From Tepidamorphaceae bacterium (GTDB lineage Bacteria; Pseudomonadota; Alphaproteobacteria; Rhizobiales; JAKSCL01): a stretch of DNA of 64,000 nucleotides. Every line of letters starts with the position of its first letter. Position 1 is the stretch's first letter. Both the position numbers and the translations under genes were made by a program. The stretch is from NCBI GenBank assembly GCA_028289445.1, contig JANQPO010000017.1, positions 351,537 through 415,536 of the forward strand, in the 5' to 3' direction. The notes beneath the pieces were generated by a model that saw only the letters and a program-made list of their open reading frames with translations, was not told the origin of the DNA and made no database searches. Below are positions 1 to 64,000 of this stretch, in pieces.

Positions 1-1346
1 GCGCGATTCGAAACGCCCTTTGAATGCGCCATCAGGTACATGGAGTAGACTGGGTCCAGAACGATCGGGCCGTCCTCCCATGTGAAGAAGCACATGCTTT
101 GCTCTTTTGGAGCGCCCTTCGCCCGCATCTCAGAAGTGGTCACACGGGTCGGCTGAACGTTGATCCCGACTCTCTTGAGTTGATCGGCCAACTGGATCGC
201 GATCGGCTCCTGATGCCAGTACGCATCAGCGTAGAGCAGCTGGATCGGCTCCGTGATACCGTCTGGGAAACCGGCTTCGCTCAACAGTTCCTTGGCCTTC
301 TCCGGGTTATGGTCATAGGGGAAGTGGTTCGGATTGTAGCCATCGACGATCGGCGGCACGATCGATCTCGCGATGTCGGCCTGGCCGGCGAAGACGGCCG
401 TGTTCAGCGCATCCTTATCGATGGCGTAGTTGACCGCCTGCCGCACCAATGCGTTGTCGAACGGCTCGCACTTCGGGTTCATCCGCGCCGATGCGATCGA
501 GCGGCCGGAGGCGCGGTCAACCTTCACATTGGGGTCGTTTTGAAGGTCGACGACCTTTTGAATGGAGGGCCGGTCGATCAGTTGAACCTGTCCGGCTTTC
601 AAAAGGGTGACACGGCTCGCTTCGGAGGGAACTTCCTTGTAGATCACCCGATCGAAATACGGTTGGTCGAGGAAGTAATTCGGGTTTGCGACAAACACCG
701 CTTGATCATCCGGGCGAAGCGAATCCAGGTGGTAGGCGCCGAAGCCGGCGGTGTTCGATTGGATCCATTCCAGCGCCCAGGGATCGTCATCCGTGGCGTG
801 CTTCTTCATTTCGGTAGAATCGTAAATCCCCGGCACGTAGAGCGTGAGTGCCTTCAGAAATATCGAGCTTGGCGCCGACAGCGTGAACTCCACCTCATAC
901 TTCGAGATAGCTTTCACAGCGCTGACATTTGAGACACGGGCGATGAAGTTCCCGGTGCGCTTTTGGTCGAAAGACTTGGCCCAGCTCCATTCAACATCGT
1001 CGGCGGTAAGCTCATTCCCATACGGGCTCAATATGCCTTCACGAAGCTTGAACACCCAGGTCTTGCCATCTTCTGAGATGGTCCAGCTTTCCGCCAAATG
1101 AGGTTCAACGGTGCTTGGATCGTTGGCCAAGCGGCCGTCGACTTCCTTCTTTCCGTAAACCACGAGATTTTCGTAGGTTTGCACGACCACGTTTTGCGTA
1201 TGCGCTTTCAGCGCGTCGCCATCGAATCCTTCCGGCACTTGCGGCGATGCGACGATGAGCGTTTCGGCCGATGCGAGGCCGGCCGTCAGCGAGACAACGG
1301 CCGCAAGCGCGGTGGACGCTAGGATGCCTGTCCGAGTCTTTCCCAT
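1..1346 (-). CDS. ABC transporter substrate-binding protein, family 5 (peptide/opine-type), partial at window edge
   Basis: Manual reverse-strand translation from ATG at 1346: MGKTRTGILASTALAAVVSLTAGLASAETLIVASPQVPEGFDGDALKAHTQNVVVQTYENLV...VEPHLAESWTISEDGKTWVFKLREGI; signal peptide plus SBP family 5 signature; runs off the window and is absent from the ORF track. Confidence 0.85.
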   Translation of the reverse strand, partial: MGKTRTGILASTALAAVVSLTAGLASAETLIVASPQVPEGFDGDALKAHTQNVVVQTYENLVVYGKKEVDGRLANDPSTVEPHLAESWTISEDGKTWVFKLREGILSPYGNELTADDVEWSWAKSFDQKRTGNFIARVSNVSAVKAISKYEVEFTLSAPSSIFLKALTLYVPGIYDSTEMKKHATDDDPWALEWIQSNTAGFGAYHLDSLRPDDQAVFVANPNYFLDQPYFDRVIYKEVPSEASRVTLLKAGQVQLIDRPSIQKVVDLQNDPNVKVDRASGRSIASARMNPKCEPFDNALVRQAVNYAIDKDALNTAVFAGQADIARSIVPPIVDGYNPNHFPYDHNPEKAKELLSEAGFPDGITEPIQLLYADAYWHQEPIAIQLADQLKRVGINVQPTRVTTSEMRAKGAPKEQSMCFFTWEDGPIVLDPVYSMYLMAHSKGVSNR

Positions 1347-1382
1347 GATTTTCCTCCCAGTGTTGACTTTCCAGTGCCTTTG

Positions 1383-2123
1383 CTAGGTTTTCGGTGGTTC
1401 GGGGTTGAAGAAGGGCACGCGGAACTGCGGCCTGACTTCGCCCAAGATGTCCACCACGGTGTATGTCGCTTCAATTCGGCGGTCCGCGCCCGGAGCATCG
1501 AGCTGATAGCGCCACTCGGTCCCGAACCCGAGTGCCTTGTCGACGCTCACGATCGTGCCGCAAAAGATCAGAAAATCGCGCGCGGGAACGTCACTGACGC
1601 GTTCGCGCAAGAGGGTCACGATATCCTCCGGCTTGAGGAAAGCGCTAACCCCGACCTCCTGATAGAGCCGACCGTCGACCCAGCTTCGCAACACGCAATC
1701 GTCCCACGCATCGCGAATCTCGTCATAGGGCCAAAAGACCGGAGCCAAGTGATTGGCGCTGGCCTGTTTTGACCCCGGTATCGATACCGTTTCCAGTGCC
1801 CGGTCGGTGTGGTCGGAGCCGACGCCGACGGAAAGCGTGTCGCCGACATGAATGACGATTTCGACCTCACCCGATGTGCGGTCGGATTGGACATAGATTT
1901 CGTCGTCGCTGGTCAGCGCATGAAGTGCGATGGGATAAATGCGCGGCGCGGGCACGTCGAAGGCGATGTGAATTCCCGATTTGGCGACTTCTTCCTGATG
2001 CGCCACCGCGGTTTGGGGGTCGCGCGTCGCGGAACCGAAATTGTACATGCGCGCGATCCTGAAATCCGCGGTCGACGAGGTTCCGTCCAGCCGACGCATG
2101 TCCACGGTGACGCTGCGCGTCAT
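1383..2123 (-). CDS. DUF2848 family protein
   Basis: ORF 1383..2189 with probable start MTRSVTVDMRRLDG at 2123; overall resemblance to DUF2848 (fumarylacetoacetase-fold-like) proteins. Confidence 0.65.
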   Translation of the reverse strand: MTRSVTVDMRRLDGTSSTADFRIARMYNFGSATRDPQTAVAHQEEVAKSGIHIAFDVPAPRIYPIALHALTSDDEIYVQSDRTSGEVEIVIHVGDTLSVGVGSDHTDRALETVSIPGSKQASANHLAPVFWPYDEIRDAWDDCVLRSWVDGRLYQEVGVSAFLKPEDIVTLLRERVSDVPARDFLIFCGTIVSVDKALGFGTEWRYQLDAPGADRRIEATYTVVDILGEVRPQFRVPFFNPEPPKT

Positions 2124-3223
2124 GCCAGCTCCTCCAGATCCAGCGCCGCGGGATCGTCGCCCGGACCGACATGCCGCCGCCACATCCACAGCCGTTTCAG
2201 CGTGCGTCCACCGGAACTTCCGGCAGGGAACGCCTCGCGCCCATGCAGCAGCACACGATTGTTCAGCACGAGAAGCTCGCCCGGCTGTAGAACGTGGCGG
2301 AAATTCAAATCTGGTCGTTCGACAAGCTCATCGAGATAGTCCAGCGCGGCGCGCTCGTTGTCGGTGAGCGGTGTGCCAGCCATCTCCATGCCAGGCTCGA
2401 TCATGACCCTTGCATAGTGGATGCGAAGCTCTCCAGACGATGTATCGAATACCGGCTTTTGGACAGTCGGACCGCGGCTGGGCCAGACATGGGCTTGTGG
2501 TGCGCGAAAGTGATATGTCTTGAACAGCAACGGTAGGATATCGGGGCGTTCGTCCGTCACGGCGTCGTAGATCGAACGCGCCGAAATGACCGTGCTGTCC
2601 CCGCCGCCGGTCGCGGAGCGATAGCAGAATAGACCCAGATAGTCGGGCGCACGCGGTTCGAGGCATCCGTTATCTGTATGTTTGGGCGATCGCTTTGGAC
2701 TGGCACCGATCCGCGTCGGGTCGGTATTGGCCGTACCTTTGTCGGCGACGGTGAAAAACCGGCGGTCTTGCGAAATCCCCTGGCGTATCGGTCGGCCCAA
2801 ATAATTGCATAGGCCCCAACTGACGATCTCGGCCTCGTTTTCGGTCCATTCGGTGGCATCAATGCCGCGAATGACGACAAAGCCACGCCCCGTGTCCAGG
2901 CGCTTCCTGAGCCTGGGGACATCGACCGCGAATGCGGGGATGCGGAAATCTTCCTGTTCGATGGTGTCGACGGTTAGCCCGTTTGCCGCCGTGAAGGCCA
3001 GAGCAGCGCCGATCTGATCAATAGCGTCTTGGGAGAGTGTGTAGAGATGCGCCGCACCGTCTGCCTCAAGTGTCCGCTTGTCCCACTGTCGCGCCGATGG
3101 CTCATCCGCAGGCAGGGCCGTCGCGGAAATCTTACATTCGTTCTCCGATAGGCGTTCCGTGGACAAGATCACCCCTTTCGAAATCGAAGCTGAAGAAGCG
3201 GGCGCTTGTCCAGCGAGGAACAC
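2120..3223 (-). CDS. TauD/TfdA-family Fe(II)/2-oxoglutarate dioxygenase
   Basis: 367 aa; HTDNG and late NNRVLLHGREAF...R motif typical of the TauD/GBBH family; start may lie further downstream. Confidence 0.8.
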   Translation of the reverse strand: MFLAGQAPASSASISKGVILSTERLSENECKISATALPADEPSARQWDKRTLEADGAAHLYTLSQDAIDQIGAALAFTAANGLTVDTIEQEDFRIPAFAVDVPRLRKRLDTGRGFVVIRGIDATEWTENEAEIVSWGLCNYLGRPIRQGISQDRRFFTVADKGTANTDPTRIGASPKRSPKHTDNGCLEPRAPDYLGLFCYRSATGGGDSTVISARSIYDAVTDERPDILPLLFKTYHFRAPQAHVWPSRGPTVQKPVFDTSSGELRIHYARVMIEPGMEMAGTPLTDNERAALDYLDELVERPDLNFRHVLQPGELLVLNNRVLLHGREAFPAGSSGGRTLKRLWMWRRHVGPGDDPAALDLEELA

Positions 3224-3320
3224 AGCGATCCCGCCCCTTCGGTTGGCCTAATGATATATCAATATACCATTATGTCCACGGATGGTTTGAAGATTCCCTC
3301 AGACAGTTGACCGGCCGTGG

Positions 3321-4904
3321 TCAGACGGCCCGTTCGCTTCTGGTGCGAGCGATGAAATCGGCTCCGCGCAGTGCCAGCGCCTGTATCGTGTTGGTCGGGT
3401 TCACGGCGGCCGCCGTCACGAACGCGGACCCGTCGAGGACGAACAAGCCTTTGAGATCGTGCGCTTCGCCCCAACGATCGATAACGGACGTTTCCGGGCA
3501 GTCGCCCATTCGGGCCGTGCCCATGAGGTGGTATCCGGCCGCTGCGATCGTTTCCAACTCGATAAAATCGGTCGCGCCCGCCTCGCGCAGGGCGTCCTTT
3601 GCCCGTGCACGTCCGTAGTCCAGCGCAGCCTTCGCCTCTGCTGGGATGCGGTAGATCATCTTCGGCGCCGGCACATCGTCGGAATCGGTTAGGTCCTGCG
3701 ACAACACGACGCGATTGTCGTTGTCGGGACGGTCGTCGCTGCAGACCGATAGGCTGAAGCCATGGCCGAACGTTTTGGTGAATTCCCGGTGATGCGAAGA
3801 TCCCCAGGGGATGCGCTGTCCCAGAGAGCCGAGCGCGGTCAGGGCTGGTCCGTGGCTGCCCAGGCCCTGCAACTTGAACCCACGCCGGAACCCACGCTCG
3901 GTGTCCGTTTCATAGAAATGATGGCTGACGAGAGCACCGGCGGAGATGCCGCGATGCCCGTCGACGGGTTCGTCGAAAAGACCGGTGACGCGGGCAAGGG
4001 GATGCAGCATCAGCCGGCGCCCGACCAAGCCGCTGCGATTGGCAAGACCCGCGTGCAGCAGAAGCCTGGGTGTGCCAATGCCGTTCGCAGCGAGGATAAT
4101 GACGGGAGCGGCGTGACGTTGACGCACCTTTCCGTCTGAGTAAATCACGCCGGTTGCGCGTGTTCCGCGCGTCTCGATGTCGGTCACCCGCGCGTTTGTG
4201 ACCAGACGTGCCCCTGCGGCAATTGCCGCAGGCCAATAGCTCAAGTCCGTCGCCCCCTTGGCACTGCGCGGGCAATGCAGTTCGCAGGGTCCGCAATGAT
4301 TGCAAGTGTGCTCGCCTGAGCCGGTCCGTATCGACAGATCGGCCGGCCACCAAGACCAGCCGAGACGGTTGAATGCCTTGGCGATCCGCAGCGCTCCCGG
4401 CGACAGCCCAACGGGCGGCGTCCGCGGCGCATCCATCGGCGGATAGGCAGGATTGCCGGGCAACCCAGCCACCCCCATCATGCGCTCGTTCAGATCGTAA
4501 TACGCAGACAGGTCTTCATAGCGGATCGGCCAATCGTCCCCGACATCGTCCAGCGTGCGGGTTGCGAAGTCGCTCGGATGAAGGCGGGGAAAATGGCAGG
4601 ACCACATCACTGTGCTGCCACCCACACCGTTGAAGAACAGCGGCTCGATCTCGCTTTCGCTGTCGTCCACCGGCATGTCCGCCGCTGTACGGCGGCGGTT
4701 CGGACTTGGATGCCAAGGCCCCTGTCGGAGAACTTCCCACTCGGGGTCGGTCGATGGCGAGCTTGCCGGGTCCACCCAGTCGCCTTGTTCCAGGCAGGTG
4801 ACCTGGAACCCGTGTTGTGACAGGCGCCATGCCGCCGCCGCGCCGCTCGCACCGGCTCCGATGATCAATACGTCGCTTTCCGAAGTCACTGTGTTAGGCC
4901 CCAC
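3321..4904 (-). CDS. GMC family oxidoreductase
   Basis: 527 aa; N-terminal VLIIGAGASGAAAAWRLSQHG, CNHCGPCELHCPRSAKG, C-terminal GYHLMGTARMG...LFVLDGSAFVTAAAVNPTNTIQALALR. Confidence 0.9.
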   Translation of the reverse strand: MGPNTVTSESDVLIIGAGASGAAAAWRLSQHGFQVTCLEQGDWVDPASSPSTDPEWEVLRQGPWHPSPNRRRTAADMPVDDSESEIEPLFFNGVGGSTVMWSCHFPRLHPSDFATRTLDDVGDDWPIRYEDLSAYYDLNERMMGVAGLPGNPAYPPMDAPRTPPVGLSPGALRIAKAFNRLGWSWWPADLSIRTGSGEHTCNHCGPCELHCPRSAKGATDLSYWPAAIAAGARLVTNARVTDIETRGTRATGVIYSDGKVRQRHAAPVIILAANGIGTPRLLLHAGLANRSGLVGRRLMLHPLARVTGLFDEPVDGHRGISAGALVSHHFYETDTERGFRRGFKLQGLGSHGPALTALGSLGQRIPWGSSHHREFTKTFGHGFSLSVCSDDRPDNDNRVVLSQDLTDSDDVPAPKMIYRIPAEAKAALDYGRARAKDALREAGATDFIELETIAAAGYHLMGTARMGDCPETSVIDRWGEAHDLKGLFVLDGSAFVTAAAVNPTNTIQALALRGADFIARTRSERAV

Positions 4905-4934
4905 CTTGATTCGCGAGAGCCAAAAAGCTTAGCA

Positions 4935-6101
4935 ATGTTCATGGCCTTTGGAACGACCGAAGAGCAACATCTGCTCCTTGAAAGCGTCGATCGCCTCTTA
5001 ATGCGTCATCTTCCACCGGACGAAATCCGGCGGCGGGACGCCGAGGCGGATCCTCCCGACCACCTTCTGCCGCTGATGGCCGAGATGGGGCTTTTGGGTC
5101 TCGCCGTTCCCGAAAGCCAAGGCGGCGCCGGCGCGAACTGGCAGACGATGGCGCTTGTGCAGGAACGTTTGGGTTACCGTGCTACGATGGCCGCTCTTCT
5201 CTTCAATCGCGTCACGTGTTTCGGCATCATGACGCTGTTGTCCTCGGGGTCAGAAGAACAACGGGCAACCTATCTGCCGCGCATGTTGGCCGGGGAGGGC
5301 GCCTTCGCGCTGGCCCTGACGGAGCCTGGCGCTGGCAGCGACGCCGGGGCAATCGCGACACGTGCCAAACCATCCGAAGGCGGTTGGAGCCTGACCGGTC
5401 AAAAACTCTGGATCAGCGGTGCGGCATCCGCTCTGAAGCTGGTGGTTGCGGCGCGAACCGGAACGCAGCGCCGCGGCAGCGACGGCATCACCTTGTTCTT
5501 GGTGTCGCCCGACGTCGACGGGATTGCGATGACCCCGCTTGACAAGATCGGCAATCGCTGTTCGCCCACTTACGACATCGCCTTTGATGGCGTTTTCGTT
5601 CCTGGGGACGCCGTTCTCGGCACCCTCGATGCGGGGTTCGATTGTTTGCGAAAGACGCTGTTTTTTGGCCGTACCGGACTCTCGGCGGCGGTCGTGGGCA
5701 CCGCGCAGGCAGCCGTCGACACGGCTGCGGCCCATGCCCGCGAGCGGGTGCAGTTCGACCGGCCGATCGGGCGTTTTCAGACCCTGGCCCACCGACTGGC
5801 CATCATGCAGACCGAGGTGGATCAGGTGCGCCTTCTGGTACGCAATCTCGCCTGGGCGATCGACAACGGCGAGGATTGCGCTCGATTGGCGGCACAGGCT
5901 AAGTGGGCGGCGACCGAGACGCTGAAGCGAGTGACGGACCATGGAATGCAGATCATGGCGAGCGTAGCTTACGCTGCCGACAGCGACATGCAGCGCTTCT
6001 GGCGTGACGCGCGCCTTTACACCTTCGGCGAAGGGTCGAGTGAAATTCAGCTTGACCTCATCGCCCACGATATGGGGCTAGGAAAGGCGCTCGATAGATG
6101 A
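4935..6101 (+). CDS. acyl-CoA dehydrogenase family protein
   Basis: 388 aa; FALALTEPGAGSDAGAIATRA, GQKLWISGA, C-terminal FGEGSSEIQLDLIA. Confidence 0.92.
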   Translation: MFMAFGTTEEQHLLLESVDRLLMRHLPPDEIRRRDAEADPPDHLLPLMAEMGLLGLAVPESQGGAGANWQTMALVQERLGYRATMAALLFNRVTCFGIMTLLSSGSEEQRATYLPRMLAGEGAFALALTEPGAGSDAGAIATRAKPSEGGWSLTGQKLWISGAASALKLVVAARTGTQRRGSDGITLFLVSPDVDGIAMTPLDKIGNRCSPTYDIAFDGVFVPGDAVLGTLDAGFDCLRKTLFFGRTGLSAAVVGTAQAAVDTAAAHARERVQFDRPIGRFQTLAHRLAIMQTEVDQVRLLVRNLAWAIDNGEDCARLAAQAKWAATETLKRVTDHGMQIMASVAYAADSDMQRFWRDARLYTFGEGSSEIQLDLIAHDMGLGKALDR

Positions 6102-6967
6102 GCGGCTTCGACATCCTCGCCATCGATACCGTTGTCAATCCGCACACGCCGGAGATCGTTCGGATGCGACCGGATTGGTCGGGAGCGTTTCACCAAAGAA
6201 AGTTCGGTCGCGACGACAGCGTGCTTGAAGGGTACAGTTACGACGAGATGCTCCGGATGATGGACGCGGCGGGGACCGAGCGCGCTTTTCTTGTCGCCCA
6301 CAAGACCGGAACCTTGGGGCTGCCCGGAAGTTGGCACCTGCCCTACGATACGATCGCCGAAGCGGTGCGGCACCACCCCGACCGCTTCTATGGGCTTGCC
6401 GGTATCGATCCGACCCAGGGGATGGCGGGCGTCCGTGCCTTGGAGCATGCGGTCAAGGATCTCGGCTTCATCGGCGCCCATGCCTATCCGCATTGGTTCG
6501 AACTGCCGCCGAACCATGCGCGTTGGTATCCATTCTATGCGAAGTGCGTCGAGCTGGACGTGCCGTTTTTGACCCAGGTCGGCCAGTCCTTGGTCTATGA
6601 TCCGAACCGGCCGCTTGAAAGTGTCGGCAGGCCGATCACGCTCGATCCGGTGGCTTGTCATTTCCCCGAGCTCAAGCTGGTGGGTATCCATGTCGGCATC
6701 CCCTGGGCCGATGAGATGATTGCCATGGCCTGGAAGCACGAAAACGTCTTCATCATTGCCGACGCTCACGCGCCCAAATACTGGCCCGACAGCTTCGTCC
6801 GGTTCATCGATAGCTATGGCCGTCACAAGGTCATGTTCGGTACGGACTTCCCCGTCTTGACCTTCGAGCGCTACCGTCGCGAGGTCGAAGGGCTCGATCT
6901 GCGGCCCGAAGCCAAACGACTGTTCCTGCGCGACAACGCGATCCGCGTGTTCGGGTTGCGCCCATGA
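6098..6967 (+). CDS. amidohydrolase family protein (Amidohydro_2 type)
   Basis: 289 aa; HAYPHWFELPPNHARWYPFYAKCVELDVPFLTQVG, VMFGTDFPV. Confidence 0.85.
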   Translation: MSGFDILAIDTVVNPHTPEIVRMRPDWSGAFHQRKFGRDDSVLEGYSYDEMLRMMDAAGTERAFLVAHKTGTLGLPGSWHLPYDTIAEAVRHHPDRFYGLAGIDPTQGMAGVRALEHAVKDLGFIGAHAYPHWFELPPNHARWYPFYAKCVELDVPFLTQVGQSLVYDPNRPLESVGRPITLDPVACHFPELKLVGIHVGIPWADEMIAMAWKHENVFIIADAHAPKYWPDSFVRFIDSYGRHKVMFGTDFPVLTFERYRREVEGLDLRPEAKRLFLRDNAIRVFGLRP

Positions 6968-8322
6968 TCCCCGATCTGCCCTTTCGCCCGCGCGAAGAGA
7001 TTGATCGTGTGCAGAACGCCAAGTTCAAGGAGATGGTCGAGCTTTGCTTCGACCGCCATCCTTACTTTCGGCAGCGGTTCACCGACCAAGGCCTGGACCG
7101 GGGTGAGATCGCGGGTCTCGCCGATATCGCCAAGCTTCCGGTGATCACTAAGACCGATTACGCCGCGGATCCTGAAGCATTTCGTCTTGATACGGAGGGC
7201 CTCGAAGAGGAAGCGCGTGTCGGTTTCGACGTGATGCACACGACGGGCACCAGTGGCGGTCGGCCAACGCCATTTCACTCGACCGCGCACGACTTCTACC
7301 GGATCCTCACCGCGAACCGCCGGGCAATGGAAATCCGTGGCGTGCGCGACACGGACATCATTGCCAATCTCTGTCCGATGACGCTTTATCCATACGGTGC
7401 GTTTCACCGCACGATTGCGGCGGCGAATGCCATGAAGGTTCCGGTGATCAGTCCGATGCCGGGGCGACCGTCTCCGGATTTCCACTGGTCCGCCAGCCTT
7501 GACGAAGTCGTCGGCTGCATTGCCAGACATCGGGCGACGATCCTCTGGGGCGTGACGAGCTATGTCCGACGCGTTCTCATGCGCGCCGAAGCGCTGGGAT
7601 CAGATCTGTCGTCGGTTCGCCTCGCGTTTGTCACCGGCGAGGCCGTGACCGACGCGATGCGAGCGGATCTCACCCGGCGCATGGCCGCGCTCGGCGCGCG
7701 CGATCCATGGGTCAGCGTTTCCTATGCCGCAACAGAGATGCAGGTCGGCTCGGTCGAGTGCTGTCCCGGTTCGGGGTATCACAACCCGGCGCCAGACCAG
7801 TTCTACTTCGAGGTGGTCGATCCCGAAACGCATGCTCCGCTGCCCGATGGCGAGGCGGGGCTTGCCGTGCTGACCCATCTCGACAGGCGGGGCACTGTGC
7901 TTTTGCGCTATGCGCTCGGCGACATCACGGCGCTCACGCGCGAAACCTGCCCCCATTGCGGTGCGAATACCGATCGCTTCGTGGCGATGCCAACGCGCGC
8001 TGATGATCTGGTCAAGGTGCGGGGCATGCTGATCAATCCAGGCACTATAGCCGAGGTTCTGCTGGCCGACCGGGATGTCGATGAATTCCAGATTGTAATC
8101 GACCACGAAGACCCAGACGATGCGCTGTCCATGGATATCATGCGTGTGCGCATCGCTTCGGCGATCGAGTCCGGTTCGAACCACGGCGACGCCCTTGCCG
8201 AGGAGATCAGGCGGGTTTCCGGCGTGCGTCCGCAGCTTGAGACGGTCGGATTGAGGGACATCTACGATCCAGACGTCTCTCTCAAAGCCAGGCGGTTTCT
8301 CGACAAGCGCAAGGGACTTTGA
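6964..8322 (+). CDS. phenylacetate-CoA ligase (PaaK)-like acyl-CoA ligase
   Basis: 452 aa; TTGTSGGRPTPFHST, CPHCGANTDRF, RADDLVKVRGMLINPGTIAEVL. Confidence 0.88.
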   Translation: MIPDLPFRPREEIDRVQNAKFKEMVELCFDRHPYFRQRFTDQGLDRGEIAGLADIAKLPVITKTDYAADPEAFRLDTEGLEEEARVGFDVMHTTGTSGGRPTPFHSTAHDFYRILTANRRAMEIRGVRDTDIIANLCPMTLYPYGAFHRTIAAANAMKVPVISPMPGRPSPDFHWSASLDEVVGCIARHRATILWGVTSYVRRVLMRAEALGSDLSSVRLAFVTGEAVTDAMRADLTRRMAALGARDPWVSVSYAATEMQVGSVECCPGSGYHNPAPDQFYFEVVDPETHAPLPDGEAGLAVLTHLDRRGTVLLRYALGDITALTRETCPHCGANTDRFVAMPTRADDLVKVRGMLINPGTIAEVLLADRDVDEFQIVIDHEDPDDALSMDIMRVRIASAIESGSNHGDALAEEIRRVSGVRPQLETVGLRDIYDPDVSLKARRFLDKRKGL

Positions 8323-8323
8323 A

Positions 8324-9043
8324 ATGACGAATGCCGTTGTCGTCGTCGGGGCGGCTGGAGGTATCGGCGGAGCGATCGCGCGGCGCGCGGCCGAGGATGG
8401 CTATGCGCCGCTCTTCCTCATGGACCGCGATGAAGCCGCCCTTGCCGGGATCGCGGACGAGACCGGCGGCACCGCAATTGCCATGGACACCTCCGACGCG
8501 ACCTCCGTCGATCGCGCCTTTGCCGCAGTGCGCGCCCAGACATCCGCGCTATATGGCCTCGTCCTCGCTGCCGGCCTGGTGGACAATGGTAAGCTGGCCG
8601 ATCTCATGCCTGACCGTTGGAGGGAGATTCTCGCCATCAATCTGACCGGTCCGTTTCTCTGTTGTTTGGCTGCCCGCGACGACTTGGCGGAGGGTGGCCG
8701 GATCGTGACACTCGGCTCGCTGGCGGGGCGAACCGGCGGCGTGATCACCGGTACGGCCTATGCCGCTTCCAAGGGCGGAATCGAGGCACTCACTAAGTCG
8801 ATGGCCCAGGAGCTGGCGCCACGGAGGATCACGGTGAACTGCGTCGCGCCGGGCGCGGTCGAAACGCCGATGCTGGCCGCGCATCCGCCCGAGCGCAAGG
8901 CTGCCATGTCCGCCGCAACGCCGCTGAAACGGATGGCGAAACCTGAGGAGATCGCCGCGGCGGTCTGTTTTTTGCTGTCTGAGGACTCTGCCTTCACGAC
9001 CGGCGCGGTGTTGGCGGTCAATGGCGGATTGAGGATGGACTGA
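8324..9043 (+). CDS. SDR family NAD(P)-dependent oxidoreductase
   Basis: 239 aa; VVGAAGGIGGAIA, TAYAASKGGIEALTKSMAQELAPRRITVNCVAPG. Confidence 0.92.
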   Translation: MTNAVVVVGAAGGIGGAIARRAAEDGYAPLFLMDRDEAALAGIADETGGTAIAMDTSDATSVDRAFAAVRAQTSALYGLVLAAGLVDNGKLADLMPDRWREILAINLTGPFLCCLAARDDLAEGGRIVTLGSLAGRTGGVITGTAYAASKGGIEALTKSMAQELAPRRITVNCVAPGAVETPMLAAHPPERKAAMSAATPLKRMAKPEEIAAAVCFLLSEDSAFTTGAVLAVNGGLRMD

Positions 9044-9044
9044 G

Positions 9045-11033
9045 ATGGCGCGACATGACCGATACCCACATGTGTTTCAGCCGATCCGTGTCGGTGCAAC
9101 CGAGATCCGGAACCGCATATTCGTTCCGGCGCACACAACCAATTTCGGCGAAAACAACCTGCCGTCCGACCGGCATCTGGCCTATCATCGCGCCCGCGCG
9201 GCCGGCGGCGCCGGACTGATTATCTTCGAGGGTATCCGCGTGCATCGGTCGAGCCTCGGGCGACAGCAGGGCGTGAACGGCTATGAGCGCGAGGCCATTC
9301 CGCGCTTCCGGCGTATTGCTGAAGCGGTGCAGGGCGAGGGCGGTCGTCTCTTTGGCCAGATCATCCATCTTGGACGTCATATCGACGGAAACTTCGCCCG
9401 CATGCCTTCGTGGTCCGCCTCCTCCATTCCGTGGTCGGCGACCGCACCCGCGCCGCACCCGATGACGCTGGACGAAATCCAAATGGTGGTCGACGCGCAC
9501 GCCGAGGTCGCAAGCAACTTGATTGAGGCCGGTCTCGACGGCGTCGAATTGCAGATGGCTCATGGACATCTGATCCAGCAATTCCTTTCACCGGCTTCGA
9601 ACAAGCGCGAAGACATCTACGGCGGCTCACCGGAAAATCGCTTGCGTTTTGCGAAGGAGGCGCTGCAGGCCGTCCGCGCGCGGCTTGGCTCGGACAAGAC
9701 ACTTGGGATCCGCATTAGCGCCGACGAGTTCCTGCCCGGCGGTCTGACCCTGGACGAGATGTGCGGGATCGTCCGCGATCTCGTCGACGGGTGTCAGGTC
9801 GACTTCATCAACGTCTCACATTCGGCCTATCACGGCAGCTATACGGTCTCGACGCAGATGGCGGACATGGCGTTCCAGCGCTCCCAGTTTCAGCCGCTGA
9901 CGCGCGCCATCCGTGCGGCACTGGAAGGGCTCGACGGTCCGCTGCCCAAGGTGATGACGGTATGCCGCTACCAGACCGTTGAGCACGCAGAGGAGATGAT
10001 CGCATCGGATGGGGCCGACTTGGTTGGCATGGCACGGGCGCACATTGCGGATCCGGAGATCGTGGCAAAGGCGCACGAGGGGCGCGAGATCGAGACAACG
10101 CCCTGTATCGGTTGCAACCAGGGCTGCGCGAACATGCTGGCCCTGAATCTGGCGATCACGTGTCTTACCAATCCCAGCGCGGGCCGCGAAGCGGACTGGC
10201 CAGCACCGGCTCTGACGCGCGCGGACAAGGCTCGCCGCGTTCTGGTTGTGGGCGGCGGGCCTGGCGGCATGGAAGCCGCGGCGGTCGCGGCGGAGCGCGG
10301 CCATTCCGTCACGCTTTGGGAGCGGTCAGACCGACTTGGTGGGGCGCTCAACTGGACCAGGCGAATGCCGCTGCGAGTTGAGTTCAGCAAGTTGCTGGAG
10401 CGCCAGGCAGCACGGCTCGCAACGGCTGACGTCACGGTTTCGCTGGAAACGGTCGCGACGTCGGAACGCCTGGCGGACGTCGAGGCCGACACTGTGATCT
10501 GGGCCACGGGTGCTGAGGCCTTGGGTCAGGACTTGCGGTCCGGCGGGCGGGCACTGACGCTTGAGGATGCGTTGGCGGATACGGAAGCGTTGGGCGATCA
10601 GGTGATCTTGGTGGACCAGCTTGGCGGCTGGTCTGTTGTCTCGGTCGCTGAACATCTCGCAGACCTCGGGAAATCCGTGACTTTGGTGGCACCTTCGGGC
10701 ACGCCCGGTTGGATGATCAGCATGTATAGTTCGTTCGCGTTGCGCGACCGATTGCGCCGCAAGAACGTGCGCATCATCGGACACCATGCACTGGTCGATC
10801 ACAAGGATGACGCGGTGACGTTATGCGACTTGTCGCTGGAGGGGTCCGAGATAGAACTGCCGGCAACGAGCGTTGTCTCGCCGTTGCAAGGACAACCGCG
10901 AGTCGGCCTTCGCGACTCGGCCGACGCAGCGGGCGAACGGGTCTGGGCACAGATCTCGGTGGGTGACTGCCAGTCCGCGCGGTCGGCGCTCGAAGCGGTC
11001 TTCGAAGGTCATGAAGCCGGCAGGACGATCTGA
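9045..11033 (+). CDS. NADH:flavin oxidoreductase / 2,4-dienoyl-CoA reductase-like Fe-S flavoprotein
   Basis: 662 aa; N-terminal OYE-type TIM barrel, CIGCNQGCANMLALNLAITCLTNP 4Fe-4S motif, C-terminal RRVLVVGGGPGGMEAAAVAAERGH dinucleotide-binding domain. Confidence 0.92.
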   Translation: MARHDRYPHVFQPIRVGATEIRNRIFVPAHTTNFGENNLPSDRHLAYHRARAAGGAGLIIFEGIRVHRSSLGRQQGVNGYEREAIPRFRRIAEAVQGEGGRLFGQIIHLGRHIDGNFARMPSWSASSIPWSATAPAPHPMTLDEIQMVVDAHAEVASNLIEAGLDGVELQMAHGHLIQQFLSPASNKREDIYGGSPENRLRFAKEALQAVRARLGSDKTLGIRISADEFLPGGLTLDEMCGIVRDLVDGCQVDFINVSHSAYHGSYTVSTQMADMAFQRSQFQPLTRAIRAALEGLDGPLPKVMTVCRYQTVEHAEEMIASDGADLVGMARAHIADPEIVAKAHEGREIETTPCIGCNQGCANMLALNLAITCLTNPSAGREADWPAPALTRADKARRVLVVGGGPGGMEAAAVAAERGHSVTLWERSDRLGGALNWTRRMPLRVEFSKLLERQAARLATADVTVSLETVATSERLADVEADTVIWATGAEALGQDLRSGGRALTLEDALADTEALGDQVILVDQLGGWSVVSVAEHLADLGKSVTLVAPSGTPGWMISMYSSFALRDRLRRKNVRIIGHHALVDHKDDAVTLCDLSLEGSEIELPATSVVSPLQGQPRVGLRDSADAAGERVWAQISVGDCQSARSALEAVFEGHEAGRTI

Positions 11034-11048
11034 GCCGCGCAGAGGGCT

Positions 11049-12413
11049 TTATTCGGCCAGTCCCACCTTGCGGCCGAGCACGACCGCACTGAGCAAACCG
11101 TTGCCGGACAGATAGCCCGCATCGCCCGAACCCGATACGCCGCAAGCCGCTCCACCAACCGCAAAAAGGTTTGGAAACACGCCGCCACGCGCCCGTTTGA
11201 CGCGTCCGTCCGGCGCGACATCGAGCCCGCCTTGCGTATGAAACAGCGTTCCCGTCACCCGCGTCGCCGCGTAGGGCGGCACCAATGGTTTGTCGAGGTC
11301 GAATAGTCGGCCGAGCGAATCTGCGCCCGTCTGGATGTCGGCAAGCGTCTCGCCTAGAGCCGCTTCCGGCAGGCGCGTCTTGGCGGCGAGATCGGCGATC
11401 GTCTCGGCCACGATCACGGCGCCTTGCGCCTCGGCGTCTTGGAAATCCACGAATTGGCGGGCGATCGCGGCAATCCACGTGTCGTAGATGGTCCAGGCGA
11501 CGCCTTCGGGCTGCGCAAGAACCGCGGCGGCGGCTTCGGAATACCCTTGGCTTTCGTTCCAGAATCGCCGGCCGTCGAGGTTCACTTGAATCCCGCCCTC
11601 CATGATCACCGCCCAGCTGATCAGGATACCGTGAGGGTGTGCCACATTGCCGTGTCCCTGAAAGGCGCCGAGATGGCGTGTCGCCGCACCCAGCGCTTCG
11701 CCCCATTGCAGCGCGTCTCCCCGGTTGCCATCGTGTCCGAAGTAAATGGCATCGCCGATGCTCGGCATGAAGCGGCGCACCATCTCCCGGTTTCCGCCGA
11801 ACCCGTTGCACGCAAGGATCAGGCGCTTGCAGCCGATCGTCTCGTGTCCGCCATCGGGGCGCACGGCGCCAATGCCGCAGATCGTGCCGTCGTCATCCGC
11901 AAAGAGCGTTTCGGCTCGGCGTTCGGTGATGAGAGGGATGCTTTCGGTCTCGACCGCTGCGCGCAGCCCATCGATCAGATCGCGTCCGGCGCGGGACGGA
12001 AGCCCGTGCATGCGCCGGCGGGAATGACCCGGATAGTCGAAGTCGTGGACCACCGTGAAACGCAGGGCGTGGCGGTCGCTGAGCCAGTCGATCGCTTCGG
12101 CCGCGCCATCTGTCAAAGCCGCGACGAGTTCGGGTTCGTTTTCCCCCTTGGCCTTACGCATGATGTCGGCGGCGAAGAGTGCAGCGCTGTCCTCAATTCC
12201 CGCCGCCCTCTGTGCCTTGGTGCCCGCGGCGGGTATGAGCCCTGCCGAGAGCGCGGTCGATCCTGATGGGATCGGGTCGGCCTCCAGGACCAGAACATCC
12301 TGGCCCATTTCGTATGCCGAAAGCGCCGAAACGAGCCCGCCCGCGCCCGCACCAACGATCAGCGTTCCAACCGAGATCTCGAACCCGCTCTCGGGAGGAG
12401 GGCGCACGCTCAC
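11049..12413 (-). CDS. FAD-dependent oxidoreductase (FAD_binding_2, fumarate reductase/ketosteroid dehydrogenase-like)
   Basis: 454 aa; LIVGAGAGGLVSALSAYEMGQDVLVLEA, LILACNGFGGN, LFAVGGAACGVSGSGDAGYLSGNGLLSAVVLGR. Confidence 0.88.
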   Translation of the reverse strand: MSVRPPPESGFEISVGTLIVGAGAGGLVSALSAYEMGQDVLVLEADPIPSGSTALSAGLIPAAGTKAQRAAGIEDSAALFAADIMRKAKGENEPELVAALTDGAAEAIDWLSDRHALRFTVVHDFDYPGHSRRRMHGLPSRAGRDLIDGLRAAVETESIPLITERRAETLFADDDGTICGIGAVRPDGGHETIGCKRLILACNGFGGNREMVRRFMPSIGDAIYFGHDGNRGDALQWGEALGAATRHLGAFQGHGNVAHPHGILISWAVIMEGGIQVNLDGRRFWNESQGYSEAAAAVLAQPEGVAWTIYDTWIAAIARQFVDFQDAEAQGAVIVAETIADLAAKTRLPEAALGETLADIQTGADSLGRLFDLDKPLVPPYAATRVTGTLFHTQGGLDVAPDGRVKRARGGVFPNLFAVGGAACGVSGSGDAGYLSGNGLLSAVVLGRKVGLAE

Positions 12414-12802
12414 GCCACGGCCTCCAGCGTGTTCGGACCGGTCATGTAGACCGCCACCGCCGAGAACTTGCTGCCATCGATCTCGAAGAAATTGCAGTTC
12501 GACTTCACGGTCAAGGAGCCGTCGGTCTCGGTGTTGTGCACCTGAAAGCGGGCCGCGATGAGATTGTTGACGGGATCGGCGACAAAGACGAAGCGGTGAT
12601 GTTTGACCGCGCGGTGGTTATCCCAAAGCCTGCGGAACATTGCGCCGATCGCCTCATGACCTTCAAGACGGACACCGTGGGTCTCAACGGTGAAGACGCA
12701 TGTCTTCGTCAGCGTTTGCAAAAGGGCCGGCAGGTCCTCGTCATCGACGGCGGCGAAATACCTGCGAACCAGCGCAGTCTGTTCTTCGGATGTCATGGCC
12801 AT
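12410..12802 (-). CDS. SnoaL-like / NTF2-fold protein
   Basis: ORF 12410..12886; likely start MAMTSEEQTALVRRYFAAVDDEDLPALLQTL at 12802. Confidence 0.75.
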   Translation of the reverse strand: MAMTSEEQTALVRRYFAAVDDEDLPALLQTLTKTCVFTVETHGVRLEGHEAIGAMFRRLWDNHRAVKHHRFVFVADPVNNLIAARFQVHNTETDGSLTVKSNCNFFEIDGSKFSAVAVYMTGPNTLEAVA

Positions 12803-12824
12803 GGTCCTTCCGGGTGCGGTGATC

Positions 12825-14162
12825 CTATCCCGGTGCGGCCAGCAGTTGGAGAAAGCCCGTGCAGTCCGGTGACCCGTCAAGGCCAAGGCCCGCTTCCCAA
12901 ACGGCCTCAGCCTTGTCGCTCGACCACAGGCGTGCGGTCAGGGACAGGAACTTGGCGTGGAGCTCGCTTTCGGGGAACGGGTCCGACCAGTCGCCGCGAT
13001 TGGTTTCGGTCATTGCGTGCAGGGTGCCGCCGTCTTTTAACGTCACGGTGAGCCGCGCCGGCCGCTTGTCGGGAAGTTTCGCGGTCATTGCTGGGTCTTC
13101 CAAAAGCGTGACCCGAGCGGCAAGCGATCGGATCGCTTCGTCCGAAACACGCTCCGCGGCGAAGCTTTCGACCGCGCTTGATCCCGTGACCAGTCGCGTT
13201 GCGACGGCAAAGGGAACCGAGAACTTCGCGGCAAGAACGTTTCGCGGAGCCGGATCGTCGAGTTCGACGGCCAGCCCGTAGGTTTCGACCACGATCTCCT
13301 CGATGGCCTCCGGCCGCAATCCGGGCGTGTCGGCGGTCAGACTGGCGAGCGCGTCCAGCGTCGCATGATTGAACCGGCAACAGGAGTGCATCTTGAAATA
13401 GTTGCGGTCGACTTCCCAACGGTCGCCGAGTGCGTGAGTCAATTGGTCATGGTCGAATGCGTCCGCTGCGACGTGGCCGAAAACTTGGGCAACGCCGTCC
13501 CGATCGCCGGAGAAACCGGCCGCAACCAAGTCGGCAACCAAAAGACCCATTTGGTTCGACACGCCGGCGAACACATTCCGGACCGTGCCACCTTCCAGCA
13601 TGGTCCGGCGCGAGGTCGTCAGTCCGAGATTGGCGGCCATGTTCATGGCATCGCGGTGTTGCGCAGCGGAGGTCCCTTGGAGTCTCAATACGCCGGTCGC
13701 GGCGCCGATGGCGCCCCAGGTGCCGTGGGGATGCATCGACGGACGGAGCGCGGTGGCAATGCCCACCCTTGCGGCGGCTTCATAGCCGATCGTGATCGCG
13801 GTTAGCAGGTCTTTGCCGGTGTAGGATCCGGTGGAGGCTGCGGCGAGCGCGGCCGGGATAACGTGAATGCCCGGATGGCCTTTGCAGAACTGATGGCCTT
13901 CGTCCATTTCCAAAGCCGTACCAGCAGTCCCGTTGAGAAATGCGGCGGACTGAGGCGCCGTCAAGTCGCCGCGCCCGATGACGAGCGCCTGGCCCTGGCA
14001 GTTGCCCTTAAGCCTATCGGTCAAGGCGCTGACCTCGGCTTCTGCCGCCCCGCCGACGATTGCGCCAATCGTGTCGGTGAGGATCAAAGCCGCCTTTGCC
14101 CGGACCGCGGCAGGAGGGGTTGTCTCTGCGGCGAGCTCCGCCAGCAATCCGAGGTGGTCCAC
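12825..14162 (-). CDS. MmgE/PrpD family protein
   Basis: 445 aa; ALILTDTIGAIVGG, GTAGTALEMDEGHQFCKGHPGIHVIPAALA, HSCCRFNHATLDAL. Confidence 0.9.
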   Translation of the reverse strand: MDHLGLLAELAAETTPPAAVRAKAALILTDTIGAIVGGAAEAEVSALTDRLKGNCQGQALVIGRGDLTAPQSAAFLNGTAGTALEMDEGHQFCKGHPGIHVIPAALAAASTGSYTGKDLLTAITIGYEAAARVGIATALRPSMHPHGTWGAIGAATGVLRLQGTSAAQHRDAMNMAANLGLTTSRRTMLEGGTVRNVFAGVSNQMGLLVADLVAAGFSGDRDGVAQVFGHVAADAFDHDQLTHALGDRWEVDRNYFKMHSCCRFNHATLDALASLTADTPGLRPEAIEEIVVETYGLAVELDDPAPRNVLAAKFSVPFAVATRLVTGSSAVESFAAERVSDEAIRSLAARVTLLEDPAMTAKLPDKRPARLTVTLKDGGTLHAMTETNRGDWSDPFPESELHAKFLSLTARLWSSDKAEAVWEAGLGLDGSPDCTGFLQLLAAPG

Positions 14163-14250
14163 GGTTGATTGTGTCTCCGATTTCCTATTTCGCTACTCTA
14201 TGTGTTCGGGCGAACGGACTGCAACTGCGGGACCGCGGGGAGGAATTCAA

Positions 14251-15015
14251 GTGAAAAAGGTGCTCGTCATTGTTCCGTTCCCCATGACGGAAGAGAATCG
14301 CGATCAGCGGCGCGAACAGTTGAAGGCGGTCACGCTCGGTCCTGATATTGCCTTTGAATTCAAGTCGGTGCGAGCGGCGCCACGTAACTATGTCAGTGCA
14401 TCGGACATGGTGCTGGCCGAGATCGGCGTCCTGGAGGCCGGGCTTGAGGCCCAAGCTGAAGGATATGATGCGGTCTGTGTCGACACGATGAGCGATAGCG
14501 GCGTGGCGGCCCTTCGCTCGGAATTGTCGATTCCCGTGATTGGGCCCGGACGCGCCTCGGTTCTGACCGCGCTGATGTTCGGCACGCGGTTCTCCATCAT
14601 CGCCATGTGGCCGCATTGGCGGCATTTCTACGACAAAACCCTATCCGAACTTGGTTTGGGACATGCCTGCGCTTCGATCCGGGCGCTGGATGTCCAGCCG
14701 GACAACCAAGGCCTCCTGGCCGGGAAAGAGGAGGAAATGTTTCCGGCATTGGAGACGCTCGCGCGCGCCTGCATAGAGGAGGACGGGGCGAACGTCATCC
14801 TTCTTGGGTCGACCACGATGCATCAGGCGCATGGCTATCTGGCGGAACGATTGCCGGTTCCAGTCATCAACCCGGGGCCATTGTCCTACAAGCTGGCGGA
14901 GGCGGCGCTCGGCCTGCGGCTCACGCATAGCCGTGCGGCCTATCCGACATCGCCCGCTCCCAAGCCGGAACTCGTCCACGCCATGTTGGATGCCGGCGGG
15001 GCACTAGAGCATTGA
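14251..15015 (+). CDS. aspartate/glutamate (hydantoin) racemase family protein
   Basis: GTG start at 14251 preceded by gaggaattcaa: (M)KKVLVIVPFPMTEENRDQ..., VDTMSDSGVAALRSELSIPVIGPGRAS; track ORF begins far upstream at 13978. Confidence 0.8.
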   Translation: MKKVLVIVPFPMTEENRDQRREQLKAVTLGPDIAFEFKSVRAAPRNYVSASDMVLAEIGVLEAGLEAQAEGYDAVCVDTMSDSGVAALRSELSIPVIGPGRASVLTALMFGTRFSIIAMWPHWRHFYDKTLSELGLGHACASIRALDVQPDNQGLLAGKEEEMFPALETLARACIEEDGANVILLGSTTMHQAHGYLAERLPVPVINPGPLSYKLAEAALGLRLTHSRAAYPTSPAPKPELVHAMLDAGGALEH

Positions 15016-16265
15016 ATGCGCCGGCGAGCCCGCCGAAGGCCGAACATGGCCGCTGGCTGGTCCTTGGCGGTGTCTGGCTGATCTACTTCTGCTTCGGCCT
15101 GGTTATGGCCGCAATGGGTCCGCTGATCACGCCGATCAGTGCGGAACTCGGGATTGGGCACGCGATGATGGGCGTGATCCTTGGCGCGTGGCCGCTGGCC
15201 TATATCATGGCGGCGATCCCGTGCGGCCTGGCGCTGGACTGGCTGGGATCGCGGCGGATGCTGTTTCTGGCGGCACTGATCATGGCCGCATCGGCCTGGG
15301 CGCGAGGCTTCGCGGAGACACCGCTGCACCTTCTTCTGGCGGTCGGGCTTTTCGGTATCGGAGGGCCGATGATCTCCGTTGGCGCGCCAAAGGTGATCGC
15401 CGGGCTCTTCACCGGCAAGAGCCGCGCCACCGCGATGGGCATCTACGTTACCGGTCCGTATCTCGGGGCTCTTCTTTCACTCGCATTGACCAATAGCGTG
15501 GCGATGCCGCTGGTCGGTGGCGATTGGCGGGACGTCATGCTGCTCTACGGTTGCCTGGCGGCCGGCGGTGGCGTGATTTGGCTCGTCCTTTCCAGCGTCC
15601 GTGGCGGGCTCCTTGATGCGTCAGGAGATGGCGGCAAGAAATTCGACATCCGCGCGTTCTCCGAAATCCTGCGCGTGCGCGAAGTTCAGCTCATCCTGTT
15701 GATGAGCATCGGCATATTCTTCATCAACCACGCATTGAACAATTGGCTACCGGAAATCCTGCGCGATCGCGGTATGACGGCCGTTGACGCCGGCTATTGG
15801 GCATCCGTTCCGGCAGCGGTCGGCGTGGCAGGTGCATTGATTGTGCCGAGATTTGCGACACCAAAACATCGCTTGACAGTCATGGCAGCCTTGTTCGGCG
15901 CCACGCTAATGGCGAGCCTATTGCTGCACTTTGGCCCGGGCGTATTGCTTGGCACTGGCCTTGTCCTCCAGGGCATTGCGCGGGGCGCGATGATGACGGT
16001 CGCCATCTTGATCCTGATGGAAACACCGCGCGTGCCACAGGAGCGGCTTGGCCTCGCAGGTGGGCTGTTCTTCACAGCCGCGGAGTTTGGCGGCGTGTTA
16101 GGTCCAATCACCTTCGGGTTGCTGTCCGATCTGAGTGGCGGATTCATGCTCTCGCTCATGTCGATGACAGCGGTTTGTGTTGTGTTGTTCGTGCTTCTAG
16201 CGCAGCTACGCGCGATAACGAGAGCTGGGACACTGCCGGTCGAACCAACTGCGCCGCTTCGATGA
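15012..16265 (+). CDS. MFS transporter
   Basis: 417 aa, multiple hydrophobic segments, TTG start; cyanate permease-like organisation. Confidence 0.88.
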   Translation: MNAPASPPKAEHGRWLVLGGVWLIYFCFGLVMAAMGPLITPISAELGIGHAMMGVILGAWPLAYIMAAIPCGLALDWLGSRRMLFLAALIMAASAWARGFAETPLHLLLAVGLFGIGGPMISVGAPKVIAGLFTGKSRATAMGIYVTGPYLGALLSLALTNSVAMPLVGGDWRDVMLLYGCLAAGGGVIWLVLSSVRGGLLDASGDGGKKFDIRAFSEILRVREVQLILLMSIGIFFINHALNNWLPEILRDRGMTAVDAGYWASVPAAVGVAGALIVPRFATPKHRLTVMAALFGATLMASLLLHFGPGVLLGTGLVLQGIARGAMMTVAILILMETPRVPQERLGLAGGLFFTAAEFGGVLGPITFGLLSDLSGGFMLSLMSMTAVCVVLFVLLAQLRAITRAGTLPVEPTAPLR

Positions 16266-16429
16266 AGCCTTAGGTTCAAACGCGGATGTCAAGATATCGA
16301 TACAGACTAGACACTTGACGGACGGTTCTCGCGCTATGCGCCGGTCCTCGATGCGCGGCCCGATTCCCCAATGCCTCCATCGACCGACAGATGGCATCTA
16401 TAGGCTTGCATTCGAAATCCGGTTTGAAT

Positions 16430-17989
16430 TTATGCTTTCGAACTCAGTTTTTTGATTGGTGTATCCGGTAACAGCATAGAGTCCGTATAGTAGTATTTTA
16501 CACCCTTCAGCAAATTTTCCTCATCCGGATTCTTAGAAAAGAACAACATATTTACCTTCACACCCCGTTTGGAAAGTGTGCGAGCGATCCGATTAAAGCG
16601 TTGGTATCGACTTAGATCGCGAAACGCGATCATTGTGACGCGCTTTGGACGCTCCATAAACGTGTAGATGTCGTCTTCTTTGGTCTCCCAAGACATCGTC
16701 TTCTTGGCGTTCAGCACGTTGGATTTGAGTGCTTCACGGTTGTCCCAGGTAGCCATAATTTTCTGATGCCAAGTTTCTGGCGTGTTTTCATGCACCACTT
16801 CACCAATGCTGAAGTCGTCAATTAGGCGAGCCACGTCCGGCATGGCCGTGGCGACGACCGGCAATTCCGCGGTCAGAAAGTCGAAGAAGCGGTTTGGGAG
16901 CCCAACTGAGGCGTTGGGATTTTCGACCGAATTTACGATCAATCCAATGTGCGCATTCGCTGCAACACTGGCCAGTCTTTTATAAGGCACGAACTCCTTG
17001 AGATGCACCCTGCCGCTGATTCCAAGTTCGGTGATGAGCTTTCTGAATTGCTGCTCTTGCGCCTTGACGGGAAACCGACATAGCGCGACGAGATGAAAGC
17101 TCTCGGGCAAAAGCGCCAGTCCTCGCAGGACATTGTCAAATCCCTCTACGATGCTGCCGCACGTAAATAGTATCCTTCCATCATCGGGAATGTCCCATTC
17201 CGCGCGAGCTGTCACGTCCGGCGTTACCTCTTCATAGTTTCGAAAATTTTCCAGCACCAGGGTCGGCCGCTGGTAACGCTTCAGTGTCTCCGCCAGAGCG
17301 TTTCCGATCGTCATGAGCTTGTCGCACGCAAAGAGTGTTCCGACGGCAGCATGGTTTGCCAACCGCACAACCGGCCGTGGGTGGACTGGGGCTACCGTGT
17401 GCCTGTCAACGTCAACGTTCTCGACGTTATCGCAGATAACCAATCCGCCAAACTTATCCTGCAATGCGAAACCTGCAGGAACGGAACTCGGCAGCAGACA
17501 CAGATAAACATCCGCACTTAATTTATTACCAATTCGCAAAGCGTCTTCAGCAAACAGAGTTTGTCTGTATAGGTAGACAGCTTTTCTCGCTTGATTGTAT
17601 AGTGCTGTTTTATAAACAACATTGTTTCTTTGCTTTATGTAGCTGCTTTTTTCTTCAATAACCTTATTTTGAAGAATTCTATTTAATAAATTAATCGATT
17701 TGGATACTATCGTAATTTTCCTAATATTATTGGCCATTCTTTTGAGAAATAATATTATATGCGTATGTAATAGTAAAATAATATTCAGAATATTTCGATA
17801 AATAGAATGATAATTTACCAGTTTTTCCTTTTTTAGAGCTTCGTCGCGATCTGAATAAATATTAAGTAATGCACGAGCGATACGCGCGCTATCGGTCAGT
17901 CCACGGCCCTTTTCGAGTGAGTCTACAAGCGATTTCCGCAAAGCTGCTATCGTGATTTCGAGGTCTGACATTTTGTCAAAGTCTGACAT
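16430..17989 (-). CDS. glycosyltransferase (GT-B type)
   Basis: 519 aa; GRILFTCGSIVEGFDNVLRGLALLPESFHLVALCRFP, NASVGLPNRFFDFLTAELPVVATAMPDVARLIDD; N-terminal part strongly AT-rich. Confidence 0.75.
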   Translation of the reverse strand: MSDFDKMSDLEITIAALRKSLVDSLEKGRGLTDSARIARALLNIYSDRDEALKKEKLVNYHSIYRNILNIILLLHTHIILFLKRMANNIRKITIVSKSINLLNRILQNKVIEEKSSYIKQRNNVVYKTALYNQARKAVYLYRQTLFAEDALRIGNKLSADVYLCLLPSSVPAGFALQDKFGGLVICDNVENVDVDRHTVAPVHPRPVVRLANHAAVGTLFACDKLMTIGNALAETLKRYQRPTLVLENFRNYEEVTPDVTARAEWDIPDDGRILFTCGSIVEGFDNVLRGLALLPESFHLVALCRFPVKAQEQQFRKLITELGISGRVHLKEFVPYKRLASVAANAHIGLIVNSVENPNASVGLPNRFFDFLTAELPVVATAMPDVARLIDDFSIGEVVHENTPETWHQKIMATWDNREALKSNVLNAKKTMSWETKEDDIYTFMERPKRVTMIAFRDLSRYQRFNRIARTLSKRGVKVNMLFFSKNPDEENLLKGVKYYYTDSMLLPDTPIKKLSSKA

Positions 17990-18163
17990 CTAATGCTTTG
18001 CCCTAATAATCAAAGTTCCGTGGACTACGTGCAGCGTATTATTTGTACGAAGATCATGGTGATGCCTCATCATAATCTTGTCTAATAATCCCCTGGCGTT
18101 GTCAGATACAGTTCACTACTGAAGCTAGATGCTTCATTGCGGTCTTGATCTAGCAGCGGCGCC

Positions 18164-18823
18164 CTAAAGGCGACTTAACAGTGCGATCTGCCGACATATA
18201 AAGGGAGGATGGCCGGGCAGATTGGATGGTTCGAACGCGCTTGCTAAATGGTCAAGGCCAAAGCCATGAGACCGAAAAAAGCTAGAATAGTGAGTGCCGA
18301 TGAAATCTTCGGAAAGTCGTTCGTTCGCTGAAATGCTATAGAACGCATTGCGGCGCTTGATCCATTCGTCAAAGTCCGTCATGCCATAATAGTCGGGACG
18401 GCTGACAGCATGATCTTTGTTTTGATATGGCTGAACGTTCACGTTGAAAAATATCACTGCGCGATCGTTTAAGCGCGGCAGAACCTTCGGTAAGAACTCG
18501 AAGTGCTCACAATAGGCGCCGTTTTCGCCAAAGAGGCCTTGAGGGCAATCGGCCAGAACCACATCAAACAACTCGTCGCCGGCCAGTTGCGTAAAGCTGT
18601 CGGCAAACACGAGGCGTGCATTGGGCATGTTCTCCGCGAGTTCGGCGCGGTGAACATCATTGATTTCATAACATGTCCAGTCGCGAGCCAACTTTGCGAA
18701 ATGCACCGTTACCCAAGCGCCAGTGCGCGCGAAAAAATCGGCACCGTTGGCGAGCGGTACGTCGACTCGATGTTTTGTCGACTGGAGGAATCGATTGACG
18801 AGGGACTCGATGACGGCAGTCAC
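18164..18823 (-). CDS. putative SAM-dependent methyltransferase
   Basis: 219 aa; ADFFARTGAWVTVHFAKLARDWTCYEINDVH, LFDVVLADCPQG; overlaps upstream gene by 1 nt. Confidence 0.55.
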   Translation of the reverse strand: MTAVIESLVNRFLQSTKHRVDVPLANGADFFARTGAWVTVHFAKLARDWTCYEINDVHRAELAENMPNARLVFADSFTQLAGDELFDVVLADCPQGLFGENGAYCEHFEFLPKVLPRLNDRAVIFFNVNVQPYQNKDHAVSRPDYYGMTDFDEWIKRRNAFYSISANERLSEDFIGTHYSSFFRSHGFGLDHLASAFEPSNLPGHPPFICRQIALLSRL

Positions 18824-20229
18824 TATAAGCCTTTCACCAGGTCAGCGGACTCGGAGTAGATGTCGCGGGACAAAACGAAACTCTGGTTCGCCGAGGGGCC
18901 GAACAGATGAAGGTTTTCCGGCTTTGTGTCGGCGTTGGTCACAACCGTGTTTTCATTGGTCGGAAGCGAGAAACAGGGAACCGGTATCCGGGCTGGATCC
19001 ACCCATATATTCTCACTTCGCTGGCTTTCGCATTTGATAGTGGTCAAGAAGTTGTCGACCTCGCTACGCGCGGCTTGCTCGGTTGACGAAGGCGCGCTTA
19101 TCGGTCGCACGTATTCCAGCGTATACGCATTGCCTGCCGGATGGTGGGTGTAGGCTGCATAATTCGTTATTCTGAAACGTATGCTCGGGTCCAAATCGTA
19201 GTAGTAGAACGCGTTGCTCTCAAAGATCGGTTCGCCCGTGGTGAAGTGAATGAACTCCAAGACTTGATCCGGTCTTTTTGTTTCCGGCACCCACGATGCA
19301 TCGGCCGAGCTGCGCGCCAACACTTGGTTTAAAGGGAACAAAGGAGCGGTCCAGATCACATGGTCGCAAGGAACTGTCTGGCTTTCCCCGTCCGCGTCAA
19401 TCTCGCAAGCCGAGATTTGGCCGTCGTCACCGAAGGCGAATTGGACCAAGTTTGCGCCAAGCAGAATGCTGCACCCGCGCGTGTGCAGATAATGTTCGAT
19501 TTTCTCAATGAACTGGCCGATACCCGCTTTGCGAGGATACCGGTTGACGCTGCCCGGTTGCAACGCGGCAGGAAGCTTCTCCTGATGCGGAAAGCCGATC
19601 CGACTTCGATAGCGGTCAGCAGCCATCATCTCGATTGTTTTGTCTACATCAGCAAGCACGAGGCGCGAGAAGGGGGCAAATGACACGACACTAGATGCAA
19701 GCTGATCCGACGGCACGCCAAAGAGGGTCATGAAGTAGTGATCGGCCCATATTTTGAATGTCGGGCCAAAATTGGTCTCAAAAAATACACCGGCGGTCTC
19801 GGCTTCAGAATAGTGAAGAGCAGAGCCCGCCTCAAACTCATTTCTCACTTTTGCGGCGATCTCATCTGGGAGAAGCGCGACATCCGGCAATGATGTTTCT
19901 GGATATATTCGCCCGCCATAGATCTTGCCGTGCCGATCACGCACTGGATAGATCAGTTCACGCCAGAAGCTGTCGTCAAAACCGTTGTCGCCGGAAAAGA
20001 AGTGCTGGAACAATGGCGGGCTAATTTCAGGTATCAGGTGTATTCCGCGGTCAAATTCCCAGCCTTCAGGTGTTTTGAAGCTAGCGTAAGAGCCGCCCGC
20101 GACTTTGGCTGGGTCAACCAAAACAATCGATCGTTCAGGATGCTGCAGTGCGATCGCCAATGCAGCGATTATACCGGCATTGCCAGCACCAACTATTGCA
20201 ATGGCTGGCTCGTCTGACTTCACCTTCAT
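18823..20229 (-). CDS. FAD/NAD(P)-binding amine oxidase / UDP-galactopyranose-mutase-like flavoprotein
   Basis: ORF 18823..20328; likely start MKVKSDEPAIAIVGAGNAGIIAALAIALQH near 20229. Confidence 0.65.
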   Translation of the reverse strand: MKVKSDEPAIAIVGAGNAGIIAALAIALQHPERSIVLVDPAKVAGGSYASFKTPEGWEFDRGIHLIPEISPPLFQHFFSGDNGFDDSFWRELIYPVRDRHGKIYGGRIYPETSLPDVALLPDEIAAKVRNEFEAGSALHYSEAETAGVFFETNFGPTFKIWADHYFMTLFGVPSDQLASSVVSFAPFSRLVLADVDKTIEMMAADRYRSRIGFPHQEKLPAALQPGSVNRYPRKAGIGQFIEKIEHYLHTRGCSILLGANLVQFAFGDDGQISACEIDADGESQTVPCDHVIWTAPLFPLNQVLARSSADASWVPETKRPDQVLEFIHFTTGEPIFESNAFYYYDLDPSIRFRITNYAAYTHHPAGNAYTLEYVRPISAPSSTEQAARSEVDNFLTTIKCESQRSENIWVDPARIPVPCFSLPTNENTVVTNADTKPENLHLFGPSANQSFVLSRDIYSESADLVKGL

Positions 20230-20281
20230 GAAGCGCTCCCCCTTCATCCGGTTTCGTTGCGAAGGCGCTCTGGCGTTCGCA

Positions 20282-21013
20282 TTATGCTGACTTTGCCGCG
20301 AACAACAGCCCGCGTGTAGCATCGACACCTATGTTGAACAAAGCGTCTAGTATCGAAAGGCCGGCAACGAAGTCAGAACCCAGTTGAGGATACTCCGCCG
20401 GCTTGAACTGGCTGTACTGCAGCGTAATTCCAGCGTTCGCAAAAGTCTGCTCGGATTGATAGTTTGCGCCACCCTTGCCGGAAAGATAGGTGTGTCCGTC
20501 GACGGCCTGAATCAAAGCGCACAGCTTGTGTTCGTTTCGCCCAGGTGCGGCGTAATCGGATGAACTAACCAGTGTCGTTGATAAGTCGAGCAGCTTTGCG
20601 ATGGCACAAATGGCGGATGCGTTAAAGGCAGCAACGCTCCGTTTGGGGCCATTGTCGTAGATATTCTCGATGTATGGAAAGACGCTGCTGAACTGGCTTG
20701 CCTTGCCATACGCGGCAGAGAGCTTCTTTTTGTGCTCGTCAACCCAATCCGTTTGACCGATTTGGATTTCGGCTATGGTCGCCGTGCTTTTGTACTGCAC
20801 GGGCATAGACAGCCACTTTTCACGACCATCCGTTTTGATACGGCTTCGGTTTGTGTAGCTGCCCTTTGAAAACTCCACATCGTCAAGGAACATGAAGACA
20901 TCGCAATTGACGATCTTGTGGAAGTACCCAAGCCAAGGAAAGAAATTGGGCTGATGAATGGCGACAACGCGTGGTGTTTTTGAGTCAGCGATCATGGGGG
21001 CGGAGTCCGTCAA
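20282..21013 (-). CDS. WbqC family protein
   Basis: 243 aa; VVAIHQPNFFPWLGYFHKIVNCDVFMFLDDVEFSKGSYTNRSRIKT. Confidence 0.88.
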   Translation of the reverse strand: MTDSAPMIADSKTPRVVAIHQPNFFPWLGYFHKIVNCDVFMFLDDVEFSKGSYTNRSRIKTDGREKWLSMPVQYKSTATIAEIQIGQTDWVDEHKKKLSAAYGKASQFSSVFPYIENIYDNGPKRSVAAFNASAICAIAKLLDLSTTLVSSSDYAAPGRNEHKLCALIQAVDGHTYLSGKGGANYQSEQTFANAGITLQYSQFKPAEYPQLGSDFVAGLSILDALFNIGVDATRGLLFAAKSA

Positions 21014-21657
21014 CGGTAAATGCCGCGCAAGAGAGTGAATGCCTCTGCATACCGGGTGCCGATCGTTACGCCGCGCGCGCGTGCAAGGGACCGTATGAAC
21101 TCCTCGTTCATGTAAGGACGCTGCTTCTGCGATACGTAGCAGGCAAGCGCTTCTATCTTGCGTTGAATATCCTCTTCAGTGACCTCGATTAGGAAATTCG
21201 ATTTGAAATCGATATTGTTCCACGGAACCTCATAGCACAGGATTGTACGCGTCTTGAATGCGCGGGCTGCCTCCTGCGCGACGGTTAAGTGGTCTTGATG
21301 CAGATCGTACTGAGTGGGGCAAAACACGAGGTCTGGCTGGATTTCACGGTTTAGCTCAACCATGATGTCTAGGACATCCTGACGATAGTAATTCAGACGT
21401 CGGACCTCGAAGTCTTTGATGTAGACATTCTGGCGATCTATGGAGAGTTTTTTCGCCGCCGCTTCCAGTTCGCGTGCGAGTGTCCCGTTGGGAAACCCGT
21501 CGGGCAAGCTTTCGTCACATGTGCAAAACGCCGTGTAGTGGACTTCGAAGCCCTGTCTGTGAAGCTTCGACAAGGCTGCGCCACAGCCTAACTCTCCATC
21601 GTCCGTGTGCGGGGCGAGCACCAATACCCGGTTGTTGACACGCAGAAGGCTTTCCAT
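21010..21657 (-). CDS. PIG-L family (LmbE-like) deacetylase
   Basis: 215 aa; VLVLAPHTDDGELGCGAALSKLHRQG, CPTQYDLHQDHLTVAQEAARAFK; 4-bp overlap with WbqC gene. Confidence 0.88.
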   Translation of the reverse strand: MESLLRVNNRVLVLAPHTDDGELGCGAALSKLHRQGFEVHYTAFCTCDESLPDGFPNGTLARELEAAAKKLSIDRQNVYIKDFEVRRLNYYRQDVLDIMVELNREIQPDLVFCPTQYDLHQDHLTVAQEAARAFKTRTILCYEVPWNNIDFKSNFLIEVTEEDIQRKIEALACYVSQKQRPYMNEEFIRSLARARGVTIGTRYAEAFTLLRGIYR

Positions 21658-21823
21658 GGCGATACATTCCCTGCTCCGGATCGCATATTCGCAATCGATC
21701 TCTTGTTTCCCAACGCAGCTTTCGCCTCGCCGTCGCGCAAAGCCTGGTAGAAAGGCTGCCTATCAATGTCATCTAAACTGTGCTTTATGCAAGCGGTTGA
21801 CAACGGCGAGTTGAGGGAAGTTC

Positions 21824-22918
21824 ATGAGCGTAGCGCGCCACCCGGCTGTTGCAACCAAACGGCGGCTTAAAGAGATGCTCGCGACGTTCCTGAAGAAGCA
21901 GGCGGCGCCAGGTAAGGCTGGTGCCAAAACACCTAAGGCGTCGTCAGACGAAAAATCCAGTGCAGCTGGAGGCGACGATACCACGCCGGCGACCCCTGTT
22001 GTCCTGCCTGAGATCAAACTCCCGCGCGATCCGTTGTCTGATCGCATCACCATGGACGCCCTCGACGCGATTTCGCCGTCCGAGCAGGTGGAGCTTGATG
22101 TGGCTGTGACGCTAGGTGACGCGAAGCGCCGATTGCTTGAGATTTTTGAAGATGACTCATTCGAACTCGACAAAGCGGAGCAATACCTGGCGGAGGCAAC
22201 GTTCCGTGAACCTGTCGGCGTCGCCGATGTCGTCTCAACACTCAAGAGCCACGGCGTTGCCGTTTTTCCAGCGATCTACGATGCAGAGCGCCTGAAGCGC
22301 GTGCAGTCTCAGTATGATGCCATGCTCGCCGGTGACCAGGAACACGCATACAGTGCGGACGCGCGAGCAGACACAGCCGCACATTCGCACGCGGTCACAT
22401 TCATTCGCGAATCGCTGCCGCTAGCCGACTACGACGAAATCCATGCCTTGTTCGGTTCCAAAATCATTGAGGAAATCTCCAGGCGCGTCTTTTCCGGGCA
22501 GGTCTTCGAGTTCAATCCTTCGTTGTATGCGCAATGGACCAAACAGACCGACGTTCCCGCGTCAGGCGTTTTGCACTGGGACAAGCAACTCACGTTGAAA
22601 TCGTGGTTGTATGTGACCGAGGGGACATCAGGCTACGGTGCGATGCGAGTCGGCATCGGCAGCAATCGTTGGCTTCGCCTCCTGCGCGAGGAGATCATGC
22701 ATGAAGGGGTAGGCTACAATGCCATCGACAACAGCGTCGATGAAGCCAGCCTTCCGGTCGTATCCACCGGTGGCCCCGCTGGAACTTTCTTCCTGTTCGT
22801 AACGGACACAGCGCACGGCGCTTCGCCCGTGGCGGCTGGCAAAACGCGCAACATCATCCGTTCCCAATCGCGCCCAATACGAATTAAGGAATGGGCTGCG
22901 TGGTCGGCGAAGCGATAA
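21824..22918 (+). CDS. phytanoyl-CoA dioxygenase-like Fe(II)/2OG oxygenase
   Basis: 364 aa; VLHWDKQLTLKSWLYVTE (HxD) and TDTAHGASPVAAGKTRNIIRSQSRP (H...R). Confidence 0.65.
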   Translation: MSVARHPAVATKRRLKEMLATFLKKQAAPGKAGAKTPKASSDEKSSAAGGDDTTPATPVVLPEIKLPRDPLSDRITMDALDAISPSEQVELDVAVTLGDAKRRLLEIFEDDSFELDKAEQYLAEATFREPVGVADVVSTLKSHGVAVFPAIYDAERLKRVQSQYDAMLAGDQEHAYSADARADTAAHSHAVTFIRESLPLADYDEIHALFGSKIIEEISRRVFSGQVFEFNPSLYAQWTKQTDVPASGVLHWDKQLTLKSWLYVTEGTSGYGAMRVGIGSNRWLRLLREEIMHEGVGYNAIDNSVDEASLPVVSTGGPAGTFFLFVTDTAHGASPVAAGKTRNIIRSQSRPIRIKEWAAWSAKR

Positions 22919-22955
22919 TCCGTCTAAACTGTTAGCAGCCAGAGTACTTTTCGTA

Positions 22956-24665
22956 ATGGACTTGGCCGCAGTCGGTAAGCTTTTCCTGGAAGCTGAAAAC
23001 AAAACCGATGTCGCACGCTTTGAAATACTAGGAATCCGTATCTGGCCGATTCTTAGAATTCTGCTGATGGTGTCCATCAACGACAGCAGGTACGCGAACT
23101 CGCCCCAAGACGAGGCGACCGAAGGTCGAATTCTTGCTGAGATGGCGAGACAAGTGAGCTACGGACGCCGACCGTCGGATGCTCACGACGCTACCCATTT
23201 GCCAGCGATCGAGCGCTTGCGCCGAGAGTATGTTCACCCCAGCCTTTGGATACCAAGACTGCTAGCAAGACGTGTTCAACGATTCTTGCCGCACCGGTTT
23301 TGGCGAGTGTTTGCTCCCGAGCCTAAGGGGTTCGCCACGATTAAGGCTGCGGCTGATGCGCGAGAGAAGTATGCGGCGACATCGAAAGACGCAGGCCAGG
23401 ACATCAAATCCGCTATCCAGCAGACTTTCGGCGGCAATGCTCCTGATTTCCTGCTCTTCACCTCAGAAGGCGCACACTACCACGCATTGGGTGACAAGAA
23501 TTTGTCTCCTATCGCAGATGCATGGATAGAAACTCTTTCCAATTTCGGTACCGTTCAAAAAGTCCTAGCCCGGCCGTCCAAACGCGAGTTGTACTTTTCT
23601 GGCGTGCACTTTGAGAACACCGAGTCGGACAAGGTGTTCCAAAACTTCTATGTCAGCGGGATAAACATTGCTCTGTATCCCGATTTTCCAATCAGTCAGT
23701 TTGAGCGTCTTGTGCAACTTCGCAATGACATGCGTCGCATCCACAAGATATTCGACTTCAGCGTGCCGAAGCTGATGAACCATCTTCGCGGGGTTCAAAA
23801 GGCAGCCTACTTTTACGATTTGATTTTCAAAGAACTCTCTCCAAAGTTCGTGTTTTTCGTTAGTTTCAGCGGGTATATCCCAGCCATTCATGCTGCAAAC
23901 AAACTGGGGATTCCAACGATAGACCTCCAGCATGGAGGTACCCCGCAAAACCACGTCTATCTTTCACATTACGAGCGGGTGCCGAGCGACGGCTATTTGT
24001 CGCTTCCGACGATGTTCTGGTGCTGGAATGAGGAAACGTGCGACGGCCTCAACCGGTGGTGGACCGGAACCCCGCGTCATAGCGCCAAGCGCGTCGGCAA
24101 TCCGTGGTGGAGCGAACAGAGCCGCCATTTCCAGGAACAAGATTTAACCCGACCGCAGCGGGATTTGCTGGAACACGCGAAGTCTTGTCGCAGCGTTCTT
24201 GTTTCGCTGGTACGGCCGCCAGACGACGTGCCTCCGGAGTTTCTGCTCAATGCAATCAAGGAGGCTCCTGCGGACTTGCTATGGAACATCCGCTTGCACC
24301 CGCTCGATCGGCAAAATCTGGAAGCCATGAACCAAGTGTTCGGCGAGCTATCTGAACGGGTGAACCTCGTGGAGGCGACGGAAGTGCCCCTGCCGCTGAT
24401 TTTGGATGTGACCGACGTTCATCTAACGGGTTACTCCACGACGTGGAAAGAAGCCGCGAGCCTTGGGATTCCGACCGGATTCTGGCATCAAAGCGCAGTG
24501 TCATCTTTTGGTTCTGGACTGGGTTGGAAAAAGAATGCGCTCTGCACGGACGCGGCTTCATTGTCTCAGTTCTTGGAGACGTCAAAGCGTGTCGAGGCGC
24601 CCGATGAGTTTTCGACCACCCTGGACATGCAGGCTATCGGGACCCTGTTGAAAAGCGAAGCATGA
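22956..24665 (+). CDS. putative surface carbohydrate biosynthesis / CDP-glycerol-transferase-like protein
   Basis: 569 aa; IDLQHGGTPQNHVYLSHYER, LLWNIRLHPLDRQNLEAM, DVTDVHLTGYSTTWKEAASLGIP. Confidence 0.6.
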   Translation: MDLAAVGKLFLEAENKTDVARFEILGIRIWPILRILLMVSINDSRYANSPQDEATEGRILAEMARQVSYGRRPSDAHDATHLPAIERLRREYVHPSLWIPRLLARRVQRFLPHRFWRVFAPEPKGFATIKAAADAREKYAATSKDAGQDIKSAIQQTFGGNAPDFLLFTSEGAHYHALGDKNLSPIADAWIETLSNFGTVQKVLARPSKRELYFSGVHFENTESDKVFQNFYVSGINIALYPDFPISQFERLVQLRNDMRRIHKIFDFSVPKLMNHLRGVQKAAYFYDLIFKELSPKFVFFVSFSGYIPAIHAANKLGIPTIDLQHGGTPQNHVYLSHYERVPSDGYLSLPTMFWCWNEETCDGLNRWWTGTPRHSAKRVGNPWWSEQSRHFQEQDLTRPQRDLLEHAKSCRSVLVSLVRPPDDVPPEFLLNAIKEAPADLLWNIRLHPLDRQNLEAMNQVFGELSERVNLVEATEVPLPLILDVTDVHLTGYSTTWKEAASLGIPTGFWHQSAVSSFGSGLGWKKNALCTDAASLSQFLETSKRVEAPDEFSTTLDMQAIGTLLKSEA

Positions 24666-25086
24666 TCTCCAGGATTCGGGTTGGTTTCGGTCCACACTGT
24701 TCTGGTGATCTGAAACAGGCTTGGGTGCACACTCAACCGACGTCCAGTTGGCTTGTGACCCGAACCCCATCTCTCATCCATCTGATTTGAGAGTCCGGGG
24801 CTTCGTTGGACTGACCAGACCACTCAGACCATTGGGCAGATGCCACAGAGGCGAGCTTCAAGGTGGCGGCGGTACAACTCGCCATTTCGTCTGGTCCTTC
24901 GTTTTCGGCTATGATCAGATTAGAAGCAGCGGGAACACAGACGATAAGTCCACCATGGAGCCGCGTCGGCGGTGTTTGCAAAGCTGGCACCTGCAGCATT
25001 AAAAAGGGCAAGACTTGCGCCCACACAACAATGACCAAGCGGATACGGGCTACGACCCCTCACGCAACAACATCCGGTCTCGCTCT

Positions 25087-26172
25087 ATGTCTGCACGCGC
25101 ACCCTTGTCATCTGCCTCGCATGCATTAGCGCCCTTGCGCATCGGGGACCGCGAGGTTGGCCTTGGGCAACCGAGTTACGTCGTTGCTGAGATCGGTATC
25201 AACCACAACGGCGACATGGCGCTGGCGCGAGACGGCATTGCGGCTGCAAAGGAGGCCGGGGCCGACGCGGTCAAGTTCCAGAACTACAAGACGGAGGATT
25301 TCCTCTCCGACCGGGGCCTCATGTACAGCTACGTCTCGGCGGGCAAGGAAGTCACCGAGCCGCAGTACGACATGTTCAAGCGTTACGAGTTGAGCGACAC
25401 ACAAGTCGTCGACTTGGCGGAGTACGCCAAGCAGCAGCGTATCGATTTCCACGCTACGCCAACGAGCAAGGCCGGTATCGATGTGCTCATGGCGGCTGGT
25501 GTCGGTGTTTTGAAGAACGGCTCAGACTTTCTTGGCCATCTGCCACTTATTCAAGACATGGGGCGCACGGGCCTACCGACAGTGTTGTCGACGGGCATGG
25601 CCTCCGCGTCGGCTATCGAAGATGCGATCAATGCGTTCAGGAGTACCGGAAATGAGCAACTCATCGTGCTCCATTGCGTGTCCAAATATCCGACACCCGC
25701 GAATGAGTTGAATTTAAACCGCATTGCTACCTTGCGCGACAGCTTTGGAACGCATGTTGGGTTTTCCGACCATAGCGAAGGTGTCGCGGCGGCAGCCATC
25801 GCTGTCTCGATGGGGGCTGTGTGGATCGAAAAGCACTTCACAATCTCACGGGATTTACCGGGCCCGGATCACCGTTTTTCGTCCACGCCCGATGAACTGG
25901 CCGCGCTTGTTCGAGCTTGCCGAACGGCGGATCAAGCGATGGGCAGAGGCGCTTTGGCGAGTGGCACGGCTGAAGCTGTGTCGGCTGGCAGTTTCACACT
26001 CTCCTGCGTGGCGGCGCGCGACATGAGCCCAGGTGAAAGAGTCAGTGCTGACGACATCGCGTTTCGTCGTCCCGGCAATGGTTGGCCGCCGAGCTTGAGT
26101 GAAAAACTTGTTGGCCGGACGCTCAAGAATGCCGTCGAGTCCGGGCATTTGTTTTCGCTCGATGACTTCTAG
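25087..26172 (+). CDS. N-acetylneuraminate/pseudaminate synthase family protein (NeuB family, canonical motifs)
   Basis: YVVAEIGINHNGD, ADAVKFQNYKTEDF, HVGFSDHSEG, WIEKHFTISRDLPGPDHRFS, C-terminal SAF-like RRPGNGWPPS; start MSARAP at 25087. Confidence 0.9.
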   Translation: MSARAPLSSASHALAPLRIGDREVGLGQPSYVVAEIGINHNGDMALARDGIAAAKEAGADAVKFQNYKTEDFLSDRGLMYSYVSAGKEVTEPQYDMFKRYELSDTQVVDLAEYAKQQRIDFHATPTSKAGIDVLMAAGVGVLKNGSDFLGHLPLIQDMGRTGLPTVLSTGMASASAIEDAINAFRSTGNEQLIVLHCVSKYPTPANELNLNRIATLRDSFGTHVGFSDHSEGVAAAAIAVSMGAVWIEKHFTISRDLPGPDHRFSSTPDELAALVRACRTADQAMGRGALASGTAEAVSAGSFTLSCVAARDMSPGERVSADDIAFRRPGNGWPPSLSEKLVGRTLKNAVESGHLFSLDDF

Positions 26173-26181
26173 GATGCGCGA

Positions 26182-26850
26182 ATGATCGACCCAATTTGGG
26201 AGGAACGGTATAGCGCCGGCGTGCAACAGCGGTATCCGTGGTCGCAAGTGGTCAGCTTTGTCATGCGCTATCGCTCCCGTGACAAACCACGCGAGCAGAC
26301 GCGCATTTTGGAGATTGGCTGCGGCACTGGCGGCAATCTTTGGTTCGCGGCACGCGAGGGATTCGTGGTTACGGGACGTGACGGGAGCGAGAGCGCGATT
26401 GCAACGGCGACAAAGCGGTTTACCGAAGAGGGTTTGAGCGGCGATTTCTCTGTGGCGACGTTTGATCGGATGATCTTGCCGTCTGGCCACTTCGATCTGG
26501 TTATCGACCGGGGCGCGCTCACATGCGTCTCATATAGCACGATCAAGGACACCGTTTCACGCGTCCATGACGCGCTTGCGCCCGGTGGCGCGTTTCTCTT
26601 TACGCCCTTTGCAACCCAGCACCATGTGCGTGCGACCGCCAGTAAGATCGAAGACAAGTTGGCAACCGGCCTCAAGCCCGAGGCAGAACGCAACTACGGA
26701 GCCCTATCGTTCTTGACCGAGGACGACGTGCGCGCGGTTTTCTCGAACGGTTGGAGCCTCGTCGAACTGCAACGCATCGATCACCACGACCTACTGAACC
26801 AACACGATTTCATCGTCTCGGAATGGCAGGCGGTGGCACGGAAGGTGTGA
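26182..26850 (+). CDS. class I SAM-dependent methyltransferase
   Basis: 222 aa; ILEIGCGTGGNLWFAAREGF. Confidence 0.88.
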   Translation: MIDPIWEERYSAGVQQRYPWSQVVSFVMRYRSRDKPREQTRILEIGCGTGGNLWFAAREGFVVTGRDGSESAIATATKRFTEEGLSGDFSVATFDRMILPSGHFDLVIDRGALTCVSYSTIKDTVSRVHDALAPGGAFLFTPFATQHHVRATASKIEDKLATGLKPEAERNYGALSFLTEDDVRAVFSNGWSLVELQRIDHHDLLNQHDFIVSEWQAVARKV

Positions 26851-26856
26851 CACTCC

Positions 26857-27357
26857 TTGGAAATCCACTTGCGGCCGGCGGTTACGGATGATGTGCGCAC
26901 TCTGTTTGAATGGCGCAACTTGTCCGAAATAGTGAGGCTTTCATCATCGCAGGTTGAGGTGGACTGGGACAGCCATCAGGCTTGGTTCACCGCTGCGCTG
27001 GCAAACAGGGATCAGCACCTGATCAATGTCGTTGTGATTGGCGGGCGCGACGCAGGCCTAGTTCGGTTCGACCGCGCTTATGGTAATCCGGAGCAAGCGA
27101 CCATATCCGCATACTTGCTGCCGGGTGAAACCGGGCAGGGCGCGGGTTATAAAGCGATCATGACCGGCAACCGGAGAGCCGTAGAAGCGTGGGACGACTT
27201 TTATGAGGTCATTGCCCATGTGCGCAGCGACAATGCCCGCGGTGTAAGGAGTTTCCAGAAAGCGGGTTTTGTGGAATGTCGAGACGAACAAATCGCTGGC
27301 CATCGAACGCTTTCCATTGATCGAGGCACGATTTTGCAGCAGCTAGTCCCATCATGA
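26857..27357 (+). CDS. GNAT N-acetyltransferase, PseH-like
   Basis: 166 aa; LRPAVTDDVRTLFEWRN, HVRSDNARGVRSFQKAGF; TTG start; in a nonulosonate cluster. Confidence 0.75.
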   Translation: MEIHLRPAVTDDVRTLFEWRNLSEIVRLSSSQVEVDWDSHQAWFTAALANRDQHLINVVVIGGRDAGLVRFDRAYGNPEQATISAYLLPGETGQGAGYKAIMTGNRRAVEAWDDFYEVIAHVRSDNARGVRSFQKAGFVECRDEQIAGHRTLSIDRGTILQQLVPS

Positions 27358-27971
27358 CCTCACCAGATCGTCGACAACATGTCATTGATACCTTCTCTAA
27401 ACACCTGCGTGAGCATGGAGACGGTGCACAGGCCGTTGGGTGGGGTAGCGACGCGTCTCAGGCCAAGCGTTTCAGCGTATTGGCGCAGATTGGCGATATC
27501 CAAGGTGTCTCCATACTGGATGTAGGGTGCGGGCTGGGGCATTTTTTTCGGTGGTTGAAAGCGAACGAGCTCTCCGTCGATTACACCGGTCTCGATATCA
27601 CGCCGGAGATGGTGACGCGGGCGAGAGCGGAACATCCGGACGGGGTTTTTGAGAACGGCTCCGTTGAAGATGTTGTCTCCAGCGGTGTTGCGCGTTTCGA
27701 CTATGTGTTCGCAAGCGGGATTTTTTATCTCGACGTCGATGGCGGCTACGAGGCCATGGCGGCTACGCTTCGCGCCATGTTTGCGCTTAGCAACAATGGA
27801 GTAGCCTTCAACACGCTGAGCACTTGGGCAGACCAGCGCGATGCCGGTGAGTTTTATGCGGACCCGGCTGAAACGTTATCGCTGTGCCGAGAAATCACGC
27901 GGTGGGTGCGCCTCCGTCATGACTACCACCCCGCCGATTTCACCTGTTACCTCTACAGGCAAGCGTTGTGA
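27354..27971 (+). CDS. class I SAM-dependent methyltransferase
   Basis: 205 aa; ILDVGCGLGHFFRWLKANELSVDYTGLDITPEMV. Confidence 0.88.
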   Translation: MTSPDRRQHVIDTFSKHLREHGDGAQAVGWGSDASQAKRFSVLAQIGDIQGVSILDVGCGLGHFFRWLKANELSVDYTGLDITPEMVTRARAEHPDGVFENGSVEDVVSSGVARFDYVFASGIFYLDVDGGYEAMAATLRAMFALSNNGVAFNTLSTWADQRDAGEFYADPAETLSLCREITRWVRLRHDYHPADFTCYLYRQAL

Positions 27972-28690
27972 AGCACGTCACGATCATGCAGCCAGCCTAC
28001 CTGCCTTGGCTGGGCTTTTTCGACCGCGTGCTACTGGCCGACTATCTCATCATTCTCGATCATGTTCCGATTGACAAGAATTCCAAAACCAAATTCGCCA
28101 ACCGCAATCGCATTCGGCAGGGCGATAAGGCCAATTGGCTGACGATTCCCGTCTTGGCGCGTGGCGAGCATGCAGGCGCGCCGCTTAACGCGATCGGCAT
28201 TTCCCCGGATCATGATTGGCAGAGGAAACACCTGGCCTCATTGCGCGGTGCCTACGCCAAGGCACCATGCTTTCGCGACCTGTTCGCACAAATCGAGGCT
28301 ATCATTTCCGCACCCGCGGCCCGACTCATGGATGTGACTGAGCCGTTGAACCGCTGTTTTCTGCAAACCCTAGCGATTGAAACGCCCGTGGCCTACAGCT
28401 CCGACATGGAGCCAAAGGAGACCAAATCGGCCCTGATTGCCGAACTATGCGCGAAAGCCGGAGCAACTCATTACATTTCAGGGCCCTTCGGGCGCGATTA
28501 TCTCGATTGTGATGCTTTCAAACAGCAAGGCATTGAAGTTCTATTTCACGACTACCGGCATCCAAAGTACGCTCAATTTCAAGGTGAACCATTCATGCCG
28601 TACATGTGTATCGCAGACCTCTTGTTCAACGTGGGTACCGAAGCCTTGAGTATCCTGCGCACTGATCGCTCCGCCTTGGTGAACACATGA
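27968..28690 (+). CDS. WbqC family protein (second copy)
   Basis: 240 aa; VTIMQPAYLPWLGFFDRVLLADYLIILDHV. Confidence 0.88.
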   Translation: MKHVTIMQPAYLPWLGFFDRVLLADYLIILDHVPIDKNSKTKFANRNRIRQGDKANWLTIPVLARGEHAGAPLNAIGISPDHDWQRKHLASLRGAYAKAPCFRDLFAQIEAIISAPAARLMDVTEPLNRCFLQTLAIETPVAYSSDMEPKETKSALIAELCAKAGATHYISGPFGRDYLDCDAFKQQGIEVLFHDYRHPKYAQFQGEPFMPYMCIADLLFNVGTEALSILRTDRSALVNT

Positions 28691-29361
28691 CGCAGCGTGT
28701 CCTTGTCATTGCCGCTCATCCTGACGATGAGGTTCTCGGGTGCGGTGGCACGCTGTGTTGCCATACAGCGCGCGGCGATGATGTGGCCGTGATGTTGCTT
28801 ACAAACGGCGAGGGCGCGCGAGCGGGTGCAAGCGACGAAAACATAGCGCAGCGCGCACGAGCCGCTGAAAGCGCCTGCGAGGTGATAGGCGCAACGCTGC
28901 TCAGTTCTCAGGATTTCCCTGACAACGGTATGGATCAGGTGGCCCTGATTGACATTATACGTTCGATCGAAGCCGATGCGTTGCGCCATGCCCCGGACAT
29001 CGTCTACACGCACTGCGCGTACGACTTGAACCGCGACCACCGGATTGCACGTGAGGTGGCTTTGACGATTTTCCGGCCCCAACCGAGTGCACCCAGGCCT
29101 TCGATCTATGCGTTTCAAGTTCCGTCCAGCACCGGTTGGCAGGGGGCGGGTGCAGCGCAGTTCACGCCCGCCCATTTCGTCGATATCTCCGCAGTGGTCG
29201 ACCAAAAGCGGCAAGCGCTCGCATGCTACGACGCGGAGATGCGCGCTACGCCGCATGTCCGGTCTTATGAGGGCATTGAAACGCGGGACCGCGCGACGGG
29301 CATGCTCATCGGGGTGCCTTCTGCGGAAGCGTTTGTCGTTGAACGGCAATTCATGCGATAG
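28687..29361 (+). CDS. PIG-L family deacetylase (second copy)
   Basis: 224 aa; VLVIAAHPDDEVLGCGGTL, YTHCAYDLNRDHRIA. Confidence 0.9.
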   Translation: MTQRVLVIAAHPDDEVLGCGGTLCCHTARGDDVAVMLLTNGEGARAGASDENIAQRARAAESACEVIGATLLSSQDFPDNGMDQVALIDIIRSIEADALRHAPDIVYTHCAYDLNRDHRIAREVALTIFRPQPSAPRPSIYAFQVPSSTGWQGAGAAQFTPAHFVDISAVVDQKRQALACYDAEMRATPHVRSYEGIETRDRATGMLIGVPSAEAFVVERQFMR

Positions 29362-29390
29362 CGTCGCAGCAACGTAGGCGGAGTAAACGC

Positions 29391-30116
29391 GTGCCCAATC
29401 GAATTTGCATCATTCCCGCCAAGGGCACGTCGACTCGCCTGCCGCGCAAAAACGCTCTGCCACTAGATGGGCACTCACTGATCGCCCACGCTATTCGCAA
29501 AGCGATTAAGCTTGAACTGTTTGAACGCATCGTTGTCTCGACGGAGGATGAGCAGATCGCTCAGATTGCAGCCGATTATGGCGCGGAGGTTCCGTATATG
29601 CGGCCGCCTGAATTGTCGGTCGATCCGGCATCCATCGCTAATGTCTGCGTGCACATGCTTGACTGGTTGCGAGACAAAGAAGGCGCCGAATTCGATACCT
29701 TAGTGTTGATGCTCGCCACCTCGCCGTTGGTAATCTTGGACGACATTCGCGGCGCGATTGCCGATTTCGATGCCCATGGCGGGCGGGGGTGTTTGCTGGG
29801 GGTTTGCCAGATGGACCAGCCGCCATTCTCGACCCAGTTGATGGATGAAGACGGCCGTTTGCGTCCCGCGTTTCCCGACTCGCCATACGTGGACAAGAAG
29901 TCGAATGAATGTCCACCGACGTACCATAGCAATGGATGCGTAGCGGTTGTTCAAACGGACTGGATGAAGGCCAACCAGAGTTTCTACGGTCCGGGCACCC
30001 GTGGCTACGTGATGCCACGCAGCCGGTCGATTGATATCGATACACGCGAGGAATATGACCTTGCGGTTGCTCTTTACGGCATGGACGCAACGCAGCGCGA
30101 TGTAGGATTGTTTTGA
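29391..30116 (+). CDS. acylneuraminate cytidylyltransferase family protein (NeuA/PseF-like)
   Basis: 241 aa; ICIIPAKGTSTRLPRKNALPLDGHSLIAHAIRKA, SIDIDTREEYDLAVAL; GTG start. Confidence 0.9.
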   Translation: MPNRICIIPAKGTSTRLPRKNALPLDGHSLIAHAIRKAIKLELFERIVVSTEDEQIAQIAADYGAEVPYMRPPELSVDPASIANVCVHMLDWLRDKEGAEFDTLVLMLATSPLVILDDIRGAIADFDAHGGRGCLLGVCQMDQPPFSTQLMDEDGRLRPAFPDSPYVDKKSNECPPTYHSNGCVAVVQTDWMKANQSFYGPGTRGYVMPRSRSIDIDTREEYDLAVALYGMDATQRDVGLF

Positions 30117-31171
30117 TGTTCTCCCCGTTTACGCGCGTTGCTGTTGGCAACCGCATTATCGGCACTGGCAACCCTCTTTTCTTGATAGCCGATATGGGCC
30201 TCACCCATGACGGTGACGTTGAAAAGGCGCTTGAAATCACACGACAGGCGGCGGCGATAGGCACGGATGCGGTGAAAATTCAGGTTGTCGACTATGACAT
30301 GCTGATGGCCGATCGCACTGCGAAATACACCTACCAGACAGCCGATGGGCCACGCGAGGAGACGCTGTACGACATCTTTCGCAAAATCTGGCTTGAGCCC
30401 GACGAAATCAAAGCCATTGCCGATTTGACCCGCGAGCTTGGTATCGAGTTGATCGCCACCTCAGACTACGAGCCCGCCGTCGATGTTCTCGAAGATGTGG
30501 GCGTCAGTTGTCACAAGATTGATACTTGGAGCGCCACGCACAAACGGCTTGTGCAGCGCATCGGCGAAACGGGTAAGCCCATGATGCTTGACATGGGTTA
30601 CTCCACGCAACATGGGCTTGGCCAGATGTTGGATTGGTTCCAAATGGCGGGTGGACATGGTGCTCTAATCTTGCATGACTTTCGCACCGATGACACGGCA
30701 GAGATGAACTTCCGGAACATACCGCATCTGCAGCAAACGTTCGGATATCCGGTCGGCTTCACGCCGCAAGGACGCGACGAACGGCTGGATTTCATGGCAA
30801 TTGGACTGGGCATCGAGTTTTTGGAGAAGCGGATTACGCTTGATCGCAATACCATCGCCAATGGGCACTTCAAGGCGCTCGATGTGGAAGAGTGGGCCGC
30901 ATGGGCCGAAAGTGTGCGATTTCTGGAGAAAGCGCTCGGCAATCCTGCACCTGAGCCGCCGCAATCCGATTTGGCAAACGCCAAGAAGTTTCTCAAAAGC
31001 CTTTATGCTGCACGCGATATCAAAGCTGGCGAAAAATTTACCGATGCCGATTTGCATTCGCGACGCCCGGGCAATGGCGTTCCCTCCGACACCATTGACG
31101 CGGTCATCGGGCGTCCGGCTTTGCGCGACATCGCCGCTGGCGAGATGCTCAAAGCCGACGATATCGGTTGA
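30113..31171 (+). CDS. divergent NeuB-family synthase-like protein with SAF domain
   Basis: 352 aa; NPLFLIADMGLTHDGDVEKALEITRQA, TDAVKIQVVDYDML, YPVGFTPQGRDERLD, IEFLEKRITLDRN, SRRPGNGVPSDTIDAVIGRPALRDI. Confidence 0.75.
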   Translation: MMFSPFTRVAVGNRIIGTGNPLFLIADMGLTHDGDVEKALEITRQAAAIGTDAVKIQVVDYDMLMADRTAKYTYQTADGPREETLYDIFRKIWLEPDEIKAIADLTRELGIELIATSDYEPAVDVLEDVGVSCHKIDTWSATHKRLVQRIGETGKPMMLDMGYSTQHGLGQMLDWFQMAGGHGALILHDFRTDDTAEMNFRNIPHLQQTFGYPVGFTPQGRDERLDFMAIGLGIEFLEKRITLDRNTIANGHFKALDVEEWAAWAESVRFLEKALGNPAPEPPQSDLANAKKFLKSLYAARDIKAGEKFTDADLHSRRPGNGVPSDTIDAVIGRPALRDIAAGEMLKADDIG

Positions 31172-31426
31172 TCGTGGCTGTCGAGGGATCAAGCAGGTGG
31201 CAATCGGCCAACGGGTTTTCGTCTGCTCTTTTGTGCATCAACTCGGTCTATGGGCCATCGACCATGGTCTATTCTCCGACACATCGAACAATCCGTCGAT
31301 TGCAATGAGCGAGACGTCAAAAGACCCTCATCGCGAGCGAGCGGACGAAACACTCCTCACAGCAAAGTGCGCGAACCAAATCGCCGCTTGATGCATCTTA
31401 GTTCCTAAAGAAGACTGTAAACAAAG

Positions 31427-32467
31427 ATGACTTCGATTTTGCACGACTTCTCGACCGTATTCGATGATTTTAACGACGCGTCCATCCTCGTCACGGGCGG
31501 GACCGGATCGTTCGGTCAGGCGTTCATCGCCCATGTTCTAAAAGCCTATCAACCGCGCCGTTTGATCGTTTATTCGCGCGATGAGTTGAAGCAGTATGAA
31601 ATGCAGCAGGTTTACAGCCGGGATCGTTACCCGTCGATGCGGTACTTTCTCGGCGATATGCGCGATCAAGCCCGTTTAGAAATGGCGATGGAGAATGTGG
31701 ATTTCGTCATCCACGCGGCGGCCCTTAAGCACGTCACGTTGACGGAATACAATCCGTTTGAGTGTGTGCTGACGAATATCATGGGCGCGCAGAACCTCGT
31801 GCTCGCGGCCCTAAAGTCCAACGTGCGTCAAGTCGTTGCTTTATCAACGGACAAAGCAGCTGCACCGATCAATCTTTACGGCGCGACCAAACTCGTGTCC
31901 GACAAGATTTTCCTCGCCGCCAACAACCTTTCGAAGAAGGATGAATGCTCGTTCTCGGTCGTACGGTATGGCAATGTTTTGAACTCGCGCGGCAGCGTGA
32001 TCCCGTTCTTCAACAAGCTGATAGGCGAAAGCGCAGATCATCTACCCATCACCGATGCCCGGATGACGCGATTTGTTATCTCACTGCAGCAGGGTGTGGA
32101 CCTGATCATGACCGCGTTCAAGCACATGCGGGGCGGCGAAATTTACGTGCCCAAAATCCCCAGCATGCGCATTGTCGACCTAGCGACCGCCATGGGTCCG
32201 GATCTAGAGCAACGCGTGGTGGGTATCCGGCCGGGCGAAAAAATCCATGAGATCCTGATCCCGAGGGAGGACGCGAGACGCACTGTGGATGTCGGAAACT
32301 TTTACATCATAAAGCCCGAGTTCCCGTATGCCGAATACGCGCTTCCCGATTTGCTCACGGGAGCGGAACTGGACGATGAATTCGAGTATGACAGCTACAC
32401 AAACAATTGGTACCTTGGCGTTTCGGAAATACGCGCCGTCTTGGATCAGCTTCGGTTGGCGGCATGA
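31427..32467 (+). CDS. pseB: UDP-N-acetylglucosamine 4,6-dehydratase (inverting), PseB
   Basis: 346 aa; ILVTGGTGSFGQAFIAHVL, VIHAAALKHVTLTEYNPFECVLTNIMGAQNL, YGATKLVSDK. Confidence 0.88.
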   Translation: MTSILHDFSTVFDDFNDASILVTGGTGSFGQAFIAHVLKAYQPRRLIVYSRDELKQYEMQQVYSRDRYPSMRYFLGDMRDQARLEMAMENVDFVIHAAALKHVTLTEYNPFECVLTNIMGAQNLVLAALKSNVRQVVALSTDKAAAPINLYGATKLVSDKIFLAANNLSKKDECSFSVVRYGNVLNSRGSVIPFFNKLIGESADHLPITDARMTRFVISLQQGVDLIMTAFKHMRGGEIYVPKIPSMRIVDLATAMGPDLEQRVVGIRPGEKIHEILIPREDARRTVDVGNFYIIKPEFPYAEYALPDLLTGAELDDEFEYDSYTNNWYLGVSEIRAVLDQLRLAA

Positions 32468-32470
32468 CGT

Positions 32471-33724
32471 ATGTCTCGAACGGATGCCTTCTCCATGATG
32501 CGTATGCTTCCCTATGGTCGCCAGCACATCGATGAAGATGACATCGACGCCGTCGTCGAGACACTGCGCAGCGACTTTTTAACGACCGGGCCTGCCATTC
32601 AAGCGTTTGAGGAGGCGCTCAAGGTACCGACTGGCGCAGCTAATGTGTGCGCGGTATCGAATGGGACTGCGGCGCTTCATCTCGCAATGCAAGCGCTGGA
32701 CATCGGCCCCGGCGATCAGGTCATCGTGCCGTCAATCACCTTTGTTGCCTCGGCGAACGCAGCGCGATTTGTGGGCGCTGAAGTCATCTTCGCCGATTGC
32801 GATTCTGACACTGGTCTTTTGCGCCCGTCCGATGTCCTCGCGGCTTTGGAGCATGCGCCGAACGCCAAGGCTTTGGTGGTCGTCCACCTGAACGGGCTGG
32901 TCGCGGACATGGCGCAAATCCAGCAGATCGCGAACGCGCACGGGCTGCGCACCATCGAAGACTCATGCCACGCGCTGGGGTCAGCTTACCATGATGACCC
33001 GGCCATCGATGGGAACGTTCACGTTGGAAGCTGCTCGTATTCGGATGCGTCGGCGTTTTCGTTTCATCCCGTCAAAATCATTGCCACAGGTGAGGGCGGT
33101 GCGGTGACGACTCAGTCTGAGACCGTTGCAGCACGAATACAGCATCTGCGCAGCCACGGTCTGCGCCGCGGAGACGGGCAGCTTGAGTTCGCGGATGCCT
33201 TCGATGATGCTGGTGAACCATTGCCTTGGATGTACGAAATGCAGGAGACGGGCTGGAATTATCGGCTCAGCGACATTCAGGCGGCGCTAGGTATCAGCCA
33301 GTTGCATAAGTTGCCGCGCTTTCTGCAGAGGCGACGCGAGTTGGTTGCGCGCTACGATGCGCTACTGGCACCCTTGAGCAACGTTATACGACCCGTCAGC
33401 GCATTCGCGCGTCGCGCCTCCGACCGCATAGGTTGGCACTTGTACCCGGTGCTTTGCCTGGGCGGCGCTCAAGAACGCCATGCGCTTTTCAATTGGCTCC
33501 TGGAGCGAAACATCCGGCCACAGGTGCACTATTACCCGGTGCATCGGCAACCCTACTACCGCACCAAAAAGACGCATCGCGAACTGCCGGGTGCTGATGC
33601 GTATTACGCCCGCGTTCTTTCGCTGCCGCTCTACTATGACCTGACTGAAGCCGACCAAATGCGCGTTGTTCAAGCAATTGAAGGCTTCTATCGACATCAC
33701 GAACCAAACAACAAATCGAGTTGA
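32471..33724 (+). CDS. pseC: UDP-4-amino-4,6-dideoxy-N-acetyl-beta-L-altrosamine transaminase, PseC
   Basis: 417 aa; MLPYGRQHIDEDDIDAVVETLRSDFLTTGP, FSFHPVKIIATGEGGAVTT; true start may be 32504. Confidence 0.9.
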   Translation: MSRTDAFSMMRMLPYGRQHIDEDDIDAVVETLRSDFLTTGPAIQAFEEALKVPTGAANVCAVSNGTAALHLAMQALDIGPGDQVIVPSITFVASANAARFVGAEVIFADCDSDTGLLRPSDVLAALEHAPNAKALVVVHLNGLVADMAQIQQIANAHGLRTIEDSCHALGSAYHDDPAIDGNVHVGSCSYSDASAFSFHPVKIIATGEGGAVTTQSETVAARIQHLRSHGLRRGDGQLEFADAFDDAGEPLPWMYEMQETGWNYRLSDIQAALGISQLHKLPRFLQRRRELVARYDALLAPLSNVIRPVSAFARRASDRIGWHLYPVLCLGGAQERHALFNWLLERNIRPQVHYYPVHRQPYYRTKKTHRELPGADAYYARVLSLPLYYDLTEADQMRVVQAIEGFYRHHEPNNKSS

Positions 33725-33902
33725 GCACGGGCGATAACCAAACAACGGAACAAGTCGAGTTCTGGTGCGGCAATTTCGGAGGCTGTTACATGGACCTGTT
33801 CGCGGATTTGTGCCTGATTGACTATGGCTTTGAATGGATGCGTGTTGCTCGGCTCGACGACATAACGTGCTGGCAGCATCAAAAAAGTGTGTCTTAGACG
33901 TA

Positions 33903-34988
33903 ATGCCGCTGCGCGCAGTCTTCCGGTTTGACATCAACGAAACTATTGGCGGCGGCCACTTCATCCGTTGCAATCGATTGGCTAATGAGCTTGTCGCGCG
34001 CGGTTTCGAAGTCACAGCGGCGCTATCTCGCGATGAGACGGACATTGACGCATTTCAGTCGATGTTCGGACCGCATTTCGCGGGGATTATCAAGCCTTTG
34101 GAGGCGGTGCACTCTGTCATTGCGCGGCCTGATGACGGCGGCGTCTACGATGTTGCGGTTTTCGACAGTTATCACCTGGATGGTAGCGTCCGGGATCGCG
34201 TTGAGGGCGATTGTCGTGTCCTCTTACGCTTCTCCGACTGGCTTCAGCCAATGGAAGATGCCGATATTGTGTTGGACATGTCGTCGGGCGCAACCGCGGA
34301 CGCATATGCAGGATGTGTAAGCAGGTCGGCGATCGTTTTGACGGGGCAGCGCTACGCACTGATCGCGCCCGAATTTGTTGAGCGCCGCACCGAAACCCTG
34401 GCGCGTCATGCGGGTTCAACCAAGCGTGACAATCTCGTCGTTTACGTAAGCTACGGGCTTGGCGACACCACCGATCTCACGGTGCAGGCGCTGCGGGCGC
34501 TTGCCATGATCGAATCGCGAATTCAGCACATCAACATCGCAGTCTCTTCGAAGACCGCCGAATCCCTGCGCCGGCATTTGCAAGTCGACGAGCCGCGGGA
34601 TTTGCCGGACATCGCTTCGAAGCTATCGGTTTTTGGGAACACCCATCAGGTGGCAGCGCTTATGGCTACCGCTGACATCGCCATGGGCGGCTGCGGAATG
34701 ACCTCCTGGGAACGCTGCTGTCTTGGGCTTCCAACAATTGCCTTTCCACTGAGTCTTGACCAGACGGCGAACGCCGCGTTGCTTAACGATCGGCAAGCAA
34801 TCGCGCCCTTTGACGAAGACGAACTCCGTAGCAACCCGGTCCTTGCGCTCGGGCAGGCCTTGGAGATGCTCGCTGACAACCCTTCCAGACGAGCAAAACT
34901 ATCGACCAATGCTGCAGAGATCGTAGATGGAAAAGGCGTGTCGCGGGTTGCGGACACGGTCATTCGGCGTCTCGGCGCTGGTAGCTGA
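33903..34988 (+). CDS. pseG: UDP-2,4-diacetamido-2,4,6-trideoxy-beta-L-altropyranose hydrolase, PseG
   Basis: Start MPLRAVFRFDINETIGGGHFIRCNRLANEL; C-terminal MGGCGMTSWERCCLGLPTIAFPLSLDQ; track ORF starts at 33834. Confidence 0.85.
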   Translation: MPLRAVFRFDINETIGGGHFIRCNRLANELVARGFEVTAALSRDETDIDAFQSMFGPHFAGIIKPLEAVHSVIARPDDGGVYDVAVFDSYHLDGSVRDRVEGDCRVLLRFSDWLQPMEDADIVLDMSSGATADAYAGCVSRSAIVLTGQRYALIAPEFVERRTETLARHAGSTKRDNLVVYVSYGLGDTTDLTVQALRALAMIESRIQHINIAVSSKTAESLRRHLQVDEPRDLPDIASKLSVFGNTHQVAALMATADIAMGGCGMTSWERCCLGLPTIAFPLSLDQTANAALLNDRQAIAPFDEDELRSNPVLALGQALEMLADNPSRRAKLSTNAAEIVDGKGVSRVADTVIRRLGAGS

Positions 34989-35140
34989 CCAAGCTCCTCG
35001 TGGAGTCTCTCGATTTATCTGGTGTTGCCGTCGGTTTGAACGACAGGCCGCTAGCGCGCCTGGTAGGGCTGCTCGTGCATCGCACGCATTGACGATCTAA
35101 CCGAGCGGTGAGATAGGCGATATTGTGTAGCGCACTGCGC

Positions 35141-36391
35141 TCATTCTCGATGGTGTGGCGCAGTCTCGGCCCCAACGCCACCTATTTGTTTTGCAATCGT
35201 TTTTGCGACCGTAAAAAAGTCAAAGTGCGCTTCAGCGTAACGACGACCATTCGCACCCAATCTTGCGCGTTCGCCTTCGCCCAAATGGTGAAACGTCCGA
35301 AACGCTTCAGCAAGCGCCTTGGGATCGTTGGCTGGCACGGTTATACCCGCGTCGGCCTCGTCAACCGCGTCCGCACTGCCGGAATACGCTTGGATCACGG
35401 GCTTACGGGAGGCGAAGTATTCCGGCAATTTATTTGCTGAGGTGCCGTACTGATAGAGCGGCAAATCCTGCCACGAAATTATCAGAGCATCAGCTTCCGC
35501 CAAAGCCAATGGAACGGCCTGCTTCTCAATCGGCGGGTGAAAGCTGACGTTGTTGAGTTGCTTTTCGTCCGCGAGCGTTTGTAGAGCCGATCGCCGATCG
35601 CCGTAACCAACGAACACGAACTGAATCGGAAGATCTTGCACCATTGCAGCGGCATCGATCACGACATCCAACGAATTGGCCTGCCCCATCGTGCCGGCAT
35701 AGAGAATGACGTCTCGATCAGTGTCGAGCAAATCGAGCAGCGTTTTGGGCAACGAAACGGCTTTGGCCACAGGTGACAACGACACGCCGTTTGGCACCCA
35801 CGAAAACTTTTCTTTTGTCACACCGCACTGCTTCAACCGCTTCCATCCCAGTGGCATCGTCGCAAACACATGATCGGCGGTGCTCAGTGCGAACCGCTCA
35901 ATGACGGCGTTCAAAAGAACAACGGGGTGAAGCTGTGAGTAACGAGCCATCATCCAAAAGGTCGCTGGCCAAACATCGCGAAATTCGAACACCAAGCGGG
36001 CTCGGCGGAAGCGCGCTAGCGACCAACTTGAGATGTAAGGAATCAGCGACGGCGATGAGTGGATAACTGTCGTCGGCGATGGTAGCCGCCATCCGGCAAG
36101 GAACATCCCCAACGCGAACACGAACCAGGCCAGAACCCTCGCTACCTTGCTGTCTTGTGAGACTGACGGCGTCTTAATCCATACATAGCGGACACCATCA
36201 ACCATCTCTCCGTTCTTCAGTGCATCGCCGTCCGGGCGCTTGTGATGAAGATGGTGGCCCGCAGCGGCAAAAATTGTGACTTCCACTCCGAGCTTCAGTA
36301 ACTCCCGCGCCAAATAGTGATGTCGGCACACATAGCCGCGATTGGGTTGCGACGCGTACTGATTGACGATCCACAAACGCCGTTCATCAAC
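35141..36391 (-). CDS. glycosyltransferase family 4 (WbuB-like)
   Basis: LWIVNQYASQPNRGYVCRHHYLARELLKLGVEVTIFAA, VILYAGTMGQANSLDVVIDAA, FASRKPVIQAYSG. Confidence 0.88.
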   Translation of the reverse strand, partial: VDERRLWIVNQYASQPNRGYVCRHHYLARELLKLGVEVTIFAAAGHHLHHKRPDGDALKNGEMVDGVRYVWIKTPSVSQDSKVARVLAWFVFALGMFLAGWRLPSPTTVIHSSPSLIPYISSWSLARFRRARLVFEFRDVWPATFWMMARYSQLHPVVLLNAVIERFALSTADHVFATMPLGWKRLKQCGVTKEKFSWVPNGVSLSPVAKAVSLPKTLLDLLDTDRDVILYAGTMGQANSLDVVIDAAAMVQDLPIQFVFVGYGDRRSALQTLADEKQLNNVSFHPPIEKQAVPLALAEADALIISWQDLPLYQYGTSANKLPEYFASRKPVIQAYSGSADAVDEADAGITVPANDPKALAEAFRTFHHLGEGERARLGANGRRYAEAHFDFFTVAKTIAKQIGGVGAETAPHHRE

Positions 36392-37774
36392 CATCGAGAA
36401 TGCCGGCGAATGTTTCACTGTGGTTCGCGAAATCAAACGCGTCGCGAAAGCCGCGATTGTTACGTTTGAGACTTCCCGGCCCCGTCCAGTTTTCGGACAA
36501 CCTGTTTATCGCAGCAGCACAGTCTGGGGCGTCTCCAGCCCGAAACACCATGCCTAATTCGTGCCGCTCCACCAGCCGCGCCACCTCGTATGTATCGGCA
36601 GCAATGACGGGAAGGTCCGCAAAAGCCGCTTCGAATAGCTTGTTGGGCAAGGCCAGTTCATAGGAAAGAGTCGCAGGCACGAGCGGTACCAAGGCGACAT
36701 CGGCGCTGGCGATATAGTCCACGACATCCTCAGGATGTACCGGTCGGAGGAAGTGTATGCGGTCTTCCAGCGTCTTGCCATGCGTGAGTTCTTTGATGAT
36801 CGGCTCAAAAGTCGCCGCAATTCGTCCGACACATGCAAAATCGATATGCGCGGGTACCAGAGGTAAAGCTTCAACGATCGTCTCAAAACCACGGTTGTGC
36901 GTCACGTTGCCGATCATCACCATCAGTAGTCGATCAGAGGGCAATTTTAGCTCTGCGCGCACACCACCTTCGGGTGCATCCCGGCCCCATCGGGCAACCC
37001 GCTGCGCCTTCGCATGGTCCGGAGAACGTGCAAAGGGCGCATTGTAAACAACCTGCGGTCGCACGATGGCATATTCGCGCTCCAAATATCGGGCGATGAG
37101 CGGAGCGACAGTGGTAACGAGATCTGCATGAGGAAGGTGGCGCGCTTCGTAGGAATGAACCCAGTCGCGCTTACTCTTGGGCATCGGTGGGTTGCGGTGC
37201 GTCTCCAGCTCGTGCGAGTCAAAGGCCAGTTTTGCCCCGGTGCGTCGTTTCATGCGCACGCCAAGCTCCAGCGTTTGCCAATCATGACATTGGACAATGT
37301 CCGGTTGGAAATCGACCAGTTCCCTTTCATGCGCGAGGGCAAAGCCTGTTGCCTGAAATGCAAACAGTTCATTTCGGATAATCGCAACGAGCCTTCGCTT
37401 GGCGGCTTTAAGGATGCGGTTGATCATTGCGGATTGCCGCCATCCATCGAATCCAGTTCCGCGATGATCGTGCGATGTTCTTGACGACAAACACTCGAAG
37501 GCTTGGGATGCGATGAGGCATCCTGATCAGCCAAGGGTCGCACAAACGCAAGCACTACTCTCCAGACAATCTGCGGCCAGCGCGCGTACAGCAAGGGCCG
37601 AAAAATCCCTTTGCGAATGTACACGACACCACCCAATTGCTCGATTGCGGGAAGCCCCTCCGCATGCCGGCAAAACACACGCACCTCGTGACCAGCCCGT
37701 GCAAACAGTTCGGCTTGCTTGATCACCCGGTAGTCAGGATTGCATGTGTTTGGCACCAGGATTGCGATCTTCAT
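36387..37774 (-). pseudogene. glycosyltransferase (GT4-like) apparently split into two frames by a frameshift
   Basis: N-terminal MKIAILVPNTCNPDYRVIKQAELFARAGHEVRVFCRHAEGLPA in ORF 37424..37774; remainder IIRNELFAFQATGFALAHERELVDFQPDIVQCHDWQTLELG... in ORF 36387..37490 in another frame. Confidence 0.65.
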
Positions 37775-38146
37775 ATTGACGCCCTCAGGAAATGCTCACT
37801 GCCCATACGACCATCGCGCATGTCAGTTCAAGCTGCGATCACTCGCGCAGTAGCCGCTTCGGAGAGATTGCCGTACGTTGGCTTCCGTATGCCGCGTGTT
37901 TTAGGCCCAAACGCATGAATAACCCTGCGGGACCGTCAGCATAATGCAGCGGTTAGCCAATGCGGCTGAGTGCTGATCGGTTGCCACCTGCCGTGCGACG
38001 ATTCCATTCAGGTAAATCGCAAGCTTCTCCGGCAGGATTGCAGCATCCGAGCTGCGCATTCAGGAACTCGTCATGCGCTAACAGTCAAACTGGACCAATC
38101 GGGTCGGTCGGCTAACTGCCCCATTGGCTCTGACGGCAGACGCCGT

Positions 38147-38398
38147 CTATTTTTTCTTGATCCCGCGAAACCGGTTAATGCCCTTGGCTACTTCTTGAAA
38201 AAAAATCGCCAAGACAGTGCCAACCAACTGAACCATAGCAAGTGTGATGAGAATTTTGCCATAGCCTGCCAATCCAAAATGTATCAGCATGCTGCCAACA
38301 GCTATGTAGAAGGCGCTTCGCAACCACATCCAAAGGGGTGGAATCGCACGCTTGCGAAAGTCTTTTCGGATCGTTCTGCCTGGCAGTCGGTCTAGCAT
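38147..38398 (-). CDS. small hydrophobic hypothetical protein
   Basis: 83 aa; two hydrophobic segments and basic C-terminus RFRGIKKK; composition only. Confidence 0.4.
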   Translation of the reverse strand: MLDRLPGRTIRKDFRKRAIPPLWMWLRSAFYIAVGSMLIHFGLAGYGKILITLAMVQLVGTVLAIFFQEVAKGINRFRGIKKK

Positions 38399-38657
38399 CT
38401 ATGTCCGACTCCTCCGAATTCGTTCAATCTTGAGGCAGTTCCACTTAGAGTGTGGTCCATACGGAAGCTTGTAAGTTTCATGGGCGATACTCGGCAATAT
38501 GGCATCGCGCTATAGGCATCTCAAAGACCCGTTTTCAAACTGACCCACTACTGCGGTGAGCGAGCATAGCCGCAGCGTGTGCGTTCTAGGCGTCTGTCCT
38601 TCTGGCGGCTCTTTGCATGCAGGTATTGCCGAACCGTCCGAGCCCGGCGGGACAGCG

Positions 38658-39827
38658 TCAGGTGTATGCCGACAGCGCACCGACGACGCGGTCGAATGCG
38701 TCGTCGCCGAGATAGGCCCCAGAGGGAAGACTAAGGACGGAACGCGATGCATCTTGGCTTCTCGCAAGCCCCGCCGGGTCGCAATGATGTGCGCTATACG
38801 CCGAAAGCCGGTGCATGGGGCTCGGGTAATAGACGTTGGTCGGTACGCCGGCTTCCTGGAGACGGTCACGCAGTTCCGCCCTGTCGATATCCTCGGGCAC
38901 GCGGACCGTGTACTGCGCCCACGCCGACGATAAGCCTTGTGGGATATGAGGAACCGCCACCCGGTTGCCGAGTGCCGCCGAATAACGTTCGGCAAGGGTT
39001 TGGCGCGCGGTAAGCTCATCGTCGAAGACGTCCAGTTTCGCCAAGAGTATGGCCGCCTGGAGCGTGTCGAGTCGCGAGTTCATGCCTAGACGGACGTTGT
39101 CATACTTGTCGGCGCCCTTGCCGTGGAACCGCATGGACCGCAACAGGTCCGCCCAGGTGTCATTGTCGGTGAACAGCGCGCCGCCGTCGCCATAGCAACC
39201 CAGCGGCTTGGCGGGAAAGAAGGAGGTTGTGGTGATGTCGCCCAGCGTGCCCGCGCGCCGTCCGTGATAGACGGCGCCGAAGCTCTGGGCGCTGTCTGCG
39301 ATGACGTGCATTCCCTCCCGAGCGGCGATCGCATTGATCGCGTCGTAGTCGGCGGCCAGGCCGAACAAATCGACCGGGATGACGCAGGCTGGCCTCAATC
39401 CCACGTCTCGCGCATGCGCAATACAGCGCTCGAGACTTTCGGCATCCATGTTGTAGGTGTGCGGATCGATGTCGACGAACACGGGGGACGCCGCCAGATA
39501 GGGGATCATCTCGGCGGTAGCCGCGAAGGTGAAGTCCGGCACGAAGACGGCATCGCCGTCGCCCACGCCGAGAGCCATCATCGCGAGAAGGAGGGCGTCG
39601 GTCCCGTTGGCGCAGGTGACGCAGTGTCGCGCGCCGGTGTGAGCGCACAGAGCCGCTTCGAGTTCGGCGACCTCCGGCCCCATGATGTACTGGCCGTGTG
39701 CCAGGACCTTTTGGATGCGCGCGTCGAGGTTATCCTTGATGCGCGCTTGCTGTGCCGCCAGATCGATGAAGGGTATCGCGTTAGCGGTCGTCGTCTGCGC
39801 GCTCAAGTTTTCCGTCTTTCTCAACAT
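38658..39827 (-). CDS. DegT/DnrJ/EryC1/StrS aminotransferase (WbpE/WlbC-like)
   Basis: 389 aa; IPFIDLAAQQARIKDNLDARIQKVLAHGQYIMGPEVAELE, TTTSFFPAKPLGCYGDGGALFT. Confidence 0.92.
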   Translation of the reverse strand: MLRKTENLSAQTTTANAIPFIDLAAQQARIKDNLDARIQKVLAHGQYIMGPEVAELEAALCAHTGARHCVTCANGTDALLLAMMALGVGDGDAVFVPDFTFAATAEMIPYLAASPVFVDIDPHTYNMDAESLERCIAHARDVGLRPACVIPVDLFGLAADYDAINAIAAREGMHVIADSAQSFGAVYHGRRAGTLGDITTTSFFPAKPLGCYGDGGALFTDNDTWADLLRSMRFHGKGADKYDNVRLGMNSRLDTLQAAILLAKLDVFDDELTARQTLAERYSAALGNRVAVPHIPQGLSSAWAQYTVRVPEDIDRAELRDRLQEAGVPTNVYYPSPMHRLSAYSAHHCDPAGLARSQDASRSVLSLPSGAYLGDDAFDRVVGALSAYT

Positions 39828-40359
39828 AGCGTTCGCCCGTTCTCGGACAGATCAGATCCTCGCCCAGCCGTTCTCCGGCGCGACTCACCCACCCGATGCG
39901 CCGTGCCGGAACACCTGCAACCAGCGCGTACTCGGCGACATCGGAGGTCACCACCGCGCCGGCGGCGATCATGCACCACGCACCAAGACGATTGCCGCAG
40001 ATCACAGTCGCGTTGGCACCGATGGTCGCGCCGCGCCCGACATGGGTCTTGGCGAACTCGGATTTGCGTTCGATGTGCGCGCGCGGAGTCAGCACGTTGG
40101 TAAACACGCAGGACGGCCCGCAGAACACATCGTCCTCAAGCTCGATACCGCGATAGAGGGCAACGTTGTTCTGTATCTTGCAGCCGTTGCCGATCACGAC
40201 ATCGGGACCCGCCATGACGTTCTGGCCCAGGATGCAGCGCTCGCCGATACGCGTGTTGGGTAGCACATGCGAGAAGTGCCAGATCTTGGTGCCGGCGCCA
40301 ATCTCGACCGGCTCGTCCACATAAGCGCTTTCGTGAACAAAGACGTCCGGCGCGATCAT
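39781..40359 (-). CDS. left-handed beta-helix acyltransferase (WbpD/WlbB-like N-acetyltransferase)
   Basis: 192 aa; VFVHESAYVDEPVEIGAGTKIWHFSHVLPNTRIGERCILGQNVMAGPDVVIGNGCKIQNNVALYRGIELEDDVFCGPSCVFTN. Confidence 0.92.
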   Translation of the reverse strand: MIAPDVFVHESAYVDEPVEIGAGTKIWHFSHVLPNTRIGERCILGQNVMAGPDVVIGNGCKIQNNVALYRGIELEDDVFCGPSCVFTNVLTPRAHIERKSEFAKTHVGRGATIGANATVICGNRLGAWCMIAAGAVVTSDVAEYALVAGVPARRIGWVSRAGERLGEDLICPRTGERYVEKDGKLERADDDR

Positions 40360-41333
40360 GAAGGCGCGATCCGGTCTAGGTCGGGGTGCCGTTCGCCCTC
40401 GCTGGGCTTGAGCGGCGCAACACGAATCTCGCTGACGAGTTCGATGGACGGGCGTACCACGTCAAGGCCGAAGCCTTCTCCGTCCAGAATATTCCGGTAG
40501 CTGGCGGTATGAAGGTCTGTGAAGCCGCCCGAAAACTCGATCTCTTCGCCATCGACCGTGATCGACCGGTAGGTGCTGGAGCCTGGCGGTGTGCGTGCGG
40601 GTAGGTGCGCGCGGCTTATCGAAAGGACCCAACGCACCCGCGCTCTCTCGAACTCCAGATAGCCGGCAGCAGCGTCAGCCGACCTGTGATGGACGATATT
40701 GGATTTGAGCGGACCGAAGACGAAGCCGAGCATATCGTAAAAGTGCACGCCGATATTGGTCGCGATTCCGCCGGACTTGTGCTCGACGCCTTTCCAGGAC
40801 GCATGGTACCAGGCGCCACGCGAGGTGAAATAGCCTAGGTCGACATCGTGGATTTTGGAGGGATCGGACTCGGCCACCTTCTGCTTGAGCGCAATGATCG
40901 CTGGATGGAGCCGTAGTTGCAGGATCGAGTAGACCTTTCGGCCGGTCTCGGCCTCAATTGACGCAAGCGTGTCGATATCGGCTGGGTCAAGCACAAGCGG
41001 TTTTTCGCAGATCACGTCGGCGCCTGCGCGCATGGCGAATGCGCTATGGGCCTTGTGCAGATAATTCGGCGAGCAGATGGCGACGTGATCGATCGGGCGT
41101 CCGGCCCCCAGCAAATCGTGCACATGCGCCTCGAACTGCTCGAACTCGGTGAAGAAGGCCGCGTCTGGGAAATGGCTGTCCATGATGCCGACGCTGTCGG
41201 TGACGTCGTAAGCGACCGCAAGTTCGCCGCCGGTCTCGCGCATCGCTTTGAGGTGACGCGGTGCGATGTAGCCGGCCGCTCCGACCAGCGCGTAGCGTGC
41301 CGCGTTTCCAGTCCCGCCGCTCATGCCCGCCAT
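40356..41333 (-). CDS. Gfo/Idh/MocA family oxidoreductase (WbpB/WlbA-like)
   Basis: 325 aa; [48 protein letters not shown]. Confidence 0.92.
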
Positions 41334-42622
41334 ATCCTCTCGCCGTCGGGCGGAAACCGCCCCCTTGTGTCGATGATCAACTGAGCGTTCTGCATGATCA
41401 TCTCGTAGTCGAAATCAGCGTGATCCGTTAGCACGACGATAGCATCGAAGGCGGCGAGGGTCTGCGGTGTCAGATCAACCGACGACAGGTCGAAATCATG
41501 CTCGCGCATCGGCGGGAAGACCGGCACATGCGGATCGGAATAGGAGACTTCGGCGCCCCATTCACGCAGAAGCTCCATGACGAGGACTGACGGGCTTTCG
41601 CGCATGTCATCGACGCCACTCTTATAGGCAATGCCGAGTGCCAGAATCTTGGCATCCCGCAGCGCCTTGCCGTGCTGGTTCAGCGCCTCGATCGCCCGGT
41701 CGAGCACATATTGCGGCATACGGGCGTTAATCTCGCCGGCCAGTTCGATGAATCGGGTGTGCAGCCCAAATTCGCGTGCTTTCCAAGTCAGATAGAAAGG
41801 GTCTATCGGGATGCAGTGTCCGCCGACGCCAGGGCCGGGATAATAGGCGGTGAAGCCGAAGGGCTTGGTCTTGGCCGCATCGATGACCTCGAAGATGTCC
41901 AGTCCCATCGCCTCGGCGATCAGTTTCATCTCGTTGATAAGTCCGATGTTCACCGACCGGTGGATGTTCTCAAGCAGCTTGACCATCTCGCCGGTTTGGG
42001 TGGAGCTGACCGGAACGAGGGTGTCGATAAACGCGCCGTAAAGGGCCTTTCCGGCGGCCAAGCAGTCGGAGGTGTGACCGCCGACGATTTTCGGGATCGT
42101 TTGAGTATTGTATCGCTCGTTTCCCGGATCTTCGCGTTCGGGCGAATACACAAGGTAAAAGTCTTCACCTGGGGTCAAACCCGCATCGGAGATGTACGGC
42201 AGCATCACTTCTGCCGTCGTTCCGGGCCATGTTGTGCTTTCCAACGAGACGAGCTGGCCGCTTCGAAGGTGCGGCGCGATCGAGGCCATGGTGGCTTCGA
42301 TGAAACTCAGATCGGGCTGTTTGAACTTGTTGAGCGGCGTGGGCACGCAGATAATCAGTGCGTCGCATTCGGCCGATCGCGAGAAATCGGTCGTGGCCTC
42401 GAATCCGGCGTTGCGAATGGCCACGATCTCGTCATTCGGTATGTGCCTAATCGGGCTAGATCCGGCATGAAGCTGGGCAATGCGCTCGTCCGAAATGTCA
42501 AACCCGAGAACCTTCAGCCCGGATCTAGAGATCGACAGGGCAAGCGGAATGCCGACATAGCCGAGCCCCAAGATGCCGATCTTCGCGGAGCGGTCGGCGA
42601 TACGGTCGATGAAATTTGTCAA
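41321..42622 (-). CDS. nucleotide sugar dehydrogenase (WbpA-like UDP-N-acetylglucosamine 6-dehydrogenase)
   Basis: [53 protein letters not shown]; likely TTG start at 42622 (track ORF starts 42796). Confidence 0.9.
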
Positions 42623-42993
42623 GCGGCAACGTCCAGTTGTCAGGCGTGCGTCCGGTGAGTTGCGACGCTGGGGACATATTCTAACTCCCAGATCAATGCA
42701 ACCGAGTTGCCTGACGGTCGCCGATCCAGGTCGATGCGCATGGGAAGCCGCTTGACTTCCGACTGCACCAAGCCACATGCATCTTCTGTCATCCATAATG
42801 CACTTAGCTGTGAGCTACTGGCCTTGCGAAACGAATCCTCGACACCGATTACGCTGTCGACCCGCTCCAAGAGGAACGCGATCTGCTCTGCTCAGAAGCT
42901 GAATGTCATCGGAAATCTTTCCCGTTTCGCCGAGCGGGGAGATGACGAGAAAGATCACAGGTTCGGCGAACCCATTTCGTTGAGACAAATCAC

Positions 42994-44001
42994 GTGAGAG
43001 TTCTCGTCACCGGGGCCGCAGGCTTCATTGGTTTCCACACCTGTTTGCGTCTGCTTGAGCGGGGCGATGACGTTATCGGTCTGGATAATCTCAACGCCTA
43101 CTATGATGTTCGCCTGAAAACGGCGCGTCTCGATCAGATTGAAGGCCACGCGAATTTTCGGTTCGTGAAAGCGGACCTGGAGGATCGGTCGGCGGTCGAA
43201 ACTTTATTCGTTGAGCACAAACCCAACAGGGTCATCAATCTGGCGGCGCAAGCCGGCGTTCGCTATTCGCTCGAAAATCCCCATGCGTATATCGATGGGA
43301 ACATCGTTGGCTTCCTTAATCTTCTTGAGGGGTGCCGGCACCACGGTGTCGAGCATCTCGTTTTCGCGTCGTCTTCGTCGGTCTATGGCGCCAACACCGC
43401 CATGCCGTTCAGCGTTCACCAGAACGTCGATCATCCGCTCAGCCTCTATGGCGCCACCAAGAAAGCGAACGAGCTGATGGCGCACACTTATTCCAGCCTC
43501 TATCGCTTGCCGGCAACGGGACTGCGCTTCTTCACGGTCTACGGGCCTTGGGGCAGGCCCGATATGTCTTATTCCTTGTTCACCGAGAAGATTCTGGCTG
43601 GCGAACCGATCGATGTATTCAACAACGGCGACCACGCCCGCGACTTCACCTATATCGATGATATCGTTGAAGGGGTGATCCGCACGCTCGATACGATCGC
43701 CGAACCGAATGCCGCATGGTCATCCGATGCGCCGGACCCCGGCACGTCGAGCGCGCCCTATCGTCTTTACAATATCGGCAACAACCAGCCGGTCGAACTG
43801 ATGGACTTCATTTCTTGCATTGAGAAGGCGACCGGTCGCCAGGCGCAGAAAAACTTCCTGCCCATGCAGCCGGGCGACGTGCCGAAAACCTATGCCGACG
43901 TGGATGCTTTGAGCAATGCGACCGGGTTTCGGCCGAAAACGACTATCGAGGAGGGCATCGAGAAGTTCGTTGCGTGGTACCGGTCGTACCACGGCGTATA
44001 G
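42994..44001 (+). CDS. NAD-dependent epimerase (UDP-glucuronate 4-epimerase-like)
   Basis: 335 aa; [57 protein letters not shown] start. Confidence 0.9.
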
Positions 44002-44183
44002 ACATGCGGCCGGCGATCTGGCGCACTTGCTTCGTTCGTTAGCGACCCGGCTGTTGAAGCGCTCGCGATACCGCATCTGCTATTGCCAGAATTTTTCGGT
44101 CTCGCGCTTGTCACATTTTCCGGTATTCTGACCGGCTGTCTCAATTTGATTCGAACCGCAACTGCGCGCCGGCGGCCGCGCCG

Positions 44184-46061
44184 ATGGAGCGAGCCATGTT
44201 CTTGCCGATTTTCCGCTGGCTGGAAAATCTGACGGATTCGTTTCCGGCCGAGCTGCCGGAGCAGCCGCCGGCCAAGCTCGGTCCGTTCATCTGGCACTAT
44301 TCGCGACCGTTCCTGCCGCTCATCGTGTTCACCTCGGTGATTGCGGCCGTCGTTGCCGTGTTGGAGGTCTATCTGTTTTCACTGGTCGGTAAGGTCGTCG
44401 ACTGGCTGGCGGCCGCTGACCGGTCAACGTTCTTCGAAGACCTTGCCCTCAGCCTGACCCTGATCGGCCTCCTGGTCATGGTGCTCATACCGTTCCTGAC
44501 GTTCTGGTACGAGGCTGTGTTGCACCAGGGCTTGCTGGGCAACTACGCCATGCGCACGCGCTGGCAGGCGCACCGCTACCTCTTGCGCCAGAGCATGCGG
44601 TTCTTCCAGGACGATTTCGCCGGCCGGATCGCCACCAAGATGATGCAGACGGCGCTCGGCGTGCGCGATGTCGTGCTGACCATGACTGAGGTCTTCCTCT
44701 ACGTCATCGTCTATTTCACCGCCGCCGTCTTCATGTTCGCCACCAATGATTGGCGCCTGTCGATCCCCATGGTGCTGTGGCTGATCGGCTATGTCTCGGC
44801 GCTGACCTATTTCGTCCCGCGCCTTAAGGTCGTGTCGAAGGAACAGGCCGACGCGCGCTCGACCGTCACGGGCCGGGTTGTCGATTCCTATACCAACATC
44901 GCGACGGTGAAGATGTTCGCCGACGCGACATTCGAGGACGCCTATGCCCGAGAGGGAATGGATGGCTTTCTCGATACCGTTTACCGCTCCATGCGGCTAT
45001 CGACGCTGCTGTCAATCACACTGACGGCACTCAACGCCTGTCTCCTATTTTCCGTCGGCGCGATCGGCATCTGGCTCTGGCAGATCGGACAGGTGACCCC
45101 CGGTGCCCTGGCGTTTTCGCTGGGTCTGGTGCTGCGGCTTCAGGGCATGTCGCACTGGATCATGTGGGAAGTTTCTCGGCTCTTTGAACAAATCGGCGTT
45201 GTCATGGACGGGGTCGAGACGATCGCGCGCGACGTGTCCGTTGTGGATGCGCCCGCAGCGGCGGCGCTTTCGACGCGCGACGGCGAGATTCGCTTCGAGG
45301 ATGTCCATTTCAACTACGGCAAGGCCGAAGACGGCGATGCCGACCGGATCATCCATAACTTTTCGCTGACGGTCGAGCCGGCCGAAAAGATCGGTATCGT
45401 CGGCCGTTCGGGTGCCGGCAAGTCCACGATCGTCAATCTGCTCTTGCGCTTTTACGACGTGGAGGCCGGTCGCATTTTGATCGATGGTCAGGACATCGCC
45501 AACGTCCAGCAGGACACGTTGCGCCGTCAGATCGGCATGGTCACACAAGACACGTCGCTGCTTCACCGGTCCGTTCTCGACAACATCCGCTACGGCTCGC
45601 CGGACGCGACCCGGGAGGAGGCGATCGAAGCGGCAAGGCGCGCGCATGCCCACACCTTTATCCTCGACCTTGAAGATCCGCAGGGGCGCACCGGCTACGA
45701 CGCCCATGTCGGCGAGCGTGGCGTGAAACTCTCAGGCGGTCAGCGGCAGCGGGTGGCGATTGCCAGGGTGCTGTTAAAGAATGCGCCGATCCTCATCCTC
45801 GACGAGGCAACGAGCGCGCTCGATTCGGAAGTCGAGGCGGCGATCCAGGACTCGCTTTACAATCTGATGGAAGGCAAGACAGTGATTGCCATCGCCCACC
45901 GGCTGTCAACGATCGCCTCGATGGATCGGCTGGTCATCATGGATGCCGGACAGATCATCGAGACGGGCACGCATGAGGAACTGGTCCAGGCGGGCGGCCT
46001 CTACGCCGAGCTATGGACGCGCCAATCCGGCGGTTTCATCGCGCGCGAAGCCGCGGAGTAA
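44184..46061 (+). CDS. ABC transporter, fused permease/ATP-binding protein (exporter type)
   Basis: 625 aa; Walker A GRSGAGKST, signature LSGGQRQRVAIARVLLKNAPILILDEATSALD. Confidence 0.95.
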   Translation: MERAMFLPIFRWLENLTDSFPAELPEQPPAKLGPFIWHYSRPFLPLIVFTSVIAAVVAVLEVYLFSLVGKVVDWLAAADRSTFFEDLALSLTLIGLLVMVLIPFLTFWYEAVLHQGLLGNYAMRTRWQAHRYLLRQSMRFFQDDFAGRIATKMMQTALGVRDVVLTMTEVFLYVIVYFTAAVFMFATNDWRLSIPMVLWLIGYVSALTYFVPRLKVVSKEQADARSTVTGRVVDSYTNIATVKMFADATFEDAYAREGMDGFLDTVYRSMRLSTLLSITLTALNACLLFSVGAIGIWLWQIGQVTPGALAFSLGLVLRLQGMSHWIMWEVSRLFEQIGVVMDGVETIARDVSVVDAPAAAALSTRDGEIRFEDVHFNYGKAEDGDADRIIHNFSLTVEPAEKIGIVGRSGAGKSTIVNLLLRFYDVEAGRILIDGQDIANVQQDTLRRQIGMVTQDTSLLHRSVLDNIRYGSPDATREEAIEAARRAHAHTFILDLEDPQGRTGYDAHVGERGVKLSGGQRQRVAIARVLLKNAPILILDEATSALDSEVEAAIQDSLYNLMEGKTVIAIAHRLSTIASMDRLVIMDAGQIIETGTHEELVQAGGLYAELWTRQSGGFIAREAAE

Positions 46062-46079
46062 GGTAGCGGCGGCAGGGTC

Positions 46080-46490
46080 TTAGACAGGCTTGCTGCCCAG
46101 CGGTTCCTCAGTGACGGCCTGATTATCTCCATCCAAGCCGCGCGTCTTCGGCGGCCAGAGGAACGACTCGACCGAATAGACGAGGATCGAGGTGCCAATG
46201 GCGCCGACAGCGGCGATGCCGAGGAAGAGGATGACATCGATCGGGCCGCCCAGGTCGGTCAATTGCGAGTCCGTCACTCTGAGCACCAGCAATACGGCCG
46301 CAACCGCACCGAACGGCATGGAGATCTGAGCCAGGAGAAATTTCTTCATCGACAGCGACCGGTCGCGAATGAGGACGAAGAGATAGGCCGCCGTCACGAT
46401 TGCGGCTACTGCGACCAGCAGCCAGAACAGCCAGCCGCCGAACATCTCCTCGAAGACGGCGATCAGCGTGGCAAGCGTCAGTTCCTTCAT
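46080..46490 (-). CDS. membrane protein, DUF5368-like
   Basis: 136 aa; MKELTLATLIAVFEEMFGGWLFWLLVAVAAIVTAAYLFVLIRD; family name from memory. Confidence 0.6.
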   Translation of the reverse strand: MKELTLATLIAVFEEMFGGWLFWLLVAVAAIVTAAYLFVLIRDRSLSMKKFLLAQISMPFGAVAAVLLVLRVTDSQLTDLGGPIDVILFLGIAAVGAIGTSILVYSVESFLWPPKTRGLDGDNQAVTEEPLGSKPV

Positions 46491-46500
46491 GTCTTTCTCC

Positions 46501-47808
46501 TCAGGCCTCGCCGCGCAGCATGGCGTTGTAGGTGGGTTTGAGCGCCAGTTCCTTCATGAGCCAACTGATCCACAGTTCCTCAAGCGGCGCGACGACGCCG
46601 GGGAAGGAGGGCACGAGGTCGTTGTTGTAGTCGAACTCGATCAGCATGGCCCGGCCGACACGCGTGATCATCGGGCAAGACGTGTAGCCGTTGTAGCGGG
46701 CGGTGCCGTCTTTGCCGGCGATCGTGGCGACCAGGTGATCCTCGACGACCGGCACCTGCCATTTCACGCTGGCCGCGGTCTTGCCCTTCGGCACGCCAGC
46801 GACATCGCCGACGGCGAAGACCTCTGGATAGCGGCGATGGCGCATCGTTTCCTTGTCGACTTCGACCCAGCCCTGATCGGTCCATTTGTCCGCCCAGCTT
46901 AGACCTGACTGGCGAACCACATCGGGCGCGCGTTGTGGCGGGATGACGTGGATATAGTCGTAGCCAAGCTCCCGATCGCCCTCGGGCGTTGCGAATGTCG
47001 CAATCTTTCTGCCCGGTTCGATCCGCTTGAGGACATGGGAGAGTACCGGCGTGATGCCACGGTCACCGAACAGCATGCGCACCTTTTCCGCGACAATCGG
47101 CACGCCGAACAGCGCCTTGGAATTGTTCGCATAAGTGATCTCGATCTTGCCGCCATTACCCTTGCGCTTGGCGATGTCGTCGATCAGGAAGGTGTGCTTC
47201 AAGGGCGCGCCGGCGCATTTCATTTCGGTCGCCGGGCGCGTGAACAGACCGACGCCGCCTTCGTCGGTGAACTTTGAGGCGGCTTCCCATGTCCGTCCCG
47301 CGTAGTCCGGTCCGGCGTAAAGCGCCCCGATACCGTCCTTGCCGACCATGTTGAGCGAAAAGCCTTCGATCGCGTCGTGATCGAGCACGAGGCCCGAGGC
47401 GACGATGAGGTAGTCGTACCGGACTGAGGTTCCGCCCGAAGTCTTCACGGTCTTGGCGTCCGGATCGATCTCTGAGGCAGCCTCCTGGATCAACTCGACA
47501 CCGGACGGTAGCCAGTCCGCGGTTTTTGAGACGACGTAGTCCGGACGCTTTAAGCCGGCCGCAACGAGCGACAAGCCCGGCTGGTAAAGGTGATCCTTGC
47601 GCGGATCGATCAGCGTGATGGTCGCGCCATCGAGCCGCCGGCTCAATCGGTTGGTGAGCGCGGTTCCCGCGGCGCCGGCGCCGATGATGACGATGTTGGC
47701 GGAGGTCTTCACCGTGTCGGCACGCGCGTGTCTTGCGCCGTGCGGTAGGGCAGCGCCCACGGTGCCGGCAGCGGCGAGGCTCAGAAATTGGCGCCTGCTT
47801 TGGATCAT
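46501..47808 (-). CDS. sulfide:quinone oxidoreductase-like FAD protein with Tat-type signal
   Basis: Start MIQSRRQFLSLAAAGTVGAALPHG; NIVIIGAGAAGTALTNRLSRRL, YQPGLSLVAAG, VFAVGDVAGVPKGKTAASV. Confidence 0.85.
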   Translation of the reverse strand: MIQSRRQFLSLAAAGTVGAALPHGARHARADTVKTSANIVIIGAGAAGTALTNRLSRRLDGATITLIDPRKDHLYQPGLSLVAAGLKRPDYVVSKTADWLPSGVELIQEAASEIDPDAKTVKTSGGTSVRYDYLIVASGLVLDHDAIEGFSLNMVGKDGIGALYAGPDYAGRTWEAASKFTDEGGVGLFTRPATEMKCAGAPLKHTFLIDDIAKRKGNGGKIEITYANNSKALFGVPIVAEKVRMLFGDRGITPVLSHVLKRIEPGRKIATFATPEGDRELGYDYIHVIPPQRAPDVVRQSGLSWADKWTDQGWVEVDKETMRHRRYPEVFAVGDVAGVPKGKTAASVKWQVPVVEDHLVATIAGKDGTARYNGYTSCPMITRVGRAMLIEFDYNNDLVPSFPGVVAPLEELWISWLMKELALKPTYNAMLRGEA

Positions 47809-47854
47809 ATCTCCTCCCCGGACTCTCTCGCCGCATCTCGCGTTCGAAAGCCTC

Positions 47855-47884
47855 AATATTCGAATATTCAAATCTTTGAATATT
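47855..47884. promoter_or_regulatory. overlapping perfect dyads upstream of SQR-like gene (candidate operator)
   Basis: aatattcgaatatt (47855..47868) is a perfect palindrome; aatattcaaa-tc-tttgaatatt (47863..47884) is a perfect 10-2-10 inverted repeat. Confidence 0.6.
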
Positions 47885-48112
47885 TAGAGCGTGCACCGAG
47901 CGGTATGATCTGGATCAATTGCGCGTGTTAGCCGTTCGTCGAAGGCGCGGCCGGGCTCTCGTTGCCTTTCTGTCGGGGAAAGCCGATCGTCAACGGCTGT
48001 AAGGCGGACGTACCGGCCATTCACCGTCCACATGCTCAAAGGCCCCGGGGAGCCGAAGTTGTGGAAGTCCGGCCACCATTGCGGCTGGGCGATAACTTCG
48101 CGAAATTTGCGA

Positions 48113-48916
48113 TCAGGCGAAATACATGCGCATTGGCCGGATGAGCTTTTTCTGCCAATTCGGCAGGCCGCGCATCTCCAAAACGCGCTCAAAATATTCG
48201 CGAGCCACTTTTGGCTTCCGACGCTCCACCCAGATATCCGTCAGCCGTATCAGTGCAGCGCCGATCTCCGTCTTGTCGTTCGCTTCTTCAGCGAGTTTGA
48301 GTCCATATTCCAGCGTTTCGGCAGCGCGAACGCGATCTTTCTTGCCGTCTTCGTGGATGCGGGCAACATCACGCAACAATCGCGCAGCGCGGGCCTTGCT
48401 GTTGCGACCTAGTGCCTCTTTGAGGAGGTCGTCGTAGAGGCTCAACGCGCCATCTGCATCGCCTGCTTGCCACTTGGCGTCTGCCAGCCGCATCGGATCC
48501 TCAGTGTGGTGCGGATCTTCAGCAAATCCGGCTTTCAGAAGATCTCTGACCGCCATTTCCGTCTTCGAATTTCGCGGGTCAATCTCTCCAAGTTCGAGCA
48601 GTGCGGCGATGTATTCTCCGCGATCGCCGACGCGCTCGAACAGTTCGCCTGCTTCCATAAACAGTTCACCTGCGCGCTGCGTGTTTTCGCGACCATGACG
48701 TTGCAGATAGGCGAGGTTTTCGAGAGTGGCGGCAATCTGACGTGTGTCGTGTGTTTCGCGATAGTGTTTTAGGACACTGTCGAGGATGTTTTCCGCCTCT
48801 TCCAGCACCCGCTGTTCCTTGGCAAGGCTGACGGAGCCGCCCACGACGTCTTCGATAAGCTCTTCCGCCTTTTTCAGCGCAACTTTTGCGCTTTCGTCAT
48901 CCAGCTTCTCGACCAT
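48113..48916 (-). CDS. TPR-like helical-repeat hypothetical protein
   Basis: 267 aa; repeated helical segments such as TRQIAATLENLAYLQRHGRENTQRAGELFMEAGELFERVGDRGEYIAALLELGEI. Confidence 0.6.
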   Translation of the reverse strand: MVEKLDDESAKVALKKAEELIEDVVGGSVSLAKEQRVLEEAENILDSVLKHYRETHDTRQIAATLENLAYLQRHGRENTQRAGELFMEAGELFERVGDRGEYIAALLELGEIDPRNSKTEMAVRDLLKAGFAEDPHHTEDPMRLADAKWQAGDADGALSLYDDLLKEALGRNSKARAARLLRDVARIHEDGKKDRVRAAETLEYGLKLAEEANDKTEIGAALIRLTDIWVERRKPKVAREYFERVLEMRGLPNWQKKLIRPMRMYFA

Positions 48917-49132
48917 GATGTGTTCCCCGTTCCTTGTCGGGCAACAAACGAATAACCACCATTCTCTAAGTTTTCGCTAAACGGGAACGCCCGATGTCCT
49001 CGGGGTACTTCTTGGTCCAATGTCAAATTGGGGCTCAAAGAGGACTTTGCGAAGCTTGGATTTGTTCGAGCCCACCGCGAATATATAGAGTATGACGACT
49101 TCAAGCAGGATTCCGGATTTAGAGGTTAGGTC

Positions 49133-49522
49133 ATGTCCCTCAACTATGTCATGCTTGGCTCAAACGATGTCGTCAAAGCACGCAGTTTTTTCGATGCGGT
49201 CCTACCGACGATTGGCGGCAAACTGATTGCGGACTACATGCCGCATGCATTTTGCTACGAGTTGCGGGGTGGCGGGCGTGTGTGGGTCGCATCGCCGTTC
49301 AACGGAGAAGGCGCGACCCCCGGTAACGGCAACATGGTGGGACTTCAGTGCGAGAGCAAAGTCGAAGTTCATACGGCACACGAAACGAGTTTGTCCAACG
49401 GTGGAACAAATGAAGGGGAGCCCGGTCCCCGACCGCAATACGGCCCGGAGTTTTACGGCGCCTACATCCGCGACCTCGATGGCAACAAGATTAGCTTCGT
49501 CTTTTTTGGCGACAGCGACTGA
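49133..49522 (+). CDS. VOC (glyoxalase/bleomycin resistance) family protein
   Basis: 129 aa; LNYVMLGSNDVVKARSFFDAVLPTIG, YGAYIRDLDGNKISFVFFG. Confidence 0.85.
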   Translation: MSLNYVMLGSNDVVKARSFFDAVLPTIGGKLIADYMPHAFCYELRGGGRVWVASPFNGEGATPGNGNMVGLQCESKVEVHTAHETSLSNGGTNEGEPGPRPQYGPEFYGAYIRDLDGNKISFVFFGDSD

Positions 49523-49545
49523 CGGGTAAAATAGCGACGGTCCGG

Positions 49546-50061
49546 TTAGCCGTCGGATTGGCCTGATCTCAAGCGCTCAAACGCTACGCGCAGTTCGCCC
49601 TCTTCTCGCTCTCCTTGAAGGCTCTCCCGCAGCCGTCCGTCGGCATCGAACAACAACAACGTGACGTGTTGCGCGCCGTACTGGGCGGCGAAGTTGCGGC
49701 CCTCGGGCGTTGCGATATTGGCGATCACGTAGTTGATGTCGCCGCCCTCGAAGTGTTTAAGCGCCCTTCGTGTCTCGCTTTGAAGCGCTCTGCACATGGA
49801 GCACTGGGGATCGTGAACCTGCACGATTGTCGGTGTGCCGTTGGTGACGCGCGAAAGATCGTGTTCGCGGATCGTGCCATAGACATTGCGGGTCAATATT
49901 GCCCCGCCGCCGCCGACGATAGCCAGGCCGATGGTCCAGTTGCGCGCCCTGACAAGGAGATCGCGCCGACTGGTCTTTGTCGGGGCTTCGGCGGGTGAGG
50001 GGGACTTGTGCGTCTTCTTCGCCTGGCTTGTCGATCTGGTTCTCTTCGCTTTCTTCATCAC
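49546..50061 (-). CDS. membrane-anchored thioredoxin-like protein
   Basis: 171 aa; TM segment after TSRRDLLVRARNW; TIVQVHDPQCSMCRALQSETRRAL (CxxC). Confidence 0.65.
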   Translation of the reverse strand: MMKKAKRTRSTSQAKKTHKSPSPAEAPTKTSRRDLLVRARNWTIGLAIVGGGGAILTRNVYGTIREHDLSRVTNGTPTIVQVHDPQCSMCRALQSETRRALKHFEGGDINYVIANIATPEGRNFAAQYGAQHVTLLLFDADGRLRESLQGEREEGELRVAFERLRSGQSDG

Positions 50062-50109
50062 TCATCTGCCGTATTGAAATGGTTGAGTCTTGGATGCAGT
50101 GGGCTGGCG

Positions 50110-50784
50110 CTACATCACGAGAATGGGCGCGCCAGGCTCCACGCGGTCATAGAGATCGATCACGTCTTGATTGATCAGCCGCACGCAGCCGCTCGACACC
50201 GCTTTACCGATGGACCGAGGCTGATTGGTGCCGTGCAGCCGATAGAGGGTGTCGACTTTGCCTTCAAAGATGTAGAGGGCGCGGGCGCCGAGCGGATTGT
50301 CGAGACCCGGCGGCATGCCGCCATTCCTCACGCTCCACTTCTCCAGATGTGGTTCCCGCGCAATCATGGAGTCCGGCGGTGTCCACTTCGGCCACGGGCG
50401 CTTCCACGCGACACGAGCGCGTCCGGACCATTCAAAGCCCTGCCGCCCGAGTCCCACGCCGTAGCGCATCGCCGTGTTTCCCGACTCGACCAGATAGAGG
50501 AAGAACGTGCTGGTATCGACGACCAGCGAACCGGGCTTCTCGCCGGTCGTATACGCTACGCGCTGGCGCCGGAACTTCGGCGCCAGAACGGCCGGATCGA
50601 CGGCCGGGAGTGGGAATTGCTCCTCCAGGCGCGCGCCATAGTCTTCGACGAAGCTGTTCTTGAAGACAGTGGCGAGGCCGGAGGCGTTCTCTGCCGGTGG
50701 CGTTGTCGCACAGCCGGCCAGCGCCAGCCCCGCAAGGCTGGCGCCAGCGCCGACGAAACGCCGCCGGGTCAATGTTGTGGTCAT
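50110..50784 (-). CDS. L,D-transpeptidase (YkuD)
   Basis: 224 aa; Tat/lipobox-like N-terminus LAGLALAGCATTPP; ALYIFEGKVDTLYRLHGTNQPRSIGKAVSSGCVRLINQDVIDLYDRV. Confidence 0.92.
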   Translation of the reverse strand: MTTTLTRRRFVGAGASLAGLALAGCATTPPAENASGLATVFKNSFVEDYGARLEEQFPLPAVDPAVLAPKFRRQRVAYTTGEKPGSLVVDTSTFFLYLVESGNTAMRYGVGLGRQGFEWSGRARVAWKRPWPKWTPPDSMIAREPHLEKWSVRNGGMPPGLDNPLGARALYIFEGKVDTLYRLHGTNQPRSIGKAVSSGCVRLINQDVIDLYDRVEPGAPILVM

Positions 50785-50804
50785 CGCTGTCTGCTCCAGA
50801 TGAT

Positions 50805-51383
50805 CTAGAGGACAACGACCTGCGTCCCGAGCGGAACGCGGTTGTAGAGATCGATGACGTGGTCATTGATCATGCGTATGCAGCCGTTCGACACAGACCG
50901 CCCGATGGACGAGGGCTGTGTGGTGCCGTGGATGCGGTAATAGGTGTCGCGCCCGTTGCGATAGAGGTAGAGCGCCCGGGCACCGAGCGGATTGTTGATG
51001 CCGCCGGGCACACCGCCGGCATAGCGGGCATACTTTTTCGGCTCGCGGCGGATCATGTTCTTGGTCGGTGTCCAGCTTGGCCATTCGGCCTTGCGGTCCA
51101 CCGTCGCAATCCCCTTGAAAGCGAGACCGGCGCGGCCGACGCCGACACCGTATCGCCGTGCCCGTCCGCGTCTCTCGATCAGGTAGAGAAAGTGGTTGCG
51201 CGGATCGACCACGATGGTGCCCGGCGCATACTCCCGCGAGTAGCGGACACGCTGAGGCTTATACCGAGGATCGAGTTTGAAGCTCTTCTTGAACTTCGTC
51301 GTGTGATGTGCGTTGGCCTGCGACGCGGGCCAAAGCGTAAGGGATGCCATGCCGCCAAGCAGCATGTGTCGTCTTGTGATCAA
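50805..51383 (-). CDS. L,D-transpeptidase (YkuD)
   Basis: 192 aa; ALYLYRNGRDTYYRIHGTTQPSSIGRSVSNGCIRMINDHVIDLYNRV. Confidence 0.92.
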   Translation of the reverse strand: MITRRHMLLGGMASLTLWPASQANAHHTTKFKKSFKLDPRYKPQRVRYSREYAPGTIVVDPRNHFLYLIERRGRARRYGVGVGRAGLAFKGIATVDRKAEWPSWTPTKNMIRREPKKYARYAGGVPGGINNPLGARALYLYRNGRDTYYRIHGTTQPSSIGRSVSNGCIRMINDHVIDLYNRVPLGTQVVVL

Positions 51384-51449
51384 GGGAATGCTCCATGATT
51401 TCCATATCTGTCCAGAAGGGATTCGCGCTCGCGACGAGCGCCGGGGACA

Positions 51450-51779
51450 TCAGGAAATCGGAGGGCGCAGATCCACGGGACTATCGAATGACGTGTTAGG
51501 CGCCAGGTAGTGGCGGCCATGATCAGGCGGCGCGCGATAGGGTACCAAGTCGTGCGCCGACATCACCGCCTTACAGTCCGTCTTGCACGCCGAGGGCCTG
51601 CTTTCGCTCAAGTTTACCTCGTCGCAGCATTGGCCATCGGTCGCTGTCACGCCGGCCGACAGCTCCAAGACATGTTCAATGACGGCCTGATCGGCTGCGT
51701 CCGAGCCATCGCCGCCGCTCGCAATCGCTTGCAGAGGTGAGGACAGAATGAGAGCGACGGTCAGCAGCATGCGCAACAT
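51450..51779 (-). CDS. small secreted Cys-containing hypothetical protein
   Basis: 109 aa; signal peptide MLRMLLTVALILSSPLQAIASG; upstream of LDT genes on the same strand. Confidence 0.4.
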   Translation of the reverse strand: MLRMLLTVALILSSPLQAIASGGDGSDAADQAVIEHVLELSAGVTATDGQCCDEVNLSESRPSACKTDCKAVMSAHDLVPYRAPPDHGRHYLAPNTSFDSPVDLRPPIS

Positions 51780-52086
51780 GCCGGCAATCTAAGCGCAAAG
51801 GTTAAAGGAACCAACACGGGCCGGGTCACGCTCGCGTGAGTCGGACGTGATCGCTCCGGCCAGAGCTTAGCTCCGCGCCGCTGCTAGCCGATAATGTAGA
51901 TGTTGTCTTGCTCTGTACCGGGCGTGACGAACTTCAGTTGAAGCCACCCGAGAACGGTCATTTTCATGTTTAAGTCAGTTAACTGGCTGTTATTTCATGA
52001 TTTTAATTTCTGCGCCGCGTGTAAATATTTTCAAAATATTTTGATCTAGAGTGGCAGGCATTCAACGACATTGATTCTTTGAAGGA

Positions 52087-52644
52087 ATGGCTGCGATGAA
52101 AGGAATCGTGTTCACTGAATTTCTCGATATGGTCGACGAGAAGTTCGGTTTCGAGACGACCGAGACCATTGTCGGAAAGGCCGACCTGCCGTCAGGCGGC
52201 GCCTACACCAGCGTCGGCACCTATAGCCACGGCGAGATGCTATCGCTCGTGACCGAACTCAGCCGCGAGACCGAGGTCGACATCACTGCGCTGGTCAAAG
52301 TCTTCGGCGAGCATCTTCTCGCCCGCTTCCACGACATGTTCCCGGAGTTTTTCGACACCGTCCCCGATCTTTTCTCGTTCTTGGAAAACGTCGACGGATA
52401 CATTCACGGCGAGGTACGCAAGCTCTATCCGAATGCGACGCTTCCGGAGATCGATACGGTCCGCCACGACGACGGCCGGTTCGAGATGACTTACAAGTCC
52501 AAACGTAAGATGGCCGATCTGGCCGAGGGCCTGATCGGCGGCGCGATGTCTCACTTTGGCGGCGGCTATTCCCTGACGCGGGAAGACCTGCCGGAGGAGG
52601 ATGGCAAGCAATGCGTGGTGTTTGCTCTGTCGCCCCTGAACTAG
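52087..52644 (+). CDS. heme NO-binding (H-NOX) domain protein
   Basis: 185 aa; MKGIVFTEFLDMVDEKFG, VDGYIHGEVRKLYPNATLPEI (proximal His) and YKSKR (YxSxR motif); start at 52087 or 52096. Confidence 0.9.
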   Translation: MAAMKGIVFTEFLDMVDEKFGFETTETIVGKADLPSGGAYTSVGTYSHGEMLSLVTELSRETEVDITALVKVFGEHLLARFHDMFPEFFDTVPDLFSFLENVDGYIHGEVRKLYPNATLPEIDTVRHDDGRFEMTYKSKRKMADLAEGLIGGAMSHFGGGYSLTREDLPEEDGKQCVVFALSPLN

Positions 52645-53528
52645 AGCCAGGCGAAACGGAAGCGGAAGCGCTGCTGAAGCGTCGCCTCGAACGCGAGCGG
52701 CGTGCCCGCGCGGCTGCGGAAGCGACGATTGAGGAAAAGAGCCGGGAACTCTTCAAGGCCAACGAGGAGCTGGAACAGCTTTTGACCGGCAGCATAAAGG
52801 TGCTGGCCGACGTTCTGGCCATGGCCCGCCCCGAACTGTTCCAACAAGCCGGCAAGGTTCAGCGTTGGGCCCGGCGCGTCGCCCCGCATCTGAAGATCAA
52901 GCGTGGCTGGGAACTGGACCTGGCCGCGATGCTCTATCCGCTCGGCATGCTCTCGCTTCCCGATGACCTGACACGGAAGAGAATCTTCAACCAGTACCTG
53001 ACCGATGACGAACGCGCCCAGATCGCCGAGAGCACCCAATCCGCCCACGACCTCTTGAAGAACTTCCCGCGCATGGATGCGGTGGCGGAGGCGGTGCTTT
53101 ACAGCGGCAAGGGGTTTGACGGAAGCGGATTCCCATACGACGACGTCAAGGGACGCGATATCCCCGAAGCCGCGCGGGTTCTCAAGATCTTGATCGATCT
53201 GTCGGATATCGCGACCGGCGTGGATCGCAAGCGCGACTTCAAGCCCTTGTTGGCCAAGCGCGAGGACTATGACCTCGACATCTTGAAGGTCGTCTACGAG
53301 ACGCTGAAGATCGGCTCGCCCGGCGAGCGCGCAGAGGGAGAAGCGTTGACCCTCGATCCGAACGCACTGCGCCCCTCGGACGTGGTGCGCAGCGATATCG
53401 TGGATGTCAACGGCGCGTTGCTTCTCGCCGCAGGCTCACCGCTGTCGGAGATCACAATCCGCCGGATCAAGGCGTTGTGCGAAGCGGACCGGATGTCTGG
53501 ACCGATCAAGGTCTCGCGGAGCCAGTAG
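52611..53528 (+). CDS. degenerate HD-GYP/HD-domain protein adjacent to H-NOX
   Basis: 305 aa; coiled-coil N-terminus; AAMLYPLGMLSLP where HDxGK expected and AVLYSGKGFDGSGFPYDDVKGRDIP where HHExxDGxGYP expected; overlaps H-NOX gene by 34 bp. Confidence 0.8.
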   Translation: MRGVCSVAPELEPGETEAEALLKRRLERERRARAAAEATIEEKSRELFKANEELEQLLTGSIKVLADVLAMARPELFQQAGKVQRWARRVAPHLKIKRGWELDLAAMLYPLGMLSLPDDLTRKRIFNQYLTDDERAQIAESTQSAHDLLKNFPRMDAVAEAVLYSGKGFDGSGFPYDDVKGRDIPEAARVLKILIDLSDIATGVDRKRDFKPLLAKREDYDLDILKVVYETLKIGSPGERAEGEALTLDPNALRPSDVVRSDIVDVNGALLLAAGSPLSEITIRRIKALCEADRMSGPIKVSRSQ

Positions 53529-53538
53529 ACAGCGAGCG

Positions 53539-53560
53539 GTCGGGCGGCAGAGCGCCCGAC
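53539..53560. terminator. hairpin between convergent genes (possible terminator)
   Basis: gtcgggcg-gcagag-cgcccgac, perfect 8-bp stem with 6-nt loop; no strong T-run. Confidence 0.45.
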
Positions 53561-53583
53561 ACCGACGGTTTGTTACTTTGTTC

Positions 53584-55359
53584 TCACGCGACCTGCTGCG
53601 GCCGCATGTCCGCCGGATCGATCCCGGCAACGATGTTCGGCTTCTTCATCGCGTCGCGGCGGAACGGCTCGCCGAGTTCCTGGTTTAGGATCACCTCGAT
53701 GAACGTAGTCACGCCGTCGTCCTGTGCTTTGCAAGCGGTCTGAAGCGCTTCGGTCAGGTCGGCCTGGTTCTTCACGGTCACGCCCTTCAGCCCGCAGCCT
53801 TCCGCCACCTTGGCGTAGCTTAGATGCGGGTCAAGCTCAGTGCCGACGAAGTTGTCGTCGTACCACAGCGTCGTGTTGCGCTTCTCGGCGCCCCACTGAT
53901 AGTTGCGGAAGATCACCATGGTGATCGCCGGCCATTCCTGGCGGCCGATGGAGGACATCTCTGACATGGAGATGCCGAAGGCGCCGTCGCCCGCGAAACC
54001 CACCACCGGGACGTCAGGACACCCGATCTTGGCGCCGATGATTGCCGGAAAGCCATAGCCGCACGGCCCGAACAGACCGGGTGCCAGATATTTCCGCCCC
54101 TCTTCGAAGGTCGGATAGGCGTTGCCGATGGCGCAGTTGTTGCCGATGTCCGACGAGATGATCGCGTTCTTCGGTAGGCCCGCCTGAATGGCCCGCCAGG
54201 CCATGCGCGGTGACATGCGATCCGGGTCGCGGTCGCGGGCGCGTTCGTTCCAGGACGTGCCCGGATCGTCGTCCTCGTGATCCATCGAGGACAGCGCCTG
54301 AAGCCAGGCGGACTTCGTCTTGTGGACCAATGCTTTGCGGTCGTCGCGGCCGGCATCGCCGGCGGTGTCCGACAACTGTTCCAAGATCTGCTCAGCCACC
54401 TGTTTCGCGTCGCCGCAAATACCCACGGTCACCTTCTTCGTGAGGCCGATGCGGTCAGCGTTGATGTCGACCTGGATGATCTTTGCCCCCTTCGGCCAAT
54501 AATCGATGCCGTATCCCGGAAGCGTCGAGAAGGGGTTGAGACGGGTGCCGAGCGCCAAAACCACATCGGCCTTCGCGATCAGCTCCATCGCCGCCTTCGA
54601 TCCGTTATAGCCGAGCGGCCCGACGGAGAGCGGGTGGGAGCCGGGGAAGGCGTCATTGTGCTGGTAGTTGCAGCAGACCGGCGCGTCGAGCCGTTCGGCG
54701 AGCGCTTTGGACGCGGGGATGGCGCCACCGATAACGACACCGGCACCGTTCAGGATCACTGGGAATTGCGCCTCGGAGAGAAGCTTCGCCGCTTCCGCAA
54801 TCGCCGCCTTGCCGCCAGACGGCCGCTCGAATTCGATAATCTGCGGCAATTCGATGTCGATGACCTGGGTCCAGTAGTCGCGCGGCATATTGATCTGCGC
54901 TGGCGCCGACCCACGGCGCGCCTTTTCGATGACCCGGTTCAACACCTCCGCCACGCGGGACGGGTCGCGCACCTCTTCCTGGTAGCAAACCATCTCGCGG
55001 AACATCGCCATTTGTTCCACTTCCTGGAAGCCGCCTTGGCCGATGGTCTTGTTGGCCGCCTGCGGCGTGACCAGGAGCATCGGCGTGTGGTTCCAATAAG
55101 CGGTCTTGATGGCGGTCACGAAGCCGGTGACGCCCGGACCATTTTGGGCGATCGCCATCGCCATCTTGCCGGTCGACCGGGTGTAGCCGTCGCAGATCAG
55201 GCCGCCGTTCGTTTCGTGCGCCACGTCCCAAAAGGTGATGCCGGCCTTTGGGAAGAGATCGGAAATCGGCATGAAGGCCGAGCCGATAATGCCAAAGGCG
55301 TGCTCGATGCCGTGCATTTGCAGGACTTTGACGAAGGCCTCTTCGGTGGTCATTTTCAT
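53584..55359 (-). CDS. xsc: sulfoacetaldehyde acetyltransferase
   Basis: MKMTTEEAFVKVLQMHGIEHAFGIIGSAFMPISDLFPKAGITFWDVAHETNGGLICDGYTRSTGKMAMAIAQNGPGVTGFVTAIKTAYWNHTPMLLVTPQAANKTIGQGGFQEVEQM, characteristic of Xsc. Confidence 0.93.
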   Translation of the reverse strand: MKMTTEEAFVKVLQMHGIEHAFGIIGSAFMPISDLFPKAGITFWDVAHETNGGLICDGYTRSTGKMAMAIAQNGPGVTGFVTAIKTAYWNHTPMLLVTPQAANKTIGQGGFQEVEQMAMFREMVCYQEEVRDPSRVAEVLNRVIEKARRGSAPAQINMPRDYWTQVIDIELPQIIEFERPSGGKAAIAEAAKLLSEAQFPVILNGAGVVIGGAIPASKALAERLDAPVCCNYQHNDAFPGSHPLSVGPLGYNGSKAAMELIAKADVVLALGTRLNPFSTLPGYGIDYWPKGAKIIQVDINADRIGLTKKVTVGICGDAKQVAEQILEQLSDTAGDAGRDDRKALVHKTKSAWLQALSSMDHEDDDPGTSWNERARDRDPDRMSPRMAWRAIQAGLPKNAIISSDIGNNCAIGNAYPTFEEGRKYLAPGLFGPCGYGFPAIIGAKIGCPDVPVVGFAGDGAFGISMSEMSSIGRQEWPAITMVIFRNYQWGAEKRNTTLWYDDNFVGTELDPHLSYAKVAEGCGLKGVTVKNQADLTEALQTACKAQDDGVTTFIEVILNQELGEPFRRDAMKKPNIVAGIDPADMRPQQVA

Positions 55360-55516
55360 GGGCGTGCGTCCTCGTGGCATGTCGTGGCGTTGTCGGATTG
55401 CAGTATTGTCTGTCCCCGGCGTTCGCGAAAGAGCGCGCGCGCCGAATGTGCGACCTTTGAAGATGTCTTAGGGGACGCGCGGCCTTGCTCTAGCGCCACT
55501 CTGTCCCAATCGGTTG

Positions 55517-55537
55517 GGCCAGAATATTCTTCTGGCC
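55517..55537. promoter_or_regulatory. 8-5-8 dyad in the divergent xsc/aminotransferase intergenic region
   Basis: ggccagaa-tattc-ttctggcc, perfect arms. Confidence 0.4.
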
Positions 55538-55647
55538 TCCCGGCTTGGTCTTTGCTGGCGCAATCGGGGTAGCCTGATCCCATGATATCTGTGGCCTAAT
55601 CTATCATGCCAGTCCGTCATCGGACTTTGCCACCTAGGGAGTGAGCC

Positions 55648-56976
55648 ATGGCAATGCCTGCTGCCGCCAACCAGCCGACCAATTCGCTGGAACAACATTG
55701 GATGCCGTTTTCCGCCAACCGCGACTTCAAGGCCGATCCACGCCTCGTCGTCAAAAGCGAAGGCGTTTATCTCTGGGACCATAAAGGTGGACAAGTGATC
55801 GACGGGTCGTCCGGTCTGTTCAACGTCGCGGCCGGTCACGGGCGACAGGAGATCGCCGATGCGGTCTATGCTCAGATGCAAATGAACGACTACACCGCGC
55901 CGTTCGGCCTCGGTCATTCCGGATCGTTTGCGTTTGCCGAGAAGCTGTCGCGAATCCTGCCGGATCCGTTCAACCACGTCTTCTTCACCAATTCCGGGTC
56001 TGAGTCGATCGACACGGCCTTGAAGATCATCATGGCCTATCACCGGGCGCGCGGCGATGCGCAGCGCAGTCGCTTCGTGTCGCGCGAGCGCGCCTATCAC
56101 GGCGTCAATATCGGCGGCGTATCGCTGTCGGGGATGGTCAAGAATCGCGAGACGTTCCCGGTGGTGATGCCCAACATCGTCATGTTGCGCCACACCTGGG
56201 ACGAGTCGCGGCGCTTCGAGCGCGGCCAGCCGGAGGAGGGCGCGGAGCTTGCGAACGATCTCCAGCGCTTCTGCGACACCTATGGCGGAACGACGATCGC
56301 AGCCGTCTTCGTCGAACCGGTGGCCGGCTCGACCGGAACGCTGGTGCCGCCCAAGGGCTATCTGGAGCGCCTACGGGAAATCTGCGATGCGAACGGCATA
56401 CTGCTCGTCTTCGACGAGGTGATCACCGGTTTTGGCCGCCTTGGAACGCCGTTTGCGTCTCACGCCTTCAACGTAACGCCGGACATCATCACCATGGCCA
56501 AGGCGCTGACGAATGGCGCCATCCCGATGGGTGCCGTTGCAACGCGCGATAAGGTCTATGAGACCGTCGTCGGCGCGGCGCCTGACAAGGCGATCGAGTT
56601 CTTCCATGGCTATACCTATTCCGGACACCCGGCCGCCTGCGCCGCCGGTCTTGCCACCCTCGACATCTACGAGCGGGAAGGGCTGTTCGACCGGGCGGCG
56701 GAACTGTCCGACTATTTCCTCGATGCCATCTGGTCATTGAAGGACATCGACTGCGTTTTCGACCTGCGCGGCTATGGGCTGATGGCCGGCGTCGAGGTGC
56801 AACACGACGGCGTACCGGGCCGGCGCGGCACGGCGCTCCAAAAGCAGATGTTCTGGGACGGAGTCCACGTGAAGTTCACCGGCGACACGGCAATCGTCGC
56901 GCCGCCCTTGGTGTCCGAACGCCGCCATGTCGATGAGATCGTGGAGAAGATGGCGAAAACGCTAAAGACGGTTTAG
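55648..56976 (+). CDS. class III (omega) aminotransferase, probable taurine/hypotaurine:pyruvate aminotransferase by context
   Basis: 442 aa; NSLEQHWMPFSANRDFKADPRLVVKSEGVYLWDHKG, LLVFDEVITGFGRLGTPFA, ITMAKALTNGAIPMGAV; divergent from xsc. Confidence 0.88.
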   Translation: MAMPAAANQPTNSLEQHWMPFSANRDFKADPRLVVKSEGVYLWDHKGGQVIDGSSGLFNVAAGHGRQEIADAVYAQMQMNDYTAPFGLGHSGSFAFAEKLSRILPDPFNHVFFTNSGSESIDTALKIIMAYHRARGDAQRSRFVSRERAYHGVNIGGVSLSGMVKNRETFPVVMPNIVMLRHTWDESRRFERGQPEEGAELANDLQRFCDTYGGTTIAAVFVEPVAGSTGTLVPPKGYLERLREICDANGILLVFDEVITGFGRLGTPFASHAFNVTPDIITMAKALTNGAIPMGAVATRDKVYETVVGAAPDKAIEFFHGYTYSGHPAACAAGLATLDIYEREGLFDRAAELSDYFLDAIWSLKDIDCVFDLRGYGLMAGVEVQHDGVPGRRGTALQKQMFWDGVHVKFTGDTAIVAPPLVSERRHVDEIVEKMAKTLKTV

Positions 56977-57242
56977 GGTCCATACTCAGTGAGGTTATGC
57001 GTTCTGCGTGTGTCGGATTTCGTTTCTGACAAGGCGCAAGACCGCCGGAAGTCTGGCTGACTTTCAAGGGCTTGCAACGCCGTCGGGGGCGAAATCCGCC
57101 GCGCCCGAAGGGTTTGGCGAGAAACCGTCCATCTGCCACGCAAACCTCTCTCGAATAGGCTCTGGCCTGTCCTTTGTTCGGTTTGCTCGCATCTGAACGA
57201 TTCTCGCCAAACAGAACGCATGACTTCACTGAGTATGGACCC
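56976..57242. mobile_element. MITE-like non-autonomous element with 31-bp terminal inverted repeats and TA target duplication
   Basis: Left gggtccatactcagtgaggttatgcgttctg (56976..57006) vs reverse complement of right end (57212..57242) gggtccatactcagtgaagtcatgcgttctg: 29/31 identical; flanked by TA (56974-56975 and 57243-57244). Confidence 0.85.
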
Positions 57243-57255
57243 TAACACCGCCTTC

Positions 57256-58398
57256 ATGGATGCCATCGTTGCTCTCAATGCCGGGTCGTCGAGCGTCAAG
57301 TTCGCTTGTTTTGGCGCCGACGACCTGGCGCCGGTCCTTCGGGGCGAGGTCGATGGTATCGGGTCCCGCACACGCCTGAAGGTCGATGGCGCGGCTGGCG
57401 ACCTCGACCCGGATGCCAACCACGAAACGGCGATCCGGCATATTCTGGAGACAGTTGTCGGACCGCGCGTCGATCGTTGCCTGGCCGTTGGTCACCGGAT
57501 CGTTCACGGCGGCACGCGATTTACGCGGCCGGAGATTGTCGACGATGCGGTGCTGGAGGAGATCGAAGCGCTGAGTCCGCTGGCCCGCTCACACCAGCCT
57601 CACAATGCGGCTGGCGTGCGGGCCGCAATGACGTCGTGGCCCGACACCCCCCAGGTCGCCTGTTTCGACACCGCCTTTCACGCCACGCTGCCGGCGGAAC
57701 GCCAGGTTTTCGCGATTCCGTATTCGCTCGCGGACGAGGGCGTGCGCCGTTACGGATTTCACGGCTTGTCCTACGAGGGCGTGGCGCGGGCGCTGCCCGA
57801 TCTCATTGGTGCGGCAGCGCAGGGTAGGGTGGTTGTCGCACATCTCGGCAACGGCGCCTCGCTGTGCGGACTGGTCGCCGGTCAAAGCCGATGGACGTCG
57901 ATGGGTTTCACGCCACTCGACGGTCTCGTCATGGGGCGCCGACCCGGCCGGCTCGACCCCGGCGTCCTGGTCTGGCTGATGCGAGAAAAGGGGGTGGATG
58001 CCGATGCGCTCGATGCGCTGTTGAATGCGCAATCGGGCTTGCTCGGTCTGTCGGGCTTCTCCCAGGACATGCGCGTTTTGCTTGAAAGCGACGACCAGCG
58101 CGCCCGTTTCGCCGTCGATGTCTTCGTCGACCGCCTGGTGACAGAAATCGGCGCGTCGGCGGCGGCAATCGGCGGCTGCGATGCCCTGGTTTTCACTGGC
58201 GGGATTGGAGAAAATGCCGCGCCCATTCGCGAACGGGCCGTCGACCTGTTGAGTTGGCTTGGCTTCACAATGGATAGCGACGCCAATCAACAGGGAGCCG
58301 GCATCATATCCGCGCCATCATCGAAGCCCATCGCAATCGTGCGCGCCGACGAAGAGGCGACGATTGCCGTAGCAACGCGAGACGTCGTGCGCTCTTGA
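57256..58398 (+). CDS. ackA: acetate kinase
   Basis: MDAIVALNAGSSSVKFACF, GHRIVHGG, RYGFHGLSYEGVA, VVAHLGNGASLCG, LVFTGGIGENAAPIRER; native ATG probably 57256, upstream ATG at 57220 lies inside the repeat element. Confidence 0.93.
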   Translation: MDAIVALNAGSSSVKFACFGADDLAPVLRGEVDGIGSRTRLKVDGAAGDLDPDANHETAIRHILETVVGPRVDRCLAVGHRIVHGGTRFTRPEIVDDAVLEEIEALSPLARSHQPHNAAGVRAAMTSWPDTPQVACFDTAFHATLPAERQVFAIPYSLADEGVRRYGFHGLSYEGVARALPDLIGAAAQGRVVVAHLGNGASLCGLVAGQSRWTSMGFTPLDGLVMGRRPGRLDPGVLVWLMREKGVDADALDALLNAQSGLLGLSGFSQDMRVLLESDDQRARFAVDVFVDRLVTEIGASAAAIGGCDALVFTGGIGENAAPIRERAVDLLSWLGFTMDSDANQQGAGIISAPSSKPIAIVRADEEATIAVATRDVVRS

Positions 58399-58491
58399 TC
58401 GGCGGTCCAACTGACGTAACGTTGTCTGTCACGTTGCAGACGTGTTAGCTTTGTAACTTAGAGTTTTGATGGACAGCGTAAAACGAGTGCC

Positions 58492-59064
58492 ATGTCCGCA
58501 TTCACCGACATTGCCAAACTCCTTTCCGACACGCCATTGCCGACCATTTTGGTGCTGTCGGGGCTCTTCTTTATGCTTCTGTCGCTGGCGGATTCGCTGA
58601 TCGAAAAGATCTCGATCCCCGAAAGGCGGCGCTCTCTGTCTCTTACGGTCGGAATTTTTCTGACCACCGTCGGTGCCATCTTGTGGACGCTTCCGGCGTT
58701 GATCAAAACCGACGATACACCGCAGATCGCCGACACCGGAGGCGATGGCACACCCGACTCGACCGGGTCGACGACCCCGGTCCAGCCGCCGGCCGGCGGA
58801 CCGCTGGTGAAGGCCTACTATGTCCAGCTCGCGGCGGTGTCGAGCTTCAGTGCGGCCTCCGATGCCGTCGATAAGTTCCGCAACGATCACAGCGATCTCT
58901 TGGCGGACCTCACGCCGAAGGTCGAATCCGTCGACCATCCCGAGCACGGAACGCTCTATCGCGTCCGCTTCGGGGTTTTCGAGACCTCCGGCCAGGCGGA
59001 CATCGTGTGCATCAATTTGCGCGCCGACGGTCTCGAAAGCTGCCGGGTTTTCGCCGACGACTAG
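58492..59064 (+). CDS. SPOR-domain-like membrane protein
   Basis: 190 aa; two TM segments then KAYYVQLAAVSSFSAASDAVDKFRNDH...LYRVRFGVFETSGQADIVC. Confidence 0.7.
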   Translation: MSAFTDIAKLLSDTPLPTILVLSGLFFMLLSLADSLIEKISIPERRRSLSLTVGIFLTTVGAILWTLPALIKTDDTPQIADTGGDGTPDSTGSTTPVQPPAGGPLVKAYYVQLAAVSSFSAASDAVDKFRNDHSDLLADLTPKVESVDHPEHGTLYRVRFGVFETSGQADIVCINLRADGLESCRVFADD

Positions 59065-59074
59065 GATCCAGACA

Positions 59075-60142
59075 CTAGTGTTCAAGCTTGGACGGGAATG
59101 CCTTGCTCTCGGCCCCAAGGGCAATCGGCTCGAAGGCGCGGACAATGTCCATGTCCAGCTTGCCGTCCATGTCGCACATCACCGCATAGGCAACATGCCT
59201 GGGGAGTGAGTCCTTGTAGGATCGCTTGTCGACGAGGGCCGAAAAGACGTCGGCGACCGTCACGATCCGGACAAGGTCGCTGATCTCACGACCGACCAAG
59301 CCGTCCGGATAGCCGCTGCCATCGAGATTTTCATGGTGATGGCGGGCGACATCAGTGACTTCGTCGTCGAACTGGCCGTCTTTTTCGAGGATTTCGCAGC
59401 TATAAACCGGATGGCGCGCGATGATCTCTTTTTCGCGCTCTGTCAGCGATGTCGGCTTGTCCAGAATTTCGAGCGGAATCTTGGCCTTGCCCACATCGTG
59501 CATGAGCGCTCCGATCGCCAAGCGGTGAACGTCCGCTTGACGCATGCGGTAATGCAGGCCGAATGCAATCGCAAAGCCCGTGACGTGCATCGAATGGCGA
59601 TGCGTGTAGCTGTGGTGCTTTTTGAGTTCCTCCAACCAGGTCTCAATATTGTTGCCCGCAAGGGCTTGCGAAACCTGATCGGCGCTTGCGTTCAACGACT
59701 CTGCTGGAAGCGGTTCGCCGCGCTGGACGGCGTCGAAAACGTTCTCGTATGCCGCCTCGATCTTTTCAGCGGTTGCGGCCACTTCTGCGGCGCGGATTCT
59801 CTTTCCGACCACAGTGTCGAATTCGCCGACAATAAGGTCGCGGGACACGACATCCTGGGCGCCTAGAAAGTTCGCCTGGACATAGTCTCGTCGGCTGGCG
59901 GTGTCGGCAACGAAGACCTTGAGAAGCGACGGCGAAATCCCGGCAAGAATTCGGCGAACGGCTGCGACCGACTTTTGACTGGTCAGTGGGACGTCGATGA
60001 TGACGCTGCTGAACGAGTCGAGCTGCGGCGCGGCATCGGACCCGATATCGACAAGATGGGCATCGGAACTGTCGGAGCCGGCAACCGCAACGTCCCGCGA
60101 GCGTTCGGCATCATCCGTGACAATTGCAATCTTGTAGCTCAT
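59075..60142 (-). CDS. HD-GYP domain phosphodiesterase with receiver-like N-terminus
   Basis: ALMHDVGKAKIPLEILDKP, HHHENLDGSGYPDGLVGREI; likely start MSYKIAIVTDDAER at 60142. Confidence 0.9.
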   Translation of the reverse strand: MSYKIAIVTDDAERSRDVAVAGSDSSDAHLVDIGSDAAPQLDSFSSVIIDVPLTSQKSVAAVRRILAGISPSLLKVFVADTASRRDYVQANFLGAQDVVSRDLIVGEFDTVVGKRIRAAEVAATAEKIEAAYENVFDAVQRGEPLPAESLNASADQVSQALAGNNIETWLEELKKHHSYTHRHSMHVTGFAIAFGLHYRMRQADVHRLAIGALMHDVGKAKIPLEILDKPTSLTEREKEIIARHPVYSCEILEKDGQFDDEVTDVARHHHENLDGSGYPDGLVGREISDLVRIVTVADVFSALVDKRSYKDSLPRHVAYAVMCDMDGKLDMDIVRAFEPIALGAESKAFPSKLEH

Positions 60143-60264
60143 GAACAGTCTGGCGCGGCCCGGTGTCAAGAAAGCCATTCGTTGACCTTTGGGCATACGC
60201 CAAATTGATTTCGTCGATCTTAAGATGATCGACAGGCGCCAGAGGGCGCAAATGCCTTGAACCG

Positions 60265-61842
60265 TTACATAATTTCCTTGGTCTTCAAAAATTCGATCTG
60301 GGTGTTGTTTTGCACCTTGTAGTTCAAATCGTAGACGCTGTTGGCCATGAAGACCGGCTGGCCGTCGCGATCGTGCACGATCGCCGACACATTACCTTTC
60401 ATAAACGTGTCCAATGCGGATTGATCATCGGACCGGAGCCACCGCGCCGTTGAATAAGGCACGGGCTCAAAATCGATCTCAACGCGGTATTCCTGGGCGG
60501 CGCGCGCCTTCAAAACGTCGAGCTGGAGAACACCGATCACCCCGATGATCCAGTTCGACCCAAGCTGCGGCTTAAACACCTGGATAAGGCCTTCCTCGGC
60601 GAGATCGTCGAGGGCGGCGCGCAATTGCTTGACCTTGCCGGTATCGATGAGCCGCACCCGGCGCAGGATCTCCGGTGCGAACACGGGCAAGCCCGTGAAC
60701 CGGAAGTGTTCGCCCTCGGTGAATGTGTCGCCGACACGGATCGTGCCGTGGTTCGGAATGCCGATAACGTCGCCGGGCGCGGCATCCTCGGCGATTTCGC
60801 GGTCCTGAGCGAAGAAGGTGATCGGCGAGTGGACCATGATGTCCTTGCCGGTGCGCACCTGTTTCAGCTTCATGCCGCGCTTGAAACCGCCGGAACACAC
60901 GCGCATGAAAGCGACGCGGTCGCGGTGGTTCTTGTCCATGTTCGCCTGGACCTTAAAGACGAAGCCGGAGACCTTGTCTTCCGCCGGTTTCACCACGCGG
61001 GCATCGGCTGGGCTCGGGCGCGGCGGTGGCGCGTGCTGACCGATTAGCCGGATGAGGGGGTGGACCCCATAGCGCTTGAGCGCCGAACCGAACACGATTG
61101 GTGTCAGATGGCCCTCACGGTAGGACTGTGCGTCGAAGGGCGCATAGGCCCCAGAGGCCAGTTCAGCGTTCTCAATCACGTCGTCCAGGATGTTGGCGTG
61201 GACGTTTTCCGCAATCTGTGGGTCGTTCAGCCCGGAACAGGCGATTTCGGTGTCGAAATCGCCGCCGCGTCCGGTCGAGGACGTTAGGAACGTGTTTGTT
61301 TGCAGGTCGTAGCAGCCGTGGAAATCGACACCCATTCCGACCGGCCAGACGATTGGCGCGATGTCCAATTGCAGCGTGTCGTGGATTTCATCGAGCAGTT
61401 CGAACGGATCGCGGCTTTCCCGGTCGACCTTATTGACGAAGGTCATGATGGGAATATCGCGCAGCCGACAAACTTCGAGCAGTTTCCGCGTCTGGCTCTC
61501 AATGCCCTTCGCCGCGTCGATCACCATGACGGCGGAGTCGACTGCCGTCAGCGTGCGATAGGTGTCCTCGGAGAAGTCTTCGTGGCCCGGCGTGTCCAGA
61601 AGGTTGAAGAGCAGTCCGTCGCTCTCGAACGTCATCACCGATGAGGTGACGGAAATGCCGCGCTCTTGCTCGATCTTCATCCAGTCCGACCGCGCGCGCC
61701 GGCGATCGCCCCGCGCCTTGACCTCGCCGGCCATGTGGATCGCGCCGCCGGTCAACAGCAGCTTTTCCGTCAGTGTCGTTTTGCCGGCGTCCGGGTGGGA
61801 AATGATCGCAAAGGTGCGCCGGCGCAAATGCGCGTCCGTCAT
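60265..61842 (-). CDS. prfC: peptide chain release factor 3
   Basis: RRRTFAIISHPDAGKTTLTEKLLLTGGAIHMAGEVKAR, EQERGISVTSSVMTFE, LLDTPGHEDFSEDTYRTLTAVDSAVMVIDAAKGIE; start MTDAHL at 61842. Confidence 0.95.
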   Translation of the reverse strand: MTDAHLRRRTFAIISHPDAGKTTLTEKLLLTGGAIHMAGEVKARGDRRRARSDWMKIEQERGISVTSSVMTFESDGLLFNLLDTPGHEDFSEDTYRTLTAVDSAVMVIDAAKGIESQTRKLLEVCRLRDIPIMTFVNKVDRESRDPFELLDEIHDTLQLDIAPIVWPVGMGVDFHGCYDLQTNTFLTSSTGRGGDFDTEIACSGLNDPQIAENVHANILDDVIENAELASGAYAPFDAQSYREGHLTPIVFGSALKRYGVHPLIRLIGQHAPPPRPSPADARVVKPAEDKVSGFVFKVQANMDKNHRDRVAFMRVCSGGFKRGMKLKQVRTGKDIMVHSPITFFAQDREIAEDAAPGDVIGIPNHGTIRVGDTFTEGEHFRFTGLPVFAPEILRRVRLIDTGKVKQLRAALDDLAEEGLIQVFKPQLGSNWIIGVIGVLQLDVLKARAAQEYRVEIDFEPVPYSTARWLRSDDQSALDTFMKGNVSAIVHDRDGQPVFMANSVYDLNYKVQNNTQIEFLKTKEIM

Positions 61843-62143
61843 GGGTCCGCTCGCAGGGTGAATTCGGTCCGGATCGCGGTCCGGATGTGCCGGTGATTTA
61901 GGCCCATTCAGCCAGATGCGCAAGCGCAACAGGTTCAGTCAATTTAACGTATTGCACACGCAAGAGGCAGATTGCGGCATTGTCCGTCTTTGCAGCGCAG
62001 CATAAACCCATTAAAAGGGCGCCGCATCGCCCGAACTCCGGTTTGTAACGTTACAAGTTCGCCTTGCGTGGTCCTCGCGGCAGACTCTGCTGTGAGCGAC
62101 ACGATGCGCGCCGGTGATATCCGCGACTTGAAAGGCATAGTCC

Positions 62144-63610
62144 ATGGCCGCACGCATCGTCCCCGTCGAACCCTTCGATTTCATCGTTTTGGGCGGTACG
62201 GGCGATCTCGCCCGCCGAAAACTCTTGCCAGCGCTTTATCACCGCATGCGCGACGCGCAGATACCGGACGACGCCCGCATCATCGCGGCCGCACGCTCGT
62301 CTCTGACCCGCAAGGCCTATCAGACGCAGGCAATGGAGGCGCTGAAGGAGTTCGTGCCGGACTTCGACAAAGACATCGCGGCCCGCTTCGTTAAATGCAT
62401 CGACTATGTCCGCGTCGATGCGGAGAGTGGCGATGGTTTTTCCGAGCTCAAGAAGAAGGTTGAGAAAGACCCGCGGCCAATTCGCGCGGTCTATCTCGCG
62501 GTCGGTCCGAGCTTCTTCGCGCCGATCAGCGAGCAACTGAAAAAGGCCGGCGTTCTGACCTCCAAGACACGATTGGTCGTCGAAAAGCCCATCGGCCACG
62601 ACTTGGAAAGCGCCAAGGAACTCAACGCGCGCCTGGCGAAGGTGATCGCCGAGCGCAACATCTACCGGATCGACCATTATCTCGGGAAAGAAACGGTTCA
62701 AAACCTGATGGCGCTGCGGTTCGGCAATGCCTTGTTCGAGCCGCTTTGGAACCGCTACCACATCGACCATGTGCAGATCACCGTCGCGGAGAGCGTCGGG
62801 GTGGAGGGCCGGGGCGGGTATTACGACAAGTCCGGCGCGCTGCGCGACATGGTGCAGAACCACATCCTCCAACTCATCTGTCTGACCGCCATGGAGCCGC
62901 CCTCTCATTTCGATCCGAACGCCGTTCGCGAAGAGAAGCTCAAAGTGCTGCGTTCGCTGGAGCCGTTGCGAAACGGCTCGCTTGGCGACGTCGTCATTCG
63001 CGGTCAGTACCGGGGCGGGAAGGCGGAAAGCGGCTATCTTGAAGACGCGGCGCTGGAGGAATCGAGCACTGAGACCTTCGTCGCCATGAAGGTCGAGGTC
63101 GCCAACTGGCGCTGGTCCGGCACGCCGTTTTATCTGCGCACCGGCAAGAAGCTGCGCGCCCGCATGTCCGAGATCGCCGTCGTTTTCAAGGACACGCCGC
63201 ACTCGATCTTCGATGAGGACGCCGGCTCCGTTCGCCAGAACGTGCTGGCGATGCGGCTACAGCCGGACGAGGGCATTACGCTGTCGATGAACATCAAGGA
63301 CCCGGGACCGGGCGGGATGCGGCTGACGTCCGCGCCTTTGGACATGACGTTCGCGGAATCGCTCGGCCGCGACGACCTCCGCTTGCCGGACGCCTATGAG
63401 CGCCTGGTTATGGACGTGATCCGCGGCGACCAGACGCTTTTCATGAGCGGTGACGAAGTCGAGGCGGCCTGGACCTGGGTCGATCCGATCATCGAGACTT
63501 GGGCGGCGAACACCGATGCGCCACACCCTTACGATGCCGGCGGATCGGGTCCTGAGGAAGCGCTGGCGCTCATGCACCGCGATGGCCGGCGCTGGCGGGA
63601 CATCGAGTAG
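62144..63610 (+). CDS. zwf: glucose-6-phosphate 1-dehydrogenase
   Basis: 488 aa; FIVLGGTGDLARRKLLPALYH, RIDHYLGKETVQNLMALRFGN. Confidence 0.96.
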   Translation: MAARIVPVEPFDFIVLGGTGDLARRKLLPALYHRMRDAQIPDDARIIAAARSSLTRKAYQTQAMEALKEFVPDFDKDIAARFVKCIDYVRVDAESGDGFSELKKKVEKDPRPIRAVYLAVGPSFFAPISEQLKKAGVLTSKTRLVVEKPIGHDLESAKELNARLAKVIAERNIYRIDHYLGKETVQNLMALRFGNALFEPLWNRYHIDHVQITVAESVGVEGRGGYYDKSGALRDMVQNHILQLICLTAMEPPSHFDPNAVREEKLKVLRSLEPLRNGSLGDVVIRGQYRGGKAESGYLEDAALEESSTETFVAMKVEVANWRWSGTPFYLRTGKKLRARMSEIAVVFKDTPHSIFDEDAGSVRQNVLAMRLQPDEGITLSMNIKDPGPGGMRLTSAPLDMTFAESLGRDDLRLPDAYERLVMDVIRGDQTLFMSGDEVEAAWTWVDPIIETWAANTDAPHPYDAGGSGPEEALALMHRDGRRWRDIE

Positions 63611-64000
63611 TGGGTGTCGATCGCCACATCTTCGCCGACCGGGAGTCGCAGGCGCAGGCTTTGGCTGACGCAGTTACCGATTGCTTGCGCGCGGCGCTTA
63701 CCAGGCGCGGCCGCGCCGCGCTGGCAGTGCCCGGCGGCACGACGCCGGGTGCCTTTCTGACAGCGCTCGGCGGCAGAGACGATATCGATTGGACCTGTGT
63801 GACGATAACACTGACGGACGAGCGCCAGGTTCCGGCAACCGATGAACGCTCCAATCAGCGCCTTGTTCGCGAGACGCTGCTTGCGGCGGGTGCGGCGCCG
63901 GACTTCGTTTCGCTTTATGATCCAGATGGCGATCTGGCGTCGGTCGACACCGCGCTTAAGGAGCGTGCATTGCCCTTCGACGCGGTCGTGCTGGGCATGG
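63610..64000 (+). CDS. pgl: 6-phosphogluconolactonase, partial at window edge
   Basis: Manual translation from GTG at 63610: VGVDRHIFADRESQAQALADAVTDCLRAALTRRGRAALAVPGGTTPGAFLTALGGRDDIDWTCVTITLTDERQVPATDERSNQRLV; follows zwf. Confidence 0.88.
   Translation, partial: MGVDRHIFADRESQAQALADAVTDCLRAALTRRGRAALAVPGGTTPGAFLTALGGRDDIDWTCVTITLTDERQVPATDERSNQRLVRETLLAAGAAPDFVSLYDPDGDLASVDTALKERALPFDAVVLGM

Follow-up and report, generated by a model that had tools for sequence, protein, structure and literature searches.

A TA-flanked MITE in the aminotransferase stop codon before ackA and its probable IS5-family mobiliser

The insertion between the aminotransferase gene and ackA

The genes for Xsc, an omega-aminotransferase and AckA adjoin one another at 53584–58398 of the 64,000-nucleotide stretch of DNA analysed here, which we call the window (Table 1). 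The aminotransferase–ackA neighbourhood was not seen in 29 relatives; the content of the three-gene region suggests a cluster for taurine or sulfoacetaldehyde dissimilation, with acetyl phosphate made by Xsc feeding AckA. The aminotransferase matches the NCBIfam AptA model at 595 bits, and in 29 orthologues (72–81% identity) the stop is at the homologous position or a few codons away from it.

Read directly, positions 56974–57244 consist of TA, 267 bp and a second TA. Removing the 267 bp together with one TA restores ggt TAA cac..., which confirms the original prediction that the insertion fell in the aminotransferase stop codon, that it changed this stop from TAA to TAG through the leading G of the element, and that the aminotransferase and AckA proteins are both intact. 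The native ackA ATG stands 11 nt past the duplicated TA, so that the original stop-to-start spacing was about 11 nt; with the element in place this distance is 280 nt. An empty site, which comparison of genomes might have supplied, was not found: the element is absent at the aminotransferase loci of the 29 orthologues, and in none of them is ackA the neighbouring gene.

Table 1. Features of the junction and of the inserted element (window positions)
Feature	Coordinates	Strand	Remarks
xsc, sulfoacetaldehyde acetyltransferase	53584..55380	-	makes acetyl phosphate, the AckA substrate; metabolic context, divergent gene
Omega-aminotransferase gene (AptA type, Aminotran_3)	55648..56976	+	stop codon holds the insertion; stop now TAG (TA + first G of element)
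Left TA of duplicated target dinucleotide	56974..56975	.	target TTAA, fits YTAR
Non-autonomous element (MITE), 267 bp	56976..57242	+	without transposase coding
Left terminal inverted repeat, 31 bp	56976..57006	+	
Inner hairpin 1, arms CGGATTTCG../..CGAAATCCG	57006..57105	+	module common to a sister MITE family with different ends
Inner hairpin 2 (tttggcgagaa / ttctcgccaaa)	57112..57212	+	
Right terminal inverted repeat, 31 bp	57212..57242	-	
Right TA of duplicated target	57243..57244	.	
TIR-derived in-frame ackA extension MTSLSMDPNTAF	57220..57255	+	ATGs at 57220 and 57235, both predicted fully paired in stem
ackA (acetate/propionate kinase), from likely native ATG	57256..58398	+	

The countable details of the predicted MITE-like element likewise hold, its 31-bp terminal inverted repeats (TIRs) being identical at 29 of 31 positions and flanked by TA. 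Over 34 nt its outer inverted arms (56973–57006 and 57212–57245) show 94% complementarity, and over 12 nt its inner arms (57112–57123 and 57201–57212) show 100%; within the window, matches to the TIR 16-mer at zero mismatches are confined to the two ends of the element. Of the ORFs inside or overlapping it, the four that were tested have no Pfam match. The element is thus an insertion and a non-coding MITE, with the features by which bacterial MITEs are recognized: short length (below ~600 bp), TIRs, a target duplication, no transposase gene, and presence at multiple unrelated sites.

Predicted RNA fold and ackA expression

As a single strand the element folds to -156 kcal/mol (z = -11.7; 0 of 200 shuffles as stable), in agreement with the earlier suggestion of a folded RNA. 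Eight full copies from two genomes have a common fold, an outer stem enclosing two inner hairpins, with compensatory changes in 25 of 99 pairs; this covariation is not proof of RNA function, because palindrome correction in replication can also yield it. A covariance-model search of the element against Rfam gave no match up to E = 5.

In the predicted fold the aminotransferase stop and the native ackA start flank the base of the stem. A transcribed element would close into a stem with two inner hairpins, at whose base stop and start would meet. The upstream ATG that the TIR was said to have created does exist in frame at 57220 (MTSLSMDPNTAF-MDAI...), with a second at 57235; its use as a start is unlikely, as this upstream ATG lacks an evident Shine–Dalgarno sequence and, like the second, is predicted to be fully paired. 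Because of this pairing, and because no promoter-like site was found inside the element, AckA translation is expected to start at 57256. The element may influence ackA expression, and candidate RNA effects include the loss or preservation of translational coupling and RNase processing.

One elaboration, compatible with the mobile origin favoured below, is that the MITE has been co-opted: as an RNA hairpin it would now determine the proportion of aminotransferase to AckA, by way of RNase III/E processing or of lost coupling. The element lies within a likely transcript, folds stably, contains no promoter-like site and widens the spacing between stop and start from about 11 to 280 nt, all of which would suit such a role. 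However, its seating in a stop codon is explained by target choice and purifying selection alone, and there is no sign of selection on the ackA copy in particular; we consider co-option unlikely at this locus.

Copies, relatives and the probable mobiliser

The source genome is a draft assembly of 26 contigs, some of which end inside copies of the element. It contains at least three further full copies, 86–87% identical, and four half copies at contig ends; one more copy has an internal deletion, and a sister family is represented twice. The search for further copies that had been proposed thus finds the element to be multi-copy, not single-copy. These copies have unrelated flanks, and a TA within CTAG or TTAA borders most of the complete ones. 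A full-length relative at 76–77% identity is present in a Tepidamorphaceae genome, and a search of a plasmid collection gave one partial match only. The original description of the insertion as recent is unsupported, as the copies stand ~13% apart and no autonomous partner was found in the source genome. A closer match of the left arm to its own right arm than to the right arms of other copies amounts, in the four complete copies, to only 1 of 24 permutations.

Several further traces were seen in this assembly. The half copies are the ends of contigs C8, C9, C16 and C5 (L005, L006, L007 and L008, respectively), each inside an element copy, and the right halves L007 and L008 have apparently identical interiors and different TIRs. 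The sister MITE family (L009:1382-1655 on C8 and L010:1390-1660 on C15) matches the element in length (271 bp in L010, TAs included) and has only inner hairpin 1 in common with it (83% and 78% identity), its ends being quite different (TAGGCCGTGTGGACGAA.. / TAGGCTGTATCGACAT..), which suggests that ends were swapped around a common core. A lone exact match to the TIR variant of the ackA copy (GGGTCCATACTCAGTGA) lies after a PTS IIA-like gene (L017:1500-1518; C8:223187) with the rest of the element absent, and is likely a remnant. No IS was found at the solitary TIR-like sites of the source genome.

A scan of 84,980 genomes with the TIR query TAGGGTCCRKACTCAATT returned at least 119 loci, and the matches listed lie almost all in Alphaproteobacteria. 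An IS5 transposase sits just inside the TIR end in 57 of 119 loci among the matches listed. Complete elements with ends TAGGGTCC..GGACCCTA measure 827–848 bp and carry two overlapping frames, with an A4G6 run at the overlap in all four IS elements checked; L184, the single element tested against families, matches NF033580 IS5_3, DUF4096 and DDE_Tnp_1. The family consensus TIR mostly agrees with the IS ends at 14–16 of the first 16 positions and at only 3–7 of the next 15, and the variant TIR of the ackA copy (CAGTGA for CAATTA) at only 11–13 of 16. The base before the TA is C at 144 and T at 33 of 180 ends, which fits TA duplication at YTAR.

From these observations the feature is very probably a miniature passenger, without coding capacity, of an IS5-family IS of the IS711/IS427-like type (~840 bp), probably mobilised in trans by that family. 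The transposase of the IS would act on the common ~16-bp end GGGTCCRKACTCAATT, excise or copy the element, and integrate it at a YTAR target, whose TA would thereby be duplicated. As the 26-contig draft holds no IS5_3 transposase, we infer the mobilising partner from other genomes; within the assembled part of its own genome, at least, the element beside ackA is an orphan. The autonomous IS with the same TIR that the original prediction called for is thus found as IS5-family elements in other genomes and not in this assembly, and it is through those genomes that the MITE ends match an autonomous element. In the Tepidamorphaceae genome, close relatives of the MITE are accompanied by an IS5 copy with TAGGCTCAGGACTCATT ends (L236:1383-1801) that is decayed and has lost internal sequence; it is possibly their former mobiliser.

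The original prediction had instead placed the element with IS630/Tc1-mariner-mobilised MITEs, a class to which RUP or Nezha-type elements belong, and TA duplication and CTAG-rich targets are indeed typical of IS630. But a DDE_3 (IS630-type) transposase is present in only 2 of the 13 genomes with element relatives that were examined, being absent from the source genome and from 10 of 12 related ones, and the identical ends flank IS5 transposase genes at the 57 loci among the matches listed. TA duplication at YTAR is, moreover, equally the rule for IS711 (PMC3163539). We therefore reject an IS630 origin as highly improbable. Least credible is a conserved cis-regulatory or structural operon RNA that is not mobile, such as an attenuator or processing hairpin: the very strong fold, the compensatory changes in stem pairs and the location between co-directional genes would fit it, but TA-flanked copies recur beside unrelated genes with TIRs matching IS ends, the element is absent from orthologous aminotransferase loci and Rfam offers no match, and the repeated copies refute this as its primary identity, with secondary co-option possible.

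The element has partial counterparts elsewhere. ERIC, RUP and Correia/NEMIS are likewise imperfect palindromes, short and flanked by TA, that become part of transcripts; the likeness is one of description, and they differ in their hosts and in transposases that are other or unknown. IS711 (also IS6501) of Brucella, an IS5-family element of 842 bp with overlapping ORFs and TA duplication at YTAR (PMC3163539), resembles by description rather than alignment the ~840-bp elements that share the MITE ends in length, target and two-frame layout; the MITE, in contrast, has a length of 267 bp and no coding content. The IS427 group of Paracoccus (IS1248, ISPaes1, ISPpa6 and others) comprises elements of 832–865 bp with mostly 2-bp duplications and two ORFs joined by frameshifting (PMC3281130). 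These too are like the ~840-bp elements in size, duplication and layout and, unlike the MITE, are autonomous; our IS427-group label is by size, target duplication and frameshift architecture and not by a tree with ISfinder references. The text of PMC3281130 contains no MITE derivative with such ends. MITEPye1 of Paracoccus yeei, an alphaproteobacterial MITE of low copy number that forms a long stem-loop RNA (PMC11578231), shares host class, copy number and stem-loop with the element, but its ends are those of the IS1182 rather than the IS5 family. Bru-RS1 and Bru-RS2 of Brucella, as cited in PMC3163539 from Halling & Bricker 1994, are intergenic palindromic repeats associated with IS711, Bru-RS1 (103 bp) being described as an insertion site for it; as far as that citation goes, they are similar by description, not sequence, as intergenic palindromes tied to IS711.

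Seating in stop codons

We counted stop-codon seating on 180 ends, IS and MITE ends pooled, each with 450 nt of flank or more. An end was scored as seated when an open frame of 140 or more codons, with third positions (GC3) like those of coding sequence, closed exactly at the junction; the counts use open-frame length and GC3 rather than annotation. By this measure 53 of 180 ends (29%) are seated in a stop codon. For control CTAG sites the figure is 76 of 670 sides (11%), which gives a Fisher odds ratio of 3.3 (p = 2e-8). Interruptions of a frame in the other two registers, taken together, are less frequent than at control sites. An excess persists after rough removal of intragenic control sites (odds ratio 2.5, p = 2e-5). 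In this family of MITE and IS ends, seating in stop codons is general. Two further cases occur within the source genome: one copy lies in the stop codon of an SDR gene that precedes a DGOK gene, and a sister-family copy lies in the ccmI stop, 4 bp before ccmE; the ccmI–ccmE gap is 275 nt with this copy versus a median of 37 nt in 29 relatives, which serve as a proxy empty site. Two other loci (L072:1440-1706 and L198:3079-3250) each have a pair of convergent open frames that apparently share one palindromic CTAG as their stops, with the element exactly there.

Part of this seating is expected, because YTAR targeting and the leading G of the element keep the stop: a TAA or TAG stop becomes TAG. 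Insertion into such a stop would leave neither gene damaged, and at ackA a stop-preserving insertion of this kind would have placed the element between the two genes. Target availability and the removal of harmful insertions explain part of the excess, and perhaps not all of it. We found no description of a family-wide stop-codon bias in the open-access papers searched.

More tentatively, and with some doubt, we propose that IS711-like IS5 elements and their self-folding MITEs may have colonised alphaproteobacterial operons chiefly via stop codons, the YTAR target and leading G keeping the stop and the closed stem rejoining it to the next start, so that an insertion would be nearly silent for protein and translation. 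The MITE group, apparently undescribed and order-wide in alphaproteobacteria, is now linked to a probable IS5/IS711-like mobiliser in place of the IS630 guess. Its seating provides a quantitative and testable rule for the sites at which such elements survive, namely exactly in stop codons. If the folded RNA also preserves the coupling of neighbouring genes, it would offer a parasite an elegant way of living within operons.
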